Below, one piece after another: positions 1 through 64,000 of a stretch of DNA of 64,000 nt; the first letter of the stretch is position 1, and each line of letters begins with the position of its first letter. The DNA comes from Chitinophagaceae bacterium. GTDB taxonomy: Bacteria > Bacteroidota > Bacteroidia > Chitinophagales > Chitinophagaceae. The stretch spans positions 1-64,000 of the forward strand of contig CANGNA010000014.1 of NCBI GenBank assembly GCA_947455215.1, in the 5' to 3' direction. The notes under the pieces were generated by a model. The model made no database searches. It worked only from the letters and a program-made list of their open reading frames with translations, and was not told the DNA's origin. Position numbers and translations under genes: made by a program.

Positions 1-2
1 CC

Positions 3-677
3 CTGCTGGGCTGCGTGCTCATCTTTACACTGGCCATGCTGTCTTCCGGCACACGTGGTGCCTACGTATTACTGCCCGCCGGCCTGCTGCTGCTCAGCGT
101 CCTGAAGTATAATAAAAAAGTGTTATTGGCATTGGTTGCAGGCGCTGTAATGGCAGTGGGGCTCATATTCATGCCCACCAGTAACAATACCCTCTATAGA
201 TTTCAGAGTGCTTTCAAACCCAACGACGACCCGTCTTTCGTGCTCCGGAAGATGAACCAGAAACGTATACAACCCTACATACTCTCCCACCCGCTGGGCG
301 GTGGGCTTGGGGCCACGGGCGAATGGGGCAAGCGCTTTGCACCGTATTCTTACCTGGCCAATTTTCCGCCCGATAGCGGTTATGTACGCGTGGCTGTAGA
401 GCTGGGCTGGATAGGGCTGTTCCTGTTTTGCCTGCTCGTGTTCACCATACTTAAAACGGGTATCAATAATTACTACCTTATCAAAGACCCGCGGCTACGG
501 TCGTATTGCCTGGCAGCGCTACTGGTAGTATTTGCGCTGAATGTGGGTAATTATCCCCAGGAGGCAATTGTACAGTATCCTTCCAATGTAATTTTCTATC
601 TTGTCACCGCATTGATAACGGCTACCTACAGGTTAGACCAACAACAGGAAAAGAATAAACTGAATGCCGGTAAATAA
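3..677 (+). CDS. O-antigen ligase / Wzy-type polymerase family protein, C-terminal part
   Basis: The window opens inside this gene: the frame is open from the first complete codon at base 3, so the N-terminus is missing. About five hydrophobic segments are visible, with a long polar loop between the second and third, carrying Arg/Lys and a PLGGGLGATGEW stretch. This is the layout of the Wzy_C region of O-antigen ligases and polysaccharide polymerases, where the large periplasmic loop holds the active site. The final GTP-independent cytoplasmic tail is polar (QQQEKNK). It overlaps the next glycosyltransferase gene by 14 bp, so both probably belong to one surface-glycan operon. Ligase and polymerase cannot be told apart from this fragment. 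Confidence 0.75.
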   Translation: MLGCVLIFTLAMLSSGTRGAYVLLPAGLLLLSVLKYNKKVLLALVAGAVMAVGLIFMPTSNNTLYRFQSAFKPNDDPSFVLRKMNQKRIQPYILSHPLGGGLGATGEWGKRFAPYSYLANFPPDSGYVRVAVELGWIGLFLFCLLVFTILKTGINNYYLIKDPRLRSYCLAALLVVFALNVGNYPQEAIVQYPSNVIFYLVTALITATYRLDQQQEKNKLNAGK

Positions 678-1866
678 ACTGATACAGCACAGGGACATAG
701 TAGTGGTTGGCCAGCAACCATGGGATACCGGCATTGGCAGCAACTGCAAGAATATTGCGCTGGAGTTTGCCCGCCACAACCGCGTGCTGTATGTGAACAG
801 TACACTGGACAGGATAACCCTGCTGAAACATAAAGACGACCCCAAGGTGCAGAAGCGGCTTGCTGTTATCAACGGTAAAGAAGACGGGCTGGTAGTGATA
901 CAGGACAACCTGTGGAACCTGTACCCCGATACACTTACCGAATCCATCAACTGGATAAAGAGCCGCCCGGTATTTAATGCGCTCAACAAGGCGAACAATA
1001 AGAAGTTTGCCCGATCTATACAAAAAGCAATAACACAACTGGGCTTTAAGAACATCATCCTGTTCAACGACAACGATATGTTCCGCTCTTTTTACCTGAA
1101 GGAATTGTTGAAGCCCGATGTGAGCATCTACTACTCGCGCGACTATATGCTGGCGGTAGACTACTGGAAGTTTCATGGCGAAAAGCTGGAACCGGCCCTG
1201 ATAGCCAAGAGCGACCTGTGCGTGGCCAATTCTACCTACCTGGCCGGCTATTGCCGCAAATACAACCCAAGATCTTATTACGTAGGTCAGGGCTGCGACC
1301 TGGAGATGTTCAGCAACCCCAAAGATAACAGCAAGCCTGCCGATATGGAAGCCATACCTCATCCCGTAATAGGCTATGTGGGCGCACTGCAAAGCATACG
1401 GCTCGACATAGAACTACTGGGCTACATTGCACAGCAGCGCCCCGACTGGAGCATTGTACTGGTAGGGCCGGAAGACGATGAATTTAAAGCCAGCCACCTG
1501 CACAGCATCGGCAATATACACTTCCTGGGAGGTAAGCCACCGGAAACACTGCCGGCCTATATCAACTCATTCGATGTGTGCCTGAACCCCCAACTGGTGA
1601 ACCAGGTTACGATAGGCAACTATCCACGTAAGATAGATGAGTACCTGGCCATGGGCAAACCCACGGTAGCCAGCGCCACCGAGGCCATGAGCATCTTTGC
1701 AGAACATACTTATCTGGCCAACAATAAAGAAGAATACGTGACATTAATAGCCAAAGCTCTGGCTGAAAATACGCCCGAAAAGCAGTCCGCCCGCCGCGCC
1801 TTCGCCTCATCGCACACGTGGGAGAACAATGTGGCGGAGATATATAAGGCGATAAATGACAGGTGA
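664..1866 (+). CDS. Glycosyltransferase, GT-B fold (GT4-like)
   Basis: A 400-residue protein with the two-domain build of GT-B glycosyltransferases. The N-terminal half starts with a VVVGQQPWDTGIGSN stretch. The C-terminal half has VIGYVGAL, SIVLVGPED, an IHFLGGKPPETLPAYI motif and a KIDEYLAMGKPTVAS motif, which is the typical nucleotide-sugar binding segment with the conserved Glu position. It has no signal peptide, so it should act on the cytoplasmic face. The ATG lies inside the end of the ligase/polymerase gene, indicating translational coupling. It probably adds a sugar to a lipid-linked surface glycan; donor and acceptor cannot be predicted. Confidence 0.8.
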   Translation: MPVNKLIQHRDIVVVGQQPWDTGIGSNCKNIALEFARHNRVLYVNSTLDRITLLKHKDDPKVQKRLAVINGKEDGLVVIQDNLWNLYPDTLTESINWIKSRPVFNALNKANNKKFARSIQKAITQLGFKNIILFNDNDMFRSFYLKELLKPDVSIYYSRDYMLAVDYWKFHGEKLEPALIAKSDLCVANSTYLAGYCRKYNPRSYYVGQGCDLEMFSNPKDNSKPADMEAIPHPVIGYVGALQSIRLDIELLGYIAQQRPDWSIVLVGPEDDEFKASHLHSIGNIHFLGGKPPETLPAYINSFDVCLNPQLVNQVTIGNYPRKIDEYLAMGKPTVASATEAMSIFAEHTYLANNKEEYVTLIAKALAENTPEKQSARRAFASSHTWENNVAEIYKAINDR

Positions 1867-1961
1867 GATAACCCGATACGTCCTGTGAGGACGGGTTATG
1901 ATAGGCAGGCATTTCAACCCTGCCGCTAAATCGTATTCGTTTTCGAACGCACCGGCCAAAG

Positions 1962-1991
1962 CGCCGCTGTCCTGTCTTCAGACTGACAGCC
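1962..1991 (+). repeat. Dispersed 30-bp hairpin repeat, copy 1
   Basis: The 30 bases are identical to 53582-53611. The core can fold with an outer stem GCTGTC/GACAGC and an inner stem GTCT/AGAC. In both copies a CGTATTCGTTTT word follows within about 10-15 bp. This looks like a small REP-type dispersed element in intergenic DNA. Confidence 0.8.
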
Positions 1992-2173
1992 CACAAGCGG
2001 ACGTATTCGTTTTCGGACGCGGGTAATTTCAACATAACAAAAGAGCTCCTCCCACCTTTGCGCGCTCGGCCTGCTTAACAATTCTTTGCGACCCTTGCGC
2101 TACTTCTTTGCGACCTTTGCGTGAAACTTACTGGCAAACAGGGTATTCATGTCACACCTAAAACATCAAGCCC

Positions 2174-2181
2174 TACCTTTG
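2174..2181 (+). promoter_or_regulatory. -7 promoter box TACCTTTG for mnmE
   Basis: Matches the Bacteroidota sigma-A -7 consensus TAnnTTTG. It predicts transcription start near 2187 and a leader of about 55 nt that contains the TTTTGAC heptads. Confidence 0.5.
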
Positions 2182-2202
2182 CGCTATCAAACCACTTTTA
2201 GG

Positions 2203-2232
2203 TTTTCACTTTTGACTTTTGACTTTTGACTT
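2203..2232 (+). repeat. TTTTGAC heptad array
   Basis: Four in-register heptads, one TTTTCAC followed by three TTTTGAC and a partial unit, ending 9 bp before the mnmE ATG. It belongs to the set of 7/8-bp period arrays seen across this window, and is one of the few on the 5' side of a gene. Confidence 0.85.
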
Positions 2233-2241
2233 AAACATATA

Positions 2242-3615
2242 ATGCTCCCACTTACAGATACTATTGTTGCTATTGCTACCCCACCCGGCGAGGGTGCTAT
2301 TGGTATTGTGCGCCTTAGCGGCAGTAATGCCATAGCCATTACCAATACCCTGTTTGCGGATAAAGACCTTACAGCACAGCATTCGCACACCATACACTTT
2401 GGCCGTATGGTCAGTAAGGGTATCACTATTGATGAGGTAGTAGTGAGCATCTATAAAAACCCAAAGAGCTACACAGGCGAAGATACCATAGAGATAAGCT
2501 GCCACGGCAGTAACTATATACTACAGCAGGTGGTAGATGCCTGCCTGCAACACGGTGCCCGCGTAGCACAGCCGGGCGAGTTCACCCTGCGCGCCTTCCT
2601 GAATGGCAAGCTGGACCTTACCCAGGCCGAAGCCGTGGCCGACCTGATAGCCGGCCAAAGCGGATCGGCACACAAGGCAGCCATGCACACACTGCGCGGC
2701 GGCTTCAGCAGAGACCTGAAGGATATGCGCGAACAGCTCATCACCTTCAGCGCCCTTATGGAGCTGGAGCTGGACTTTGCCGAGGAAGATGTAGAGTTTG
2801 CCGACCGTACCCGCTTTTACGCGCTGATAGCACAGCTTACACAAGCCACACAAGCACTGGTCAATTCCTTTAGCCTGGGCAATGTTATTAAAAATGGCGT
2901 AAGGGTGGCCATAGTGGGCAAGCCCAACGCCGGCAAAAGCACCCTGCTCAATGCCCTGCTGAACGAAGAGCGCGCCATAGTGAGCGACATAGCCGGCACC
3001 ACCCGCGATACAATAGAAGAGACACTCAACATCAACGGCATCCTCTTCCGCCTGATAGACACCGCGGGCATACGCGAGCACAGCACCGATGTAATAGAGC
3101 TGAAAGGCATAGAGCGCAGCCGCGAGGCCATGAGCAAAGCCGATGTGGTGGTGTACCTCTTCGATGCATCAATAGACCAACTGAGCGAGGTGCAGGAGCA
3201 GCAAGAATACTTTAAGTACCATCACCTAAAGCACATACTGGTAGGCAACAAGGTAGATGCACACGGGCTGGACAAAGCGGCCGCCTTATACGGCCACCTG
3301 GAACACACCATATTCATATCGGCCAAAAAGAACGAGAACGTAGACGAGCTGCAAACCGCCCTCTACAAGCTGGTAGCCAGCGGCGATGTACAGCACGAAG
3401 GCACCATAGTGACCAACGTACGCCACTACGGCGCCCTGCAGGAAGTACTCAAATCACTCCACGCCATAAAGGCCGGCCTCGACACCCACACCCCCGGAGA
3501 CCTCATTGCCCTCGACATCCGCCACTGCCTCCACTACCTCGGCGAAATAACCGGCGAAATAACCACCGAAGACAAACTGGATTATATCTTTAGTAAGTTT
3601 TGTATCGGGAAGTAG
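2242..3615 (+). CDS. mnmE: tRNA uridine-5-carboxymethylaminomethyl(34) synthesis GTPase MnmE
   Basis: The 457-residue length is normal for MnmE/TrmE. The N-terminal tetrahydrofolate-binding domain opens with DTIVAIATPPGEGAIGIVR and includes the SYTGEDTIEISCHGS motif. The central helical region carries an inserted G domain with Walker A GKPNAGKS at residues 226-233, the GTTRD switch, DTAG, NKVD and FISAKK. The protein ends with FCIGK, where the conserved Cys of the C-terminal CIGK motif is present. With MnmG it modifies the wobble uridine of several tRNAs in the cytoplasm. It is transcribed alone. Identification is secure. Confidence 0.97.
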   Translation: MLPLTDTIVAIATPPGEGAIGIVRLSGSNAIAITNTLFADKDLTAQHSHTIHFGRMVSKGITIDEVVVSIYKNPKSYTGEDTIEISCHGSNYILQQVVDACLQHGARVAQPGEFTLRAFLNGKLDLTQAEAVADLIAGQSGSAHKAAMHTLRGGFSRDLKDMREQLITFSALMELELDFAEEDVEFADRTRFYALIAQLTQATQALVNSFSLGNVIKNGVRVAIVGKPNAGKSTLLNALLNEERAIVSDIAGTTRDTIEETLNINGILFRLIDTAGIREHSTDVIELKGIERSREAMSKADVVVYLFDASIDQLSEVQEQQEYFKYHHLKHILVGNKVDAHGLDKAAALYGHLEHTIFISAKKNENVDELQTALYKLVASGDVQHEGTIVTNVRHYGALQEVLKSLHAIKAGLDTHTPGDLIALDIRHCLHYLGEITGEITTEDKLDYIFSKFCIGK

Positions 3616-3631
3616 ACGATTTTATAAAAAA

Positions 3632-3665
3632 CAGTTCGGCGAAATTTGCAATTTCGTCGCAGGAG
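3632..3665 (+). repeat. Left inverted repeat of REP/RAYT element
   Basis: This 34-bp sequence is the exact reverse complement of 4299-4332. Within it GAAATT-TGC-AATTTC forms a hairpin. A second hairpin follows directly (GGCGATCT-CC-AGATCGCC, 3669-3686). It begins 17 bp after the mnmE stop and may also affect transcript ends there. Confidence 0.9.
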
Positions 3666-3724
3666 CGGGGCGATCTCCAGATCGCCGAAACCTGAATATA
3701 CCTACCTAGCAACAAACCATCATC

Positions 3725-4277
3725 ATGAGCACCGGCTACCAGATAGACGATCAATTTGCTACGCACTTTATCACCGCCACAATAGTCGATTGGATAGATC
3801 TGTTTTCAAGAAAAGTATACCGCGACATCATTATTGACAGCCTGAACTATTGCGCCAGGGAAAAACAATTGGTGATCTACGGTTACGTCATTATGACCAA
3901 CCATATACACATCATTGTGCGCAGCAATAACGGCAAGCTGTCAGATACATTGAGAGACATGAAGAAGTTTACTGCAAAGCAAATACTGGCAACAATAAAG
4001 CGCGAACCCGAAAGCAGGCGGGAATGGCTGTTGGATAAATTTGCACATAATGCACAGATACGCGACAGAAATGCCGAATAGCAGGTCTGGCTGCACAACA
4101 ACCATGCAGAATGGATCATGTCGCAAAAAGTTCTTCTTACAAAAACTAAATTATATACACCAGAACCCCGTACGCGCCGGCTGGGTAGAATACGCTGAAG
4201 AATACATTTACAGCAGTGCAAAAGCCTTGATATCGGGAACACCCGGACCTGTGCTGCTCACCCCTTGGGGATTTTAA
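3725..4277 (+). pseudogene. REP-associated tyrosine transposase (RAYT), inactivated
   Basis: The frame from 3725 encodes a Y1/HUH-type transposase start: the ITATIVDWIDLFSR stretch, GYVIMTNHIHIIVR with the HIH metal-binding motif, then LRDMKKFTAKQIL. An in-frame TAG at 4079-4081 interrupts it, but the same frame continues with QVWLHNNHAEWIMSQK. After a run of five A at 4126-4130 the family sequence resumes one frame over as KFFLQKLNYIHQNPVRAGWV with the expected catalytic-region Tyr, ending at 4277. The gene therefore carries one nonsense mutation and one single-base frameshift. Flanking perfect 34-bp inverted repeats mark the unit as a RAYT with its REP sequences. It is probably immobile now. 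Confidence 0.88.
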
Positions 4278-4298
4278 CGGCCATCCGGAGATGGCCCA

Positions 4299-4332
4299 CT
4301 CCTGCGACGAAATTGCAAATTTCGCCGAACTG
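4299..4332 (-). repeat. Right inverted repeat of REP/RAYT element
   Basis: Exact reverse complement of 3632-3665. It is preceded by its own hairpin GGCCATC-CGGA-GATGGCC (4279-4296), unlike the left-side hairpin in sequence but matching it in position, so each end consists of an inner hairpin plus the shared 34-bp arm. Confidence 0.9.
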
Positions 4333-4624
4333 GGCAACATTGAATATACCGGCTATCCACCCATTGAGCCCTTCAATATGTGCATATCTTCTTTTGGAAA
4401 CCGCTCCTCCGGCATCGTATCTTTACCCCTCACCAAACCCCATTCCTAACTATGAAAAACACCATAAACACCAAAAACCACCGGCAGAAAAAAGTGCCAC
4501 TTTTGCCGATGTGGCAGAAAGAAGAAAGATCATCATATTTGCACCCCACTGAGCCACAACAAAATAGGCCACCACACCTAAAGTAAAACTGCCGGCAAGT
4601 GCTAAAAAATAAATATCGGCAGAA

Positions 4625-4891
4625 ATGCAGCCACACAAAAAAAACGCTGAACATTACCACCTGGCATGGTTTTTAAATGCTATTACCACCGCAAACGGTA
4701 ATGGTATGGAAAGGAGAGAAATGAGTGCGCTGGAGCAAAAGTTGTGGAACAACCTTAAAGCCACCAACGAAATGTTGTGCAACAAAAAAGTAAGGCCTCA
4801 CCAAACCCTCGCCTGGCATACCAAAGACGAGCTGGTAGTAGTAAAGGCACAAAACAACCGCGCCATGTGCGCCATCGGCCAGGAAAATTGA
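4625..4891 (+). CDS. Hypothetical protein, 88 aa, doubtful
   Basis: I do not recognise this frame. From about codon 35 its codon choice (CTG, GCC, GAC, GTA, AAC) resembles real genes of the window, and it encodes a Lys/Asn/Trp-rich segment (SALEQKLWNNLKATNEML). The first third looks random, so an internal ATG at 4706 or 4721 could be the true start. After its stop the neighbouring +1 frame stays open to 5058, which would fit a decayed gene. No signal peptide or membrane segment is present. It lies in the gene-poor stretch right of the RAYT relic. Confidence 0.35.
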   Translation: MQPHKKNAEHYHLAWFLNAITTANGNGMERREMSALEQKLWNNLKATNEMLCNKKVRPHQTLAWHTKDELVVVKAQNNRAMCAIGQEN

Positions 4892-5306
4892 TCCCGCTGC
4901 ATGCTTTTGGTGTAGTTAAGTCTGTTCACTCAAAACCCCGCATTACTGTTCGCGGCAACCGTTACCAGCCATCGCACAGCACGTACTCATCTGCTCCTCC
5001 CGCACCTAAAAGCTTACCCAAAAGGGTGCGCTACACAAGCTGCAGCCCCTACGGATAAACCCCGAATTATAGCTTTACCAGCCTTGGTATTTTTGAAACG
5101 CGGCAGATTCCCTGTACTTTTGTTGCACGGAGTACCGAGTATACACATCAGGCAAATAGCTGTTTCTTCAGCGGCTGCTACAGGGTTTGCAACCCAGGCC
5201 TCTTTAAAAGATCAACATAATCAATATATACTTAAGGTTTGAGCTATCATCAGCTGTGGTGCTCTACGTGCCGTTAACGCAGACTTCGATAAAAAAATAC
5301 CCCGTG
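4892..5306. other. Gene-poor stretch
   Basis: No convincing gene. A frame overlapping the preceding ORF runs to 5058 without recognisable content. The rest (5059-5306) has no promoter box, hairpin or coding signal that I can support. Confidence 0.4.
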
Positions 5307-5534
5307 ATGGATAAAGTAAAAGTGCTGGAAAAAATAAAGGAACTGACCGCCAAACAGGTAAAGCCACGCCCGGTGGGCATAGACTCCCTGGCCATGGTAT
5401 TGAACACCCGCGAACTGGATCTGAAGCCGGTACTTGCCGCATTAGAGCAGGAGGGCACTATCGCCATACGCGTTACAGCATCTAAAAGCAGGCGCATGGC
5501 ACGCAGCGGCACCGTAGAATACCTTGGTGGATAG
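5307..5534 (+). CDS. Small conserved-looking protein, 75 aa, possible winged helix
   Basis: The ATG at 5307 gives a compact soluble protein, MDKVKVLEKIKELT at the start and GTVEYLGG at the end. The frame is open further upstream, but the extra 17 residues are not coding-like, so this start is preferred. Helix - helix - ELDLKPVLAALEQEGTIAIRV has the look of a small winged-helix domain (recognition helix followed by a beta wing). It may bind DNA, but this is inference from pattern only. It stands alone between the gene-poor stretch and the convergent surE. Confidence 0.6.
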   Translation: MDKVKVLEKIKELTAKQVKPRPVGIDSLAMVLNTRELDLKPVLAALEQEGTIAIRVTASKSRRMARSGTVEYLGG

Positions 5535-5552
5535 CAGTTTACGCCACTGATA

Positions 5553-6335
5553 TTACTTAGCTATGTCGCTCCACTGCTCGCTCAGCCAGTCTTTCATCTT
5601 ATGATCGGTGAAGTCTATTTTGATCGGCACTATCGATGCAAAACCTGCCTTCAGTGCTTCCTCATCGGTACCTGGGTCTTTGTCCATATTCACGAATTTG
5701 CCCACCATCCAGTAGTAGTCCTTTCCCCGTGGGTCTACCCTATGGTCAAAGTCTTCGGTCCATTTGGCATGTGCTTGTCTGCATATCTTCATCCCCTTAA
5801 AATCAGATGCAGCCACTTTGGGTACGTTCACATTCAGCAGGGTATGTTCGGGCATCGGTTTATCCAGCATGCGCTTCACCAGGTCGCGGGCTACGGCCTG
5901 TGCGGTCGAGAAGTCGGCATCAAAGGCAAAGTCACACAGAGAGAAGCCTATAGATGGTATACCCTCTATGGCCGCCTCCATCGCAGCACTCATGGTACCG
6001 GAGTAGATGACATTGATAGAATTATTAGCACCGTGGTTGATACCGCTCAGGCAGATGTCGGCAGTATCGTGCAGTATCTGGTCTTTGGCCAGCTTCACAC
6101 AGTCGGCCGGTGTGCCGCTGCACTGCCAGCTCTCCACCCCGTCAAACACCTGCACCTTGTGCAGGCGTAGCGGCGATCCTATGGTTATAGCATGCCCCAT
6201 GCCACTCTGCGGACTATCGGGGGCAACCACTATCACCTGGCCCAGGTCTTTCACAGCTTCTACAAGGGCTTTGATACCGGGAGCGGTAATGCCGTCATCA
6301 TTAGTTATAAGTATTATGGGCTTCTTATCTGTCAT
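5553..6335 (-). CDS. surE: 5'/3'-nucleotidase SurE
   Basis: Survival protein SurE hydrolyses nucleoside monophosphates in the cytoplasm using a divalent metal. The start MTDKKPIILITNDDG places the metal-binding NDD at residues 12-14. Further family motifs are VVAPDSPQSGMGHAIT, SGTPADCVKLA, SGINHGANNS (metal-binding Asn) and YSGTMSAAMEAAIEGIPSIGFS. The length of 260 residues is normal. The frame is open upstream to 6500, but family alignment and the -7 box at 6340-6347 fix the start at 6335. It is divergent from coaX. Confidence 0.95.
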   Translation of the reverse strand: MTDKKPIILITNDDGITAPGIKALVEAVKDLGQVIVVAPDSPQSGMGHAITIGSPLRLHKVQVFDGVESWQCSGTPADCVKLAKDQILHDTADICLSGINHGANNSINVIYSGTMSAAMEAAIEGIPSIGFSLCDFAFDADFSTAQAVARDLVKRMLDKPMPEHTLLNVNVPKVAASDFKGMKICRQAHAKWTEDFDHRVDPRGKDYYWMVGKFVNMDKDPGTDEEALKAGFASIVPIKIDFTDHKMKDWLSEQWSDIAK

Positions 6336-6339
6336 AATG

Positions 6340-6347
6340 CAAAGATA
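6340..6347 (-). promoter_or_regulatory. -7 box TATCTTTG for surE, 4 nt from the start codon
   Basis: A perfect TAnnTTTG match on the minus strand. Only 4 nt separate it from the surE ATG, so transcription should begin at or very near the start codon, predicting a nearly leaderless mRNA. Confidence 0.55.
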
Positions 6348-6432
6348 GGTGAGCACCCCACAAATAATTGCCCATATGCATATAGATAAACCTAAAAAAT
6401 CACTACTTTGCGTGTTCGCAAAACATATACAC

Positions 6433-7164
6433 ATGCCTGTTAATCTTTGTATCGACTGGGGAAATACCAATGTCAAAGCAGCCATATTCGAGAATGACAC
6501 TATTGTGAAGCACTATGTGCTGGCACAAGGCCACGTAACAGAAGAACTGTCGAAGATAATAGAGGCGTACCAGCCCGAAAAAGCAGCCATCAGCTCAGTA
6601 AGCGATGCCAGTGCCCTCACCGAAAAACTGGTGGCAGGTAAAGTGGCTAAATACCTGAAGGTAGACGGCCATACGCGTGTGCCCATCAACAATGCCTACG
6701 CTACCCCCGAAACACTGGGTGCCGACAGGCTGGCCATGGTAGTAGGCGCGCACCACACATTCCCCGATAAAGATAACCTGGTGATATGCCTGGGCACCTG
6801 CATCACCTACAACATGGTGCAGAAGACACGCACCTTCCGCGGCGGCAGCATATCGCCGGGCATGCTGATGCGCCTGAAGGCCATGCACGAGTTTACTGAT
6901 GCACTGCCGGAAGTAAGCAAAGATGGCGATATCCGCCTGATGGGCTACGATACCGAGACCTGCATCCGCAGCGGTGCCATATATGGGGTAGCCTGCGAGA
7001 TAGACGGTATGATAGCAGCATATGAGAAAAATTATGCTGATTTTAACGTTATATTGACCGGTGGCGACGCACCGTTTTTTGTCGATACTTTTAAAAGTAA
7101 GATATTTGCCGACCCTGACCTACTGCTCAAGGGGCTTAATGTAATTTTAAACTATAATGTATAA
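6433..7164 (+). CDS. coaX: Type III pantothenate kinase
   Basis: CoaX phosphorylates pantothenate in the first step of coenzyme A synthesis. The 243-residue protein has the ASKHA-fold phosphate loop IDWGNTNVK near the start and GADRLAMVVGAHH, whose Asp is the family's catalytic base. The third motif, normally DxGT, reads CLGTCITYN, so the Asp that binds the monovalent cation in characterised enzymes is Cys here. GGSISPGMLMRLKAMHEFTDALP follows as expected. The ATG at 6433 is chosen because the family begins this close to the DxGNT motif; a TACTTTG box lies at 6404-6410. It overlaps the next gene by 8 bp. Confidence 0.93.
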   Translation: MPVNLCIDWGNTNVKAAIFENDTIVKHYVLAQGHVTEELSKIIEAYQPEKAAISSVSDASALTEKLVAGKVAKYLKVDGHTRVPINNAYATPETLGADRLAMVVGAHHTFPDKDNLVICLGTCITYNMVQKTRTFRGGSISPGMLMRLKAMHEFTDALPEVSKDGDIRLMGYDTETCIRSGAIYGVACEIDGMIAAYEKNYADFNVILTGGDAPFFVDTFKSKIFADPDLLLKGLNVILNYNV

Positions 7165-8494
7165 ATTCCCCGTTAAAAGCCTGGCTGCAGCGTTTGCTTT
7201 ACTGGCAAGCAGTGCAGCATTTGCCCAAACGAGCACTTACAGTAATCCAAATTCCGAGAACGAGAACAACCCGTACAGCAAATACGGTATTGGCGAGATA
7301 TGGAACGGTAACGGCACGGCTGTCAAGGGTATGGGCAGTATCACCTCGGCTTACCAGGATCCCTATATAGCCAATCCAGATAACCCGGCATCTTACTCAT
7401 GGCTGGCAGCTACCACATTCCAGGGTGGCCTTGTAGCCAGCTACCGCACCATTACCAACGCGGCCGGGGCATCATACGGAACAGGTACAGCATCGCTGGC
7501 CTACCTGAACCTGGGTCTGCCCATCAGGCAAAAAGGCGGTCTGGCTTTGGGGCTCAGGCCGGTAACGCATTCTTATTATGCACTGGTAGATACCACCTAT
7601 ACCAAACTGGGCCAGACCGTACGCTCTTACGTGGGCGATGGTGGCCTGTCTTACGCTTACCTCGGTGGTTCTTATAAAATAAAAGACTTCAGCATTGGGG
7701 TGAATATAGGTTACCTGTTTGGTAACTACCGCAACTTTACCAATGTCAACTCTATAGATTCTCAGATCATCAACCGCTCTTATACCGCGCAGTTTGCCAA
7801 CTACACGCATATCGGCGGCCTGTACTGGAAAGGTGGTATTATGTACCAGCACACCATGCGCGACACAGGGCTTACCCTGAACATAGGTGGTACATTCACC
7901 CTGGGACAAGACCTTAACGAGAACTTCAATAACTACCATGTGAGCATCTACAATTTTGGCGACACTATTGTAAACGACACATCACTATCCAGCAGCGGCG
8001 CCAAGGGCAAACTGAACCTGCCTACGTCATTCAGCTTCGGCGTTATGCTGTCTAACACCGACAAATGGAAAGCCGGCATAGACTTCAGCATGAGCAACTG
8101 GAGCCGCTATACCAGCACTGCCGATAGCAATATGAACCTGGGCGTAGGCTCACAGTCTTACAGGATAGCTGCGGGCGGTGAGTTCACACCAAACCCGGCA
8201 GACATAACCAGCTACTTCTCCAGGGCCACCTACAGGCTGGGCGCCTACTACGGTACCGACTATGTGCGCCTGCAGAATACCAACCTGCCACAGTATGGCT
8301 TTACACTGGGCGCAAGCTTCCCATATAAGCGCCTGGGCCACAATACTACTTACTTCGGCAAGGTGCATACCTCGCTGGATATTGGCCGATATGGCACAGA
8401 AACAGGCACACTGCTGCAGCAAACATATGTACGCTTCGGTTTTGGCCTTACGTTCAATGCAAGAGACTGGTTCATACCGAAGAAAGAATTGTAA
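7157..8494 (+). CDS. Outer-membrane beta-barrel protein
   Basis: A 445-residue exported protein: signal peptide of about 23 residues (MYKFPVKSLAAAFALLASSAAFA). The mature part begins with NPYSKYGIGEIWNGNG and then shows many alternating hydrophobic/polar strands rich in Gly, Tyr, Ser and Thr, ending in aromatic-rich strands. This is typical of an outer-membrane barrel and reminiscent of the FadL/OmpP1-like porins of Bacteroidota. Its ATG overlaps the coaX stop by 8 bp and its TAA overlaps the lptC ATG by 1 bp, so coaX - barrel - lptC is a tight operon. Substrate unknown. Confidence 0.8.
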   Translation: MYKFPVKSLAAAFALLASSAAFAQTSTYSNPNSENENNPYSKYGIGEIWNGNGTAVKGMGSITSAYQDPYIANPDNPASYSWLAATTFQGGLVASYRTITNAAGASYGTGTASLAYLNLGLPIRQKGGLALGLRPVTHSYYALVDTTYTKLGQTVRSYVGDGGLSYAYLGGSYKIKDFSIGVNIGYLFGNYRNFTNVNSIDSQIINRSYTAQFANYTHIGGLYWKGGIMYQHTMRDTGLTLNIGGTFTLGQDLNENFNNYHVSIYNFGDTIVNDTSLSSSGAKGKLNLPTSFSFGVMLSNTDKWKAGIDFSMSNWSRYTSTADSNMNLGVGSQSYRIAAGGEFTPNPADITSYFSRATYRLGAYYGTDYVRLQNTNLPQYGFTLGASFPYKRLGHNTTYFGKVHTSLDIGRYGTETGTLLQQTYVRFGFGLTFNARDWFIPKKEL

Positions 8495-9081
8495 TGCAGA
8501 CCATACAACAGAAGATATACAGAACACTAACCCGGATGCTTATTCCGGGTGTTTTGTTTTGTCTCTTCTCGGCCTGCCGCAACGACCCTAAGGAGATCAG
8601 TATGCTCACAGGGGCCAACAAGAACCATGAGGACAAGGCTACAGACATCACCGGCATTTACAGCAAAGAGGGCAAGGTAAAAGCACGCCTTTTTGCCCAC
8701 GAATACATAAAGAACGAGAGTGCCACCCAGCCTTACACCGATCTGAACACCCGCATACGTGTGGAGTTCTATTCAGACAGCGCTACCCTGAACAATGTAT
8801 TGACGGCCGATTCCTGCCGCATATACGATGCAACAGGCAATGTGCTGATGTGGGGCCATGTGAAGATAGTGACCACCAAGGGCGAGGAACTGACCACCGA
8901 CGAGCTGATATGGAACAGCGGCATAGAGCGGATATTCACAGAAAAGCCGGTGACCATACAAACCAGCGGCGAAGTACTACACGGCAACGGCCTGGAAGCC
9001 AACCAGGACTTTACCTGGTACCGGATCACCAACCCGAGAGGATCGGTATCTGTGCAAAAAGGAGAAATGCCTGCGGACTAA
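8494..9081 (+). CDS. lptC: LPS export protein LptC (lipoprotein)
   Basis: LptC is the inner-membrane-anchored periplasmic link between the LptBFG transporter and the LptA bridge in lipopolysaccharide export. This 195-residue protein has a lipoprotein signal ending in LFSAC with Cys29 or thereabouts as the lipidated residue, then a beta-jellyroll pattern of the OstA/LptC type: RIRVEFYSDSATLNNVLTADSCRIYD, VLMWGHVKIVTTKGEELTTDELIWN, GEVLHGNGLEANQDFTWYRI. It is the last gene of the coaX operon. In Bacteroidota LptC is commonly found in this form. A short heptad-like array follows before ribH. Confidence 0.87.
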   Translation: MQTIQQKIYRTLTRMLIPGVLFCLFSACRNDPKEISMLTGANKNHEDKATDITGIYSKEGKVKARLFAHEYIKNESATQPYTDLNTRIRVEFYSDSATLNNVLTADSCRIYDATGNVLMWGHVKIVTTKGEELTTDELIWNSGIERIFTEKPVTIQTSGEVLHGNGLEANQDFTWYRITNPRGSVSVQKGEMPAD

Positions 9082-9167
9082 CGTCCTTGAGTGTGGGTGC
9101 GGAGAGCGGGAGCGGGGAAGGCTTCGCCAGTGCGGAGAAACAGTGCGGAGAGCGAAAGGTGCGGGGG

Positions 9168-9194
9168 ACTTTTAATTTTTTACTTTTAATTTTT
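9168..9194 (+). repeat. 14-bp (2 x 7) AT-rich tandem duplication
   Basis: ACTTTTAATTTTT(T) occurs twice in direct succession between lptC and the GTG start of ribH. The 14-bp period is twice the 7-bp period of the other arrays. GTGCGGAGA words repeat three times just upstream (about 9098-9150). Confidence 0.75.
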
Positions 9195-9201
9195 CAACAA
9201 C

Positions 9202-9696
9202 GTGTCTCAACATAACGCAGAATTACTGGAAACAAACGGATTGGATGGTCTGGGTACGCCACGGGTAGCTGTTGTCTACACCGAATGGAACGACAAGATC
9301 ATCCGCGAGCTGGTGAATGGCTTTGAAAGCACTTTGCACCGGTTTCATGGCGATGTTGCCGGCAAGGTAGCAGTACCGGGAGCCTTTGAACTGCCCTTTG
9401 CCGTAAAGCAGCTATGGGAGCACTACAGCAAACAAGAGGTAAAGCCCGAGGCCATTGTAGCCTTTGGCGCGGTGATACGCGGTGGCACACCTCACTTTGA
9501 ATATGTATGCCAGGCAGTTACAGACGGCATCCTGCAACTGAACCTCACGCTGCCTGTACCCGTAATTTTCGGTGTACTGACGCTGGACAATGAAGATCAG
9601 GCATGGGAACGTCTTGGTGGTGTTCACGGCCACAAGGGCGAGGAAGCAGCAATTACTGCACTGAAGATGATCAAGATCAATCGCTCAATGGCTTAG
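9202..9696 (+). CDS. ribH: 6,7-dimethyl-8-ribityllumazine synthase
   Basis: This enzyme makes the lumazine precursor of riboflavin from dihydroxybutanone phosphate and the ribitylamino-uracil, as a cytoplasmic icosahedral or pentameric assembly. The 164 residues contain VVYTEWND near the start, VPGAFELPFAVKQL, AIVAFGAVIRGGTPHFEYVC with the catalytic His at about 98, and PVIFGVLTLDNEDQAWERLGG with the conserved HGHKGEEAA. The start is GTG at 9202. The last codons and the TAG stop lie inside a GCTCAATG octamer array, so the C-terminal SMA residues may be array-encoded. No other riboflavin gene is in the window. Confidence 0.95.
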   Translation: MSQHNAELLETNGLDGLGTPRVAVVYTEWNDKIIRELVNGFESTLHRFHGDVAGKVAVPGAFELPFAVKQLWEHYSKQEVKPEAIVAFGAVIRGGTPHFEYVCQAVTDGILQLNLTLPVPVIFGVLTLDNEDQAWERLGGVHGHKGEEAAITALKMIKINRSMA

Positions 9697-9714
9697 TTGC
9701 TCAATGGCTCAATG
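9683..9714 (+). repeat. GCTCAATG octamer array over the ribH stop codon
   Basis: Four consecutive octamers in exact register: GCTCAATG, GCTTAGTT, GCTCAATG, GCTCAATG. The TAG stop of ribH is in the second unit. The same word, in the same orientation relative to the gene, ends dprA and nadE. Confidence 0.9.
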
Positions 9715-9765
9715 CCCTACCCTCACCGATTTATTTTATCTTGCAGCGTTTTTTAAACACAGAAT

Positions 9766-11538
9766 ATGTATCGTACTAGAAACTGCGGCGAATTGCGCAT
9801 GCAGCATACCGGAGAAGAAGTGACCATGGCGGGCTGGGTACAGACCGTGCGTAAGTTTGGCAGCATCACCTTTGTAGATCTGCGCGACCGCTACGGCATC
9901 ACCCAGTTATATTTTAACGAGGCCCTGACCACAGAACTGGATAAGAACCCTGTAGGTCGCGAGTTTGTATTGCAGGCCACCGGCAAGGTAATAGAGCGCA
10001 CCAGCAAAAACGGCAAGATACCTACCGGCGATATAGAGATAGAAATAAGCAATTATAAGATACTGAACGCATCGGACGTACCTCCCTTCACTATTGAAGA
10101 GAATACTGATGGCGGTGACGAGCTGCGCATGAAGTACCGCTACCTGGACCTGCGCCGCCCTACCCTGCGCCGCAACCTGGAGCTGCGTTACAAGGTGAAC
10201 CGCAGTGTGCGCAATTACTTAGACACACTTGGCTTCTGGGATATAGAGACACCATTCCTCATTAAATCGACACCGGAAGGTGCGCGCGACTTTGTGGTGC
10301 CCAGCCGCATGAACCAGGGCGAATTCTATGCCCTGCCACAAAGCCCGCAGACCTTTAAGCAATTGCTGATGGTGAGCGGCTACGATCGCTATTATCAGAT
10401 AGTAAAGTGCTTCCGCGATGAGGACCTGCGTGCCGACCGCCAACCGGAGTTTACCCAGGTAGACTGTGAGATGGCCTTTGTGGATCAGGAGGATATACTG
10501 AATACTTTCGAAGGGCTGTTCAAGCATGTATTCAAAGATGTAAAGGGCGTAGAGATCACCGAAGCTTTTCCGCGCATGACGTTTGATGATGCCATGTGGC
10601 ATTACGGTAACGACAAGCCGGATATCCGCTTCGAGATGAAGATACAGAACCTGAAGGCTGAAGGCAAGGTACATTGCACCACAGTTGATGGTACTGAGTT
10701 CAAGGTATTCAACGATGCGGCTACCATAGTTGCAATAGCTGTGCCGGGTGCCAGTGAATATACCCGCAAGCAGATAGATGAACTGACAGAATGGGTAAAG
10801 CGTCCGCAAATAGGCATGACCGGTGTGATCAACATCAAGTGCAATGCCGACGGCACTTATAAGAGCAGTGTAGACAAGTTCTTTAACGAGGGGCAGCTTA
10901 AAGACATAGCCAGCTTCTGCAGTGCTAATGCCGGCGACCTGATACTGATACTGGCAGGTGCTGAGACCCGCACCCGCAAGGCCATGAGCGAACTGCGCCT
11001 GGAGATGGGCAACCGACTGGGCCTGCGCGATAACAGTGTGTATAAGCCGCTGTGGGTAATAGACTTCCCGCTGCTGGAACTGGACGAGGAGAACAACCGC
11101 TGGGTTGCCCGCCACCACCCGTTCACAGCGCCTAAGCCAGACCATATAGCGCTGATGAACGACCTGAGCAGATACGGAGAGATAAAAGCCAATGCTTACG
11201 ACATAGTGCTGAACGGCACCGAGATAGGCGGCGGTTCTATACGCATCTTCCAGCGCGACCTGCAAGAAAAGATGTTTGCTGCACTGGGCATGAGCAAGGA
11301 AGAAGCCAACGAAAAATTCGGCTTCCTGCTGGGCGCATTTGAATATGGCGCACCACCACACGGCGGTATCGCCTTCGGCTTCGACAGGCTATGTGCCCTG
11401 CTCGGCGGCCAGGAAAGCATCCGCGACTTCATGGCATTCCCTAAAAACAATGCCGGTCGAGACGTGATGTTGGACGCACCATCTGCCATCGACGATACAC
11501 AATTAAACGAGCTGAACTTAACAGTAAGGCCAGCTTAA
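9766..11538 (+). CDS. aspS: Aspartate--tRNA ligase
   Basis: Class II aminoacyl-tRNA synthetase of 590 residues, the bacterial length. The N-terminal OB-fold anticodon-binding domain has [28 protein letters not shown]. Motif 1 and 2 regions are clear: [72 protein letters not shown]. The bacterial GAD insertion follows, and motif 3 is [15 protein letters not shown] near the C-terminus. It is monocistronic with a strong terminator immediately downstream. A long open frame on the opposite strand is only a codon-bias shadow. Confidence 0.97.
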
Positions 11539-11560
11539 ACTAGATATGCACACAATTATC

Positions 11561-11592
11561 ACACAAAAGCCTGCAATTGCAGGCTTTTGTGT
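11561..11592 (+). terminator. Strong intrinsic terminator after aspS
   Basis: A perfect 14-bp stem (ACACAAAAGCCTGC with its complement) around an AATT loop. The T-rich right arm is TTTTGTGTTTT, and the A-rich left arm could also serve the other strand. Confidence 0.85.
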
Positions 11593-11625
11593 TTTGCGCC
11601 TTATATTTATGAAAAATTAGTAACC

Positions 11626-12069
11626 ATGGAAATGATCAACGAATCCATATTCCCCGAAAAACAAATTGAATACGCCGGTTTCTGGCAGCGTTTTGGTGCC
11701 GCTTTTCTTGACGGATTGATCCTGGCAATACCCAATCTGGTGATCAGCTATGTGGCCGGAAAAGTATCGGACGACAATCAGATCACCAAATTAATTTACG
11801 GCACTATTGGTCAAACAGTAATAGGATGGCTCTACAGTGCGCTTCAGGAGTCTGGCAATGCACGGGCTACATTAGGGAAAAAAGCGCTCGGCATCAGTGT
11901 TGTATCGGTCAACGGCGAAAAGCTGACCTTTGGACAGGCTTCCGGCCGTTACTTTGGCAAGATCATATCCGCGCTCACACTACTCATCGGTTATTTAATG
12001 ATGTTATGGGATAGCCGCAGCCAGACACTCCACGATAAGATGGCTGGTGCTTTGGTTATCCGCGACTAA
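11626..12069 (+). CDS. RDD family integral membrane protein
   Basis: A 147-residue inner-membrane protein. The N-terminal AGFWQRFGAAFLDGLILAIPN contains the RDD-family pattern (Arg at the first membrane entry and Asp inside the first helix). The middle has the ATLGKKALGISVV motif, and the end has the typical DSRSQTLHDKMAGALVIRD. Three hydrophobic segments are visible. The family's role is uncertain, with transport or ion exchange proposed. The upstream frame is open to 11587 but that part overlaps the aspS terminator, so ATG 11626 (or 11632) is the start. Confidence 0.9.
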   Translation: MEMINESIFPEKQIEYAGFWQRFGAAFLDGLILAIPNLVISYVAGKVSDDNQITKLIYGTIGQTVIGWLYSALQESGNARATLGKKALGISVVSVNGEKLTFGQASGRYFGKIISALTLLIGYLMMLWDSRSQTLHDKMAGALVIRD

Positions 12070-12092
12070 CTATACTGAACATAAATCTTGCA

Positions 12093-12127
12093 ACAGCGGT
12101 ATGCCGATTTATCCGGCATACCGCTGT
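12093..12127 (+). terminator. Intrinsic terminator between convergent RDD and DUF5686 genes
   Basis: A 14-bp perfect stem ACAGCGGTATGCCG / CGGCATACCGCTGT with a 7-nt loop and an eight-T tail, ending 3 bp before the stop of the convergent gene. Confidence 0.88.
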
Positions 12128-12136
12128 TTTTTTTAC

Positions 12137-14581
12137 CTACAATTCCACATTCACCCCGAACACTATCTTACCATTTGTCTTAGCAGTACCCTGGTCGGCT
12201 ATATGGTAAAAGTAACCTGCATTCAGGGTAAAATAGTAGAGATTCAGGTAGCGGTGCATCAGTATACTGTTCACTAAAATACCTGCTTCGTGGTAGGCAT
12301 TATCGGGCACGGCGAAGTCCACCAACTGCTGTGCCTCGCGGTGTTGCAGCGTGCCATACAGCATATTGTATTGCAAGCCTATAAATGGAGACGAACTGAG
12401 TGTTGTACCCGGTATATCTGCCTTGTACAGGCGGCGGTCGAAGTCGTGGCGCAGCAGCACACTCAAATATTGATCTGTATAGTAGCCATAGGGGTACATG
12501 GTCATGAATCCACCAAATGAATACAACGATAATCCCGTACCATCTTTAGGGTCGTAGCGGTAGCCACTACCGGCAAACAGCTTGCTCAGCGGCAGCGGAT
12601 CGTCGCTCCATATCTTACCTGCCGACACCATCAACCGCTCATTACCTATCCGGTTGATGTGCTTTTGCCACGATACTGCAGTAAGCGCCTGCACATAAGG
12701 CAGCTGTTGGGTACCGGCAGCTAAGTTGCCTGCGGTAACCCGTCCGTACCATACCGGGTACTTACTGCCCATGGAATAATAACTGCTAAAGAACGGCGCG
12801 GTACGCTCTGCAAATGCATATCTAAAGCCTAGCGACACCTCCTGCGCTTCAAAATACTTGTAGCTCTCCCCTTTATAGGCGAACGCATAATCATATAACG
12901 GTGTTATCTGCTGACGGCGACCGGATAACTCCATGCCCCAGTAACCAAATTTCTTCTTTACACTAAGGCTGCTGGTCACTAACCTATCCACGCGATAAAG
13001 CAGATACGCATTCAGGTAGTTCTTATCCAGGTCACTGTGCAGGTGCACACGGCCGGGGTCGTTGATATCATCGGTGTACGATGCCCGGATGGTAAACTCA
13101 CGCGTCTTATCGGCAAATACCTCTGCAAAGGCCCCATACTTCCAATGCACATCAGTGAATCCATAGCCTGCGTACCCTCCTACCGACAGCCATTTGATCA
13201 AACGCTCATTGGTTTGCAGGCCCAGGCCCACCCTTGTGCCCTCGTACTTATTGCTCCGGAAGAGTTTGGTAACATCCAGATCCAGCTTGCCCAGGCTTAT
13301 CCGTCCCTCAGGTAAGTGGGCCATAGCCCCCATAAGCCGATCGAAATGTTTGGCAGCACCAAAGCTATCTATCACCCGGTAGGTTTGTGCTTCCCTGCTG
13401 TTCAGTGTATCGGGGCGTAACAGCTTCCAGCTGGTATCGGGCAGCTCGTCGGCACCTTGCTGCAGCAATACTGTATGTGCTTTATCGAACCTGAACGACT
13501 TATCTTCTCTAAACGAAACAGAGTCGATACGCGATGTGCCCTTCAGGTACCAATTGTAAGTTGTCGACTTACTCTTCTGCTGCCAGTCTATAATATAGTT
13601 CAGGTGAACGGGAAACCAGCGTCGCTGCCCATCCGCTTCTACCAACTTATACTCTTGTTCTATCCGTACATCGCGCTTTAAAGAAGTGTCTACTGCTGTG
13701 CCTATAAAGTTGGCCACGGCAAAACCCCGACTATTGATGAATACCCGTCCTCTTAGGTGGTTGGCATTATTACCGTGCGGCTTGTAGCCTAATACCCATA
13801 TGGTATCAGCACCCTGTAGTAATTCATCTACCAGGTCGAACTTATAATACTGCTCATATCCCTTGCTTATGGGATTGTGATAGTCTTTACCATTCAGTGT
13901 TATGTAGTCGGAGTAGGCATGAAACGGCAATACGTCGGTCACCAAACCAGTGAATAAGGATCTTTTCAACCCGGAGAACCTGGAACCGGTAACCTGCTCC
14001 TGTAATTGCTCGGGCTGCTTCCAGGTGCGGATGCTGTAGGTCTCAGACATCAGCAGGTGTTGTGTTTGCATAAATGCCCTGAATTCGCGCCCCTCGGCCG
14101 AAGTGTCTTTCTTTAATATAGAGTCGGGCTGTTGTATATCGGCCGTCATCTTGTAATATACCTTGCAGCGATACCAATCGTACTTGTCGGGGTTGTTATT
14201 GTTCTTATTCGCGATAGTTGTGTTCAGTATCCGCCTTATCTTATCATATGGTGGCTTGATCACTACTTCGGTAAGGCTGTTAGATGCCCGGCCCAGCAGT
14301 AAGCGCGCGCTTACCAGTGGCAAGGCTACACGGCGCGTGGTGTAACCCGTGCTGGATATCTCCAACCATTTAACGGTAGCGGGTAATGCATTGATCGTAT
14401 TGAATTTCCCATCCAGGTCGGCAATGGTACCGGAGCCTGAAGTACCATAACGTACCGTTGCGAAAGGCACCGGCTTACCCGACAGAGAGTCGACAACTTC
14501 TGCTACAATACCTTGAGCTGCAACACCCAGGCAGGATGCTAAGCCAACCAATAAACAAAAGAGATAGCGTGACATGCCCAT
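12137..14581 (-). CDS. DUF5686 family outer-membrane protein with carboxypeptidase-like regulatory domain
   Basis: An 814-residue exported protein. A signal peptide (CLLVGLASCLGVAAQ) is followed by a CarboxypepD_reg-like beta-sandwich at about residues 24-100 (VVDSLSGKPVPFATVRYGTSGSGTIADLDGKF), the N-terminal extension common on Bacteroidota outer-membrane receptors. The rest matches DUF5686: ILNTTIANKNNNNPDKYDWYRCKVYYKM, then a long C-terminal region of amphipathic strands ending in a typical barrel-terminal strand. No TonB-dependent plug domain is visible. Function is not established. Two start codons six bases apart are possible (14581 and 14575). Confidence 0.85.
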   Translation of the reverse strand: MGMSRYLFCLLVGLASCLGVAAQGIVAEVVDSLSGKPVPFATVRYGTSGSGTIADLDGKFNTINALPATVKWLEISSTGYTTRRVALPLVSARLLLGRASNSLTEVVIKPPYDKIRRILNTTIANKNNNNPDKYDWYRCKVYYKMTADIQQPDSILKKDTSAEGREFRAFMQTQHLLMSETYSIRTWKQPEQLQEQVTGSRFSGLKRSLFTGLVTDVLPFHAYSDYITLNGKDYHNPISKGYEQYYKFDLVDELLQGADTIWVLGYKPHGNNANHLRGRVFINSRGFAVANFIGTAVDTSLKRDVRIEQEYKLVEADGQRRWFPVHLNYIIDWQQKSKSTTYNWYLKGTSRIDSVSFREDKSFRFDKAHTVLLQQGADELPDTSWKLLRPDTLNSREAQTYRVIDSFGAAKHFDRLMGAMAHLPEGRISLGKLDLDVTKLFRSNKYEGTRVGLGLQTNERLIKWLSVGGYAGYGFTDVHWKYGAFAEVFADKTREFTIRASYTDDINDPGRVHLHSDLDKNYLNAYLLYRVDRLVTSSLSVKKKFGYWGMELSGRRQQITPLYDYAFAYKGESYKYFEAQEVSLGFRYAFAERTAPFFSSYYSMGSKYPVWYGRVTAGNLAAGTQQLPYVQALTAVSWQKHINRIGNERLMVSAGKIWSDDPLPLSKLFAGSGYRYDPKDGTGLSLYSFGGFMTMYPYGYYTDQYLSVLLRHDFDRRLYKADIPGTTLSSSPFIGLQYNMLYGTLQHREAQQLVDFAVPDNAYHEAGILVNSILMHRYLNLYYFTLNAGYFYHIADQGTAKTNGKIVFGVNVEL

Positions 14582-15178
14582 GCGTATAGCAAACCTTGTT
14601 CCGAAAATGAGCTTTCAGGGAAGAAAGGTAAAATATTTTCGGGTGAAATAGAGAGAGGCTCGTTACCGTGTCGCACTTCGGCAAGCTCAGTGTGACACTC
14701 CATAACAACATACCGCTCGTAAACAGCCAATCATGGCACGGTTTTTACTCCTACCTGATCTCTCAATACAATCCGGTGATGGAAAAGATAGCAACACGTG
14801 CAGCAGCCAACAATATAAAATATCAGAAGTCTAACGCACAATACATTGGTTTTCAACGCACAACAAAACATAACCAGACGGTAGCCACCGACGAAAAAAA
14901 TACAGTACTAATACACCAGAGCATTGCCCATTTTCGCGTTCCATTACCCCGTTTGTACTAAGCGTTCCACATTACATACAACTCGCCGCGCCAACCCCAT
15001 AATTTACCCCAATCTTTTGATGCACTTTGTGCGTAAGGATACTTTTTTATCATTACCGCAAGTAAACAATAGTTTTAGCATAAAGAGTTTTCATGGTGAT
15101 AGGGTTATAGGGGCTGGTCTGTTCTCAGAACGGCTTTTTTATTGCGGCAACACCAATCGTCTGGGAGCAACCAAACGA
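14582..15178. other. Intergenic region without a supported gene
   Basis: Nearly 600 bases between DUF5686 (start) and OsmC (stop), both on the minus strand. Open frames here have poor codon use and no recognisable content. The only structured element seen is the hairpin repeat at 14668-14698. The segment 14740-15170 is AT-richer than its surroundings. Confidence 0.5.
14668..14698 (+). repeat. Hairpin repeat with CTTCGGCAAGCTCAGTG core
   Basis: GTGTCGCAC and GTGTGACAC pair (one G-T wobble) around a 13-nt loop. The sequence closely resembles the common CACTGAGC-TTGTCGAAGTG type intergenic repeat known from many bacterial genomes, which is why I call it a dispersed element although only one copy is in the window. 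Confidence 0.6.
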
Positions 15179-15667
15179 CTAAATATCCTCATTGCCTGCC
15201 TTGCAAACCGGCACACAACGCACTTCGAAGTTTACAGAGTTAGCAATATAACACAGCTCGTGAGCGTGGTGATGTAATGCAATTGCCTTATCGATCATAC
15301 TGCTATCCAGCACCGTTACTGTGGGTTGCAGGATAACCAGCTTAAAACGGCCGACGCCATTAATATTTTCTTCCATTATACTGGTAGCCTGATCAACATA
15401 TCCAGTTACGACAATCCCTTCCAGAGCACATATATAGAGGTGCGACATTAAATGACAGAAAGACAATTCAGTGACCAGCAGATCTTCAGGCTTCAGTTTC
15501 GATGGGTCTCCTACAGCCTTATTATTATCGGTGGTAAGGTGTTGCTCGGGCTTACCTTTGATAGACACGGTATGTGACCGTTCATAACCACGGACCAATG
15601 CTGTACCGTTGCCGGTATTGCCTGTCCACACGTTAGTAAGTGCATAATTGTGCTGCTGTGTTTTCAT
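15179..15667 (-). CDS. OsmC family peroxiredoxin-like protein
   Basis: A 162-residue cytoplasmic protein of the OsmC/Ohr group, thiol peroxidases acting on organic hydroperoxides. The first redox Cys is in ELSFCHLMSHLYICALEGIVV and the second in AHELCYIANSVNFEV, both at the expected places. KLKPEDLLVTE is the usual helix lead-in. It lies just downstream of a GNAT gene on the same strand (26 bp gap), so co-transcription is possible. The sub-family (OsmC rather than Ohr) is inferred from the IANSVNF motif and is less sure than the family. Confidence 0.88.
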   Translation of the reverse strand: MKTQQHNYALTNVWTGNTGNGTALVRGYERSHTVSIKGKPEQHLTTDNNKAVGDPSKLKPEDLLVTELSFCHLMSHLYICALEGIVVTGYVDQATSIMEENINGVGRFKLVILQPTVTVLDSSMIDKAIALHHHAHELCYIANSVNFEVRCVPVCKAGNEDI

Positions 15668-15693
15668 ACTATAGCTAATATTATAAACAGCAG

Positions 15694-16173
15694 TTAATCC
15701 ATCGGCGGCACGTATTCGAAATGAGATCCGACGCTTTTCCTTAAAAGATATTCATCGTAGCCATTAACCAGATGATCCTTAAACTCGCCCACCTTTACAA
15801 AACCCATGCGAGCATAGAGCTTTTGCGCGCCGTGATTAAATGAAGAAACACACATAAATACATGCGGCGACATTTTGATGACACGACCTATCGAAAATTC
15901 CAGCAGTGCGGTGCCTATGCCTTTGCCTCTGAGACCATGAACTACACATATTGTTTGTATATAGCCTCTTAGCACACCTGCCAGTTGCAATACCACAAAC
16001 CCTGCGAACTCACCGTCATAATAAGCCAGGTATATTTCTTTATTATCACCTTTCATTGCGGCCAAACAACGTTCGTATGTAAAGCCAAGAGTTATAAACG
16101 GCTCGCTGCTGTTCATCAGTTGAGCGCAATGCGCCATATCACCTCCATCAGTGGTCAATTTAATTTCAATCAT
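15694..16173 (-). CDS. GNAT family N-acetyltransferase
   Basis: A 159-residue acetyltransferase, with acetyl-CoA binding motif A CVVHGLRGKGIGTALLEFSI (R/Q-x-x-G-x-G/A) and motif B FNHGAQKLYARMGFVKVGEFKDHLVNGYDEYLLRK. The frame is open upstream to 16296, but the ATG at 16173 gives the standard GNAT start (MIEIKLTTDGGDMAHC) and overlaps the stop of the upstream tandem-GNAT gene by 8 bp, indicating coupling. Substrate unknown. Confidence 0.87.
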   Translation of the reverse strand: MIEIKLTTDGGDMAHCAQLMNSSEPFITLGFTYERCLAAMKGDNKEIYLAYYDGEFAGFVVLQLAGVLRGYIQTICVVHGLRGKGIGTALLEFSIGRVIKMSPHVFMCVSSFNHGAQKLYARMGFVKVGEFKDHLVNGYDEYLLRKSVGSHFEYVPPMD

Positions 16174-17158
16174 TACGTTGAGAAATTTCCAAGCGAAAAA
16201 ATAATGTATCCACAGGATTTGCTTGAAATGTATCCAGTAGTTGGTCGACAGATATCTTTTCAAATCCAGCACGAATGTAAAACTTCTGAGCAGCAATAAA
16301 CTGGTACATGGTGCCCAAATACAATGTATCTACACCTACGTCATGGCATCTATTCAAAGCAGTATCAAGCAATTGCTGCGCAATTAGCTTCTCTTTTCCG
16401 CGGTAGTCTTTGTGCACAAACATGCGCTTCAATACACCAAAACCATTTTCAACATTCAAAGCTACCGAGCCTACAACTACATCGCCATCCAAAGCCACCC
16501 AGTAATGATCCGGATGCCGTGGAGTATAGCCAGGGTAAGCGAGCGGCATACCAAATTCACTGTTTACAGTATCCATTAATAGCTGGACAGAACGCTGATG
16601 TTCATTACTGTAATCGACAATAACTACCGGCACTGATCGAGCCCTGTTTTCGCCTTGCAATTCTAACGTATACACCCAATAGCGCATACCCAGGCGTGGC
16701 TCTATCTCTTTCAATATAGTGAACCCCATCGCCTCATAAATATGCCTGGCTGCATGCATCCTTTCCGATGTATGTAGCGCCACTACTGTTTCATTGAGCT
16801 CCCGGGCGCGTGCCACACATTGTTTCATCAGGATCTTTGCAATGCCCTGCCCCTTATAATCCGGGTCTACACCCACCATCCTGATGTACGCCCATTCAGC
16901 AGGGAATATATCCCACGGATTGCCCGATGGCACCAGAAATGCCATACCTACAATTTTATCATTGTGCAGGCAAACAAAACTGTGGGCTTTGGCCAGCAGC
17001 CCCTTCCAGGTCTCCTCGTTACCGATGTTGCTCTTCATCTTAGCAAAACTTTCAGCAGGCATGAACGGTGCATACGCGCTGTACGCAACAATACCCAACT
17101 CTATCAGCCGGGGTATATCTCCGCTGTTTGCTGCTCTCCATGTAAATGCTTCCTGCAT
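16166..17158 (-). CDS. Tandem GNAT acetyltransferase (two domains)
   Basis: About 330 residues with two complete GNAT domains. The first (about 1-165) has MVGVDPDYKGQGIAKILMKQCV as motif A and AARHIYEAMGFTILKEIEPRLGMRYWVYTLE as motif B. The second (about 175-330) has MFVHKDYRGKEKLIAQQLLD, where the G-x-G of motif A is altered to GKEKL, and AAQKFYIRAGFEKI. The second domain may therefore bind acetyl-CoA poorly. GTG at 17176 is an alternative start; ATG at 17158 is preferred. It heads a three-gene minus-strand cluster with a single-domain GNAT and OsmC. Confidence 0.85.
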   Translation of the reverse strand: MQEAFTWRAANSGDIPRLIELGIVAYSAYAPFMPAESFAKMKSNIGNEETWKGLLAKAHSFVCLHNDKIVGMAFLVPSGNPWDIFPAEWAYIRMVGVDPDYKGQGIAKILMKQCVARARELNETVVALHTSERMHAARHIYEAMGFTILKEIEPRLGMRYWVYTLELQGENRARSVPVVIVDYSNEHQRSVQLLMDTVNSEFGMPLAYPGYTPRHPDHYWVALDGDVVVGSVALNVENGFGVLKRMFVHKDYRGKEKLIAQQLLDTALNRCHDVGVDTLYLGTMYQFIAAQKFYIRAGFEKISVDQLLDTFQANPVDTLFFRLEISQRND

Positions 17159-17276
17159 GGCATTTGGTTGTATCACTGTCCAAATTTCTATTAAACAACC
17201 ATAGAAAACACCTTACACTTTGCCTTTCTTAAACCATAACAGTTATAACGTTCAGTTACGTATTACCCAAAACAAA

Positions 17277-17306
17277 AAAGCCCGGAACTGTTACGTTCCG
17301 GGCTTT
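17277..17306 (-). terminator. Intrinsic terminator of the YceI gene
   Basis: Read on the minus strand, AAAGCCCGGAAC pairs with GTTCCGGGCTTT around a 6-nt loop and is followed by a T run (A run at 17274-17279 on the plus strand). Confidence 0.85.
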
Positions 17307-17324
17307 GCTATGCATATTGGGTAA

Positions 17325-17855
17325 TTACCCTTTGATAAACTCTACGTTGGCGTGGATCTTCACGTCGTCGCCTACTACCAGACCGCCGGTCTCGGTCATG
17401 GCACTCCATGCAAGGCCAAATTCTTTACGGTTGATCTTACCTTCTACAGTAAAACCCGCGCGGATGTTACCCCATGGATCTTTAATAGTACCACCATACT
17501 CCACATCCAATACTACCGGCTTAGTAACGCCGCGCATAGTAAGATTGCCGTGCAGTTTGTAGTTCTCACCGCCTTCGTTCCTGAACTCGGTGCTCTCGAA
17601 CTTGATAGCCGGATGACTTGCCGCATCAAAGAAATCAGGAGATTTCAGGTGGCCGTCGCGCTGCTCGTTGTTAGTAGATATTGAATCTGCGTCAACATTA
17701 AAGTTGATCTTAGCTGTAGAGATGTCATCGCCATCTGTTTCTACGGCACCATCGAACTTACCGAAACTACCGGTAACGTTAGAGATCATCATGTGCCTTA
17801 CCTTGAATTGAATCTCTGAATGTGAGGGCTCCAGTACCCACTGTGTTGCTGCCAT
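17325..17855 (-). CDS. YceI family lipid-binding protein
   Basis: A 176-residue YceI-fold protein: opening WVLEPSHSEIQFKVRHMMISNVTGSFGKFDG, then ISTNNEQRDGHLKSPDFFDAASHPAIKFESTEF, LTMRGVTKPVVLDVEYGG and NRKEFGLAWSAMTETGGLVVGDDVKIHANVEF. These are the strands of the extended lipocalin-like barrel that holds an isoprenoid or other amphiphile. Unlike many YceI proteins it has no signal peptide, so it should be cytoplasmic. It is monocistronic with its own promoter box and terminator. Confidence 0.93.
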   Translation of the reverse strand: MAATQWVLEPSHSEIQFKVRHMMISNVTGSFGKFDGAVETDGDDISTAKINFNVDADSISTNNEQRDGHLKSPDFFDAASHPAIKFESTEFRNEGGENYKLHGNLTMRGVTKPVVLDVEYGGTIKDPWGNIRAGFTVEGKINRKEFGLAWSAMTETGGLVVGDDVKIHANVEFIKG

Positions 17856-17902
17856 TTTGTTTGTTTTATTTTGTTTGTTTTGAAATTACATGTATGTACA
17901 CG

Positions 17903-17910
17903 CAAATATA
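17903..17910 (-). promoter_or_regulatory. -7 box TATATTTG for the YceI gene
   Basis: Minus-strand TAnnTTTG match 47 bp before the YceI ATG; predicts a leader of about 40 nt containing AAACAAACAAA-type repeats. Confidence 0.5.
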
Positions 17911-18045
17911 AGATAATATTTATGTCGCGAACATTAGTACTCATAAATTGTATACCTCAGCCACTGTAAAAAAACTTATAACTGCATTGTCCGAAAAGAC
18001 TTACATTTAACGTAATGCAACTTCTTATACACAATTTATAGCCAA

Positions 18046-18468
18046 ATGACTGAAACTAGGCATACAGACACAAAAGGTAACAATACGTTATTGCTGGTTG
18101 ATGATGATAAATTTACCCGCCAGATATATAAGACCTACTTTGAAAAAAATGGCTATAAAGTAAAAGAAGCTGTAAATGGTAAAGAGGCCATTGCTATAGT
18201 GGAAGAGGATGCTTCAATAAAAGTAGTACTGCTCGACCTGCTGATGCCTACGTACGACGGGTTTATTTTCCTGAAACACTTCAGCACAAAAGGTATGGAC
18301 AATAATGTAAAAGTTATCCTTATCACCAGCCTGGATAAGGAAGATTACCAGAATAACGTATCTGTAATGAATATTGATACCACCAAGGTGCATGGCTTTT
18401 ATAACAAGCCCATAGACCTGAAGGAGCTGTGTGCAATGGTGAAGCAGCTGGACTATGCCGCTGCCTAA
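18046..18468 (+). CDS. Stand-alone response regulator (CheY-like receiver)
   Basis: A 140-residue single receiver domain without output domain. The acidic pocket is LLLVDDDK (18-22), the phospho-acceptor is Asp64 in VVLLDLLMP, the signalling Thr is 94 (ILITS) and the conserved Lys is 121 (YNKPIDL). All residues needed for phosphorylation are present. Such proteins pass a phosphoryl group to other regulators or act by protein contact. No histidine kinase is nearby, so the partner is encoded elsewhere. The codon use is AT-richer than in the flanking genes. Confidence 0.92.
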   Translation: MTETRHTDTKGNNTLLLVDDDKFTRQIYKTYFEKNGYKVKEAVNGKEAIAIVEEDASIKVVLLDLLMPTYDGFIFLKHFSTKGMDNNVKVILITSLDKEDYQNNVSVMNIDTTKVHGFYNKPIDLKELCAMVKQLDYAAA

Positions 18469-18477
18469 GCGGCTTTA

Positions 18478-20265
18478 TTACGCCATTTTTACACCCACAT
18501 CTTTACGCTCGCCTATCTGCTGGCGCCACATAGCGTAGTAGAGACCTTTCTCTGCCACCAGCGATTCATGGTTGCCTGTTTCCACCACATTACCTTTTTC
18601 CAGTACATAGATGCGGTCGGCATGCATGATGGTAGACAGCCTGTGCGCGATCATGATGGTGATATGCTCGCGGCGGGAGGTGATGCTTTGTATGGTCTGG
18701 GATATCTCTTCTTCTGTAAGTGAGTCGAGGGCAGATGTAGCTTCGTCAAATATCATTAGCCTTGGGTTGCGCAGCAACGAGCGGGCTATAGATATACGCT
18801 GGCGTTCGCCGCCGGATAATTTAAGACCACCCTCGCCTATCACAGTATCCAGGCCATTTTCAGCACGGGCCAGGAGGTTTTGGCAAGATGCCATTTTCAA
18901 GGCACGATTCACATCCTCATCGCTCGCGCCGGGATTCACAAATAGCAGGTTCTCGCGTATAGTACCCGAAAATAACTGTGGGTCTTGTGTTACCAGGCCC
19001 ATCTGGTGACGTAGTTCTTCGTAGTTAATAGCCATCTCTTTATGGCCATTATAAAATATATTACCGCTGATGGGATGATACAAACCCACTAACAACTTTA
19101 CCAGCGTGGTCTTACCACTGCCCGACGGACCTACAAAGGCAATGGTCTCGCCCAGGCGGGCATCAAAAGAGATACCATTAAGAGCAGGGCGATTGGCCGA
19201 ATTGTGCTTGAACACCACGTTATCAAACTTCACTTCTTCTATCTCGTTGATCGCTTCAGGGTTTTCCGGGGTGTACTCTATCGGCTTCTGGAACAATGTC
19301 TGCATGTTGTTCAGGCTGGCCTCTGCCTCGCGGTAAGACAATATTACATTGCCTATTTCCTGCATGGGGCCGAAGATGAAGAACGAAAAGAATGTAAGCG
19401 ACAGATAGGTGCCCGGCGTTAGCGTACCCTTGAACACAAACACCAGCAGGCTCATCACAATAACCTGCTGCAGGAAGTTAACAAACGTACCCTGTATGAA
19501 TGATATGGTACGTATGGTACGCACTTTCTTCAATTCCAGTTGCAATATCTTGATGGTAGTGGTATTCAGGCGGCGGATCTCCTGTGTGGTCAGCCCAAGG
19601 CTTTTTACCAGTTCTATATTGCGCAGCGACTCTGTGGTAGAGCCTGCGAGTGCGTTAGTTTCCTTAACAATGGTCTTTTGTACCACTTTTATCTTCTTAC
19701 TCAATACCGATGTAAGCAGGCCCAGCACTACAGCACCACCCAGGTATACCAACGGCAGGAACGGGTTGAGCCTTACCGTAAACACAATAACGAACACGAT
19801 ACCCACTATAGTAGGCAACAGCACATTGAAGAACGAGTTGATGAACTTTTCGCAGTCGGTGCGCACCTTTTGCAGTATAGATAATGTCTGTCCGCTGCTC
19901 TGGTCTTCAAAATCCTGGTACGGCAGGCGCAGTGCATGTTTTAAACCATCGGTATATAAACGGGCACCGTATTTTTGTATCACTACGTTCACCACATAAT
20001 CCTGGAAGTTCTTGGCTATGCGAGATACCATGGCCACACCCATTATGGCCAGCAGCAGCATAGAAGCCTGTTGCAGGAACTGCGTCATATCCCTTATATG
20101 CAATCCCGCAGGGTCGGTGCTATGCGGGTGATTTACGAAACGGTCGAGTATTTTACCCGATATGATGGGGTTGATGAGTGAAAAACTCTGGTTGACAGCG
20201 GCGAGCAGGATAGCGAGTACGATCATCCACTTATAGCGGGTGAGGTACGACATGAGTAACTTCAT
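18478..20265 (-). CDS. ABC exporter half-transporter (permease-ATPase fusion)
   Basis: A type IV ABC half-transporter that works as a homodimer in the inner membrane. Six membrane helices fill about residues 1-310. The nucleotide-binding domain has GPSGSGKTT (Walker A), a Q-loop at GLVTQDPQLFSGTIRENL, the LSGGERQR signature, LMIFDEATSALD (Walker B and D-loop) and IAHRLST (H-loop), all canonical. It is related to lipid/multidrug exporters of the MsbA group. ATG 20265 is chosen over 20274 because the -7 box at 20272-20279 overlaps the longer start. It converges on the response regulator gene with a 9-bp gap. Confidence 0.92.
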   Translation of the reverse strand: MKLLMSYLTRYKWMIVLAILLAAVNQSFSLINPIISGKILDRFVNHPHSTDPAGLHIRDMTQFLQQASMLLLAIMGVAMVSRIAKNFQDYVVNVVIQKYGARLYTDGLKHALRLPYQDFEDQSSGQTLSILQKVRTDCEKFINSFFNVLLPTIVGIVFVIVFTVRLNPFLPLVYLGGAVVLGLLTSVLSKKIKVVQKTIVKETNALAGSTTESLRNIELVKSLGLTTQEIRRLNTTTIKILQLELKKVRTIRTISFIQGTFVNFLQQVIVMSLLVFVFKGTLTPGTYLSLTFFSFFIFGPMQEIGNVILSYREAEASLNNMQTLFQKPIEYTPENPEAINEIEEVKFDNVVFKHNSANRPALNGISFDARLGETIAFVGPSGSGKTTLVKLLVGLYHPISGNIFYNGHKEMAINYEELRHQMGLVTQDPQLFSGTIRENLLFVNPGASDEDVNRALKMASCQNLLARAENGLDTVIGEGGLKLSGGERQRISIARSLLRNPRLMIFDEATSALDSLTEEEISQTIQSITSRREHITIMIAHRLSTIMHADRIYVLEKGNVVETGNHESLVAEKGLYYAMWRQQIGERKDVGVKMA

Positions 20266-20271
20266 AAGCGG

Positions 20272-20279
20272 CAAAGGTA
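20272..20279 (-). promoter_or_regulatory. -7 box TACCTTTG for the ABC exporter, 6 nt from ATG
   Basis: A minus-strand TAnnTTTG match. It would cover the longer possible start codon (20274), supports the start at 20265 and predicts a nearly leaderless transcript. Confidence 0.5.
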
Positions 20280-20344
20280 CATGCTTAGCAACGTACGCAA
20301 TAAAATAATACTATTAATATTGTTAATACAGGAATATGGATACA

Positions 20345-20776
20345 TCAACCGTCGCTGCGGAGTATGCCATACCGCCTGTGCAGCATCCCGCCCACTACCT
20401 TATCTATGGGCAGGGTAAAGGTATCTTCAGACACCATTTCCACAGGCATCCAATACGACCGCTCATTTTCGACATGGTTTACGATCACTTCAGGCATCTG
20501 CCCGGTCACCAGGTAATAAATGCTGATGATCTGCGAATCGTCGTAGGCCGAGGGCTGAAAGAAATCGGTGGTGTAGAAATGCTGCCGCACCTTGATATCC
20601 ACGCCCAGCTCCTCTTTCCATTCACGCACCAGGCAGTCTTTGGTGCCCTCGCCCCAATCCAACCCGCCACCCGGCAGCTTGATGATCTTTCGGCCCTTTA
20701 TCAGCTCCTCGTTTACCAGCAAGCGGCCATCGTCTACCAGGATGCCGTATACCCTTAAGCTAAATCGCTTGTTCAT
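20345..20776 (-). CDS. NUDIX hydrolase
   Basis: A 143-residue NUDIX pyrophosphohydrolase. The full NUDIX box G-x5-E-x7-R-E-x2-E-E-x-G-V occupies residues 37-59 (GGLDWGEGTKDCLVREWKEE is its first part), so the metal-binding glutamates are intact. It is preceded by IIKLPGG as usual. The start is 9 bp after the stop of the FAD oxidoreductase gene on the same strand, which suggests co-transcription. The substrate (nucleotide, sugar nucleotide or other) cannot be told. Confidence 0.93.
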   Translation of the reverse strand: MNKRFSLRVYGILVDDGRLLVNEELIKGRKIIKLPGGGLDWGEGTKDCLVREWKEELGVDIKVRQHFYTTDFFQPSAYDDSQIISIYYLVTGQMPEVIVNHVENERSYWMPVEMVSEDTFTLPIDKVVGGMLHRRYGILRSDG

Positions 20777-20785
20777 AGCTTGAAA

Positions 20786-22348
20786 TTACAACTTTTGCAC
20801 TTTAGTTATCGCCGCCATGGCACAGCGCTCACCATCTATTGCTGCTGATATGATGCCGCCTGCATAGCCAGCCCCTTCGGCACATGGGTATAAGCCTTTT
20901 ATCTGTATATGTTCTAAAGTCTCTTTATCGCGTGGTATACGCACCGGGGAACTGGTTCTCGACTCAGTGGCCACAAGCACAGCATCGTTGGTAAAGTAGC
21001 CACGCATCTTCTTGCCAAAATCCTGCACAGCCGCCCTCAGTGCATTGCCTACTTCTTTGGGTAAAACCGATGCCAGGCCCACGCTGTGTATGCCCGGCAG
21101 GTAAGAGCAATCGGGCAGCGATGCGGATACATGGCCATCTACATAGTCTACCATGCGCTGCGCAGGCGCTACCAGCTTACCACCGCCGGCCTCCCAGGCT
21201 TTACGCTCTACCATCTGCTGGTAATGCATGGCCGCCAGGGGGCCTGTGAATTTATATTGAGCGAAATCTTTTTCATCAACTGCTACCACAGTGCCGGAAT
21301 TGGCATACGGGTTATTGCGCTTAGAGGGCGACCAGCCATTTACCACCAGCTCACCGGGACTTGTAGCTGCCGGGGCTATGATACCGCCCGGGCACATGCA
21401 GAAGGAGAACACACCCCGGCCATATTCCTGCGCCACCAGCGAATAGCTGGCCGGTGGCAGATATTCATCGCGCACGGTGCAATGGTACTGCGCGCTGTCT
21501 ATCAACGATTGCGGATGCTCTATGCGCACACCCAGGGCAAATGGCTTGCACTCTATCTCTATCTGCTTGCGATGCAGCAGTTCAAAAATATCGCGGGCAG
21601 AGTGGCCGGTGGCCAGGATAACACTTTTACAATCGATGGTGGTACCGTCGGCTGTCTGCACACCTTTTATGGCATCGCGATCCAGCAATATGTCTGTAAG
21701 CTTTTGGTTGAAGCGCACTTCGCCGCCACAGGCCTCTATCTGTTCGCGTATGGCGGTTATGATCTGTGGTAATTTGTTGGTGCCTATATGCGGGTGGGCC
21801 TCGTAAGTGATATTCTCTTCGGCTCCGAAGTAGTGAAACAACTGCAGTATCCTGCCCACATCACCACGCTTGGTGCTGCGCGTATACAGCTTACCATCAC
21901 TATAGGTGCCGGCACCACCCTCACCAAAACAATAGTTGGATTCAGGATTAACGATGCCTTCTTTGTTCATGGCCGCAAGGTCGCGCCTGCGGCTGCGCAC
22001 GTCCTTGCCGCGCTCCAGCACTATAGGCTTGTAGCCCTGCTGTATCAGTTTTAAAGCAGCAAACAGCCCGGCAGGCCCGGCTCCAACTATCACCACGTGC
22101 GGCGCATTGGTCACATTGTTCAGTTCCGGGTCAAAAGGCAGTACTTCCGGCATCTGCTCATCTATGCCCACACTCACCGACAACAACACCTGTGGCTGCC
22201 TCGACCGCGCATCAATAGATCGTTTCTTTATTTTGTAACCTGTAATGCGCGATGACTTCACCGCACACTCTGCGGCTATGGCCCGCTTTACCGAAGTATC
22301 GTCTGCTGCATCCGACGGCAGCATGGCTATGGAAATCTCTTTGATCAT
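20786..22348 (-). CDS. FAD/NAD(P)-dependent oxidoreductase (COG2509-like)
   Basis: A 520-residue cytoplasmic flavoprotein. An N-terminal segment of about 85 residues precedes the FAD-binding Rossmann motif VVIVGAGPAGLFAALKLIQQGYKPIVLERG. Downstream family motifs include GEGGAGTYSDGKLYTR, IGTNKLPQIITAIREQIEACGG, SVILATGHSARDIFELL and a C-terminal GLYPCAEGAGYAGGIISAAIDGERCA. This pattern fits the uncharacterised FAD-dependent dehydrogenases of COG2509. Function is unknown, and the reaction should not be guessed from homologues. It is followed by a NUDIX hydrolase in a likely two-gene operon. Confidence 0.9.
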   Translation of the reverse strand: MIKEISIAMLPSDAADDTSVKRAIAAECAVKSSRITGYKIKKRSIDARSRQPQVLLSVSVGIDEQMPEVLPFDPELNNVTNAPHVVIVGAGPAGLFAALKLIQQGYKPIVLERGKDVRSRRRDLAAMNKEGIVNPESNYCFGEGGAGTYSDGKLYTRSTKRGDVGRILQLFHYFGAEENITYEAHPHIGTNKLPQIITAIREQIEACGGEVRFNQKLTDILLDRDAIKGVQTADGTTIDCKSVILATGHSARDIFELLHRKQIEIECKPFALGVRIEHPQSLIDSAQYHCTVRDEYLPPASYSLVAQEYGRGVFSFCMCPGGIIAPAATSPGELVVNGWSPSKRNNPYANSGTVVAVDEKDFAQYKFTGPLAAMHYQQMVERKAWEAGGGKLVAPAQRMVDYVDGHVSASLPDCSYLPGIHSVGLASVLPKEVGNALRAAVQDFGKKMRGYFTNDAVLVATESRTSSPVRIPRDKETLEHIQIKGLYPCAEGAGYAGGIISAAIDGERCAMAAITKVQKL

Positions 22349-22402
22349 TATTGCGTTAGGTTTTTATCCTAAAAAGCCAGGCTTTTTCATAAAGCCAGTG
22401 TG

Positions 22403-22410
22403 CAAATTTA
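22403..22410 (-). promoter_or_regulatory. -7 box TAAATTTG for the FAD oxidoreductase operon
   Basis: Minus-strand TAnnTTTG match 54 bp before the start codon. The predicted leader contains a short hairpin AAAAAGCC/GGCTTTTT at 22371-22387. Confidence 0.45.
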
Positions 22411-22430
22411 CAGATTATTAATAAGGTGTC

Positions 22431-22994
22431 TTACTTGAGCCCTCTATTGTAAATGTCTTTCACCTTGTCCAGCAAAGCAGTAAATACTACCGGATCAGGG
22501 TCATATTGTGCAGGGTCCGGCACTATCAGAGCACCTGTGCCATCAACAAAATAATAAGTTGGCTGACTATTGGAATGAAAAACAGAATCTTGTAGCACCC
22601 ATATTTTATGAGCAAGATTTTCAACTTTCCTGTTGATCGCTTTAGAGAAGTATTGCTGAGATGAAGGCAATGCAGTATAAGTCGCATCAGCATATAAAGT
22701 CGCCACGACAAAATCGTTTTTCAGCCTGTTTGCTACCCCTTTCTGTGTCCAAACAAGTTGTTCCATTTTTCTGCAATTGATACATGCAACACCCGTAAAA
22801 TAGACAATCAATGGCTTTTTCTGTGATTTTGCTGCCACAAGCGCCTCTTCATAATCATAATACATTTCGATTTGTAAAGGCTGTATATCACGCGGCACGT
22901 ACGGCCTCATCTGCTCCACATACTTTACCGGATGTTGTGCACTTGCAGCAACACAGCAAGCCATCATAATACCAAACAACAATATTCTTTTCAT
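22431..22994 (-). CDS. Secreted thioredoxin-fold protein
   Basis: A 187-residue protein with an N-terminal signal peptide (ILLFGIMMACCVAASAQ) and a thioredoxin-like domain. The sequence LIVYFTGVACINCRKMEQLVW places the redox CxxC at Cys71 and Cys74, the same CINC motif as the C-terminal domain of the neighbouring DsbD. The segment QIEMYYDYEEALVAAKSQKKPLIV also parallels DsbD residues just before its CINC. It looks like a free-standing paralogue of the DsbD gamma domain, acting in the periplasm. Its codon use is AT-richer than DsbD's. A hairpin at about 23003-23030 separates it from dsbD. Confidence 0.88.
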   Translation of the reverse strand: MKRILLFGIMMACCVAASAQHPVKYVEQMRPYVPRDIQPLQIEMYYDYEEALVAAKSQKKPLIVYFTGVACINCRKMEQLVWTQKGVANRLKNDFVVATLYADATYTALPSSQQYFSKAINRKVENLAHKIWVLQDSVFHSNSQPTYYFVDGTGALIVPDPAQYDPDPVVFTALLDKVKDIYNRGLK

Positions 22995-23033
22995 AGTCTG
23001 TTAACGCAAACCGGCCCGCACTATACGGACCGA

Positions 23034-23068
23034 TTTTTACTTTTAATTTTTACTTTTTATTTTTTTAA
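23034..23068 (+). repeat. AT-rich heptad array over the dsbD stop codon
   Basis: Five consecutive heptads TTTTTAC, TTTTAAT, TTTTACT, TTTTATT, TTTTTAA. The last covers the stop codon of the minus-strand DsbD gene (23065-23067). Confidence 0.75.
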
Positions 23069-25212
23069 GGGTGCAGTTCCTTGTACTTTGCTTTCACCTT
23101 ATCCAGGTGATTCACAAACTTCTCTACATCCGGATCGTAGCCATAACCACCATCGGCAAGCTTGTTACCCTCGGCGTCTGTATAGAAATAATATGGCTGA
23201 CCTGCTGAGGCAAACTTGGCCACCTGCAGGTAAGAGCAATAATCACCCAGTGTCTCTACCTGCTTACCCAGTTCTTTAGAGAAGAATTGTTCTTCCTTAG
23301 GTAAGGCCACCTGATACGCATCGCAGAATAACGATACCACTATAAAGTCTTCCTTCAGGCGTTTGGCCACTTCAGGCTTGGCCCATACCTGCCCTTCCAT
23401 CTTGCGACAGTTGATGCAGGTGATACCAGTAAAGTCCAGCATCAGCGGCTTGTTTTGTTTTTTAGATGCAGCCAGCGCTTCGTTGTAATCAAAATAAGTT
23501 TCCAGGCCCAGTTGCTTTACAGCCTTGCCCTCGTATTTGTGCAATATATCGTAGTATTTTCGGGTCTCCTTATCGGCACTGCCGCTACTTGCAGCAGGGG
23601 CTGCAGTAGTACCGCCAAACTCATCGAATGTGCCCATAGGTGGCACAAATGCGCTCATACCATTCAGCGGAGCACCCCACATACCGGGGATGAGGTATAC
23701 CGCAAAAGTGAAGAACGTAATAGACAATATCAGCTTGAAAGTATTCACGTAGTTCTGACCATAGATATTCTTGGCTGGCTCATCGTCGTGAGACAGTTTG
23801 ATCCACCCCATCAGGTAAGCAGCAGTGAGGACGGATAATACTACCCACAGGGCAATGAATATCTCCCTGTCCAGCAGTCGCCATCCTTTCTGCAGGTCGG
23901 CATTCGACAAGAATTTCAATGCCAGCATCAGTTCTATAAAGCCCAGCACCACCTTTACCTGGTTCAGCCAGCCACCCGAAGATGCCATTTTATTCAGCAA
24001 TCCCGGGAACACAGCAAACAAGGCAAATGGCAGCGACAAGCCCAGCGAGAAGCCAAACATACCCACCGTAGGCCCGGCTATACCACCCTTACTGGCCAAA
24101 ACCAGCAGCGGGCCAACTACAGGACCTGTACACGAGAAGGATACTATAGCCAGTGTAAGCGCCATGAAGAAGATACCCATCACGCTACCCGTACCCGCTT
24201 TAGAGTCTGTTGCGCTGGTCCACGATGATGGCAATGTTATTTCATACGCCCCCAGGAATGAGAACGCAAAGAAGATGATCATCACAAAGAACACCAGGTT
24301 GGCTATCCAGTTGCTCGATATCTCGTTCAGCTTGGCCGGACCGAATATGGCCGATATCATAACACCCAGCAGCGTGAATATAACAATGATGGACAATGAA
24401 TAGATGATGGCGTTCCTGATACCTTCCTGCTTGGTCTTACTGCGCTTGGTAAAGAAGCTCACCGTAACAGGTATCATAGAGAAGATACATGGTGTGAATA
24501 TGGCCGCGATACCGCTACCCAGGCTGATGAGGAACAACGCCAGCAACGATTTATTCTCCAGGCCGTTCTTACCCTCCGTCTTATCGCCGGCAGCTACCGC
24601 CTTCTTAGTGGTGTCTGCAGAAGCTGGTGCAGGCATGCCTGCAACTGGTGTTGTCGCAGTATCTGCTTTTGTAGTTTCTACAGCTGCGGTAGTAGCGCCA
24701 CCATTATTACCTGCATCGGCGCCATTGCCACCCGCACCACCGTCACCCGCGTCCTTAATGTCTATTTTAAATGGCTTGTCTGCTGTAGGTGGCAGGCAGG
24801 TCTGCTCGTTACAGATCTGGTACATATATGTACCGGTGATCGTAGTATTTCCTGTAATAGTAGCCGACTGAGTATAATCTACATTGCCTTTGAACATGTG
24901 TATGGCACCATCAATGCCATCCACGGTCTCCGTTATCAGCTTACCACTTTCCTTTACTTTGCCTTCCAGCTTTACCTTGTCGCTGCCTTTGAATTTAATG
25001 ACCGGTGGTATCAGCGAACCATCGCCGCCAGGGTTAAAAGAATAGATATGCCAGTCTTTGGGTAGCTTCAGGTGTACGATCAGGTCATACTTATTGCCTG
25101 TTTTCTTCTTTGCCTCAAAGGTCCACTTACTTTCATCTTTCAGCATTTGCGCTTGCCCTGTCTGAAACAGGAACATAAAAAAGATGACCGGTAATAGCTT
25201 AAAAAATCTCAT
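23065..25212 (-). CDS. dsbD: Thiol:disulfide interchange protein DsbD
   Basis: DsbD carries reducing power from cytoplasmic thioredoxin across the inner membrane to periplasmic thiol proteins. All three modules are present in 715 residues: a signal peptide; the alpha domain (about 20-155) with Cys134 and Cys139 in ICNEQTCLPP; a Gly/Ala-rich linker; the CcdA-like membrane domain (about 225-500) with the Cys-containing IFTPCIFSMIPV and SFSCTGPVVGPLL helices; and a C-terminal thioredoxin domain with Cys599 and Cys602 (CINCRKM). The order alpha-beta-gamma and both membrane cysteines are as in functional DsbD. Two free alpha-domain genes lie directly upstream on the same strand. Confidence 0.93.
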   Translation of the reverse strand: MRFFKLLPVIFFMFLFQTGQAQMLKDESKWTFEAKKKTGNKYDLIVHLKLPKDWHIYSFNPGGDGSLIPPVIKFKGSDKVKLEGKVKESGKLITETVDGIDGAIHMFKGNVDYTQSATITGNTTITGTYMYQICNEQTCLPPTADKPFKIDIKDAGDGGAGGNGADAGNNGGATTAAVETTKADTATTPVAGMPAPASADTTKKAVAAGDKTEGKNGLENKSLLALFLISLGSGIAAIFTPCIFSMIPVTVSFFTKRSKTKQEGIRNAIIYSLSIIVIFTLLGVMISAIFGPAKLNEISSNWIANLVFFVMIIFFAFSFLGAYEITLPSSWTSATDSKAGTGSVMGIFFMALTLAIVSFSCTGPVVGPLLVLASKGGIAGPTVGMFGFSLGLSLPFALFAVFPGLLNKMASSGGWLNQVKVVLGFIELMLALKFLSNADLQKGWRLLDREIFIALWVVLSVLTAAYLMGWIKLSHDDEPAKNIYGQNYVNTFKLILSITFFTFAVYLIPGMWGAPLNGMSAFVPPMGTFDEFGGTTAAPAASSGSADKETRKYYDILHKYEGKAVKQLGLETYFDYNEALAASKKQNKPLMLDFTGITCINCRKMEGQVWAKPEVAKRLKEDFIVVSLFCDAYQVALPKEEQFFSKELGKQVETLGDYCSYLQVAKFASAGQPYYFYTDAEGNKLADGGYGYDPDVEKFVNHLDKVKAKYKELHP

Positions 25213-25279
25213 GCCTGGTTATACTGTTATCATTTTTAGAAAAACGACAAGGTTTATTCTTTATGGCTACCGCCGCACA

Positions 25280-25744
25280 CTACCCTTTCACTACTATTTT
25301 AAATTCCTTTTTTGCCGGCGGCAAACAAAATCCCTTTTCATTACATATCTGGTATTGATACGTACCGCTTACTTCTGTTGCGCCCTTTATAACGGCCTGC
25401 TGCACATAGTCTACCTTATCGTTGTACATATTTACCTTCGGATCACTTTCAATGATCACTTCCGATATCATTTTACCCTTTTCCTGCACACCACCTTGCA
25501 ACGCTACCTTGGGGTCTTTCTTAAACAATATCTTCGGGCCGAATAACATACCATCGCCACCGGGGTTCATCGAGTATATATGCCAACCTTTCTCCAGCTT
25601 CATATGCAGTACCAACTCGTAATTATTACCGGCTTTCTTTCGTGCTTCCCCGGTTATCCTACTATTGTCTTTAAGCATCTGGGCATTTACCCAGGTGCCT
25701 GTACAAAGCAATGCAGTTGCAGCTATTACGGAATTCAGTTTCAT
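25280..25744 (-). CDS. Free-standing DsbD alpha-like domain protein, copy 1
   Basis: A 154-residue secreted protein with a signal peptide (VIAATALLCTGTWVNAQ). It matches the N-terminal domain of the neighbouring DsbD almost throughout: NNYELVLHMKLEKGWHIYSMNPGGDG, then ISGTYQYQICNEKGFCLPP-like end with Cys134 and Cys140. In this copy the cysteine pair is separated by five residues instead of four. It has no membrane or thioredoxin domain. It could accept electrons from DsbD or buffer periplasmic thiols; this is inference. It lies 12 bp downstream of copy 2 and 67 bp upstream of dsbD. Confidence 0.85.
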   Translation of the reverse strand: MKLNSVIAATALLCTGTWVNAQMLKDNSRITGEARKKAGNNYELVLHMKLEKGWHIYSMNPGGDGMLFGPKILFKKDPKVALQGGVQEKGKMISEVIIESDPKVNMYNDKVDYVQQAVIKGATEVSGTYQYQICNEKGFCLPPAKKEFKIVVKG

Positions 25745-25755
25745 ATATATTAGAT

Positions 25756-26214
25756 TTACTCCTTCATTATAAATGCAAACTTCTCTGTCTTAGCGGGCAG
25801 GCAATGGCTGTTGTCGCATACCTGGTAAGTATATCTGCCGCTTATCTTCGTACCTGCCTTTGCTGCCAGCGCCTGCGTATACAACACATTGTAGCTATAC
25901 ACTTCCAGCATACCCAAGCTGTCCACCTTCACGTTTTCCAATATACCCTGCGGCTTTATCTCACCCTTCAGTTGCAGCTCAGTATTGGGTGTGAACGCAA
26001 ATACCGGCAACATCATCAGGCTATCGCCCCGGTCGTTGTGCGCGCGTATATGCCATCCCCTGCTCAACTCCAGGTGGAACACCAACTGATATTCCTTGTC
26101 AGCCGTTCTTTTGAGGTTATAACGCCATTTGGCCGGATAATTGTCCTGCGCATGAACTACATTCCCACCTGACACCAACACTGCTAACAATACTAAGCAT
26201 TTACGCAGTAACAT
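25756..26214 (-). CDS. Free-standing DsbD alpha-like domain protein, copy 2
   Basis: A 152-residue secreted paralogue of copy 1: signal peptide (CLVLLAVLVSGGNVVHAQ), EYQLVFHLELSRGWHIRAHNDRGD, and a C-terminal GRYTYQVCDNSHCLPA with Cys133 and Cys138, the same spacing as in DsbD. It is the most diverged of the three alpha domains: the NPGGDG loop is NDRGDS here. It starts 23 bp after the purQ stop. The three alpha domains in a row on one strand point to repeated duplication of this module. Confidence 0.82.
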   Translation of the reverse strand: MLLRKCLVLLAVLVSGGNVVHAQDNYPAKWRYNLKRTADKEYQLVFHLELSRGWHIRAHNDRGDSLMMLPVFAFTPNTELQLKGEIKPQGILENVKVDSLGMLEVYSYNVLYTQALAAKAGTKISGRYTYQVCDNSHCLPAKTEKFAFIMKE

Positions 26215-26237
26215 ACTTATACGGATTTGTTAAATCG

Positions 26238-26930
26238 TTAGTTACTGTGGGTCAGCGCCATCAGGATGGCCTTACCATCTATATTGTTCAGCACTTCGGC
26301 AGTAGCCCTTTCCGGGTGCGGCATCATGCCAAACACATTGCGACCCTCGTTACAGATACCGGCAATATTGTTCATAGCACCGTTGGGGTTAGAGTTGATG
26401 TGCACTTCGCCATGCTCATCGCAATAGCGGAATACGATCTGCTTATTGTCGTGCAGCTGCTTTAGCGTGGGAGCATCCGCATAGTAGCGGCCTTCGCCAT
26501 GGGCTACCGGTATCTTCAGCGGCTTTGTACCTACATACTCGCCCATCAGGTTGTTCTTACCCTCGCTTTTGATGTATACATTCTTACAGGTAAACTTCTG
26601 ATGATCGTTCTGCAGCAATGCGCCCGGCAGCAGCCCTGCCTCGCACAGTATTTGGAAACCATTACACACACCCAGCACCTTTCCGCCCCTGTTGGCAAAA
26701 TCTATAACCGATTCCATCATGGGGCTAAAACGGGCCAGCGCGCCGCAGCGCAGGTAGTCGCCATAAGAAAAGCCGCCTGGCAATACTATACAGTCATCAG
26801 TGGTGAACATGCTCAGGTCGCGGTCTTTATGCCATAGCATCACCACTTCCTGCTTCAGATCGTCGCGCAAAGCATGCATCATATCTCTGTCGCAATTCGA
26901 TCCCGGGAAAACAATAACTCCGAATTTCAT
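26238..26930 (-). CDS. purQ: Phosphoribosylformylglycinamidine synthase subunit PurQ
   Basis: PurQ is the glutaminase subunit of the small-type FGAM synthase (PurLQS), step 4 of purine synthesis. The 230 residues match the family: KFGVIVFPGSNCDRD start, FSYGDYLRCGALARFSP, the nucleophile Cys89 in KVLGVCNGFQILCEAGLLPGALL, and the His/Glu of the triad in FGMMPHPERATAEV. A small-type purL and purS should be elsewhere in the genome. It lies 8 bp after the DUF6427 gene on the same strand, so the two are probably co-transcribed, possibly reading on into the DsbD-alpha genes. Confidence 0.95.
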   Translation of the reverse strand: MKFGVIVFPGSNCDRDMMHALRDDLKQEVVMLWHKDRDLSMFTTDDCIVLPGGFSYGDYLRCGALARFSPMMESVIDFANRGGKVLGVCNGFQILCEAGLLPGALLQNDHQKFTCKNVYIKSEGKNNLMGEYVGTKPLKIPVAHGEGRYYADAPTLKQLHDNKQIVFRYCDEHGEVHINSNPNGAMNNIAGICNEGRNVFGMMPHPERATAEVLNNIDGKAILMALTHSN

Positions 26931-26938
26931 TAAAATAT

Positions 26939-27922
26939 TTATTTATTTAGCCAAAGGCAAAAAGCCAGGAATAATAGAGAGAAATAAAAGATAAAGTTAC
27001 TAAACCGTTTGCTTTTTTCAAGAGCCAGCGCATGCGTCACTATAATGCTCACCGCCGGCAGGGTGATCATCCAGGCACTTGCCACCTTGTTGTCGGTGAA
27101 CACACCCACGACAATAGATATAATAAGGTAGAACGACAGTGCTATCCAGTCGCGCCGCACATATATATTACTCATCTGCACATTTTTGCGCATGGCCACT
27201 ATACCGCTCGTCATCAATACAAAAAGCCCCGACATGGTCACAATAAACGGCCCTATACCCTTTTTTACCGGCGACATGGAGAACCCTATATGGGGCCAGT
27301 ACCGGAACAGGTAGAGCTTGTTGACCAGGAATAATACAGACACCACAAAATAAACAGGCGTAGTGTACCCCAGCAGCGCTACCGACCACTCGCCCAGGCT
27401 AAAGGAGCGGAACAGCACCATGCCCACCAACAGCAACAGCAAAAACGCCAGCGATGTGAACTGGAACATGGCAGCCATCGAAAAAAGGAACGCCGCATTA
27501 TATATATGCTTGCGTGGCTGCGATGTTTGCGAAAAGCTGAACATGATATCCGTAGCCCCCATCAGCAGCCAGTTGAGTATCAGTGTCTCGCTGAAAAAGC
27601 TGAACCTCGGGTACATAGAGGTAAGCAGCAGATAGGTAAATGCAGTAAGATAACTGTTGCGTGGGAACAATTTATGCCGCAGCGCTATACTGTTCAGGTA
27701 CAGCGACTGCACGAATATCATGATGACGGCCAGCAGTGTATAGGCAAAAGCTGCCCTGCCAAACACAGTGCTCAGGCCACGCAGTACATAGTTGTACATG
27801 AAGTGCCCGTGCAGCATTACCGGCAATTGAGGATGCAGCAGCACCTGTATTTTGGCCACAAAGGCGAAAATGAACAGGAATATGACCGCAAAAGGACTAT
27901 TATTTCTAAGTATGCTGAGCAC
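26939..27922 (-). CDS. DUF6427 family integral membrane protein
   Basis: A 327-residue inner-membrane protein with about nine hydrophobic segments and almost no long soluble part. It begins LSILRNNSPFAVIFLFIFAFVAKIQVLL, has the polar RDWIALSFYLIISIVVG segment late, and ends in FLAFCLWLN. This layout, and its place beside purQ, fits the DUF6427 membrane proteins of Bacteroidota, of unknown function. The start is GTG at 27922; no in-frame ATG precedes it in the leader. Confidence 0.75.
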   Translation of the reverse strand: MLSILRNNSPFAVIFLFIFAFVAKIQVLLHPQLPVMLHGHFMYNYVLRGLSTVFGRAAFAYTLLAVIMIFVQSLYLNSIALRHKLFPRNSYLTAFTYLLLTSMYPRFSFFSETLILNWLLMGATDIMFSFSQTSQPRKHIYNAAFLFSMAAMFQFTSLAFLLLLLVGMVLFRSFSLGEWSVALLGYTTPVYFVVSVLFLVNKLYLFRYWPHIGFSMSPVKKGIGPFIVTMSGLFVLMTSGIVAMRKNVQMSNIYVRRDWIALSFYLIISIVVGVFTDNKVASAWMITLPAVSIIVTHALALEKSKRFSNFIFYFSLLFLAFCLWLNK

Positions 27923-27967
27923 TTACAGTAATATATGTGTGGCAAAAGTTACCCGGCTGCAAGTTAA

Positions 27968-27975
27968 CAAAGTTA
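27968..27975 (-). promoter_or_regulatory. -7 box TAACTTTG for the DUF6427 - purQ operon
   Basis: Minus-strand TAnnTTTG match 45 bp before the GTG start; predicted leader about 40 nt. Confidence 0.45.
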
Positions 27976-27986
27976 TTTTTAGTACA

Positions 27987-28128
27987 GAGTCAAAAGTCAT
28001 AAGTTGTAAGTAGAAAGTCCTGCTGTACAATGCAAAAGAAAGTCCTAAGTCCTACTGGGCAATGCAAATAACTTTGCTATAATTTAGATGTCTAAAATTT
28101 TACGACCTACGACCTACGACTTACGACT
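27987..28128 (-). repeat. Heptad repeat region (AAGTNNN and TACGACY units)
   Basis: Three blocks with a 7-bp period lie between the DUF6427 promoter and the next gene's stop codon. 27987-28021 has five heptads of the form RAGTNNN. 28040-28053 has AAGTCCT twice, within a diverged direct repeat of about 24 bp (28015-28038 and 28047-28070). 28101-28128 has TACGACC twice and TACGACT twice and touches the stop codon of the 483-residue gene (28128-28130). Confidence 0.85.
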
Positions 28129-29579
28129 TAAAATGCCACTTTAGCAAAACATATTTGCTTTTTCGACAAACATGGCACGATCAGCACGCGAGACGATACC
28201 TGGCGACCGGCCCTCGGCAACCAGTCGGGCGAATTATTGCCCGTAGGGGTAAAACTACTGATCTCTGTTTTGCCCGTAGGGTCTATTGTAGCCAGCTGTA
28301 TCCTGGAACGCGTAGCATTGAAGTCGTTGAATAAGAACGCTAAAGAGCCCCCTGAGTTAAGTATTGCATAAGATCCGAAAGCACCATTATCCTCCTGCGA
28401 ATATTGCTCTTTCGACACAAACGACTTCCACTCCCTTACCCCGTCCTTATTATAAGAAAGGGCCATGATATCATTGTAGTGGTATTCTTTGACCAAAGAC
28501 GTATTATATGGAGTATAAAACGCTGAATAATAACCAACTGTAGGCATATAGTTCGTGCGTGTGGTGATATAGGTATCCTCCGCTACCAGCACAAATCCGC
28601 CATCATTTTTTACGATCAGCTGCCTCGGCAAATAGTTATCAAACGGGTTGCGCTTCTCTTTTTCAGATGCCCTATTGATCAGTTCCTCATCAAAAGGAAT
28701 GAATTTGAAATTGTCAAAACTATCGCTCACCGGGTTCATGGCCGCAAAGATCACACCGTCATAGTGGCCATTTTTGCTATTGGTATAAAAGCCCCCAAAG
28801 TATACTCTGCGGTTCACATTATCTATTTTCATATAGCCGCTGGTAGCATATTTACCATCCAGGTTCATGTGGCTACAGGTAAATTTCGTGCTGCCTTCGG
28901 GCAGCGACAGTATCATGTAGTCATCGGCGTAGTTCTCGGCACCGGTGGTTGTATAGGCCGTAACATAAACGGTGCCGTCATTGGCTATGCTCACCTCGCC
29001 CTTGGTCAGCATGCTCTTACTGGGGTAGTTAACTTTAGCCTTCCGCACAACTTTCAGGCTGTCGTCCAGCCATTTGCAATCCATCTCTACTCCATTGGCC
29101 CTTTCATCAAGCGTATAAATAAGTATCTTCTTCTTATCTTCCGATACTGACGCATAATAGTAGGTCTTCATAGCACCAAAAATGCTGGTTTTGATATGGC
29201 CCAGCTCTATTGGCTTGCCCTTTAGCAGGCCCCTTTGGTCCAGCAAAGCGGCGTATTGCACCACCTTATTACTCTCCAACGCCTGGTACAAGAGCACCAT
29301 ACGATCGGGGTAAGCTATAAATTTAGTAGCATATATCTTGGTAGGAAAGAAATCAAGCACCACGGTCGCTGCCTTGTTCATAGAGTCGTCGTAGGCATCC
29401 AGCAGCGCGCCATCTGTAGTATTGCGGTAGGTAAACAATTTACCACCGCACATACCCACCACATCGTATTCGCCATTGCGAAAATCAAACTTATCGAACG
29501 GGGAATAGAGAACATCCTGCGCAAAGCCTACATTACAGGCTGCCAGCAGAAGAACAAGGGCTAGTTTCAATTTACTCAT
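28128..29579 (-). CDS. Secreted protein of unknown function, beta-propeller-like
   Basis: I do not recognise the family. The 483-residue protein has a clear signal peptide (LALVLLLAACNVGFAQ; cleavage after AQ, or lipidation at the Cys of LLAACN is possible). The rest is rich in repeated strand-turn segments such as GKLFTYRNTTDGALLDAYD, DRMVLLYQALESNK, GTVYVTAYTTTG and RRVYFGGFYTNSKNG, resembling blades of a beta-propeller. The gene is monocistronic, with a -7 box 4 nt before its ATG and a heptad array over its stop codon. Confidence 0.7.
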   Translation of the reverse strand: MSKLKLALVLLLAACNVGFAQDVLYSPFDKFDFRNGEYDVVGMCGGKLFTYRNTTDGALLDAYDDSMNKAATVVLDFFPTKIYATKFIAYPDRMVLLYQALESNKVVQYAALLDQRGLLKGKPIELGHIKTSIFGAMKTYYYASVSEDKKKILIYTLDERANGVEMDCKWLDDSLKVVRKAKVNYPSKSMLTKGEVSIANDGTVYVTAYTTTGAENYADDYMILSLPEGSTKFTCSHMNLDGKYATSGYMKIDNVNRRVYFGGFYTNSKNGHYDGVIFAAMNPVSDSFDNFKFIPFDEELINRASEKEKRNPFDNYLPRQLIVKNDGGFVLVAEDTYITTRTNYMPTVGYYSAFYTPYNTSLVKEYHYNDIMALSYNKDGVREWKSFVSKEQYSQEDNGAFGSYAILNSGGSLAFLFNDFNATRSRIQLATIDPTGKTEISSFTPTGNNSPDWLPRAGRQVSSRVLIVPCLSKKQICFAKVAF

Positions 29580-29583
29580 ACAA

Positions 29584-29591
29584 CAAAGTTA
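29584..29591 (-). promoter_or_regulatory. -7 box TAACTTTG, 4 nt from the ATG of the 483-aa gene
   Basis: Minus-strand TAnnTTTG match; the same 4-nt distance as at surE, predicting a nearly leaderless mRNA. Confidence 0.5.
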
Positions 29592-29679
29592 AAAACGTGT
29601 ATCCAATTAAAATGTGAATATTACAGTTATCCTGCAACCGCTTTTTTATTACCTTAGGACTACAAAATCAGTACAACAA

Positions 29680-29997
29680 ATGAAAAAACTAACATTGATA
29701 ATATCCGCTTGCCTGCTTGCAGGGATGGTAAATGCACAGCAACTAAAATCTGATGGATCTATCGTAGACAGCCACAATACCACCATAGGCTACTTTAAAG
29801 GCGACGGCACTGTAGAGGACAGCCACCACAGCACCATTGGCTATGTAAAAAAAGATGGAACTATTGAAGATAGCCACCATAGCACCATCGGCTACCTGAA
29901 GAGCGACGGCACTATGGAAAACAGCCACCACAGCACATTAAAAAAGGCCGGCAGCAACCGCATGGAAGATGTGTTGAAGCAGTTTTTCTTTAAATGA
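29680..29997 (+). CDS. Secreted 17-residue repeat protein (beta-flower-like)
   Basis: A 105-residue protein with a signal peptide (LTLIISACLLAGMVNAQ) and four tandem 17-residue repeats at residues 24-40, 41-57, 58-74 and 75-91. The unit reads xDGTxEDSHHSTIGYxK; the first and last copies are diverged. A short helix-like tail (MEDVLKQFFFK) follows. The strand-turn repeats, each with Gly and Asp at fixed places, resemble the small beta-flower proteins annotated in Bacteroidota, where each repeat forms one petal. ATG 29680 is chosen since it gives the signal peptide directly; the frame is open to 29614. Function unknown. Confidence 0.82.
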   Translation: MKKLTLIISACLLAGMVNAQQLKSDGSIVDSHNTTIGYFKGDGTVEDSHHSTIGYVKKDGTIEDSHHSTIGYLKSDGTMENSHHSTLKKAGSNRMEDVLKQFFFK

Positions 29998-30075
29998 TAC
30001 CCGCTATCATCGCAATCAGTGTTTGATTATAAAGGGCATATCTACTACCTTTAACCCCAACATTTTAAATAGAAA

Positions 30076-30588
30076 ATGAAGAAAAATACCTTTTTAATGG
30101 CACTCGTGGCCGCCCTCTCACTCCATACGCCTGTACAGGCCGCATTTGTCATAAAACAGCCGGTAGCAACTACGGCAACAGGTGGAGCAGCTACTACTAC
30201 GGTTTCAAATAACACCCTTGCACCACAGCAAGAAGCAAGTGATGCCGGGAGCAACAGCGACAAGAAACCTAAAAAACAGCATAAAAAAGGCGATGGACTC
30301 GCCTCCTTTATTGTTGGCCTTGCAGGCATTGGCTTTGGTATACTTACCCTGATGGTTTTGCCGGCATCTTTACTGGGGGCCGTTGGCCTGGGGCTGTTGA
30401 CCATGCTGGCAGGTATTGTAGCCATAGGACTTGCGTCCGACGATAAAAAGAGCCTGCTGCCGCAAAAAGGGTTTGCCGTTATGGGCACCATTTTGGGCAT
30501 TATTGAAGCTTTGCCGGCACTGGTGGTCATTTTCATCGGGGCTATTATATATTATCTCTGTGGTGGCAGAAGAAAATCGAAAAAGTAA
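30076..30588 (+). CDS. Small exported membrane protein, AAFVIK paralogue 1
   Basis: A 170-residue protein: signal peptide ending near PVQAAFVIK, a low-complexity Thr/Ala/Gln segment, a Lys-rich stretch (KKPKKQHKKG), then Gly/Ala/Leu-rich hydrophobic segments (FIVGLAGIGFGILTLMVL, LGLLTMLAGIVAIGLA, ALVVIFIGAIIYYL) and a basic tail. It shares the layout signal - AAFVI - polar spacer - membrane segments - basic tail with the next gene, so the two are probably diverged duplicates. Function is unknown. Confidence 0.75.
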   Translation: MKKNTFLMALVAALSLHTPVQAAFVIKQPVATTATGGAATTTVSNNTLAPQQEASDAGSNSDKKPKKQHKKGDGLASFIVGLAGIGFGILTLMVLPASLLGAVGLGLLTMLAGIVAIGLASDDKKSLLPQKGFAVMGTILGIIEALPALVVIFIGAIIYYLCGGRRKSKK

Positions 30589-30614
30589 ACAATATTTAAT
30601 AACATTATCCGTTG

Positions 30615-30639
30615 AATAGCAGCCGTATCGGCTGCTATT
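30615..30639 (+). terminator. Intrinsic terminator between the two small membrane protein genes
   Basis: AATAGCAGCCG pairs with CGGCTGCTATT around a 3-nt loop, followed by T residues to 30644, only 5 bp before the next ATG. Confidence 0.85.
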
Positions 30640-30648
30640 TTTTTAGGT

Positions 30649-31146
30649 ATGAAGTGGATACTGAACATCGTTGCCATCATTGTTTTGTTGTGTGCCACGC
30701 CCCACGCCAAAGCCGCATTTGTTATCACCAGGGCCTCCGTAGCCACCTGCGACACCCCTGCTGCACAAGCCGTTCCCGTTCATAACCGCCCAACTATCAT
30801 GCGCATGCACGGCGACAGAGATATCCATGGCGCAGCTACGGGTGCGCTTATTGCGGCACTGCTGGGTGTTGCCACGGCAGTAGGCTTTTTTATTATACTG
30901 CCGGTTGCTGTGGGCGGAGCAATAGCATTGGCGCTGGCTACAATATTACTGGGCGCAGCCTCGCTGCTGCTGGTAGATATCGACGACCAGGGAAAGAAAC
31001 CGCACGTTTTCGCCAAAGCCACATCGCTCATATTGGCCCTGCTGGAATTAATGCCCGTGTTGCTTCCGGCCAGCATCATTTTCCTGGTATACGACCTCTT
31101 CAGGCTGCATAAAAAACGGAAGCCGCACCTTTTCCGCAGTAAATAA
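30649..31146 (+). CDS. Small exported membrane protein, AAFVIT paralogue 2
   Basis: A 165-residue protein with signal peptide (IVAIIVLLCATPHAKA) followed by AFVITRASVAT, a short polar spacer, and hydrophobic segments ATGALIAALLGVATAVGFFIILPVAVGGAIALALATILLGAASLLLV and LLELMPVLLPASIIFLVYDLF (shown only to indicate two long membrane regions), then a basic tail. It parallels the preceding gene in order of parts but shares little sequence beyond the AFVI region. The terminator between them and the ATG only 5 bp after it imply an independent or read-through transcript. Function unknown. Confidence 0.72.
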   Translation: MKWILNIVAIIVLLCATPHAKAAFVITRASVATCDTPAAQAVPVHNRPTIMRMHGDRDIHGAATGALIAALLGVATAVGFFIILPVAVGGAIALALATILLGAASLLLVDIDDQGKKPHVFAKATSLILALLELMPVLLPASIIFLVYDLFRLHKKRKPHLFRSK

Positions 31147-31170
31147 CATTTTCTTACACCCATTTTCAGC

Positions 31171-31178
31171 TATCTTTG
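31171..31178 (+). promoter_or_regulatory. -7 box TATCTTTG for the DUF58 gene
   Basis: TAnnTTTG match. It puts transcription start near 31184, downstream of the possible GTG start at 31183, so the ATG at 31213 is the likelier start. Confidence 0.5.
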
Positions 31179-31212
31179 AAAGGTGCCGGCCACGCCTGCA
31201 TCCATCGTTAAA

Positions 31213-32115
31213 ATGACTTTAGAGCATCCCCTTATAGATAACCTGGAACTTATTGCCCGCCAGGTGGTGGAAGGTTTTATCATAGGCCTGCACAAAAGCC
31301 CCTTCCATGGCTTTTCGGTAGAGTTTGCAGAGCACAGGCTGTATAACCAGGGCGATCCGCTGCGTTATATCGATTGGCGCGTATTTGGCCGTACCGACAA
31401 ATTATTCATCAAGCGATTTGAAGAAGAGACCAACCTGCGCTGTTGCCTGGTGCTCGATACTTCTTCGTCTATGCAGTTCCCGCAGGATGAAAAGAAGCTG
31501 AGCAAACTGCAGTTCAGCTGTGTGGCAGCCGCCAGCCTCATCCAGCTGCTTAAGCGCCAGTTGGATGCCGCAGCACTGGCCAAATTTGATGCAGAGGTGA
31601 ACTATTTCTCCCAATGCCGCAGTGCCCACAGCCATTACCGTCAGCTGACCATGGAGCTACAGAACACCCTTAGCTATACATCGCCCGATAAAAAGACCAA
31701 TGCAGCAGCAGCCCTGCACCTGGTAGCCGAGCAAATGCACCGCCGGTCGCTGGTAGTGGTGTTCAGCGATATGATAGACGATACCGATAATGTAGATGAA
31801 CTATTTTCTGCCATGCAGCACCTACGCTATAATAAACACGAGGTGATCTTATTCCATATAATGGACGGTGCTCAGGAAATGGACTTCGAATTTGAGAACA
31901 GGCCCTACGAATTTGTGGATATGGAAAGCGGCGACCGCATAAAACTGCAACCCCAGCAGATAAAGGAGCAGTACGTAAACCGCATGAAAGATTTCCAGCA
32001 AATGATAGAGAATAAGTGCCACCAATATAAGATAGACAGGGTGAAGGTAGACCTCTCCCAGCCTGTGGATGAAGTGTTACATGCTTTTTTAGTAAAGCGA
32101 AATAAAATGATGTAG
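31213..32115 (+). CDS. DUF58 domain protein (VWA-like)
   Basis: A 300-residue cytoplasmic protein with the DUF58 signature FAEHRLYNQGDPLRYIDWRVFGRTDKLFIKRFEEE (positions about 38-72) followed by a von Willebrand A-like domain whose metal site motif is LVLDTSSSM. VVFSDMIDD later in the sequence fits the domain's second acidic loop. DUF58 proteins often partner with MoxR-type AAA ATPases in stress or envelope complexes; no MoxR gene is here. GTG at 31183 is possible but lies at the promoter. Confidence 0.9.
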   Translation: MTLEHPLIDNLELIARQVVEGFIIGLHKSPFHGFSVEFAEHRLYNQGDPLRYIDWRVFGRTDKLFIKRFEEETNLRCCLVLDTSSSMQFPQDEKKLSKLQFSCVAAASLIQLLKRQLDAAALAKFDAEVNYFSQCRSAHSHYRQLTMELQNTLSYTSPDKKTNAAAALHLVAEQMHRRSLVVVFSDMIDDTDNVDELFSAMQHLRYNKHEVILFHIMDGAQEMDFEFENRPYEFVDMESGDRIKLQPQQIKEQYVNRMKDFQQMIENKCHQYKIDRVKVDLSQPVDEVLHAFLVKRNKMM

Positions 32116-32131
32116 ATTTAATTTTTTTACC

Positions 32132-32139
32132 TACCTTTG
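32132..32139 (+). promoter_or_regulatory. -7 box TACCTTTG for DUF177 - rpmF - plsX
   Basis: TAnnTTTG match 103 bp before the DUF177 ATG. The leader of about 97 nt holds a CTTTCG/CGAAAG-like stretch but no hairpin I can support as a regulator. Confidence 0.5.
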
Positions 32140-32242
32140 CAACCCTTTTGGGTGTAAAGTGGACATAGTGTGCTCTGTACAGAACGTATACGCTCACAAA
32201 AAAACGAAAGCTCTTTAAGGATTTTAACCGTAAGGTAAGGGT

Positions 32243-32809
32243 ATGAAACACAACCGGGAATACGAGATAGCATGGCAGGGACTGAAGCCGGGTACTCATA
32301 CCTTAGAATACGATATTGATGATCGTTTTATGCAGGAAAGAGGGTGTAGCGATGAGTTCACCAGCTGGAGTGCTAAAGTAAAACTGGTCTTTGACAAACA
32401 TGAGGGTTTCTTCATGCTGCATTTTGATATAGGGGGCAATGTTACCGTTCCCTGCGACAGGTGCGGCGATGACTTTAAGCTGGACCTGTGGGATGAATTC
32501 AATCTCATCATCAAGCTAACAAGCGAAGAAACAGATGACACCGAGGACGAGGATGATGTAGTATTCATTCCGCGCAGCGAAACGGTCATCGACCTCAGCA
32601 CCTGGATATACGAGTATGTGATGCTGAGCGTACCTTTGCAGCACATACACCCCGATAAAGCCGATGGCGAGCCGGGATGCAATCCACAGGCGCTTCACCT
32701 GCTCGATGAATTAAGAGAGCACGAAGAACCTAAAGCCAATCCGTTGTGGAAAGGGCTGGAAGGCATCAAGATCCAGGAGGAAACGAAGACCAAAAAAACA
32801 AAGAAGTAA
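32243..32809 (+). CDS. yceD: DUF177 (YceD) family protein
   Basis: A 188-residue protein whose position directly before rpmF and plsX is the standard one for YceD, a protein linked to 23S rRNA maturation. The family core is seen in KVKLVFDKHEGFFMLHFDIGG, VTVPCDRCGDDFKLDLWDEFNLII (one CxxC pair), and an acidic region DDTEDEDDVVFI followed by VIDLSTWIYEYVMLSVPLQHIH. The C-terminal second Cys pair of many homologues is reduced to one Cys in DGEPGCNPQ. The tail is Lys-rich. It starts the three-gene operon. Confidence 0.9.
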   Translation: MKHNREYEIAWQGLKPGTHTLEYDIDDRFMQERGCSDEFTSWSAKVKLVFDKHEGFFMLHFDIGGNVTVPCDRCGDDFKLDLWDEFNLIIKLTSEETDDTEDEDDVVFIPRSETVIDLSTWIYEYVMLSVPLQHIHPDKADGEPGCNPQALHLLDELREHEEPKANPLWKGLEGIKIQEETKTKKTKK

Positions 32810-32858
32810 AGCCGTTTTTACGGAAACAATAGTAATAACAAGCAATAAATAAAGTAAA

Positions 32859-33083
32859 ATGCCAAATCCTAAAAGACGCCACTCCGCGCAAAGGGGTGCA
32901 AAACGCAGGACACATTACAAAGCTTTCGCTGAAACCTGGAGCATTGACGGTACAACAGGCGAAAGCCATCTGCGCCACCGCGCACATTGGGTAGAAGGAA
33001 AACTCTACTACAAGGGTAAATTAGTGATAGATAACGCTCCTGCTGCACCTGCTGCAACTACAGAGGGTGAAAATAACCAATAA
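32859..33083 (+). CDS. rpmF: 50S ribosomal protein L32
   Basis: A 74-residue L32 with the usual start [20 protein letters not shown] and the C-terminal HRAHW-x5-YYKGK motif. The four zinc-ribbon cysteines found in many L32 proteins are all absent (no Cys at all), so this is a zinc-independent type. The Ala/Pro-rich tail ([12 protein letters not shown]) is a lineage-specific extension. It lies between the DUF177 and plsX genes, 49 and 17 bp away, in the conserved ribosome/fatty-acid operon. Confidence 0.95.
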
Positions 33084-33100
33084 ACTATTATATTCGCCTG

Positions 33101-34084
33101 ATGAAGATAGGGTTGGATATCATGGGGGGCGATTATGCTCCCTCCGAGGCTATTAAAGGTGTCCGGCAGTTCCTCGAACAGTCGGCTGACCCAAGTGTGC
33201 ATATCGTATTGGTAGGCAATGCCGCAGAAGCAGCTCCGCTGCTGGCTGAGTTAGCACCTTTCCAGGAAAGGTATACGCTGGTAGATGCACCTGAGGTAAT
33301 TGGTATGCACGAGCATCCTACCAAAGCGCTGAAGGAGAAACCTAACTCAAGCATTGCTATGGGTTTCGGTATGCTGCTGAAGGGTAAGATAGACGTGTTC
33401 ATGAGTGCAGGCAATACCGGCGCTATGCTGGTAGGCTCTATGTACTCTGTAAAGGCTATCGATGGTATTCTGCGCCCTACTATAGCCTCTCCTATTCCGC
33501 GCCTCGATGGCAAGTTCAACCTCCTGCTCGATGTTGGTATCAATGCCGACTGTAAGCCGGAACACCTGGTGCAGTTCGCACAACTGGGCGCTTTGTACTC
33601 CAAACACGTTTTGGGCCACGAAGATCCGGCTGTAGCACTGCTGAACCTGGGCGAGGAAGAAGGTAAGGGCAATGTACTGGCCCAGACAACCTACCCTATG
33701 CTGAAGGAATGCCAGGGCATCCGCTTTGTAGGTAATGCTGAAGGTCGCGATGTGTTCACCAACAAAGCTGAAGTAATAGTATGCGAAGGCTTTGTAGGCA
33801 ACGTAATGCTGAAGATGGCAGAATCGCTGTACGATATACTGGCTATAGAAAAAGGCTTCAAGGATCCGTTCCTCGACGACTTTAACTTCCAGAAGTATGG
33901 TGGCACACCTATCATAGGCATCAACAGCCCGGTGATCATTGGCCATGGCATATCTAAAGCTGAAGCTTTCGTAAACATGATAAAGGTGGGTGAGAAAATG
34001 GTTAGTTCCAACATCACCGGCCTTATCCGCGAAACATTCAAGCAGCAGGCCGACGCCACTGCCGCTGAACCTGCAGGCAATTAA
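33101..34084 (+). CDS. plsX: Phosphate acyltransferase PlsX
   Basis: PlsX converts acyl-ACP to acyl-phosphate, the acyl donor for phospholipid synthesis by PlsY. The 327-residue protein begins MKIGLDIMGGDYAPSEAIKG as in the family, then has SSIAMGFGMLLKGKIDVFMSAGNTGAML, RPTIASPIPR, LLDVGINADCKPEHLVQFAQ, FVGNAEGRD and EGFVGNVMLKMAESL. It is a peripheral cytoplasmic enzyme. It closes the DUF177 - rpmF - plsX operon and is followed by a strong terminator. Confidence 0.96.
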   Translation: MKIGLDIMGGDYAPSEAIKGVRQFLEQSADPSVHIVLVGNAAEAAPLLAELAPFQERYTLVDAPEVIGMHEHPTKALKEKPNSSIAMGFGMLLKGKIDVFMSAGNTGAMLVGSMYSVKAIDGILRPTIASPIPRLDGKFNLLLDVGINADCKPEHLVQFAQLGALYSKHVLGHEDPAVALLNLGEEEGKGNVLAQTTYPMLKECQGIRFVGNAEGRDVFTNKAEVIVCEGFVGNVMLKMAESLYDILAIEKGFKDPFLDDFNFQKYGGTPIIGINSPVIIGHGISKAEAFVNMIKVGEKMVSSNITGLIRETFKQQADATAAEPAGN

Positions 34085-34104
34085 AATATTATACAATACT
34101 TATT

Positions 34105-34130
34105 AAGAGATAGCTGCACGGCTATCTCTT
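34105..34130 (+). terminator. Intrinsic terminator after plsX
   Basis: AAGAGATAGC pairs with GCTATCTCTT around a 6-nt loop, followed by a T run to 34134. Confidence 0.88.
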
Positions 34131-34153
34131 TTTTGTGCGCATAATCGCTGCAA

Positions 34154-34201
34154 GCTATTAAATAAAATAGCTTTTAACATAAATTTGATAGTATTACTAT
34201 C
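34154..34201 (+). promoter_or_regulatory. Two palindromes, candidate TetR operators of the exporter operon
   Basis: GCTATT-AAATAA-AATAGC (34154-34171) and GATAGTA-T-TACTATC (34187-34201) are perfect inverted repeats just upstream of the -7 box of the ABC-HlyD-TolC operon. The 9-mer AAGCTATTA at 34152-34160 recurs at 39334-39342 in front of the TetR gene that closes the locus. Binding by that regulator is inferred. Confidence 0.5.
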
Positions 34202-34221
34202 ATTTTAAAGCCAGCGTGGTT

Positions 34222-34229
34222 TACATTTG
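34222..34229 (+). promoter_or_regulatory. -7 box TACATTTG of the exporter operon
   Basis: TAnnTTTG match 18 bp before the ATG at 34248. It overlaps an upstream in-frame TTG (34227), ruling that codon out as start. Confidence 0.5.
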
Positions 34230-34247
34230 CCTGTAAAGCAACCACAT

Positions 34248-35909
34248 ATGGCTACATTCAGAACCAATACGGTCACCAAACTGCTCGATGTACTCAGGTT
34301 TCAAAAAGCCGAGATCACGTCTATTTACTTCTTCGCGGTATTTACCGGTTTGGTGCAGTTGTCGCTACCTGTGGGCATACAGTCTATCATCAGCTTTGTG
34401 CTGGGTGGCTCTATCTCTACATCACTGGTGTTGCTCATCATCTTCGTTATCCTGGGTGTGCTGGCGGCAGGTCTGCTCCAGGTGGCCCAGATGAAGATCA
34501 TAGAACGCATACAGCAGCAATTGTTCGTTCGTTATTCTTTCCTGTATGCCGATACCCTACCAAAGCTCAGCATGGACGAAGTAAATGGCTACTACCTGCC
34601 GGAACTCAGCAACCGCTTCTTCGATATCGTATCGCTGCAAAAAGGTATTTCCAAGATATTGCTCGATATACCTGCCGCATCTATACAGATCATCTTTGGC
34701 CTTATTCTGTTGTCTTTCTATCACCCGGTGTTCATCTTCTTCGGTATGCTGTTGCTGGCCATATTGTTCATCATCCTGCGCCAAACAGGCAATAAAGGGT
34801 TACAGACCAGCCTGCAGAAGAGCGACTACAAATATAAGGTAGCCGGCTACCTGCAAGAGATCGCGCGCAACGTGTTCTCGTTCAAGTTCAGCAAAGACAA
34901 AGCCCACCACATGGAGGTTACAGACGAGTACGTTACCGGCTACCTCAACGCGGCTACAGCACACTTCAGGGTACTCATCACCCAGTATACTACCCTTATT
35001 GTTTTTAAGGTCACCATCATTGCTTCTATGCTCATTGTTGGCTCTGTACTACTGGTAGATCAGCAGCTCAACATCGGGCAGTTCATCGCCGCCGAGATCG
35101 TTATCATCCTGGTCATCGAGTCTGTGGAAAAACTGATCGTCAACCTGGATAAGATCTACGACATTCTCACCTCTGTTGAAAAGATCAATAAGCTGCCCGA
35201 GAAACCCATGGAACCATCGGGATCTATGACTTTGGAAACTAAAGAAGGCATCAGCATACAGGCACAAAACCTGTTCTTCAGCTACCAGGAAAAGATGGTA
35301 CTGCATGGTGTATCATTCTCCATAAACAAAGGCGATAAAGTGGCCATTACAGGTAGCCAGGGCAGTGGTAAGTCTACCCTGCTCAAGATCATCAGCGGCC
35401 TGTACAACAACTATGCGGGCAGCATCACCATCAACGATTTTCCGCTGGGCAACTACAGCATCAGTTCACTGCGACAGTACACCGGCGTGCAGCTCACCAC
35501 GCAAGGCGTTTTCCAGGGTACTATTAAAGAGAACATCCTGATGGGTAAAGAACCGGAAGACTATGCTTACCTCAACGAACTGGCTACGATCACAGGCCTC
35601 AAAACCTTTATAGACAGTCATAAAGAGGGGTACGATTTCGTACTGCAGCCTACCGGCTATCACCTGCCGGGCAAGATCATCAAAAAGCTGTTGCTGGTGC
35701 GTGCGTTGGTGCATCGTCCACGCCTGTTGCTGCTGGAAGAGCCATGGCTGGGCCTGGAACCCGAGTATATAACCGGCATCAGGGCTTACCTGCACGGCCT
35801 GCAGGGCACTACAGTGATCATTGTCACCAACGATACTACCTACCATAGTATGTGCCACAAGGTGATAGATCTCGAAAACGGTATAGCTACACTCACCCAA
35901 AACAATTAA
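34248..35909 (+). CDS. ABC exporter subunit of a type I secretion/efflux system, degenerate ATPase motifs
   Basis: A 553-residue permease-ATPase fusion (six helices in about 20-300, ATPase in about 335-550), without a peptidase domain. Walker A is good (GSQGSGKS, 369-376) and a Q-loop Gln sits near 419. The other ATPase motifs deviate: the signature expected as LSGGQ reads LPGKI (473-477), Walker B reads LLLLEE with Glu for the first Asp (493-498), the D-loop is LGLEP, and the switch His is Asn (VTNDT, about 528). The protein may hydrolyse ATP poorly or need an unusual mechanism. It is encoded 3 bp before an HlyD-type adaptor. Confidence 0.88.
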   Translation: MATFRTNTVTKLLDVLRFQKAEITSIYFFAVFTGLVQLSLPVGIQSIISFVLGGSISTSLVLLIIFVILGVLAAGLLQVAQMKIIERIQQQLFVRYSFLYADTLPKLSMDEVNGYYLPELSNRFFDIVSLQKGISKILLDIPAASIQIIFGLILLSFYHPVFIFFGMLLLAILFIILRQTGNKGLQTSLQKSDYKYKVAGYLQEIARNVFSFKFSKDKAHHMEVTDEYVTGYLNAATAHFRVLITQYTTLIVFKVTIIASMLIVGSVLLVDQQLNIGQFIAAEIVIILVIESVEKLIVNLDKIYDILTSVEKINKLPEKPMEPSGSMTLETKEGISIQAQNLFFSYQEKMVLHGVSFSINKGDKVAITGSQGSGKSTLLKIISGLYNNYAGSITINDFPLGNYSISSLRQYTGVQLTTQGVFQGTIKENILMGKEPEDYAYLNELATITGLKTFIDSHKEGYDFVLQPTGYHLPGKIIKKLLLVRALVHRPRLLLLEEPWLGLEPEYITGIRAYLHGLQGTTVIIVTNDTTYHSMCHKVIDLENGIATLTQNN

Positions 35910-35912
35910 ACA

Positions 35913-37214
35913 ATGCAGGACATAAACAAGATACTGGCGAATAATACCGGCTTGGATGCACCCGGCAAAATATACCTGGAAGGCAGGAAAAGCACTATTA
36001 AATACTGGCTGTATGGCACTCTGGTTATGATAGCCATTGTGTTGCTGCTGCCATGGACACAGAACATACGCGCCAAAGGTGCCATAACCACCCTGCGCCA
36101 GGAGCACAGGCCACAGGAACTGAACTCAGTGATACCCGGCAAGATCATAAAGTGGTATGTAAAAGAGGGTGACTATGTAAAGAAGGGCGACACCATTGCT
36201 CAGCTGGCAGAAATAAAGGATGCCTACCTGGACCCCGAACTGCTGGCCCGTACGAAAGAACAGCTTACAGCCAAGCAAACAAGTGTTGAATCATATAACA
36301 ACAAGGTAGCAGCCATAGATGCCCAGATAGGCGCTATGGAACAGGCCCTGGTACTGAAGATGCGGCAGCTGAAACTAAAGGTAGTGGCCGATAGCATGGA
36401 GATGCTGGCTGCCGCCAACGACCATAGAATAGCTGAAGAGCAGCTGCGCCGCCAACGCATTATGAAAGATAGCGGGCTGGCCTCTACCCTGCAGCTGGAA
36501 CAACGTATACAGTACGCGCAAACCGCATTGGCCAAGAAAATATCGGCAGAAACAAAGTTCAATAACACCAAGACAGACTTTGTGCAGGTGCAGCAGGAGT
36601 ACGCTGAGAAGATATATAAAGCACGTGGCGACAAAGCTGCAGCAGGCAGCGAGATAGCGGGTGGCATGGCCGAGATTGCCAAGCTGAACAATGCCTATGC
36701 CAACTACGCGATCCGCAATGGCATGTACTACTTACTGGCACCGCAGGATGGACAGGTTACAGAGGCCAAAAAAGCAGGTATCAACGAGATAGTGAAAGAA
36801 GGCGAAAAGATAGTAGAGATCATCCCGTCGGAGGTAGAGTATGCGGTAGAGATGTATGTAAGGCCGGTAGATCTGCCGCTGATATCCAAAGGGCAAAAGG
36901 TGCGCTTCCTGTTCGATGGTTACCCCGCCATCGTGTTCAGCGGATGGCCGCAGGCATCCTATGGCGTGTTCAGTGGTACCATTGTAGCGGTGGAAAGTGC
37001 CGTGAGCAACAATGGTATGTTCCGTATATTGGTAGCAGAAGACAGCAAGTTCAAACCATGGCCACATAGCCTGAAGCTGGGCGCCGGTGCGCAGGGTATC
37101 GCCCTGCTGAACGATGTGCCGATCTGGTACGAACTGTGGCGTAACATCAACGGTTTCCCGCCCGATTATTACTATGCCAAAAAAGCCGACAATGAGAAGA
37201 AAACTAGTAAATAG
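35913..37214 (+). CDS. HlyD-type periplasmic adaptor (membrane fusion protein)
   Basis: A 433-residue adaptor with one N-terminal membrane helix (WLYGTLVMIAIVLLLPWTQ, about 31-50). A biotinyl-lipoyl-like half motif (ELNSVIPGKIIKWYVKEGDYVKKGDTIAQL) follows, then a long Ala/Gln/Lys-rich coiled coil (about 110-245), the return lipoyl half (YYLLAPQDGQVTEAKKAGINEIVKEGEKIVEI) and a beta-barrel domain with EMYVRPVDLPLISKGQKVRFLFDGYPA. It bridges the ABC protein to TolC. It overlaps the tolC-like gene by 23 bp. Confidence 0.92.
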   Translation: MQDINKILANNTGLDAPGKIYLEGRKSTIKYWLYGTLVMIAIVLLLPWTQNIRAKGAITTLRQEHRPQELNSVIPGKIIKWYVKEGDYVKKGDTIAQLAEIKDAYLDPELLARTKEQLTAKQTSVESYNNKVAAIDAQIGAMEQALVLKMRQLKLKVVADSMEMLAAANDHRIAEEQLRRQRIMKDSGLASTLQLEQRIQYAQTALAKKISAETKFNNTKTDFVQVQQEYAEKIYKARGDKAAAGSEIAGGMAEIAKLNNAYANYAIRNGMYYLLAPQDGQVTEAKKAGINEIVKEGEKIVEIIPSEVEYAVEMYVRPVDLPLISKGQKVRFLFDGYPAIVFSGWPQASYGVFSGTIVAVESAVSNNGMFRILVAEDSKFKPWPHSLKLGAGAQGIALLNDVPIWYELWRNINGFPPDYYYAKKADNEKKTSK

Positions 37215-38598
37215 CATATTGCTGGCCTTGCTGCTGAACGCCCTGCCGGGCTACTGTTCAGACAGTACCCGGATAATGACCCGCGACCAGTTGCTGAGCA
37301 TTGTCAGGAGCTATCACCCGGTGGTGAAGCAGGCTGCCATACAGGTGGCAAAGGCCAATGCCGAAGTGCAGAAGACCCGCGGAGGCTTCGACCCGGCGAT
37401 CAATGCGGCTCTCGACAGAAAGACCTTCAACGGCAAACTGTACTATAGTTATTTCAAACCCGAACTGAACGTACCCACCTGGTATGGCGTAGAGTTAAAA
37501 GCGGGGTATGAAGAAGCCATAGGCGACAGGCTGTCATCAGAAGCTACAAACGGTGTTACAAGTTTTGTGGGCGTTAAGATACCCGTCACTTCGTTACTGT
37601 ACGATAAGCGCAGGGCAGCTCTGCAACAGGCCAAACTATACACGCAGGTTACAGCCGCAGAGCAAAAACTCACCATCAACAACCTGCTCTACGATGCCAA
37701 TGCAGCCTACATCAACTGGACCAAAGAATACCTGGTGTATCGGGCGGTATGCTCGCTGGCAGAAGGCAACAAGACCCGGATGAAGTTCCTGCGCACGGAA
37801 GTAGAGCAAGGCTCCCGCCCTGCCATCGACACTACCGAAGCCCAGGCGCAGTACGAGGTGATCCTGCAACAACAATACAATAGCCGCGTAAACTATATCA
37901 ATGCCGGCCTTGAACTATCTAACTACATGTGGCTGGATAACAACTTACCCGCGCAGCTGGATGAGACCGTAGTACCAGACACTACCGAGCTGGACCGACA
38001 GTTCCTGGGCAATGAGATACCCACCCTGGCCGAACTGCTGACCGATGCGGCTACTCACCCTAAAGTGCAGGCCCTGACCAGCAAGGTGGATATTCTGGAG
38101 CTGGACAGAAAGTTAAAGTCGCAATACCTGCTGCCAAAGCTAAGTGTGAATGCCAACCTGCTATCTAAAGGCTATGGCCTGAAGGGGGATGTGAATTCAA
38201 CCACGGTAACAGACAATAATAAGCTGGGCATGGAATTTAATATGCCGCTGTTCCTGCGCGAAGCACGGGGCAACCTTCGCGCAGCGAAGCTGAAGATAAC
38301 AGAGACCGAGCTAGAGAAAGACCAGGTATCGCTGAGCATAGACAACAAGGTAAAAAGCTATTACAACGACTTCGTATCGCTGCAACAGCAAACCGATGCA
38401 TACACCCGCGCGTACAACAATTACCGCTCGGTGTTCAACGGCGAGACCACCCGTTTCAACAATGGCGAAAGCACCATATTCATGGTAAATACGCGCGAAC
38501 TGAAACTACTGGAAACACTACAGAAGCTGGTAGATATAAAGGCTAAATACAGAAAGGCATACGCTGGTATGTTTTATGCCGCAGGCACCCTGCAATAG
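37192..38598 (+). CDS. TolC family outer-membrane channel
   Basis: A 468-residue outer-membrane factor with a signal peptide (LVNSILLALLLNALPGYCS). It shows the TolC pattern of long helical hairpins: MTRDQLLSIVRSYHPVVKQAAIQVAKANAEVQKTRGGFDP at the start, and ETELEKDQVSLSIDNKVKSYYNDFVSLQQQTDAYTRAYNNYRSVFNGE near the end (motifs quoted to show the two repeats). The frame is open up to 37114, but ATG 37192 inside the HlyD gene gives the signal peptide at once. With the ABC and HlyD proteins it forms a tripartite exporter. The exported substrate is not encoded nearby. Confidence 0.9.
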   Translation: MRRKLVNSILLALLLNALPGYCSDSTRIMTRDQLLSIVRSYHPVVKQAAIQVAKANAEVQKTRGGFDPAINAALDRKTFNGKLYYSYFKPELNVPTWYGVELKAGYEEAIGDRLSSEATNGVTSFVGVKIPVTSLLYDKRRAALQQAKLYTQVTAAEQKLTINNLLYDANAAYINWTKEYLVYRAVCSLAEGNKTRMKFLRTEVEQGSRPAIDTTEAQAQYEVILQQQYNSRVNYINAGLELSNYMWLDNNLPAQLDETVVPDTTELDRQFLGNEIPTLAELLTDAATHPKVQALTSKVDILELDRKLKSQYLLPKLSVNANLLSKGYGLKGDVNSTTVTDNNKLGMEFNMPLFLREARGNLRAAKLKITETELEKDQVSLSIDNKVKSYYNDFVSLQQQTDAYTRAYNNYRSVFNGETTRFNNGESTIFMVNTRELKLLETLQKLVDIKAKYRKAYAGMFYAAGTLQ

Positions 38599-38600
38599 TG

Positions 38601-39281
38601 TTATTTAGCGGCGTTAAGGGCACCAAAAACCAGGTGAGATAAGTAACCGGCAAGATCGGTATCGCCTGCTCCGGGACCGAAGTCGGTAAGGCGCGGCAGG
38701 TTGTCCTTAAAATACATCTGGTGGTGCGCCGTCTCTACAAGCGTACTGGCCAATGAATGCGGATAAGGATAACCAGGCGCATAGTCAGCAAACACGGAGG
38801 CTATCTTATGGCAAAGGTCTTTGTACGGGGCAAACAACATGGCCTTGTTATCCTCCGTTACATGCTTGGTAAGGTAGGCCTTATTGCCCTCGGCAACTAC
38901 TATCCTGTTTAGCTTCTCCTTATCTATGTTGGCCATCAGAAACGTTGTTTCCCGCGGGTTGGATAACAAAGCTATGATGGTGTCTATCTTCTTCTTGTTA
39001 TCAGCAATATTATTCGTCTGGAACATGATCTGGTACTCCATCCACGTCCAGAACCAGGTGGTAAGATAAATAAGCAACTTGTGCTTATTTTCAAAGTAAC
39101 GGTAGATACCCGCCTCGGTAGTATCAATACGCTGGGCCAGCTTTTTGAAGGTAAAATCCTCAAATCCCAGTTCATCTATCAACTCCACACTATACCGCAC
39201 GATGTTTTTGCCAAGAGTAGATGACTCCGGATCGCGCAGGTACAAATTAGGGTTCAACTTTATCTGGAGCTGTAATTCCAT
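38601..39281 (-). CDS. TetR family transcriptional regulator
   Basis: About 226 residues. The N-terminal TetR DNA-binding domain is clear at about 20-70: IVRYSVELIDELGFEDFTFKKLAQRIDTTEAGIYRYFENKHKLL, with the recognition helix around TEAGIYRYF. The C-terminal ligand domain has no assignable ligand. The stop is 2 bp from the stop of the convergent tolC-like gene, and its promoter carries a 9-mer shared with the exporter operon's palindromes, so it most likely represses that exporter. GTG at 39287 is an alternative start. Confidence 0.9.
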   Translation of the reverse strand: MELQLQIKLNPNLYLRDPESSTLGKNIVRYSVELIDELGFEDFTFKKLAQRIDTTEAGIYRYFENKHKLLIYLTTWFWTWMEYQIMFQTNNIADNKKKIDTIIALLSNPRETTFLMANIDKEKLNRIVVAEGNKAYLTKHVTEDNKAMLFAPYKDLCHKIASVFADYAPGYPYPHSLASTLVETAHHQMYFKDNLPRLTDFGPGAGDTDLAGYLSHLVFGALNAAK

Positions 39282-39299
39282 GTTCACATTTTGCCACTA

Positions 39300-39341
39300 C
39301 AAAAATACAAAACTACTTTTACAAAAAATAGTAAAGCTATT
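39300..39341 (-). promoter_or_regulatory. Promoter and candidate operator of the TetR gene
   Basis: The minus-strand -7 box TATTTTTG is at 39300-39307. Upstream, AATAG-TAAAG-CTATT (39327-39341) is palindromic and overlaps the AAGCTATTA word shared with 34152-34160. This fits autoregulation, though binding is inferred. Confidence 0.45.
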
Positions 39342-39370
39342 ATTTGTGGTTAAATTGTAGCATTCGATCA

Positions 39371-39402
39371 CATTGAGCCATTGAGCAATTCAGCAATTAT
39401 CA
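39371..39402 (-). repeat. Octamer array directly after dprA
   Basis: On the plus strand CATTGAGC, CATTGAGC, AATTCAGC, AATTATCA lie in exact 8-bp register and end at the dprA stop codon (39403-39405). Read in the dprA direction the word is GCTCAATG, identical to the ribH array. Confidence 0.88.
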
Positions 39403-40515
39403 CTAACTCATCCTGTAGTTCTTCCCCGGCAGTGTTTTGATGATCCCCTGCATTTCCAGGTTCAGTAAGGTAGCGGCAAGAAGCGAATTAGGTAACCCCG
39501 TGCGATGAAATAACTCATCAGAATGCACGGTATCTTTTGTTTGCAGCAGGTCTACTATCTTTTGCTCATCGGGTGTGAAGTTGATGAACAGTTGCTTTTG
39601 CACAGGTTTCTTTTTGGCCTTGTCTATCCAGTTCATCTGCTCCAGCAGGTCTTCTGTTTTGGTGATCATAGCGGCCATATTGCAGCGTATCAGGTCGTTG
39701 CAGCCGGCGCTGCGGCTATCATTCACCCTACCGGGGTAAGCCATCACCTCGCGGTTGTAGCTAGCCGCCATCTTTGCTGTTATCAGCGCCCCACCCGACA
39801 CCTGGCTTTCCACCACTATCGTCACATCGCTAAGGCCGGCCACCACCCTGTTGCGCATCGGGAAATTGCCCTTATCAGGTATCGTGCCCGACGGGAATTC
39901 CGTCAGCACCCCACCATGAGCCACCATCTGTTTAGCCAGTTGCTGGTGGCTTGCAGGGTATATCCTGTCCAACCCGTGCCCCAGCACGCCTACATTCGCT
40001 ATGCCGGCAGCTACGCTGCGCTTGTGGGCTATGGCATCTATGCCCAGTGCCAGCCCGCTTACCACAAGCAGGTTGTCTACCTGCGCCAGCCCTTCTATCA
40101 ATTCTTCTGTAAGCTGCTGACCATAATCTGTATTCTTACGTGTGCCAACCACAGCCACTATCCGCTCAGCATCCAGGTCGGCTGTTCCTTTATAGAACAG
40201 GAGCAATGGTGCATCGCTGCACTGGGCCAGCCGTTTAGGGTAATTCTTGTTGTGGTACAGCGCCTGTACATCATTCTTTAGTACAAATGCCAGTTCCTTT
40301 TCAGCGGCATTCAGCACATCGGCACTGCGGAAGCCCTTGGCCTTCACCTCGCCAATGCCATCTATGCTCTTCAGTTGTTTCAACGGCATTTTGAACAGCG
40401 CGGCCGCATTGCCGGTATGCTCCAGCAATACACGGCCTGTCTTGCTGCCAATGCCCGGCACCAATGTCAACGCCAGTTGATAAAACAATTCTTCGTGCTC
40501 TTCTTTATGCAGCAT
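39403..40515 (-). CDS. dprA: DNA-processing protein DprA
   Basis: DprA loads RecA onto incoming single-stranded DNA during natural transformation. The 370-residue protein has an N-terminal helix-hairpin-helix/SAM region (LVPGIGSKTGRVLLEHTGN, DGIGEVKAK). A Rossmann-fold core follows, with VVGTRKNTDYG, VVSGLALGIDAIAHKRS, LGHGLDRIYP, FPMRNRVVAGLSDVTIVVES and SGGALITAKMA. The C-terminal winged helix (KDTVHSDELFHRTGLPNSLLAATLLNLEMQGIIKTLPG) is the DML1-type domain. All core motifs are intact. It lies just downstream of argS on the same strand. Confidence 0.95.
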   Translation of the reverse strand: MLHKEEHEELFYQLALTLVPGIGSKTGRVLLEHTGNAAALFKMPLKQLKSIDGIGEVKAKGFRSADVLNAAEKELAFVLKNDVQALYHNKNYPKRLAQCSDAPLLLFYKGTADLDAERIVAVVGTRKNTDYGQQLTEELIEGLAQVDNLLVVSGLALGIDAIAHKRSVAAGIANVGVLGHGLDRIYPASHQQLAKQMVAHGGVLTEFPSGTIPDKGNFPMRNRVVAGLSDVTIVVESQVSGGALITAKMAASYNREVMAYPGRVNDSRSAGCNDLIRCNMAAMITKTEDLLEQMNWIDKAKKKPVQKQLFINFTPDEQKIVDLLQTKDTVHSDELFHRTGLPNSLLAATLLNLEMQGIIKTLPGKNYRMS

Positions 40516-40556
40516 GGTGATGGTGATAATAGAATAGTAAAAAAGAGAAGGTGGTA

Positions 40557-42356
40557 TTACATTTTTTCAGGCAGCGCTATACCCAGCAGGCCCATAGCAT
40601 GGCGCATCACCGATGCGGCCATCACCACGATCATCAGCCTTAGCTGCTTCTTCTCGTCATTCTCTGCCTTAGATATGCTGTGCACATCGTAGAAAGAGTT
40701 GAACGTCTGCGCCAGCTGGAACGTATAGTTACACAGCTCAGAAGGATTGTATTCCGATGCAGCGGCTGCCAGCACATTAGGATACTGTTCCAGTTGCAAT
40801 ATCATCTTCTTCTCCATTGGCGCTATGCCGTCTGTAAGTTGGAACGCCTGGAACACGCTTGTATCAGGCATCAGCGGCATACCCTCTTTCCTTAAGATAG
40901 AGCAGATACGCGTATGCGCATATTGTATGAAAGTAGCGGTAAAGCCATGCAGGTCTATCGACTCCTTAGGGTCGAAGATCATCTTCTTCTTAGGGTCTAC
41001 CCTCAGCAGGTAAAACTTCAGTGCACCAAGGCCCACGGTATCATACAGCTTCACCAATTCCTCTTCGGTAAAGCCTTCTGTCTTGCCATTTTCTTCGGCC
41101 TGCTCGCGGCTAAGCCTTACCATCTCTGCCACCATATCGTCAGCGTCTACCACAGTACCTTCCCTGCTCTTCATACGGCCTGTAGGCAGCTCCACCATGC
41201 CGTAAGATAGGTGATACACCGCATCAGCACAAGGCTCGCCCAGCTTCTTCAGTATCAGCTTCAGTACCTGCATGTGGTAGTTCTGCTCATCGGCTATCAC
41301 GTAGATACTCTGGTTCAGCTTAAAATCGTCATACTTCAGCTTGGCAGTGCCCATATCCTGGGTAATGTATACCGATGTCCCGTCACCCCTCAGCAACAGC
41401 TTTTCGTCCAGGCCATCTTCCTTCAGGTCTATCCATATAGACTCATCTTCTTTTTTGAACAGCACACCCTTTTCCAGGCCTTCCATCACCATTTGCTTGC
41501 CCAGCAGGTAGGTATCACTCTCGTAGTACCACTTGTCAAAGGTGATGCCCATTTGCTTATAGGTCACCTCAAAGCCGTCGTACACCCAGCCGTTCATCTT
41601 CTTCCATAAGTCATATACTTCAGGGTCGCCGGCTTCCCATTTGCGCAGCATGGCTTGAGCTTCCAGCATTACAGGAGCTTCCTTCTCTGCTGTCTTTTCG
41701 TCCTTACCCGCAGCTATAAGCTCTTTTACCTGCTCTTTATATATATCGTTGAACTTAACGTAATAATCGCCCACCAGGTGATCACCTTTAATACCGCTCG
41801 ATTCAGGCGTAGCACCATTGGCATATTGCTGCCACGCTATCATCGATTTACAGATATGGATACCCCTGTCATTGATCAGGTTGGCCTTCACCACTTCATT
41901 ACCCGTAGCCTTCAGTATCTGCGACATGGCCGAGCCGAGAAATATGTTCCTCATATGGCCAAAGTGCAGCGGCTTGTTGGTATTGGGTGATGAATATTCT
42001 ACCATTACCCGGTTGTCCTTTGCGGTCTGTTCACCGTACGTCCGGTTATTAAAATTGTTCTGCAGGAAACCAGCCCACACACCATCTTTTATAGCCAGGT
42101 TCAGAAACCCGCTCACGATCGCATATTCACCGAACAGCTCTGTATTGTTCACCAGGTATTCGCCCAGCTGTGCGCCCAATGCGTCCGGCTTCATCTTCAG
42201 CAGCTTTACGAACGGGAACAGCACAACGGTATAATCGCCCGTAAACTCAGGCTTGGTAAGGTTTACCTGTATCATAGATGCCGCTATCTCCGTGTCCGGG
42301 AACAGGTGTTTCAGGGCAGAAGCAACAGCATGTTTGGTTTGATTAAAAAGCGTCAT
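40557..42356 (-). CDS. argS: Arginine--tRNA ligase
   Basis: Class I synthetase of 599 residues. The N-terminal Add-1 domain is followed by VEYSSPNTNKPLHFGHMRN with the HIGH motif as HFGH (131-134). Further on are KANLINDRGIHICKSM and the KMSKS-equivalent loop GRMKSREGTVV. The C-terminal anticodon-binding helical domain ends with ASVMRHAMGLLGIALPEKM. The longer frame to 42419 adds 21 unlikely residues; ATG 42356 fits the family start. It is upstream of dprA with a 41-bp gap. Confidence 0.96.
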   Translation of the reverse strand: MTLFNQTKHAVASALKHLFPDTEIAASMIQVNLTKPEFTGDYTVVLFPFVKLLKMKPDALGAQLGEYLVNNTELFGEYAIVSGFLNLAIKDGVWAGFLQNNFNNRTYGEQTAKDNRVMVEYSSPNTNKPLHFGHMRNIFLGSAMSQILKATGNEVVKANLINDRGIHICKSMIAWQQYANGATPESSGIKGDHLVGDYYVKFNDIYKEQVKELIAAGKDEKTAEKEAPVMLEAQAMLRKWEAGDPEVYDLWKKMNGWVYDGFEVTYKQMGITFDKWYYESDTYLLGKQMVMEGLEKGVLFKKEDESIWIDLKEDGLDEKLLLRGDGTSVYITQDMGTAKLKYDDFKLNQSIYVIADEQNYHMQVLKLILKKLGEPCADAVYHLSYGMVELPTGRMKSREGTVVDADDMVAEMVRLSREQAEENGKTEGFTEEELVKLYDTVGLGALKFYLLRVDPKKKMIFDPKESIDLHGFTATFIQYAHTRICSILRKEGMPLMPDTSVFQAFQLTDGIAPMEKKMILQLEQYPNVLAAAASEYNPSELCNYTFQLAQTFNSFYDVHSISKAENDEKKQLRLMIVVMAASVMRHAMGLLGIALPEKM

Positions 42357-42428
42357 TGGTATGCGATGATATTTTGTGTAAAAATAGTTGTAAAAAAACG
42401 GAGGTGCCAGATTGCCCACAAAAAAAAT

Positions 42429-42455
42429 CAGGTTGCTGAATGATCCAGCAACCTG
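42429..42455 (-). terminator. Intrinsic terminator of the lptE - TPR - secG operon
   Basis: CAGGTTGCTG and CAGCAACCTG form a perfect 10-bp stem with a 7-nt loop; on the minus strand an 8-T run follows. Confidence 0.88.
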
Positions 42456-42480
42456 TAATTTCTATCGGGAATTTTATTAA

Positions 42481-42780
42481 TTACTTTCCTTTCTTGGCAG
42501 GAGCTGATTTCTGTTGTGCTTGCTTTGCAGCATTGTCATCGCTGCCTCGCTCTGGCTTAGCCATGAACATAACAGACACAATGCACAGACCAGCAATAAC
42601 GCTCATCAGTACCCATGTACCTTTTTCCATGATGTCGCCAGATTGCTTAACACCCAGTGCCTGTGTACTCATATTACCAAAAGTGCCGGACAAACCACCA
42701 CCCTTAGGATTCTGAATAAGGATAAAGAAACCCAGTGCTACACTCGCTAATATTATTATTGCAGTTATTATACCGATCAT
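42481..42780 (-). CDS. secG: Protein translocase subunit SecG
   Basis: A 99-residue SecG, the small auxiliary subunit of the SecYEG channel. It has the two membrane helices (IGIITAIIILASVALGFFILIQ and VLMSVIAGLCIVSVMFMA) with the conserved connecting loop NPKGGGLSGTFG. The cytoplasmic tail is longer and Gln/Lys-rich (KQAQQKSAPAKKGK) as is common in Bacteroidota. It starts 2 bp after the TPR gene and ends the operon. Confidence 0.95.
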   Translation of the reverse strand: MIGIITAIIILASVALGFFILIQNPKGGGLSGTFGNMSTQALGVKQSGDIMEKGTWVLMSVIAGLCIVSVMFMAKPERGSDDNAAKQAQQKSAPAKKGK

Positions 42781-42782
42781 TA

Positions 42783-43691
42783 TTATCTTCCTTTTATTAT
42801 TTCTTCAATTCGGGCAGCAAAGTAAGCATTTTTTTGCGGATTACGCAAACTTAATTTTTTATACATTTCTATCGCCTGGTCGTGCTTGCCCTGCTTCTCA
42901 TATATCTCCGCCAACGATTCACTTGCCAATCCTTCTTCTTTGGCTATTGAGTTTACCGCCATCTCGAAAACATTCTCCGGTATCTCGTCGTTTTCCTCTT
43001 CCAGCGCAGCCGCCAGTTTCTCCTTTTGCCACATGGCCCGCACCGCCTTTTTGTCCTCTATCTCAGCGTTTTGCTCATCGGCGGCGCGCTTAAAATGCAC
43101 CAGCCATTCCGTAAAACTCATCATCACCATCAGCGATTTTTCGTTATTATCCTCATCTTCACTGTTCAGCGATGCATCAATATGCCCGGGCAGTTCGGGG
43201 CTCACCTTTATGCCTTGCTGCATAAAATAATCATCACTTTGTATGGGGGTAAAAATATCCTCCAGATCATCTTTTATCACGTGTTCTGTTATTTCCTCAG
43301 TTACTTCTTCAGGCACTATTATCTCCGGCTCAGTAGCTATTACAGCTTCAAGTATCGTCTCTTTGTCCTGCGGAGCATCCTCTACCGTTACTCCTGCCAT
43401 TTCCTGCTGCAGTTCCGGCAATATCACTTCTTCGGCTATTACTTCTTCTATTACCTCCGCCGCCTTTTGCCTGCTTGCCAGGTGATCCAGGAACAACAGC
43501 CAATTGCCGGTGTAGGCATGCACCTCGCTCAGCATAGCGGGCGAATAAGGCGCTACCCTATGCGCAGCCGCCGCCTTTATATACCTGGCAGGTATAAAGT
43601 ACGGATACTGTTCAATAATATCAGTCACGCTGCCCCCGGTAGGGTCGGCCATCAATGCTGATATCATTTTAACTGCACTATTGTCTGCCAT
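42783..43691 (-). CDS. TPR-containing protein between lptE and secG
   Basis: A 302-residue, strongly acidic protein without signal peptide. The N-terminal part is helical (DIIEQYPYFIPARYIKAAAAHR). The middle is a Glu/Val/Ile-rich low-complexity stretch (about 85-140). The C-terminal part has one recognisable tetratricopeptide unit, ASESLAEIYEKQGKHDQAIEMYKKL. A gene of this type between lptE and secG is a recurring arrangement in Bacteroidota, but its function is unknown. Overlap or gaps of 2-6 bp to both neighbours show one operon. Confidence 0.82.
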   Translation of the reverse strand: MADNSAVKMISALMADPTGGSVTDIIEQYPYFIPARYIKAAAAHRVAPYSPAMLSEVHAYTGNWLLFLDHLASRQKAAEVIEEVIAEEVILPELQQEMAGVTVEDAPQDKETILEAVIATEPEIIVPEEVTEEITEHVIKDDLEDIFTPIQSDDYFMQQGIKVSPELPGHIDASLNSEDEDNNEKSLMVMMSFTEWLVHFKRAADEQNAEIEDKKAVRAMWQKEKLAAALEEENDEIPENVFEMAVNSIAKEEGLASESLAEIYEKQGKHDQAIEMYKKLSLRNPQKNAYFAARIEEIIKGR

Positions 43692-43697
43692 AATATA

Positions 43698-44198
43698 TTA
43701 CCAGTTTACGAATGCTTTATTAAAAATATCATCGGCAAGCTGGTTGCCAATGTCGTCTATCAGCGTACTTTCCACAGTTTGCAAGGTCTGACTGGCATCA
43801 AAATCTGCAAAACGGGTAAAGGTTTGCGTAAAACCTGCCTTCTCGTTCTTCCTGTTCTTAAAGGTGATCTTTATAGAGATGGTCAGCCTGTTTTTAGTGG
43901 CCGTCTGCACGTTGGTGGCCGCAGTTACAGTAACCGTGTAACCCACAATAGCCCCGCTGATGTCGTAATCAGCATCGTCACGTGTCACCGGGCTCAGGCC
44001 AGTTTGCGATAAGATACGGCTGCGCAGCTTATCGGTAAGCGTGGCCGCCAGGCTGGGCATTACGTTCTGCGCTTTGTTCTCCAGCAGGTGTATGTTCAGG
44101 TCCTTACCTTCTATGGTAGCACCCGAAAAACTATACACCCTACACCCCACAAATGCAGGTATGCACAACAAAAACAGCAAAAGGCCCCTAAAACCCAT
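43698..44198 (-). CDS. lptE: LPS-assembly lipoprotein LptE
   Basis: A 166-residue outer-membrane lipoprotein that plugs the LptD pore. The lipoprotein signal ends at FVGCRVYSFSGATI with the lipidated Cys. The rest has the LptE/RlpB pattern: DLNIHLLENKAQNVMPSLAATLTDKLRSRILSQTGL, then YDISGAIVGYTVTV and a C-terminal helix TVESTLIDDIGNQLADDIFN. ATG 44198 is preferred over 44225, which lies upstream of the -7 box. First gene of the lptE - TPR - secG operon. Confidence 0.9.
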   Translation of the reverse strand: MGFRGLLLFLLCIPAFVGCRVYSFSGATIEGKDLNIHLLENKAQNVMPSLAATLTDKLRSRILSQTGLSPVTRDDADYDISGAIVGYTVTVTAATNVQTATKNRLTISIKITFKNRKNEKAGFTQTFTRFADFDASQTLQTVESTLIDDIGNQLADDIFNKAFVNW

Positions 44199-44205
44199 AA
44201 GGGTG

Positions 44206-44213
44206 CAAAAATA
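44206..44213 (-). promoter_or_regulatory. -7 box TATTTTTG of lptE, 7 nt from ATG
   Basis: Minus-strand TAnnTTTG match. Transcription is predicted to begin at or within 2 nt of the ATG at 44198. Confidence 0.5.
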
Positions 44214-44246
44214 GTTTATCTTCACAACTTGTAACCGTATTTCCTG

Positions 44247-44798
44247 ATGCTAAATATTGACCTGAACTTTGAAAACATTTACGAGCTACACGTAAATACT
44301 ACAAATCTTAAGAGTTTTTCATTTTCAAGCCCTACCATTAACGGCGATAATGTTCATATTGAAGTATGGATACAAGATGCTGAGAACTTGTTTTTACAAG
44401 ACTTTTTGAATTTATGTTATGGCCCGGTTGCTGACGGCACTATGAATGATTTTGCCAGTGTTCCTCATTTAGATCATTCAAAAGCGCTTTCCACAGTTTT
44501 ATTCTGCGCACTGACATATTTAGAAACTCAGCCGGATAAATATATTGGTGTAGATGGGTCTGATTTTAGAAGAGCTTACTTGTATTATCGAACAATACAG
44601 AGAAATTACGATTACCTGCGGGATTACTTCAGGCTTTTTGGGGTTAAATATTATGCACGTATATTACGAGGATCAGACAAAAACGACAATATGACCGTTG
44701 ATATAAGCGAACTATATTCAGTGCCGTATAAAATTGAACAACAACCACTCAACAATCATAAATCACTTTATAATTATTTTATAATGTACTTAGCTTAA
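44247..44798 (+). CDS. DUF6934-like protein, first gene of an AT-rich pair
   Basis: A 183-residue cytoplasmic protein. The segment RRAYLYYRTIQRNYDYLRDYFRLFGVKYYARI resembles the conserved core of the DUF6934 family, which I know only as an uncharacterised Bacteroidota family; the assignment is tentative. The N-terminal half is strand-rich (HIEVWIQDAENLFLQDFLNLCYG). The gene is clearly richer in A/T than its neighbours and uses many TTT, AAA and TTA codons, a sign of recent acquisition. A 55-residue ORF follows 23 bp later. The spacing and sizes resemble toxin-antitoxin pairs, but no toxin motif is visible. Confidence 0.65.
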   Translation: MLNIDLNFENIYELHVNTTNLKSFSFSSPTINGDNVHIEVWIQDAENLFLQDFLNLCYGPVADGTMNDFASVPHLDHSKALSTVLFCALTYLETQPDKYIGVDGSDFRRAYLYYRTIQRNYDYLRDYFRLFGVKYYARILRGSDKNDNMTVDISELYSVPYKIEQQPLNNHKSLYNYFIMYLA

Positions 44799-44821
44799 TT
44801 GTTCCTAATTTTATATCGTAT

Positions 44822-44989
44822 ATGAAAAAGGAGATCCTCGATAAGATACACCGCCTTACCGCAAAAGCAAAGGAACTTAAAGATGTTAATGCGTCTAAAC
44901 CGAACATCAACACAGTAAATTCCCTTGCCGAGAACATTAAATCTAAGGAGCAGGCCGACGCATTCAAAAAAATGCTCAAAGCCTTGTGA
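44822..44989 (+). CDS. Small 55-aa charged protein, second gene of the AT-rich pair
   Basis: A short frame starting with ATG at 44822 and ending TGA at 44989: MKKEILDKIHRLTAKAKEL at the N-terminus, a Pro/Asn linker (SKPNINT), and a C-terminal helix KEQADAFKKMLKAL. It is basic, helical and Cys/Trp-free. It lies 23 bp after the DUF6934-like gene and converges on the cytochrome gene with 5 bp between stops. The codon pattern and absence of overlapping alternatives favour a real gene. Pairing with the upstream gene is suggested by position only. Confidence 0.62.
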   Translation: MKKEILDKIHRLTAKAKELKDVNASKPNINTVNSLAENIKSKEQADAFKKMLKAL

Positions 44990-44994
44990 TACCC

Positions 44995-45420
44995 TTACTG
45001 CTTCTTCAGCGAATCAACACTATTTATAGGGTGCGCATGACCATTATGGCAGGTAACACAGGTAACAGGCTTTAGCGTACCGTTCTGTATACTGCTCATG
45101 TATTTCTTATTGATGTTTTCGGTCATCCGCATCATGTCACGAGCTGTTTCCTTCTCTTCTTTCTTGTCCGATGCGAAATCGAATTTAGGACGCTCCTGCC
45201 CTTCCACCTTCTGGCTTTCGTGGCAGTAATTACAACGCACACCCAGCGACATAGAATAGTTACGCATCACATTATGCAGTTCCTCTTCCGATATATTTTT
45301 AGGCAGCACCTTCAGGTTTTGTGGCTCTTCGTGATGCTGCGGCACAAATGCCTGTGCAGCAAATATCGCAATACAAAAACCGGCTATCGTAAGCGCCTTA
45401 TGGCCAAATGGTAACTTCAT
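44995..45420 (-). CDS. Dihaem c-type cytochrome (reaction-centre cytochrome c-like)
   Basis: A 141-residue exported protein with an N-terminal hydrophobic segment (TIAGFCIAIFAAQAFV) and two haem-attachment motifs, CNYCH at 63-67 and CVTCH at 121-125. The segment between them (DMMRMTENINKKYM) supplies Met ligand candidates. This layout and the NVMRNYSMSLGVRCNYCH lead fit the CytoC_RC-like small cytochromes frequent in Bacteroidota, which are not tied to photosynthesis. It probably acts in periplasmic electron transfer. Stand-alone gene. Confidence 0.88.
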   Translation of the reverse strand: MKLPFGHKALTIAGFCIAIFAAQAFVPQHHEEPQNLKVLPKNISEEELHNVMRNYSMSLGVRCNYCHESQKVEGQERPKFDFASDKKEEKETARDMMRMTENINKKYMSSIQNGTLKPVTCVTCHNGHAHPINSVDSLKKQ

Positions 45421-45512
45421 GGATACAATTTTGAGTGGTCAATACTTATGCTAAAGATACCACCAAAACCATTCCGCGCCGACATTCCCATGACAAAACA
45501 GAAACTATTCGC

Positions 45513-45591
45513 CACATTCCATCACATTCCATCACATTCCATCACATTCCATCACATTCCATTCCGCCATTAAGCCATTGAGCCATTTCTA
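45513..45591 (-). repeat. Decamer and octamer arrays after nadE
   Basis: Five exact copies of the decamer CACATTCCAT (45513-45562) are followed by octamers CATTAAGC, CATTGAGC, CATTTCTA (45568-45591). The last octamer overlaps the nadE stop codon (45589-45591). In the nadE direction the octamer is again GCTCAATG-like, as at ribH and dprA. Confidence 0.92.
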
Positions 45592-47271
45592 AGAAAGGTA
45601 TTTCCCCTCTATCGGCATCCTCCTGCCAATCCCAAACGACTTTGGCGACACCCTGATGATGGGGCAAAACTGGTTGCGCTTATACTCATTGGTATTCACC
45701 AGCTTCATAATGCGTTTTACCAATGCATCGTCAAATCCTGCTGCCACTATCTCCTTAGGCCCCAGGCGGCGCTCTATGTACATGTACAGTATCGGGTCCA
45801 GCACAGGGTAATCGGGCAGGCTATCGCTATCCTTCTGGCCAGGGCGCAACTCTGCGCTTGGCGCCTTGGCAATGATGTTTACAGGTATTATCTCTTTATC
45901 GCGGTTAATGTACCTGGCCAGCGCATACACCTGCTCTTTATACAGGTCGCCCAGTATACCCAGACCGCCGGCCATATCGCCATACAGCGTGCCGTAACCG
46001 GTAGATAGTTCGCTCTTATTAGATGTATTCAGCAATATAGTGCCAAACTTGTTCGATAAAGCCATCACCATAGCACCGCGTATCCTGCTCTGCAGATTCT
46101 CTTCCGCCACATTGAATGGCAGCCCTTTAAAGACAGGTGCCAGCGCTGTTTCATATGCGCCAAACACATCTTTTATCGGTATGATATCATAATGACCACC
46201 CAGGTTCTCAGACAGCTGCACCGCATCATCTACCGAATGATCGGTAGAGAATTGAGAAGGCAACAGCAGCGCATTCACGTTCTCCGCGCCCAGCGCCTCG
46301 CTGGCTACTGCCAGCACCACAGCGCTGTCTATCCCGCCCGATGAAGCTACTATGGCCTTCTTAAAGCCCATCTTACCGAAGTAATCCCTAATGCCTGTAA
46401 GCAAGGCATTATGTATGGCATCTATATTCTTTTCCGGCATCAGCGTTTCCGGCACTACCTGCAGCCCCGGCACCTTATCGGCAGGGCATACCACCGCTTC
46501 ACTAAAGCTGCCATCCTCGTTAAAGACCACACTTTGCAGGTCTTCTTTAAAGTAAGGCAGCTCCTTCACTATGTTGCCGCCTGCATCCATCACCAGCGAT
46601 CCGCCATCAAACACTATATCCGTATGCGCCCCTACGGTATTGCAATACACCATAGGCAGCTTGTATTCCTGCACATTACGCTTTACTATACCCTTGCGGC
46701 CCTCGGCATGCACATAATCAAATGGCGATGCACTCAGGTTGATCATCATATCAGGCTGTTGCTTTATCAGCTCATCCATAGGGCAATGCCTGTACATCGG
46801 GTTATCGGTCAGATTCCAGATATCCTCGCATATGGTCACCGCCAGTTTCTTCCCCTTAAACTCCACTACATTCCAGCTGTAGGCCGGCTCAAAGTAGCGG
46901 TACTCGTCAAATATATCGTAGTTGGGCAGCAGCGTTTTGTTCACCACAGCCTTTACCTGCCTGTCATGCAAAAAGTAGGCACTGTTAAACAGATCCTTGC
47001 CCTCAATAGTAGGGTTGCGAGACGGGCAGCCCACCAGCACACCTATCGTATCTGCCACCTGCCTTATCCGCTCTATACTCGCCAGGCACGACTCTATAAA
47101 ATCATTGAACTCCAGGAAATCTCTCGGCGGGTAACCGCATACCGATAGCTCGGAAAACACAATTAGGTCTCCCCCATCCTGCTTCGCCTGTTCTATAGCG
47201 GCTATTATCTTATCGGTATTGGCCTCGAAATTGCCTATATGGTAGTTCTGTTGCGCAACAAATATCTTCAT
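45589..47271 (-). CDS. nadE: Glutamine-dependent NAD+ synthetase
   Basis: A 560-residue bifunctional enzyme for the last step of NAD synthesis. The N-terminal nitrilase-type glutaminase domain (about 1-260) has the triad Glu41 (VFSELSVCGYPPRD), Lys112 (NKTLLPNYDIFDE) and Cys148 (AVTICEDIWN). The C-terminal ammonia-dependent synthetase has the ATP pyrophosphatase P-loop SSGGIDSAV (about 310-318), NTSNKSELSTGYGTLYGDMAGG and KAPSAELRPGQKDSDSLPDY. The length and motif set are complete. Its -7 box lies 7 nt before the ATG, and tandem arrays lie at its stop codon. Confidence 0.96.
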   Translation of the reverse strand: MKIFVAQQNYHIGNFEANTDKIIAAIEQAKQDGGDLIVFSELSVCGYPPRDFLEFNDFIESCLASIERIRQVADTIGVLVGCPSRNPTIEGKDLFNSAYFLHDRQVKAVVNKTLLPNYDIFDEYRYFEPAYSWNVVEFKGKKLAVTICEDIWNLTDNPMYRHCPMDELIKQQPDMMINLSASPFDYVHAEGRKGIVKRNVQEYKLPMVYCNTVGAHTDIVFDGGSLVMDAGGNIVKELPYFKEDLQSVVFNEDGSFSEAVVCPADKVPGLQVVPETLMPEKNIDAIHNALLTGIRDYFGKMGFKKAIVASSGGIDSAVVLAVASEALGAENVNALLLPSQFSTDHSVDDAVQLSENLGGHYDIIPIKDVFGAYETALAPVFKGLPFNVAEENLQSRIRGAMVMALSNKFGTILLNTSNKSELSTGYGTLYGDMAGGLGILGDLYKEQVYALARYINRDKEIIPVNIIAKAPSAELRPGQKDSDSLPDYPVLDPILYMYIERRLGPKEIVAAGFDDALVKRIMKLVNTNEYKRNQFCPIIRVSPKSFGIGRRMPIEGKYLS

Positions 47272-47278
47272 GACGAAG

Positions 47279-47286
47279 CAAAATTA
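47279..47286 (-). promoter_or_regulatory. -7 box TAATTTTG of nadE, 7 nt from ATG
   Basis: Minus-strand TAnnTTTG match; predicts a leader of at most a few nucleotides. Confidence 0.45.
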
Positions 47287-47356
47287 ACCGCTTAAAATAA
47301 AAAAGCAGCACAAAATATGCTGTTATACAGTCAGTCCCTTTTTGCGTACAAAAAAA

Positions 47357-47376
47357 GCGGTGCATCACTGCACCGC
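47357..47376 (-). terminator. Intrinsic terminator of queA
   Basis: GCGGTGCA pairs with TGCACCGC around a 4-nt loop; on the minus strand a 7-T run follows (A run at 47350-47356). It lies 50 bp after the queA stop, with the heptad array in between. Confidence 0.85.
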
Positions 47377-47393
47377 TCAAGTATATTTAAGTA

Positions 47394-47428
47394 AACTACT
47401 TACGACTTACTACTTATTACTTACGACT
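47394..47428 (-). repeat. TANNACT heptad array over the queA stop codon
   Basis: Five in-register heptads on the plus strand: AACTACT, TACGACT, TACTACT, TATTACT, TACGACT. The TAG stop of queA (47427-47429) is at the end of the array. Confidence 0.88.
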
Positions 47429-48476
47429 ACAAAATAAGCATCGCGTCACCATAGCTGAAGAAGCGATACTTTTCCTTGATCGCTGTTTCGTAAGTGTGCA
47501 TCATCAGGTCGTAGCCGGCAAAAGCACAAGCCATGATCATCAGGCTGGTCTTAGGCAGGTGGAAGTTAGTGATCAGCGAATCTGCGATAGAGAACTCATA
47601 AGGCGGGTGAACGAACAGGTTCGTCCAGCCTTCTTCAGGCTTCAGCAGGCCCTGTGCAGTTACCGAGCTTTCCAATGCGCGCATTGTGGTAGTACCTACC
47701 GAGCACACATGGCGCTTTTCCATCTTGGCCTTGTTCACTATGTTGGCAGCATATTCGTCTACCTTAAAGTATTCTGCATCCATCTTATGCTTGCTCAGGT
47801 CTTCTACCTCTATCGGGCGGAAGGTACCCAGACCCGTGTGCAGTGTAGCCTCAGCAAACTTTACACCTACTATTTCCAGGCGCTTGATCAGCTCGCGGCT
47901 GAAGTGCATACCCGCAGTGGGCGCAGCCACAGCACCTTCGTACTTGGCATATACCGTCTGGTAGCGTTCTTTATCTTCTTCTTCAGGCTTGCGCTTGATG
48001 TATTTAGGCAGTGGTGTTTCGCCCAGTATATCCAGCATGTTCCTGAACTCCTGCTCCGAACCATCAAAAAGGAAACGGATGGTACGGCCACGCGATGTAG
48101 TATTATCTATTACTTCTGCTACCAGCTCGTCATTATCACCAAAGTACAGCTTGTTGCCAACGCGTATCTTACGCGCAGGATCTACGATCACATCCCACAG
48201 GTGGTTGGGCTTATTAAGTTCGCGCAGCAGGAACACTTCTATTTTGGCCCCGGTCTTTTCCTTACGGCCATACAGGCGGGCAGGAAAAACCTTGGTATTG
48301 TTCACCACCATTACATCTTTATCGTGGAAATAGCCCAGAACATCTTTGAACACTTTGTGCTCTATTTTGCCGCTATCGCGATGCACCACCATCAGGCGGC
48401 TCTCTTCACGTTTTTTGGCAGGATGTTGTGCTATTAGATTTAATGGTAATTCGAACTTGAATTGCGACAACTTCAT
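47427..48476 (-). CDS. queA: S-adenosylmethionine:tRNA ribosyltransferase-isomerase
   Basis: QueA transfers and rearranges the ribosyl part of SAM onto preQ1 in tRNA, the penultimate step of queuosine synthesis. The 349 residues are typical: [99 protein letters not shown] and [21 protein letters not shown]. No other queuosine gene is adjacent. It has its own promoter box, and a heptad array plus terminator at the 3' end. Confidence 0.96.
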
Positions 48477-48506
48477 ATGTAAGAAAGATATTTAAAAGAA
48501 AGGGTG

Positions 48507-48514
48507 CAAAGTTA
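48507..48514 (-). promoter_or_regulatory. -7 box TAACTTTG of queA
   Basis: Minus-strand TAnnTTTG match 30 bp before the ATG; predicted leader about 24 nt. Confidence 0.5.
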
Positions 48515-48729
48515 CATTTTTTTTGCTCATTTCCGTCTTTTTTTTGTATAAGGGCTTGTTAGGGAATATCGACGGCTAAAATCTCTCCTGTCGGCATGCG
48601 AATTCCACTCTTAATGCACTCCCCAGCGCTACATTGTTTATGCCTTTGGCGTGAACGCTTTAAGCCTCATCCAAATGTAAATCATCCTTATCCTGATATC
48701 CCGGCTATCCTGATTCAGACAAACTATAG

Positions 48730-48737
48730 TAATTTTG
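48730..48737 (+). promoter_or_regulatory. -7 box TAATTTTG, 9 nt from the ATG of the 174-aa gene
   Basis: TAnnTTTG match. A possible TTG start at 48735 is inside it, so the ATG at 48747 is the start. Confidence 0.5.
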
Positions 48738-48746
48738 CACCCAGTT

Positions 48747-49271
48747 ATGATAGCAAAAGAACTTGTAGGGCTTATTCCGGCCAACTTTTCCGACGGATCG
48801 CGCGTGTGGGTGTACCAGAGCAGCAGGGCTTTTATAGAGAAAGAAGCCAATGAGGTAAATGAACAACTCGAACAATTCTATACGCAATGGCAGGCACACG
48901 GCGAACCGGTGAAAGGCTGGGCCAGGTTGTTATTCAACCAGTTTGTAGTGGTGATGGCCGACGAGACCGATGTAACAGTAAGCGGTTGCAGCACCGATAG
49001 TTCCGTACGCGTCATCAAAAGCCTGGAACGCCAGTACGATGTCAACTTCTTCGACCGCATGATGCTCACCTTCCTGCGCAATGGCAAGGCCGATATGCTA
49101 CCCTTCAACCAGGTACAATATGCCCTCGACCGCGGCCTCATCAATAAAGACACGCCTATTTTCAACAATGTAGTAGAAACAAAACAAGAACTTCTCGAAA
49201 ACTGGCTGGTACCCATGCACCAAAGCTGGCTCAATGGCCGCGTCAACTTCGACGTCACACCGCAATCATAA
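48747..49271 (+). CDS. Conserved hypothetical cytoplasmic protein
   Basis: A 174-residue soluble protein without signal or membrane segment. Recognisable features are SRVWVYQSSRAFIEKEANEVNEQLEQFYTQWQAHGEPVKGWARLLFNQFVVVMADE and a CSTDSSVRVIKSLE stretch with a single Cys (motifs quoted to identify it). Proteins of this type are widespread in Bacteroidota and sometimes annotated as ABC transporter ATPases, but no Walker motif is present here, so that label should not be used. Function unknown. Confidence 0.8.
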   Translation: MIAKELVGLIPANFSDGSRVWVYQSSRAFIEKEANEVNEQLEQFYTQWQAHGEPVKGWARLLFNQFVVVMADETDVTVSGCSTDSSVRVIKSLERQYDVNFFDRMMLTFLRNGKADMLPFNQVQYALDRGLINKDTPIFNNVVETKQELLENWLVPMHQSWLNGRVNFDVTPQS

Positions 49272-49276
49272 AAACA

Positions 49277-49301
49277 GAAACGCCCCGTCTCGGGGCGTTT
49301 C
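49277..49301 (+). terminator. Bidirectional intrinsic terminator
   Basis: GAAACGCCCCG pairs with CGGGGCGTTTC around a TCT loop, between the stops of two convergent genes (49271 and 49305). Confidence 0.85.
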
Positions 49302-49304
49302 TAA

Positions 49305-50159
49305 TTATTGCTTTACTAACTGTTTCACTGTTACTGTTCCGTCGGCGGCCTCTATCCGCGCAAAGTACATGCCGGGCGGCACACCCGCAGCATCCAGGGT
49401 ATTGGTGGTTGTCTCTGCAACTACGCGACCCATCATATTCAGCAAACCGGCTTTTTTCACATTACCACCTGCTATAATGATATTACCCGAGAATGGATTG
49501 GGATACACATTAAAGGTAGCGGGCTGTACATCATTCACTGCATCGGGCAGCAGGCGAAACTCGATCGCATCTACCCATACCGATGTACCCATATGCAACG
49601 GACGCTGCGGATTGGCAGCCATTACCTGCACAAAGGCAGTATCCATTCCGCCAACGGAAGTCATTGCAGAGAATGGCACACTGAAACGCTGGTAGGTAGC
49701 AGATGCCTGCCCGGTAGAAAATGTAGCTTGCTGAACGATCTGACGTGTACTGGTTGCAGCATCCCAATGGCTGGTATAGGCCATTATCACCGTAGAATCT
49801 CCGGGCGCACCCTGGAACTTATAGTAGCCAACAAAGCTATCAAGCACACCTATGAAGGCAAAACCGCCATACAGGCTTCCCGGAGCCGGAGGCGACATAA
49901 GCATAGCGCCGGTGTATGCGGTACCCGCGATCGTATCCAGTGTCGACGTGAAGGGGTTGGTAAAGGTATCCACCTTACACTGCAGGGCCCAGCTACCGGC
50001 ATAGGCGTCCGGCGATTTCACCACTCCGGGCGATACAGCCCAACCATTTGGCGCCATAAACGGACCCGAGGCCGACCAGTTCTCAAAACCTGGCTCAGGT
50101 ATCTGGCCATATGCGGTGGCAGTGAATAGGAGCACTGCAGCTAATAAAAAGCTTTTCAT
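49305..50159 (-). CDS. T9SS cargo protein with type A sorting domain
   Basis: A 284-residue secreted protein. A signal peptide (FLLAAVLLFTATAYGQ) is followed by a beta-rich region beginning PEPGFENWSASGPFMAPNGW, of the PCMD/carbohydrate-binding or choice-of-anchor type. The last 80 residues are a T9SS sorting domain with FNVYPNPFSGNIIIAGG, ARLLNMMGRVV-like core and a final GTVTVKQLVKQ. The substrate or partner is unknown. It is transcribed alone and converges on the preceding gene. Confidence 0.88.
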   Translation of the reverse strand: MKSFLLAAVLLFTATAYGQIPEPGFENWSASGPFMAPNGWAVSPGVVKSPDAYAGSWALQCKVDTFTNPFTSTLDTIAGTAYTGAMLMSPPAPGSLYGGFAFIGVLDSFVGYYKFQGAPGDSTVIMAYTSHWDAATSTRQIVQQATFSTGQASATYQRFSVPFSAMTSVGGMDTAFVQVMAANPQRPLHMGTSVWVDAIEFRLLPDAVNDVQPATFNVYPNPFSGNIIIAGGNVKKAGLLNMMGRVVAETTTNTLDAAGVPPGMYFARIEAADGTVTVKQLVKQ

Positions 50160-50258
50160 TGTAAATGTATTTTATAGTTTGGACGCTAAAGTTACCCATT
50201 TCCTTTTTATGATAAAAATTCTAATACTCTTAGCAATTTCAAAAAAATGGAAAAAGTA

Positions 50259-50307
50259 TTTGTTTAAACTAAAAAAATAGTTTTACATTTGAACTAAGTT
50301 ATTAGTT
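50259..50307 (+). promoter_or_regulatory. blaI promoter with two candidate BlaI operators
   Basis: The -33 TTTG (50259-50262) and -7 TACATTTG (50284-50291) are 21 bp apart. Two inverted repeats flank the -7 box: AAACTA-N6-TAGTTT (50266-50283) and AACTAA-GTTA-TTAGTT (50292-50307). Both share the half-site AACTA, so the repressor encoded next would sit across the promoter. Operator assignment is inferred from symmetry and position. Confidence 0.6.
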
Positions 50308-50312
50308 TAAAA

Positions 50313-50672
50313 ATGAGAACACTCACAAAAGCAGAAGAACAGGTAATGATGACGCTCTGGCAATTAGGCAACGGATTGCTCATGGAAATAGTAGAGGCCA
50401 TGCCTGTGCCACAACCCCACAAAAATACTGTGGCCACCCTGCTGAAGATACTGGTAGAAAAAGAGTTCGTCCGCATAGAGCTTATTGGCCGCATACACCG
50501 GTATCACCCGCTCGTCAGCAAAGAGGCCTACTCTACCACCACCCTCACCGGTATGGCTAAAAGCTACTTCAACGGGTCATTCAGCAATATCGTCTCGTTC
50601 CTGGTCGATGAGGAAAAGATATCCGTCTCCGACCTGGAGCTATTGGTTAAAGAACTCAAGAAAAAGAAATAG
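50313..50672 (+). CDS. blaI: BlaI/MecI family transcriptional repressor
   Basis: A 119-residue winged-helix repressor. The start MRTLTKAEEQVMMTLWQLGNGLLMEIVEAMP and the recognition region PQPHKNTVATLLKILVEKEFVRIE are typical of the BlaI/MecI/CopY family, as is the YHPLVSKEAYSTTTLTGMAKSYFNGS linker containing the usual cleavage zone. The C-terminal helix (SDLELLVKELKKKK) mediates dimerisation. It precedes its membrane protease partner by 2 bp and is probably autoregulated through the repeats at 50266-50307. Confidence 0.93.
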   Translation: MRTLTKAEEQVMMTLWQLGNGLLMEIVEAMPVPQPHKNTVATLLKILVEKEFVRIELIGRIHRYHPLVSKEAYSTTTLTGMAKSYFNGSFSNIVSFLVDEEKISVSDLELLVKELKKKK

Positions 50673-50674
50673 CC

Positions 50675-52123
50675 ATGCCCCCATTTCTCTTATACCTGCT
50701 GCGGTCAATTGCTATGTCGGGCCTGTTATATAGCTATTATCACATCAGCCTGCGCAATACCCGTATGCATATGTTCAACAGGGCGTACCTCCTGTTCATC
50801 GTATTAGCCGGAATGCTGCTGCCATTGCTCCACATCAGCTGGTACGTGGCTCCTGCACAGCAAGCTACTCAACTGGTGCACGCATTGAACATCGTTAACA
50901 CCGGCACCGACGAACCGCTACAGGCTATAGCGGCAACACATTCGTTCAACTGGATCAACCTGCTACTGCCTCTGTACTTTGCTATTGGCCTGTTGATACT
51001 TATACCCTCCATCAGAAAAATCCAACAGTTATACCGGATAAAAAGGCATGCACCAACCGCTTTCGAGAACGGCATACTGATCGTTACCACCACCATCCAA
51101 CAAGCGCCTTTCTCTTTTCTAAATAACCTGTTCTGGAACAACGTCATCGACCGCCACTCACCCGAAGGGCAACGCATCATGGCGCATGAGCTTACCCACA
51201 TCCGCCAACGGCATTCTATCGACAGGTTGATCATAGAGCTGGTTACAGCCCTGTTTTGGATAAACCCCATCATGTGGCTCGTGCGTAAAGAATTGGCGCT
51301 GGTGCACGAGTTCCTGGCCGATGAGGCCGCAATACCTGATAATGACACCGGTGCGTTTGCAGCCATGCTGTTGCGCGCGCATCTTGGCAACAAATACCCG
51401 GGCATTATACAACCATTTTTTTATTCACCAGTAAAAAGAAGACTACTTATGTTACACAAAACCAACACCTCATTCAGGCTTATGCGTATGCTGGCCGTGC
51501 TGCCTTTGGCCGCTGCAACAACCTTGTTATTTTCATTCTCTCCTAAAGAAAAGGTACACCCTATCGCTACCAAAATAACCATCATAGTAGATGCCGGACA
51601 CGGCGGGCAGGATGCCGGCGGCGTCAATACCAACGGACAGCAGGAAAAGGAACTCACCTTACTCATGGCTAAAGAGTTGGTAAGGCTGGCACCAGAATAT
51701 AACATCACCGCTATCCCTACACGCAGCGGAGACGACTACCCCAGCCTGGGCGAACGGGCAGGTCTTGCAGCTTCGGCGCACGCTTCCATGTTCTTATCCC
51801 TGCACATGAGCAAGAACGAACCTGCCGAAACCGCACACAAGGGCTACGAATTATACGTATCTGAGAAAAGCCCGTTTTATGCCAATAGCCGCATCCTGGC
51901 ATCTGCCATTATGCAGCAGCTTGATGCCGGCAAGACCACGATAAAACAAAAAGGACTGACAGTATTAAAGACCAACACAGTGCCGGGCGTATTGCTGGAA
52001 TGTGGCGTTATAGATAATGCAGCAGATGTGGCCACCATTACAGACCCTGCCGAAAGAGAAAAAATATGCAGGAAAATACTGTCAGGCATCGTCACGTTCC
52101 GGGATGTTAAGGATAAGAAGTAG
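50675..52123 (+). CDS. BlaR1-type M56 protease fused to N-acetylmuramoyl-L-alanine amidase
   Basis: A 482-residue fusion. Residues 1-290 are an M56 membrane metallopeptidase: helices at about 7-25, 36-56 and 92-112, the zinc motif HELTH at 171-175, EFLADEAA at 212-219 and a last helix at about 272-290. Residues 300-482 are an Amidase_3 domain: IVDAGHGGQDAGG with His309, a Glu at 324 or 326 (QQEKELTLL), SLHMS with His377, and VLLECG with Glu442, i.e. the zinc ligands and catalytic Glu. In BlaR1 the extracytoplasmic part binds beta-lactam; here it would cleave peptidoglycan crosslink stems. The blaI gene is directly upstream. Confidence 0.9.
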   Translation: MPPFLLYLLRSIAMSGLLYSYYHISLRNTRMHMFNRAYLLFIVLAGMLLPLLHISWYVAPAQQATQLVHALNIVNTGTDEPLQAIAATHSFNWINLLLPLYFAIGLLILIPSIRKIQQLYRIKRHAPTAFENGILIVTTTIQQAPFSFLNNLFWNNVIDRHSPEGQRIMAHELTHIRQRHSIDRLIIELVTALFWINPIMWLVRKELALVHEFLADEAAIPDNDTGAFAAMLLRAHLGNKYPGIIQPFFYSPVKRRLLMLHKTNTSFRLMRMLAVLPLAAATTLLFSFSPKEKVHPIATKITIIVDAGHGGQDAGGVNTNGQQEKELTLLMAKELVRLAPEYNITAIPTRSGDDYPSLGERAGLAASAHASMFLSLHMSKNEPAETAHKGYELYVSEKSPFYANSRILASAIMQQLDAGKTTIKQKGLTVLKTNTVPGVLLECGVIDNAADVATITDPAEREKICRKILSGIVTFRDVKDKK

Positions 52124-52171
52124 ATTTTAACAACACCTAAATCCTTATTTATCTATTTTCATACCCTGATC

Positions 52172-53557
52172 ATGAACCTGAAAAACGTAAAGTGGCGTTT
52201 CCGCTACGCCATGCAGTATTTCCCGCTTACGTTCAATACTATACTTTGGGCCGCCCTGCTTTGGGGCGGCTACAAGCTGTTATACAAGCCCGTGCCCAAG
52301 GGCGAAGCCCCTTCGTCATTCATGCCTTTTATCATCCTCATGGGCAAGATGGTGTTCTGGGTGCTGGGCAGCCTGGTAGCACTGTCCATTTTATCTACCA
52401 TTGCCTGCTGGGTATACTACCTCATCATCAGGAAGAATAAGAATAGTGTCTTGCGGGTCGAGTTCAATACCGAGGCACGCCGTGGGCGCAAGAACAAACT
52501 GTTCCTTAATGCCAGCTTGCCCCACGCCTTCCGTCCCTTCCTGGGCTTTGTAAAGGGCAGCCTTATTTACGACAACAACCTGATGACCGACCGCTTCAGC
52601 CTGCTATCCAACCAGCTAAAGGAACGCAGCATCTGGAGGCTGGCCATCACAGGCCGCAGTCGCGTTATGCTGCCCGATATTAAAGAGTACCAACTGAAGG
52701 GAGGCTTCGTTTTCTTCCAGGATATGCTACACATCTTTTCCCTGGCTGTGGCGCAGCCGGTAAGCGGGCACTTTTACCAGCCCCCTGTATTGCAGGAAGA
52801 ACAAGACCCCGAGGTGGCCCCAAAGAAAACAGAAACATTGGATGTGCGCATAGAGCAAATGCGCCGCGTGGAGGGTGAATACCTGAACTATAAAGACTTT
52901 GAGGCCGGCGATGATATCCGCCGTATCATATGGAAGGTATATGCCAAGAACCGGGAACTGGTCATCCGTGTGCCGGAAATGTTCGAGCCATTCGCATCGC
53001 ATCTTTATTACTATGCGTCCTTTCATGCCGGGGTAAAGGATAGCTGGGTAAATAGCGAGTATGCTAAAGAGATGCTCAACTACTTTAAGAACGATGTGTG
53101 GACCATCTACGACGCCCTGTCTAAAAAGGAATGGAAGATGTCGTTCATATCCGACCAGGAGCTAAAAGTACCCTCCGGCGGCGATGAAGCCGAGACCACC
53201 GCACGCGTCATCAGCAACAGCAAGTGGCACAGGGATAAGGAGCTGCACCAATACTTCAGCCCTAAGAATGGCACTGTGCTGTGCGTTTCCAGCTTTACAG
53301 AACCTGCAGCACTACAGCAAATACTGGAGCGTTGCGATGCCGGCACCATAGTATATTTCGCAAAGCTATCGAGGGCCTTCAGGCACTTTGCTGCGCTCAA
53401 CTTGCTTAGTCGCATCATCATTCGCCCGCCGCAAGACAGGCTGCACAAGCTGCGCACCCGCTGGCTGTTCTCCCCCATGCGCATACAAGTAGCCCGCCGC
53501 GAAAAAGAACTGGAAAACATCCTCCGCAAAAGCCCCGTCACCTGGGGCGAGTTGTAA
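52172..53557 (+). CDS. DUF58 domain protein, membrane-anchored
   Basis: A 461-residue protein with two N-terminal membrane segments (YFPLTFNTILWAALLWGGYKL and VFWVLGSLVALSILSTIACWVYYL) and a DUF58 core at about residues 230-280: EYLNYKDFEAGDDIRRIIWKVYAKNRELVIRVPE. The C-terminal part resembles a VWA-like fold without a clear metal motif. It is longer than, and only distantly like, the DUF58 protein at 31.2-32.1 kb. It follows the BlaR1-amidase gene by 48 bp on the same strand. This could place it under the same regulation, but the gap may also hold its own promoter. Confidence 0.85.
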   Translation: MNLKNVKWRFRYAMQYFPLTFNTILWAALLWGGYKLLYKPVPKGEAPSSFMPFIILMGKMVFWVLGSLVALSILSTIACWVYYLIIRKNKNSVLRVEFNTEARRGRKNKLFLNASLPHAFRPFLGFVKGSLIYDNNLMTDRFSLLSNQLKERSIWRLAITGRSRVMLPDIKEYQLKGGFVFFQDMLHIFSLAVAQPVSGHFYQPPVLQEEQDPEVAPKKTETLDVRIEQMRRVEGEYLNYKDFEAGDDIRRIIWKVYAKNRELVIRVPEMFEPFASHLYYYASFHAGVKDSWVNSEYAKEMLNYFKNDVWTIYDALSKKEWKMSFISDQELKVPSGGDEAETTARVISNSKWHRDKELHQYFSPKNGTVLCVSSFTEPAALQQILERCDAGTIVYFAKLSRAFRHFAALNLLSRIIIRPPQDRLHKLRTRWLFSPMRIQVARREKELENILRKSPVTWGEL

Positions 53558-53581
53558 CATGCGGTACTACTATTGAAAAAA

Positions 53582-53611
53582 CGCCGCTGTCCTGTCTTCA
53601 GACTGACAGCC
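53582..53611 (+). repeat. Dispersed 30-bp hairpin repeat, copy 2
   Basis: Identical over 30 bases to 1962-1991 and followed within 9 bp by CGTATTCGTTTT, which also follows copy 1. Confidence 0.8.
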
Positions 53612-53754
53612 ACATCTGGGCGTATTCGTTTTGTATCAAAAAACATGGGTCTCTGCGAGGAACAGTCTTCCCCGAACGCTTTCGGGAAAGCAGTCTTGCA
53701 CCTATGCGTATTTGCTTCGGAAACTCTACTCCGCTAAGCTCACCCACAAAAAAG

Positions 53755-53775
53755 GGTGCCGCTCAACGCGGCACC
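53755..53775 (-). terminator. Intrinsic terminator of the giant T9SS gene
   Basis: GGTGCCGC pairs with GCGGCACC around a 5-nt loop, with a T run on the minus strand (A run at 53747-53753). It lies 150 bp after the stop codon; the heptad array fills the space between. Confidence 0.85.
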
Positions 53776-53790
53776 AATAAAATATACACC

Positions 53791-53916
53791 TTGAAATTTG
53801 ACTCTTGGTTCTTGGAATTTGAACCTTGGAATTTGGTTCTTGGTTCTTGGACCTTGAACCTTGGTTCTTGGACCTTGGCTCTTGACTCTTGGCTCTTGGA
53901 CTTTGGCACTTGGTTC
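53791..53916 (-). repeat. 18-unit degenerate heptad array (TTGRNNY) in the 3' untranslated region
   Basis: Eighteen consecutive heptads in perfect register from 53791 to 53916. Every unit begins TTG, the fourth base is G or A, and the last three vary (for example TTGGTTC, TTGACTC, TTGGAAT, TTGAACC). It ends 8 bp from the T9SS stop codon (53925-53927) and lies wholly between stop codon and terminator, so it is transcribed on the minus strand as RNNYCAA units. Confidence 0.95.
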
Positions 53917-53924
53917 TTATGAAC

Positions 53925-56900
53925 TTAACGCTGAACCGTAAAATGCAGCGTCTTGCTTTCTGTACCATTGCGTATGGTCAGCAGGTAAGTACCATTAGCC
54001 AGCGTACCATCCAGCTGCAGCTCGTGGCTCACTACCCCATTGGCCACCTCAGCATTGCTCATATAAATAGCCTTGCCCAGCATGTCAGTAACCTGTACAC
54101 CTATAGTACCATTCACCACACCCGCTACATTACCGGTTACGCGGAAGGTACCATTGTTAGGATTAGGCACCAGCAGCACATTGCGGCCCTGGGTAAGATC
54201 ATACACGCCTACGTTGTTACCAACTGTGATGTTCAGATAGCTGAATACGCTCACACCGCTGCACTGGTCGGTATTGGTAACCGCACAGCTTACAGAGTCG
54301 CCGCTATGCAGGAAGTTGGCAATAAATACGCTGCTGGTAGCGCCCGGCTGTGGCACGTTATTAATGAACCACTGGTATGCAGGCGCTATACCACCACCGC
54401 TGGTTATTGTGCAGGTAAAGGTATCGTTAACACCTGCAGGCACTATATAACCAGGCTGTGCGGTGATAACACCTACCGGCTGTGTAATAGGCAGCACGGT
54501 GAGCGACATATTAGCACTTGCCGAAGCAATAGTAACACAAGGGAAGTTGCTGATCATGGTCACCTGCACCAGGTCGCCATTGGCAGGCGCATAAGTGTAG
54601 GTAGGGCCAACACCCGCAGGCAAGCCATTAACTGTCCACTGGTAGGTAGGCGCTGTACCACCGCCGTACATGGTAGTACTCAGAATATCAGGATAGCCAT
54701 CGCACGTTACAGGGCCCATGGCCGATGATATGTTCACCACCGGTGTTATCAGCGGGCTTACCGTCAGCACTTTGGTAGTGGTAGCGGTATTGGCTGTGCG
54801 GCATGGCGCATTGCTGGTCATGATACAGTTGATCACATCACCGTTCGTCGGACTATAAGTATACGTAGGACTAACACCTGAAGGCACACCATTCACGGCC
54901 CACTGGTAGCTCGGTGTTATACCACCGCCAATCGGCGTTGGGGTCAGCGTGGTCAGCATAGTGTTACAAACTGTATCGCCCATACCTGTCGATATAGTTA
55001 CAGCAGGGGTCACAATAGGATTCACATGCATATCCAGCCATGCGCTCGATGTATCGGGCACTGCACAGGCGTAGCTGCTCAGTATCCATACACGTACCCT
55101 GTCGCCATCTGCGGGAGTGTAAGTATAAGAAGACGCTCCTGAAAGAATTACATTATTCACACTCCATACATACAGTGGCGATGTACCACCGCCAACGATG
55201 GTTGGCACATATGTAACAGGTGTGCCTGCACAAACTGTAGTGCCTGCGCTTGGTGTCAGGGAAACAGACGGCGGCGCTATTGGGCTTACCGTCATGAATT
55301 TGCTGGTAAGACAACCATTGGTACCCGTAGTATACGTAACAGTAGCAGCACCTACAGCCAGGCCATATGCCGTGCCCGACGTAGTTACAGATACAATAGA
55401 TGGATTGCTGCTGCTCCATGTACCACCCGATACGGTGTTACTCAACGATGTTGAAGAGCCGATGCACACAAAGTCGCTGCCATCTATAGGTGCAGGTATT
55501 GTGTTCACGGTAACTTCTACACTCCTGCGGCAGCCGGTTGTCAATGTGTATGTTATTGGCGCAGTACCACCCACTATACCGTACACAGCACCTGTAGAAG
55601 CTACTGTTGCTATAGCTGTAGCACCACTTACCCACGTACCACCCGGAGTGCTGGAAAGTGTAGTTACTGCCAACTGGCAAACAGTTAACGGGCCGGCTAT
55701 AGGTGTTGGCAGCGGGTTCACGGTAACTACCTGCGTAGCAGAGCAACCATTACTACCCGTGTAAGACACTGTAGCATTACCTGCCACCAGGCCGGTAACC
55801 ACACCCGCCATAGATACTGTAGCTATACCGCCTGTACTCACGCTCCAGGTACCCGGAGTGGTAGCATCAGCAAGCACTGTCGATCCGCCTGCCTCGCATA
55901 CGGCCGCAGTACCTGTTATTGCTGCAGGTAAAGGCAGTACGGTAACACTTCTTGATACGTAACAGCCTGTAGCTATTACGGTATAGGTAATGGGCACAGT
56001 ACCTGCGGCAACACCGTATACGGCACCGCTTGCTACATCAGTAGTAGCTATCGACATATCGCCGCTAGACCATTGTCCACCCGGCGTACCATCTGTAAGG
56101 GTGATAACCGAACCGGCTGCACAAACGGTTGTTGTAGCACCGCTTATAGCCACAGGCAGCGCGTTAACGGTAATTGGTGTAGTTATAGAACAGCCGGTTC
56201 CGGTAGCAGTATAAGTAACGGTAATACTACCCGCAGCCACGCCCGTAACCAGGCCAGCCGACGTAACAGTGGCTATTGACGACGGACCCGCCGTACTGAA
56301 CGTGCCCGGTGTAGTAGCATCGGTCAATGTTATGGTAGCACCAGCAGCACATACCGATGTAGCGCCGCCAATAGGTGCCGGTAATGGGTTAACTGTAATA
56401 GTGCGTTGTGCAGTACAACCTACAGATGTAGCATAAGTGATCACTGCATTACCTGCAGCCACACCACCAACAGTACCTGTAGTACCAGCACCGCTCACTG
56501 TTGCTGTGCCGGTAGCACCGCTTGTCCAGGTACCGCCGCTTGTTACATGCGCTAATGATATGGTACTACCCGGGCACACAGTGCCGGGGCCTGTAATAGC
56601 CGCCAGCGGCGGGTTGACCGTAACCGCTGCAGTTACAAAACAACCCGACGGTAATGTATACGTAATATTAACTGTGCCTGCTGCCACACCATACACAGCA
56701 CCTGTGCTGGCATTTACCGTAGCAAGCGTTGGGTTACCACTGCTCCACGTACCGCCCGTCACTGTATTGGTAAGCGTAGTAACACCGCCACCATAGCAAA
56801 CAATAAGCGAGCCACCTATGGGGGCTGCATTCACTGTATTTACTATTGCGGTATCCTTGCAACCTGTTGATGTAGCGGTGAACGTGATTATTGACGAGCC

Positions 56901-58910
56901 TATGCTTACACCGGTAACAACACCTGCAGAAGTAACAGTAGCTACAGATGTGGTGCCACTCACCCAGGTACCGGCACCTGCAGGATCTGTAAGCGATATC
57001 GTATTGCCGATACATATGTTAGAGGGACCGCTGATTGCCGGGCCGGGGTTAACCGTTACCACCTGGAACGCACCGCAACCGGTAACGTTGTAGTAAATGG
57101 TATCAACACCAACTGACAAACCTGTAACCAACCCGCTTGTGGCATTCACGCTGGCTACTGTTGTATTCGATGCACTCCAGGTACCACTTGGTGTAGTGTT
57201 GCCCAGGCTGATAGTACCGCCCCAGCATACTGAAGATGGACCTGTGATAGCTGATAGTCCGGTATTGATAGTAACTATACCTGTATCGTATGAGTTGCAG
57301 GCAGTACTGCCGGTAGACGTTGCTATGTAATTAACTGTTGTAAGCGAAGAGACTGTAGTAGGATGCACATAAACGGTAGTAGCAGGTGTACCCGCAACAT
57401 ACGGTGTTGTGAATGCCGGATCCGTAAAGAGGTAAGTTGACGGACTCCATGTAGGGGCGGTGCCGGCTGTTGGCGTACCTGTGATACTTACATTATCAAT
57501 AGCCCAGAAATACCCATATACTGTGTTATAATAAAAACGGAGCTTGCAATTCGCACTGCCCAGGTAAGGTGTAAGAGAAAATGTTGCAGTAGCAAACGCG
57601 GCCGGAGCACCTACGGTAGCTCCGCCTGAGAAATAGTTATTAAGTACGGTCCAAGTAGTGCCACCGTCTGTAGATATCTCCACGTTAGCATTCACATCTC
57701 CCAGCGTCCATATCCTGTAATAATGCTCGAATGTGAGCGTAGCCGCAGAATAACCAACAAGAGAGAACGTTGGTGATATCAGCCTGGTACTGGTTGTTGC
57801 ACCACTACCACCGGCATCGGCATTGGTCATCATGAATGTGGAAGCATCAGTGCTACTGAAAGGACCAAAAATAGAATACGTGTATGGGCTTATCTGCTGC
57901 TGCCATGGGCCCAGCGCGCTGGTTGAGGTCGTGCCTGTATTATCTACCGTCCAGGGCGCTACAGACGAATTGAAGTTCTGGGTAAGAATAGTACCAGGTG
58001 TTGGCGGCACTGTGGCCACCAGCGACAGGCTGCCACCATTACATATTGATGCAGAAGCTGGTGTTACTGTTGGTACAGGCGCCGCTGCCAATAGCGCTAC
58101 GTTGGTAGTAAGCGTAGTGGTACACGTACCATTGGAAGCTGTAAATGTATAGGTACCAGCAGTTGTGATACCAGGTGCCGTTGGTGATAATGATGCAGAT
58201 GTAAATCCACCAGGACCGGTCCATGAATAAGTAGGTGCGGTAGTAGCACCTACCAGGGAAACAGGCGCACCCGGACAGAATGGACCACTATTAGATGCAG
58301 AAGCAGTAAATGGACATGGGCTAATGATATTAGCGCGATAATCGACCACATCTCCGCTCCAGTAATTGGGATTCGTAGCCAGGTATTGTATCAGACAGGG
58401 ATCAAGATGTACCGGTGCTACACCAAGAGTTGTTGATATCTGCTCCCATACACCACGTATGCGCATGGTATGTATACCTGTATTAGCGCCTGCCGGTATT
58501 GTAATATTGAAATTAGTTGGGCTAACTGTGGTACCTGTGGTAAAACCACTTACCGGGGTTACTTCCTCGGTTATTGAAAACACCCCATCATCATTAAAAT
58601 CTATCCACATCTGTAACTCCTGGTAGGAAGATACGGTACCCCAACCAGCGGATGCCGCATATACCCCGCCCTGCAAAAAATTCACAGCAGCCATTGAAGT
58701 GCGGTCAAGATAACCTGTGGTAGTACTGGCAGCTGCCGTCATACCTGCATCAGTTATTGTTGAACCACTGTAACCAGTAATATTCAACGTATTAACCCCA
58801 TAGCCAACTGACGCAACACTAAACCAGGAGGCCGATGTAGGGTAACATACAGCAGATGCATTAAATGCCGCAAATAACCCTACCAGAGTTGCAATGGATA
58901 GTTTTTTCAT
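53925..58910 (-). CDS. Giant T9SS surface protein with Ig-like repeats (1661 aa)
   Basis: An exported protein (signal SIATLVGLFAAFNASA) of 1661 residues. Order of parts: a GEVED-type domain (about 20-200, with MWIDFNDDGVFSITEEV), an Ig-like domain (about 205-275), a choice-of-anchor/MAM-like domain (about 310-485), nine BIG2-like units of about 70 residues, each starting near VC-x-G and holding a second Cys in a GC motif, then four PKD-like units of about 90 residues (for example APTYQWTVNGLPAGVGPTYTY), and a C-terminal type A sorting domain ending LANGTYLLTIRNGTESKTLHFTVQR-like. It is probably a cell-surface adhesin delivered by T9SS. It is paralogous to the next gene. Confidence 0.93.
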   Translation of the reverse strand: MKKLSIATLVGLFAAFNASAVCYPTSASWFSVASVGYGVNTLNITGYSGSTITDAGMTAAASTTTGYLDRTSMAAVNFLQGGVYAASAGWGTVSSYQELQMWIDFNDDGVFSITEEVTPVSGFTTGTTVSPTNFNITIPAGANTGIHTMRIRGVWEQISTTLGVAPVHLDPCLIQYLATNPNYWSGDVVDYRANIISPCPFTASASNSGPFCPGAPVSLVGATTAPTYSWTGPGGFTSASLSPTAPGITTAGTYTFTASNGTCTTTLTTNVALLAAAPVPTVTPASASICNGGSLSLVATVPPTPGTILTQNFNSSVAPWTVDNTGTTSTSALGPWQQQISPYTYSIFGPFSSTDASTFMMTNADAGGSGATTSTRLISPTFSLVGYSAATLTFEHYYRIWTLGDVNANVEISTDGGTTWTVLNNYFSGGATVGAPAAFATATFSLTPYLGSANCKLRFYYNTVYGYFWAIDNVSITGTPTAGTAPTWSPSTYLFTDPAFTTPYVAGTPATTVYVHPTTVSSLTTVNYIATSTGSTACNSYDTGIVTINTGLSAITGPSSVCWGGTISLGNTTPSGTWSASNTTVASVNATSGLVTGLSVGVDTIYYNVTGCGAFQVVTVNPGPAISGPSNICIGNTISLTDPAGAGTWVSGTTSVATVTSAGVVTGVSIGSSIITFTATSTGCKDTAIVNTVNAAPIGGSLIVCYGGGVTTLTNTVTGGTWSSGNPTLATVNASTGAVYGVAAGTVNITYTLPSGCFVTAAVTVNPPLAAITGPGTVCPGSTISLAHVTSGGTWTSGATGTATVSGAGTTGTVGGVAAGNAVITYATSVGCTAQRTITVNPLPAPIGGATSVCAAGATITLTDATTPGTFSTAGPSSIATVTSAGLVTGVAAGSITVTYTATGTGCSITTPITVNALPVAISGATTTVCAAGSVITLTDGTPGGQWSSGDMSIATTDVASGAVYGVAAGTVPITYTVIATGCYVSRSVTVLPLPAAITGTAAVCEAGGSTVLADATTPGTWSVSTGGIATVSMAGVVTGLVAGNATVSYTGSNGCSATQVVTVNPLPTPIAGPLTVCQLAVTTLSSTPGGTWVSGATAIATVASTGAVYGIVGGTAPITYTLTTGCRRSVEVTVNTIPAPIDGSDFVCIGSSTSLSNTVSGGTWSSSNPSIVSVTTSGTAYGLAVGAATVTYTTGTNGCLTSKFMTVSPIAPPSVSLTPSAGTTVCAGTPVTYVPTIVGGGTSPLYVWSVNNVILSGASSYTYTPADGDRVRVWILSSYACAVPDTSSAWLDMHVNPIVTPAVTISTGMGDTVCNTMLTTLTPTPIGGGITPSYQWAVNGVPSGVSPTYTYSPTNGDVINCIMTSNAPCRTANTATTTKVLTVSPLITPVVNISSAMGPVTCDGYPDILSTTMYGGGTAPTYQWTVNGLPAGVGPTYTYAPANGDLVQVTMISNFPCVTIASASANMSLTVLPITQPVGVITAQPGYIVPAGVNDTFTCTITSGGGIAPAYQWFINNVPQPGATSSVFIANFLHSGDSVSCAVTNTDQCSGVSVFSYLNITVGNNVGVYDLTQGRNVLLVPNPNNGTFRVTGNVAGVVNGTIGVQVTDMLGKAIYMSNAEVANGVVSHELQLDGTLANGTYLLTIRNGTESKTLHFTVQR

Positions 58911-59038
58911 AATTAATCGAAAGTTAATAACGAGTAAATTTAATTAATTACGCACTAAACCCAAATATTTATTGGCGAATTTCCACATCTGTAACGGACT
59001 TATTCACACCTTGGTGTCCATAGCCTATCCGGCAACAA

Positions 59039-59067
59039 AAAAGCGCCTTCTTGTGGAAGACGCTTTT
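59039..59067 (-). terminator. Intrinsic terminator of the second giant T9SS gene
   Basis: AAAAGCGCCTTC and GAAGACGCTTTT pair (one mismatch) around a 5-nt loop, 16 bp after the stop codon in the minus direction, with T residues following. Confidence 0.75.
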
Positions 59068-59083
59068 AAACATATTATACTTT

Positions 59084-62000
59084 TTATTTCTGCACCTCAA
59101 AATGTATGGTGCGGCTCAGGTTGCTACCGCGGATGGTGAGCAGGTACATACCGTTGGCCAGGTCGCTGTTCAGGTTCACCTGTTCATCCAATTGTCCACC
59201 CTGCGAGCTCACCCTGTTACGGTAGATCACCTTACCCAGCATATCGGTCACTTCCAGGTTTAGTTCGTCGGCTGTACCGGTGCTACCCTTCACGGTAAAG
59301 TTCCCCTTGTTCGGGTTAGGCAGCAATACTATATCGCCACCAGCCGTTACGGTATTCACGCCCACGTTACCACCTACGGTTATTTTCACATAGTTGAAGG
59401 TAGATATACCGCTGCATTCATCGTTATTGGTCACCTGGCAGGTTACGGAGTCACCATTCTGCAGGTCGCTCGTCACATAAAGGTTGGTGGTAGCACCCGG
59501 CACAGGCACACCGTCTACTATCCACTGGTAAGTAGGGGCACTGCCGCCGCCGCTCAGTATGTCGCAATGGAAGGTCACCACCATGCCCGGCGCCACAATA
59601 TACCCCGGCTCAGGATACACATTACCCACCGGCGCTACAACGGGCAGCACCGTCAGTGCCGTATTAGCTGTTGCTGTAGTCGTGGTTACACAAGGGAAGT
59701 TACTGGTCAGCGTTACCTGCACCAAGTCGCCATTGGCAGGTGCGTAGCTATATACCGGTCCGCTGCCGGTGGCCACGCCATTCACACTCCACTGGTATTG
59801 CGGCATGGTACCGCCGTTCAGTTGTGTGGCGCTAAACACCTGCGGATAGCCTTCGCACGATACCGGCCCCATAGATGATGTAAACGTAACGTCGGGTGTT
59901 ACATACGGACTCACCGTAAGCACCTTGGTGCTGTTAGCTGTGTTGGCTGTGCGGCATGGCGCGCTGCTCGTCATCACCACACCTATCACGTCGCCATTAG
60001 CCGGTATGTAGGTATATGTGGGTGATATGCCGGCAAATACACCATTCACCGTCCATTGGTAGGCCGGTGTTGCACCGCCACCCACCGGTATCGGTGTTAA
60101 GGTAACTACTGACTCCTGGCACACGGTATCACCCATACCTGTAGAGATGGACACAGCAGGCGTTACTATCGGGTTCACCGTCATTACTACTGCTGTGCTG
60201 GCCGTATCGGGCACCGCACATTGGTAACTGCTGTATACCCACAGCCGCACCAGGTCGCCATCAGCAGGCACATAGCTATAGTTCACATCGCCCGACAGGA
60301 TGACGTTGTTCACGCTCCATACGTATATGGGTGCAGTACCACCACCCGTTACAGATGATGTAAAGGTGACCGTGGTGCCCGCACACACAGTAGTGCCGGG
60401 GTTTACGAGTATAGCTACTGTCGGCGGAGCTATAGGGCTAACTGTTATTGCCCTGGCGGCATAGCAGCTACCGGGGCCTGTTGTATACGTAATGGTAGCA
60501 TTGCCCACAGTATTGCCTGTTATGGCACCTGTGCTATCTACACCTATTATAGCCGTGTTGCTGCTGCTCCAGGTACCGCCTGCGCTTGCATCGCCGAGCA
60601 CCGATGTGTAGCCATTGCACACATAGTTGTTACCGGTTATGGCAGTAGGAATATCATTCACCGTTACGGTAGCTGTGGTCTTACAGCCGGTAGGCAATGT
60701 ATAGGTAATAATGGCCATACCACCATTCACACCACCTACGGTGCCGCTGGTGCTGCTTACAGTAGCTATAGCAGTGCTGCCCGATGACCAGGTACCGCCT
60801 GCATCAGCATCAGCCAATATAGTGCTATTGGTTTCGCACACCCGCATGGTGCCGGTTATAGGCGCAGGCAATGGATTCACCACTACCGGGGCAGTAACAA
60901 AACAGTTGTTGGCTGCCGTATAGGTAATGGTAGCAGTGCCTGCGGTTATGCCTGTTACTGCACCGCTCGTGGCATCTACACTGGCGGCACCTACGGCAGC
61001 TGCCGACCAAGTGCCGCCGGCTGTAGCATCGCTCAGCGTAGTCACGCTGCCCGCTTCGCATACCTGCATAGTACCTGTAATAGGCGCAGGGTTGGCCAGC
61101 AGGGTAAGCGGCAATGTTGCATAACAGCCCGGCAGCGATGTATAGGTAACTGTTGCACTGCCGGCAGATAGGCCGGTAACTACCCCACTCGTAGCATCTA
61201 CACTGGCTACAGTAGCATTGCTGCTGCTCCACGTGCCACCTGCTACTGAATCGCTAAGTGTTGTTACACCACCATTGTAACACACATTGGGCGAACCAGT
61301 AATAGCCGGTGGTGCCGGTGTTACCCTTACCAGCGTAGTATCTGTACAGCCCGATGGCGCCGTATAGGTAATAATAGCCACGCCCGCCGCGCCCGATGTT
61401 ACTAACCCTGTTGTACTAACAGTAGCCACCGCGGCATTACTGCTGGCCCATGTGCCGCCACCCGTAGGATTGCTGAGCGCCGAGGTAAGCCCACCGTTGC
61501 ACAACACAGTATTGCCCACAGTAGGTGTGGTAGTGTTAGACACCGTAATAACAGCATACACCACGCACCCGCCGGGGGCCGTATAATAAATCGTATCTAC
61601 ACCAACAGCGCTGCCATGCACCACACCAGTAGTTGGGTTAACTGTTGCTACAGTTGCATTGGATGCGCTCCAGGTGCCGCCTGCCACACCGTTAGACAAT
61701 GTAACATTGGTTGCGATACATACATCTGTGCTGCCCGTTATAGGCGACACAGGTGGGTTAATGGTGATCACAGCTGTATCGGCAGCAGTGCATACACCAT
61801 TGGTTATGGTGGCTATATAACTGATAGTAGTGGGCGTGGTAATACCTGTAGGGTGCACATACACATTCAGCAAAGTATCGCCGGCGGTATAGGCAGTTGT
61901 TGCAGCTGCATTGCTATACAGGTAAGTGGTTGGTGTCCATACAGGTGGTGCTATGCTTTGATTACCGGTGATGCTGACATCATCCAGGTAAATATCATTA

Positions 62001-63508
62001 CCCCAGTTACTGTTAAAGTTGAACAACACATAGTTGGTACCTGTTGTGTATGTAGCAGGTATGGATACCGTGTATTGATACCAATCATTGCCCGATGGCG
62101 TTGCTGTACCGGTAACACTGCCGGTTGGTGCCAGCCCTATGCGGCGCGGTATAAAGCACAGGTTGGTGGCACCGATGGTAGATGCGCTGGTGTTCACATA
62201 CACCGTTATCCCCTCTGTATTGTAGGTAGCTGTGTTATAGCCATTATCCCTGTACATCCAGAAACTAACCTGCCCGCCTGTTATCCCCGTCATGCTGAAT
62301 GAAGGAGAGATGAGCGATACGTTTATAGCACTATAACTAAAGCTGTGGAAGTCGGCCATGTATGTACCGGTATGGGGTGTTGCCGATGGAAACGAACCGG
62401 ATGTAGCCTGCGTAACATAGGCCGTAGATGTAGCAGTAGTGGTCCAGCCATTTACCGGTGTGCCAGCTGATGTGGGCACACCACTCTCCCACCCCTGGAA
62501 AGGTACCAGGTTAATGGCAGATGGCGGCAGCGTAGCAGTAAGCGGCGTGGTTGTACCATCGCACACTATGGCCGATGCAGGAGTAACCACCGGTGCCGCA
62601 GGCGGCGCAAGTAACGATACCGTAGCAGTGGCCCTGCTGCTGCACGTACTATCGCTGCCGGTAAGCGTATATACACCGGCAGCAGTGGCGGCTACATTAC
62701 TCAGCACAGGGCTGAGGCTGGTAGATGTATAACCACCAGGTCCAGCCCATGAGTAAGTAGTGCCCGAACTGGTGCCCGTAAGCGTTATGGTGCCACCCGG
62801 ACAAACAGCGGCACTGGCAGTAGCGGTAACTGTTACCGGGCAAGGGAACCAGCGATATATCTGCCCGTTGGCCGGCGATGTAGCCAGGTTGGTAGTAAAG
62901 GTAGTGCTGCTGGGTGTTGGCGTGGCCGACACATTAGGCAGCGTCTGGTAGTCGGTAGTGCTGTTGGCTATACCTATCGTAGCACTATGCGACGCATAGG
63001 TACTGCTGCCGTAGATAAATTCAACGGCATTGGTGGTCTCGTACAGTTTCACCTGCATATTGGCATTGCCCGATCCTGTCCAGGTACCCCAGTTCTTCCA
63101 TTCGAAGGTAAACACCCTGTTGGGCGCTGTACCCGTTGTCTGGTAGTAAGCATTGTTGCCGCTACCGTTCAGGTCGTCCCAATACACCATCAGCATACCT
63201 GCCCCTACCACATTGGCAGCGCTGTTGGTCAGCGCCGTCGACGTACTATTGTTCAGGCACAACCAGCCATTGGAACAAGCTGATAGTTGTGTATACGTAG
63301 TACCACAAAAAACAAAGTTGAAACCGATAGCTATTCCTGATTGATTTCGGTCGTCGCCCAAGAAGGTGGATGTTGTAGCTGTACCCGTAGCAGATATACT
63401 GCTATACGTACCTGTAGTAGCGGTAAAGTTGTATGCCGCAGCAGTGGTTTGGGCATACCCTGTAACCGACAGCAGCGCTGCCAGCAGAAAAAAGGCAAGA
63501 TTTTTCAT
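59084..63508 (-). CDS. Giant T9SS surface protein with Ig-like repeats (1474 aa)
   Basis: A paralogue of the preceding giant protein with another N-terminus. Signal peptide (FFLLAALLSVTGYAQ), a globular domain (about 20-220, with NGWLCLNNSTSTAL and VFTFEWKNWGTW), an Ig-like domain, a choice-of-anchor-like domain (about 335-520), six BIG2-like Cys-containing units, four PKD-like units and a type A sorting domain ending in GMYLLTIRGSNLSRTIHFEVQK-like. The PKD-like region and tail align closely with the neighbour (SVNNVILSG, TISTGMGDTVC and GDLVQVT blocks recur). The proteins thus share a C-terminal half but differ in repeat number (six against nine) and in the first domain. Confidence 0.93.
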   Translation of the reverse strand: MKNLAFFLLAALLSVTGYAQTTAAAYNFTATTGTYSSISATGTATTSTFLGDDRNQSGIAIGFNFVFCGTTYTQLSACSNGWLCLNNSTSTALTNSAANVVGAGMLMVYWDDLNGSGNNAYYQTTGTAPNRVFTFEWKNWGTWTGSGNANMQVKLYETTNAVEFIYGSSTYASHSATIGIANSTTDYQTLPNVSATPTPSSTTFTTNLATSPANGQIYRWFPCPVTVTATASAAVCPGGTITLTGTSSGTTYSWAGPGGYTSTSLSPVLSNVAATAAGVYTLTGSDSTCSSRATATVSLLAPPAAPVVTPASAIVCDGTTTPLTATLPPSAINLVPFQGWESGVPTSAGTPVNGWTTTATSTAYVTQATSGSFPSATPHTGTYMADFHSFSYSAINVSLISPSFSMTGITGGQVSFWMYRDNGYNTATYNTEGITVYVNTSASTIGATNLCFIPRRIGLAPTGSVTGTATPSGNDWYQYTVSIPATYTTGTNYVLFNFNSNWGNDIYLDDVSITGNQSIAPPVWTPTTYLYSNAAATTAYTAGDTLLNVYVHPTGITTPTTISYIATITNGVCTAADTAVITINPPVSPITGSTDVCIATNVTLSNGVAGGTWSASNATVATVNPTTGVVHGSAVGVDTIYYTAPGGCVVYAVITVSNTTTPTVGNTVLCNGGLTSALSNPTGGGTWASSNAAVATVSTTGLVTSGAAGVAIITYTAPSGCTDTTLVRVTPAPPAITGSPNVCYNGGVTTLSDSVAGGTWSSSNATVASVDATSGVVTGLSAGSATVTYTSLPGCYATLPLTLLANPAPITGTMQVCEAGSVTTLSDATAGGTWSAAAVGAASVDATSGAVTGITAGTATITYTAANNCFVTAPVVVNPLPAPITGTMRVCETNSTILADADAGGTWSSGSTAIATVSSTSGTVGGVNGGMAIITYTLPTGCKTTATVTVNDIPTAITGNNYVCNGYTSVLGDASAGGTWSSSNTAIIGVDSTGAITGNTVGNATITYTTGPGSCYAARAITVSPIAPPTVAILVNPGTTVCAGTTVTFTSSVTGGGTAPIYVWSVNNVILSGDVNYSYVPADGDLVRLWVYSSYQCAVPDTASTAVVMTVNPIVTPAVSISTGMGDTVCQESVVTLTPIPVGGGATPAYQWTVNGVFAGISPTYTYIPANGDVIGVVMTSSAPCRTANTANSTKVLTVSPYVTPDVTFTSSMGPVSCEGYPQVFSATQLNGGTMPQYQWSVNGVATGSGPVYSYAPANGDLVQVTLTSNFPCVTTTTATANTALTVLPVVAPVGNVYPEPGYIVAPGMVVTFHCDILSGGGSAPTYQWIVDGVPVPGATTNLYVTSDLQNGDSVTCQVTNNDECSGISTFNYVKITVGGNVGVNTVTAGGDIVLLPNPNKGNFTVKGSTGTADELNLEVTDMLGKVIYRNRVSSQGGQLDEQVNLNSDLANGMYLLTIRGSNLSRTIHFEVQK

Positions 63509-63915
63509 AACTGTATGTTTTAAGATCTCGGCAAGAATCTCTGTCGTTCACTATATTATCCTGTCCCGGCAAGAAATCACTCGTCACAATATTTATTGTC
63601 TTAAAGTTAACCCAACAACAACTTTTTATCAACTTTCGGCTACTATTTTCACAGCTTTTTAAGAATATAAAATCGTGCCACGAAATGCGCATGCCATGGG
63701 CATTTCAACTAATTTAACACTACCTGTTTTTGAACATTTTATATAGTATATCAGCAAATAAATCTGCAACTTTTGACATTGATATTTTAACGCCATACAT
63801 AAACACTACACAACACACTCCGCAAACATCACGCTCCGCTCCGGGGATAACCCAAAAACAAAACCGCCTGCCTTGCTTTGCAAGACAGGCGGCTCGTTAT
63901 AAAACCTATTGAACT
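63509..63915. other. Intergenic region between T9SS genes
   Basis: No gene is supported. The minus-strand promoter of the 1474-aa gene should lie here; the nearest match to a -7 box is the imperfect TAACTTTA at 63602-63609. A terminator is at 63864-63892. Confidence 0.5.
63864..63892 (-). terminator. Intrinsic terminator of the third T9SS gene
   Basis: CCGCCTGCCTTGC pairs with GCAAGACAGGCGG (one mismatch) around a TTT loop, with TTTTG repeats following on the minus strand. Confidence 0.8.
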
Positions 63916-64000
63916 TTATTGCTGGTTAAGCACAAAGTGGAATTGTTTCTGCATGTGCTGAGCACGTACATTGAGTATGTACATACCGTTGGCCAATATG
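63916..64000 (-). CDS. Third T9SS sorting-domain protein, C-terminal end only
   Basis: The gene continues past the window edge; only the last 27 codons are seen. They read LANGMYILNVRAQHMQKQFHFVL and end NQQ, which matches the type A sorting-domain end of the two neighbouring giants (LANGTYLLTIRN and LANGMYLLTIRG). This shows at least three T9SS genes in a row on the minus strand. Size and other domains are unknown. Confidence 0.85.
   Translation of the reverse strand, partial: ILANGMYILNVRAQHMQKQFHFVLNQQ

Follow-up and report, generated by a model that had tools for sequence, protein, structure and literature searches.

The window, by which we mean the whole stretch of 64,000 nt analysed here (contig CANGNA010000014.1 of a Chitinophagaceae bacterium), carries a long heptad array beside a giant gene, in a gap with the following features.

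53791..53916, no strand assigned: TTGRNNY heptad array of 18 units, which reads RNNYCAA on the minus strand, outward from the giant gene
53925..58910, minus strand: gene of 1661 aa with Ig-like repeats/domains and a T9SS sorting tail; 8 nt separate its stop codon from the array
53755..53775, minus strand: terminator-like hairpin beyond the array as viewed from the giant gene; stem of 8 pairs, 7 of them G-C
52172..53557, plus strand: convergent neighbour of 461 aa, without Pfam match; its stop lies 233 nt from the array

The original prediction had placed the array between the stop codon and the terminator of a giant T9SS gene. This placement was confirmed by the stop at 53925, by the terminator-like hairpin on the far side (53775-53755) and by a Por_Secre_tail match of 27.7 bits (cut-off 27) in the 1661-aa product. 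The hairpin scan found one site where shuffles averaged 1.0, so this count is not beyond chance. No orthologues of the giant gene were found in an orthologue search. To the left of the array, a 46-bp stretch (53591-53635) matches a flank of a further TTG array (L094) at 85% identity and is probably another dispersed intergenic repeat; near it, the palindrome CCCGAACGCTTTCGGG was seen by eye.

A tally of the units agreed with the predicted pattern of 18 TTG-initial units in exact 7-bp register with a purine at position 4 (G in 13 units, A in five). Variation had been expected at positions 5 to 7; this held for positions 5 and 6, with three bases each, but not for position 7, which is only C (14) or T (4). 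The lag-7 score of the array was 43.5, compared to a maximum of 12.3 among 2000 local shuffles. Nine distinct units occur among the 18, and there is partial unit duplication inside the array. Variation was uneven over the seven positions when all 18 units were used (P = 0.0002), and also when each of the nine distinct units was counted once (P = 0.023). Once amplified units are counted once, the “fixed triplet plus free tail” of the window array is thus only weakly beyond what decay would give. We also asked, across arrays, whether the three most variable unit positions are side by side. Adjacent variable positions were found in 10/12 arrays of the window genome (2.4 expected), nine of these 12 loci having been chosen by TTG, and in 8/18 of a mixed set (3.6 expected), 9/40 of G055, a single-contig genome of another genus (8.0 expected), 6/31 of genus g2 (6.2 expected) and 5/36 octads. 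A fixed block as a general trait of such arrays was rejected on these counts.

It had been suggested that the array is an RNA element of the 3′ UTR that binds an RNA-binding protein or marks the 3′ end for processing. Its position between stop codon and hairpin fits this, and two other loci (L093 and L098) have a similar stop-array-hairpin order. Compared to plain shuffles, the window array folded with a z of about −3 on both strands; however, shuffles of its unit order folded as well in 181 and 95 of 300 cases, so it is the unit content that accounts for the excess. A structured RNA was rejected on this ground. Rfam gave 0 matches to E 1 in 53500-54000. Further, the host genes of such arrays are unrelated in function, the corresponding 3′ ends of the nearest relatives examined carry no heptad array, and like arrays stand equally tight, in mirrored orientation, before start codons (see below). 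We consider such a 3′ UTR signal very improbable. Two further roles were rejected. A general terminator role does not suit TTTT- and CTTA-type arrays, since hairpins of −8 kcal/mol or below are few within 50 nt of them (8/43 on the left, 3/43 on the right). As for back-up tandem stops, a gene's own stop recurred at +7 and +8 in the window genome (15 and 15 of 291 gene ends, compared to 2-11 elsewhere from +3 to +44), with no such peak in smaller samples of G161 (112 ends) and G150 (42 ends). The window array is stop-free in every mRNA frame except for one TAA at its proximal end, and because it is nearly stop-free, back-up stops were rejected as its reason.

The window contains further short-unit arrays, most of them at the edges of genes.

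2196..2232, plus strand: TTTTGAC-type heptad array, ends upstream of mnmE (2242-3615), 9 nt short of its start codon
23034..23065, plus strand: TTTTTAC-type heptad array, enters the stop codon of gene 23065-25212 (product DsbD-like, below family cut-offs)
28101..28130, plus strand: CTTACGA-type heptad array, overlaps the stop codon of gene 28128-29579
39371..39398, plus strand: octad array of the CCATTGAG type; 4 nt separate it from the stop of dprA (39403-40515)
45513-45562: 10-bp repeat array of five exact copies of CACATTCCAT, directly behind the CCATTRAG octad array
45559..45587, plus strand: octad array of CCATTRAG units; 1 nt separates it from the stop of the NAD+ synthase gene (45589-47271)
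47395..47428, plus strand: CTTACGA-type heptad array, overlaps the stop codon of queA (47427-48476)

A tandem repeat of another kind, with periods of 51 and 102 bp that are both multiples of three, lies at 29752-29936 within the called gene 29680-29997 (plus strand).

Arrays of this kind are dispersed through the genome and occur in relatives. Four tandem TTGN4 units gave 57 overlapping matches in the 4.2-Mb window genome, compared to 4 for the backwards control. Non-coding TTG arrays of at least four units numbered 18, the window array and 17 others; one pattern match (L102) lies inside a gene and was left out. The arrays have a common YTGGNNY look, and their neighbour genes are functionally unrelated: they encode a lipid A acyltransferase, a universal stress protein, a 2Fe-2S protein, a GNAT protein, RarA/MgsA, NuoF, YfhO and a glycosyltransferase, among others. 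A unit-free lag scan was run on 1.28 Mb of the window genome (about 30% of it, in chosen stretches including the window), with genes called by a simple ORF-based method using a hexamer model. It found 19 arrays of period 7, of which 18 were intergenic and six of these in the window, and 26 arrays of period 8, of which 22 were intergenic; 3-mer block shuffles of the same 1.28 Mb gave 0 arrays. In 400 kb of G055, 79 of 87 arrays with period 7 and 29 of 29 with period 8 were intergenic. Such arrays thus recur in the genome and its relatives. They were not scattered over the gaps irrespective of period and without a tie to gene ends, the outcome that would have refuted the original prediction; periods 7 and 8 lead in the gaps.

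Besides TTG, the window genome uses heptad units such as TTTTNAC and CTTACGA, and octad units such as CCATTRAG and TTAGCTGA. The two heptads are found again in the two other genomes of the genus, and the three g2 genomes have few or none of them. In a survey of the family, the six-unit TTG pattern was present in 76/195 genomes, and its backwards control was equally common in many, which indicates that unit types differ by lineage. In G089, which belongs to the genus of the window genome, CTTANNA read backwards as a control matched 48 times, so that another heptad dialect is probably present there.

We considered whether the arrays are dispersed elements of about 30-40 bp (CAC-TTTTAGG-TTTTNAC-TTTTGAC-TTTTNAC-TT or ACTTACRACTTATGACTTACGACTTACGACTAA) that were copied and inserted at gene edges in a fixed orientation. 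TTTT-type arrays repeat their unit order at several loci and in sister species, as judged by eye, and dialects are shared within the genus. Among 16 of the 18 TTG arrays, however, no three-unit run was in common (1.1 were expected with within-array unit shuffles), and two-unit runs in common numbered 15 compared to 11.3 expected, a value reached in 43/500 shuffles. With so few runs in common, the TTG arrays look locally built rather than copied from one another. The flanks also speak against copying. A comparison of 54 flanks considered the best 15 of 129 left pairs and the best 15 of 70 right pairs at E<=1; among these, the right flanks gave one strong pair, which comes from homologous genes (L382/L384), then none below E 0.005, and the strong left pairs came from either half of a single gap or from other repeats of local extent. 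No target sequence common to start and stop edges was seen. On this evidence, insertion of copied elements is a rather improbable account of the arrays.

The arrays were found to be linked to gene ends beyond chance, and to gene starts as well. Edge contact was defined as a distance of at most 12 nt and was scored for arrays with both neighbour genes called. Among heptad arrays, 13/18 touched a coding edge in the window genome (3.4 expected) and 37/77 in G055 (10.4 expected); among octad arrays the counts were 15/21 (6.1 expected) and 7/25 (3.6 expected), respectively. The tRNA edges say little here: 0/12 tRNAs of the window-genome sample had an array within 60 nt, and the G055 sample contained 0 tRNAs.

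Whether the coding edge is a start or a stop, it is nearly always the same end of the array that faces it in arrays sharing a unit. The nearer gene was on the 3′ side of the TTG strand in 17/18 TTG arrays of the window genome, with 11 gene ends and six gene starts. A second set of 43 TTTTNAC and CTTACGA loci, taken from the window genome, G089, G166 and genus g2 (five loci) and forming a part of 97 and 70 pattern matches, contained 42 intergenic arrays. In these the 3′ side of the T strand was within 25 nt of an edge in 32/42 cases (20 stops and 12 starts), compared to 3/42 for the other side. An orientation-free test compared the agreement in side between arrays of like unit with that under random side assignment. 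Same-unit pairs of the window genome agreed in 16/16 (period 7) and 24/24 (period 8) cases, which random sides reached in 1 and 4 of 2000 trials; those of G055 agreed in 59/61 and 14/14 cases, reached in 0 and 8 of 2000. Pairs of like arrays of which one lies at a start and the other at a stop agreed in 16/16 cases in the window genome and 27/27 in G055 (random sides, 0/4000 each), and in 14/14 and 15/15 under a stricter gene-score cut. Stop-stop pairs agreed in 23/23 and 42/44 cases, and start-start pairs, at only 1 and 4, were too few to tell. Three of the starts, those of mnmE, rsmI and an sdhA-type gene, were checked against the respective protein families.

The rule also extends beyond the pairs. 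When polarity was taken from like arrays in other gaps, 39/43 arrays of the window genome and 88/106 of G055 pointed to the nearer edge, with exceptions pointing to the farther one in 4/43 and 18/106 cases. Arrays faced each other in 1/25 multi-array gaps of G055, compared to 10.2 with random orientation. The rule held alike in all four gap types, and edge-touching arrays were scarcest in divergent gaps. It was weaker for edge-free arrays, of which 45/66 pointed to the nearer edge, and in genus g2, as judged by eye, TCTAAYR-type arrays obey it and TTGGGTA-type arrays do not.

These observations bear on plain replication slippage without polarity, followed by point mutation, which was the third option of the original prediction. 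Partial unit duplication within arrays would suit it, and heptanucleotides are given as the most abundant such repeat class in most genomes (Mrazek 2007, as cited in the excerpts of PMC4679880). Slippage of this kind predicts no link between unit orientation and gene edge, and the start-stop agreement described above was never reached by random sides. We therefore hold it to be quite unlikely. The idea of an old slippage array also fits poorly with the distribution among relatives, since the window genome carries an array at the rarA 3′ end where the three nearest relatives examined, with 86, 81 and 73% protein identity, have no heptad array. By RarA comparison, the closest relatives with a name are an uncultured Bacteroidetes MAG and Chitinophagaceae bacterium IBVUCB1. 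Likewise, no heptad array was present at the 3′ end of a DUF3078 gene in any of the five loci examined out of eight (nearest 80% identity, same genus), or downstream of the 461-aa neighbour in any of the five relative loci examined out of six. The arrays are thus lineage-specific: the corresponding gene ends of the nearest relatives examined have none. Among 80 rarA loci (named records), two distant ones have heptad arrays at the rarA stop.

L227, 1860-1976: Cyclobacteriaceae MAG, heptad array at the rarA stop
L241, 2804-2842: Bacteroidales MAG, heptad array at the rarA stop

Their units are AGATATT-like and AAGNNNA, unlike the TTG array of the window genome at this place. Arrays at the same rarA end in two distant genomes could reflect a preference for that site.

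The strand that leaves the coding edge tends to be rich in purines. In six sample sets, two of which were chosen by the TTG pattern, the outgoing strand was purine-rich in 73/84 stop-edge and 19/25 start-edge arrays (five ties dropped), although it was so in just 5/9 start-edge arrays of G055. At the 80 rarA loci, edge-touching arrays fitted in 4/4 cases, all at stop codons. The mean purine fraction of ordinary gap edges was 0.49-0.55, and composition was rejected as the cause of orientation, the base content near starts and stops being too little skewed.

Selection at the RNA level has to be weighed here. Pyrimidine-rich heptads before starts would aid or tune translation in an organism that does not use Shine-Dalgarno initiation, for example via ribosomal protein S1; the purine-rich complement would be favoured or tolerated after stops, and arrays from opposite edges could pair as RNAs. 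The distance from array to start codon is 9 nt at mnmE, 2 nt at rsmI and 9 nt at the sdhA-type gene, and the mirrored orientation is one that complementary tags in the 5′ UTR and 3′ UTR would require. Binding by S1, Csp or CsrA has been proposed for TAACTGA repeats in the excerpts of PMC4679880. Against this stand the near lack of such strand skew in ordinary gap DNA, the unrelated functions of the host genes, the absence of the arrays from the nearest relatives examined and the lack of any fold gain from unit order in the window array. In addition, one strand after stops and its complement before starts speak against a single RNA signal, as a single RNA-binding protein would not read both complementary strands. 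Selection of this kind seems unlikely to us, and it would have to act on the UTR strand of arrays but hardly on other gap DNA. The other alternative left is a strand-polar process that ends at coding sequence.

Based on these observations, we describe the arrays as a class of lineage-specific, degenerate 7-/8-bp tandem arrays in the gene gaps of this Bacteroidota family, and the regularity of their orientation hints at directional growth of DNA repeats between genes. Our favoured but tentative explanation, in which our confidence falls a little short of even, is that short-unit arrays in gene gaps grow with a strand polarity, up to limits imposed by selection on the coding sequence; both the polar growth and these limits are what we infer from the rule above. 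Slippage of short units, or repair synthesis, would extend an array in one strand direction, running through gap DNA that selection ignores until coding sequence halts it. Growth could be directed outward from the edge, or inward until halted at the edge. The array of the giant gene would then be a side effect of repeats growing in the gap on its 3′ side, with no need for an RNA function. This array lies between the stop codon and the hairpin and so did not simply overwrite the gap from outside, the hairpin having been spared. The stop codon is in unit register in 7/11 stop-edge TTG arrays, and in several G055 genes the array pattern takes in the last codons, as if the edge had seeded the array or the array had run into the edge. 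The in-register stops suggest seeding at the stop, and start edges are unexplained by seeding. A more specific form of polar growth, which we regard as rather doubtful, is that strand-polar DNA synthesis writes 7-/8-nt units outward from coding ends by 3′ extension of the outgoing strand, in a telomere-like or break-filling manner; arrays growing outward from both neighbours would meet in mid-gap, and dialects would differ between genera. To our knowledge, no enzyme or intermediate is known for strand-polar array growth. A link to NHEJ was rejected, given that the presence of Ku does not track the arrays (45/90 genomes with Ku compared to 61/105 without).

The usual view of tandem repeats between bacterial genes is that they are regulator sites or the outcome of slippage without direction. 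Cyanobacterial STRRs consist of seven-bp tandem units between genes, as here, and belong to fixed unit families. The long simple sequence repeats surveyed in bacterial genomes are reportedly near-exact copies with no polarity toward gene edges. The window array has the tandem unit length of seven that marks the heptanucleotide repeat class, but neither near-identical copies, with nine distinct units among 18, nor orientation-free placement, given its polarity. Such heptanucleotide repeats (Mrazek 2007, as cited in the excerpts of PMC4679880) resemble the arrays here in period and in local origin.

In the open-licence literature we found one closely related paper, on TAACTGA heptamer direct repeats (MacGregor 2015, PMC4679880). 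According to its excerpts, these repeats are mostly intergenic, polar and tied to coding edges. Among the 170 sets tabulated there, 147 are directed toward a start, 12 toward a stop, six lie at contig ends and five are other cases, and the largest single class ends 1 nt before the start. In Flexibacter litoralis 12/14 sets lie before starts and one lies after a stop, in reverse orientation. The excerpts interpret the repeats as possible regulator sites at starts. The geometry is the same as that of our arrays, which are also intergenic and at coding edges with the unit pointing to the edge. The unit TAACTGA, however, is not that of our arrays, the window array being built of TTGRNNY and those elsewhere of other units. 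The excerpts describe one exact unit, whereas our arrays have many degenerate units with periods of 7 and 8; stops are commoner here than starts, and the polarity holds for arrays of different units. In the excerpts of PMC9879509, Borg tandem repeats are fast-evolving, of independent origins and biased toward A on the coding strand, and in their rapid evolution, independent origin and strand bias they are like the arrays here. In contrast, Borg units are 18-21 nt long, perfect copies and in some cases located in ORFs, and their bias follows the coding strand of the replichore and not the nearest gene edge (PMC9879509, same excerpts). A polarity rule that covers many units, octads, stops and outward pointing from mid-gap was not found stated in the open-licence literature.

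A rule that holds across different units, start and stop codons and two genera would mean either that repeat growth between genes is polar or that selection on the UTR strand has been overlooked, and either reading can be tested computationally in any complete genome of the Bacteroidota. Polar growth, if real, may also account for the replacement of intergenic DNA between close relatives.

Two minor observations concern repeats of a related look. The window array has matches of 60-80% identity on plasmid NZ_CP071130.1 of Caballeronia sp. M1242 and on nine Acinetobacter plasmids; the Caballeronia replicon matches it at 23 places, and the single place inspected carries no gene annotation. G055 also contains longer minisatellites at L414 (6853-7284) and L417 (15010-15900), with a unit of about 117 bp in L414 and a shorter one in L417, by eye. 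An octad, TCTTACGG, and a heptad, AAGTACG, occur within these units, which looks like block-wise amplification of short arrays.
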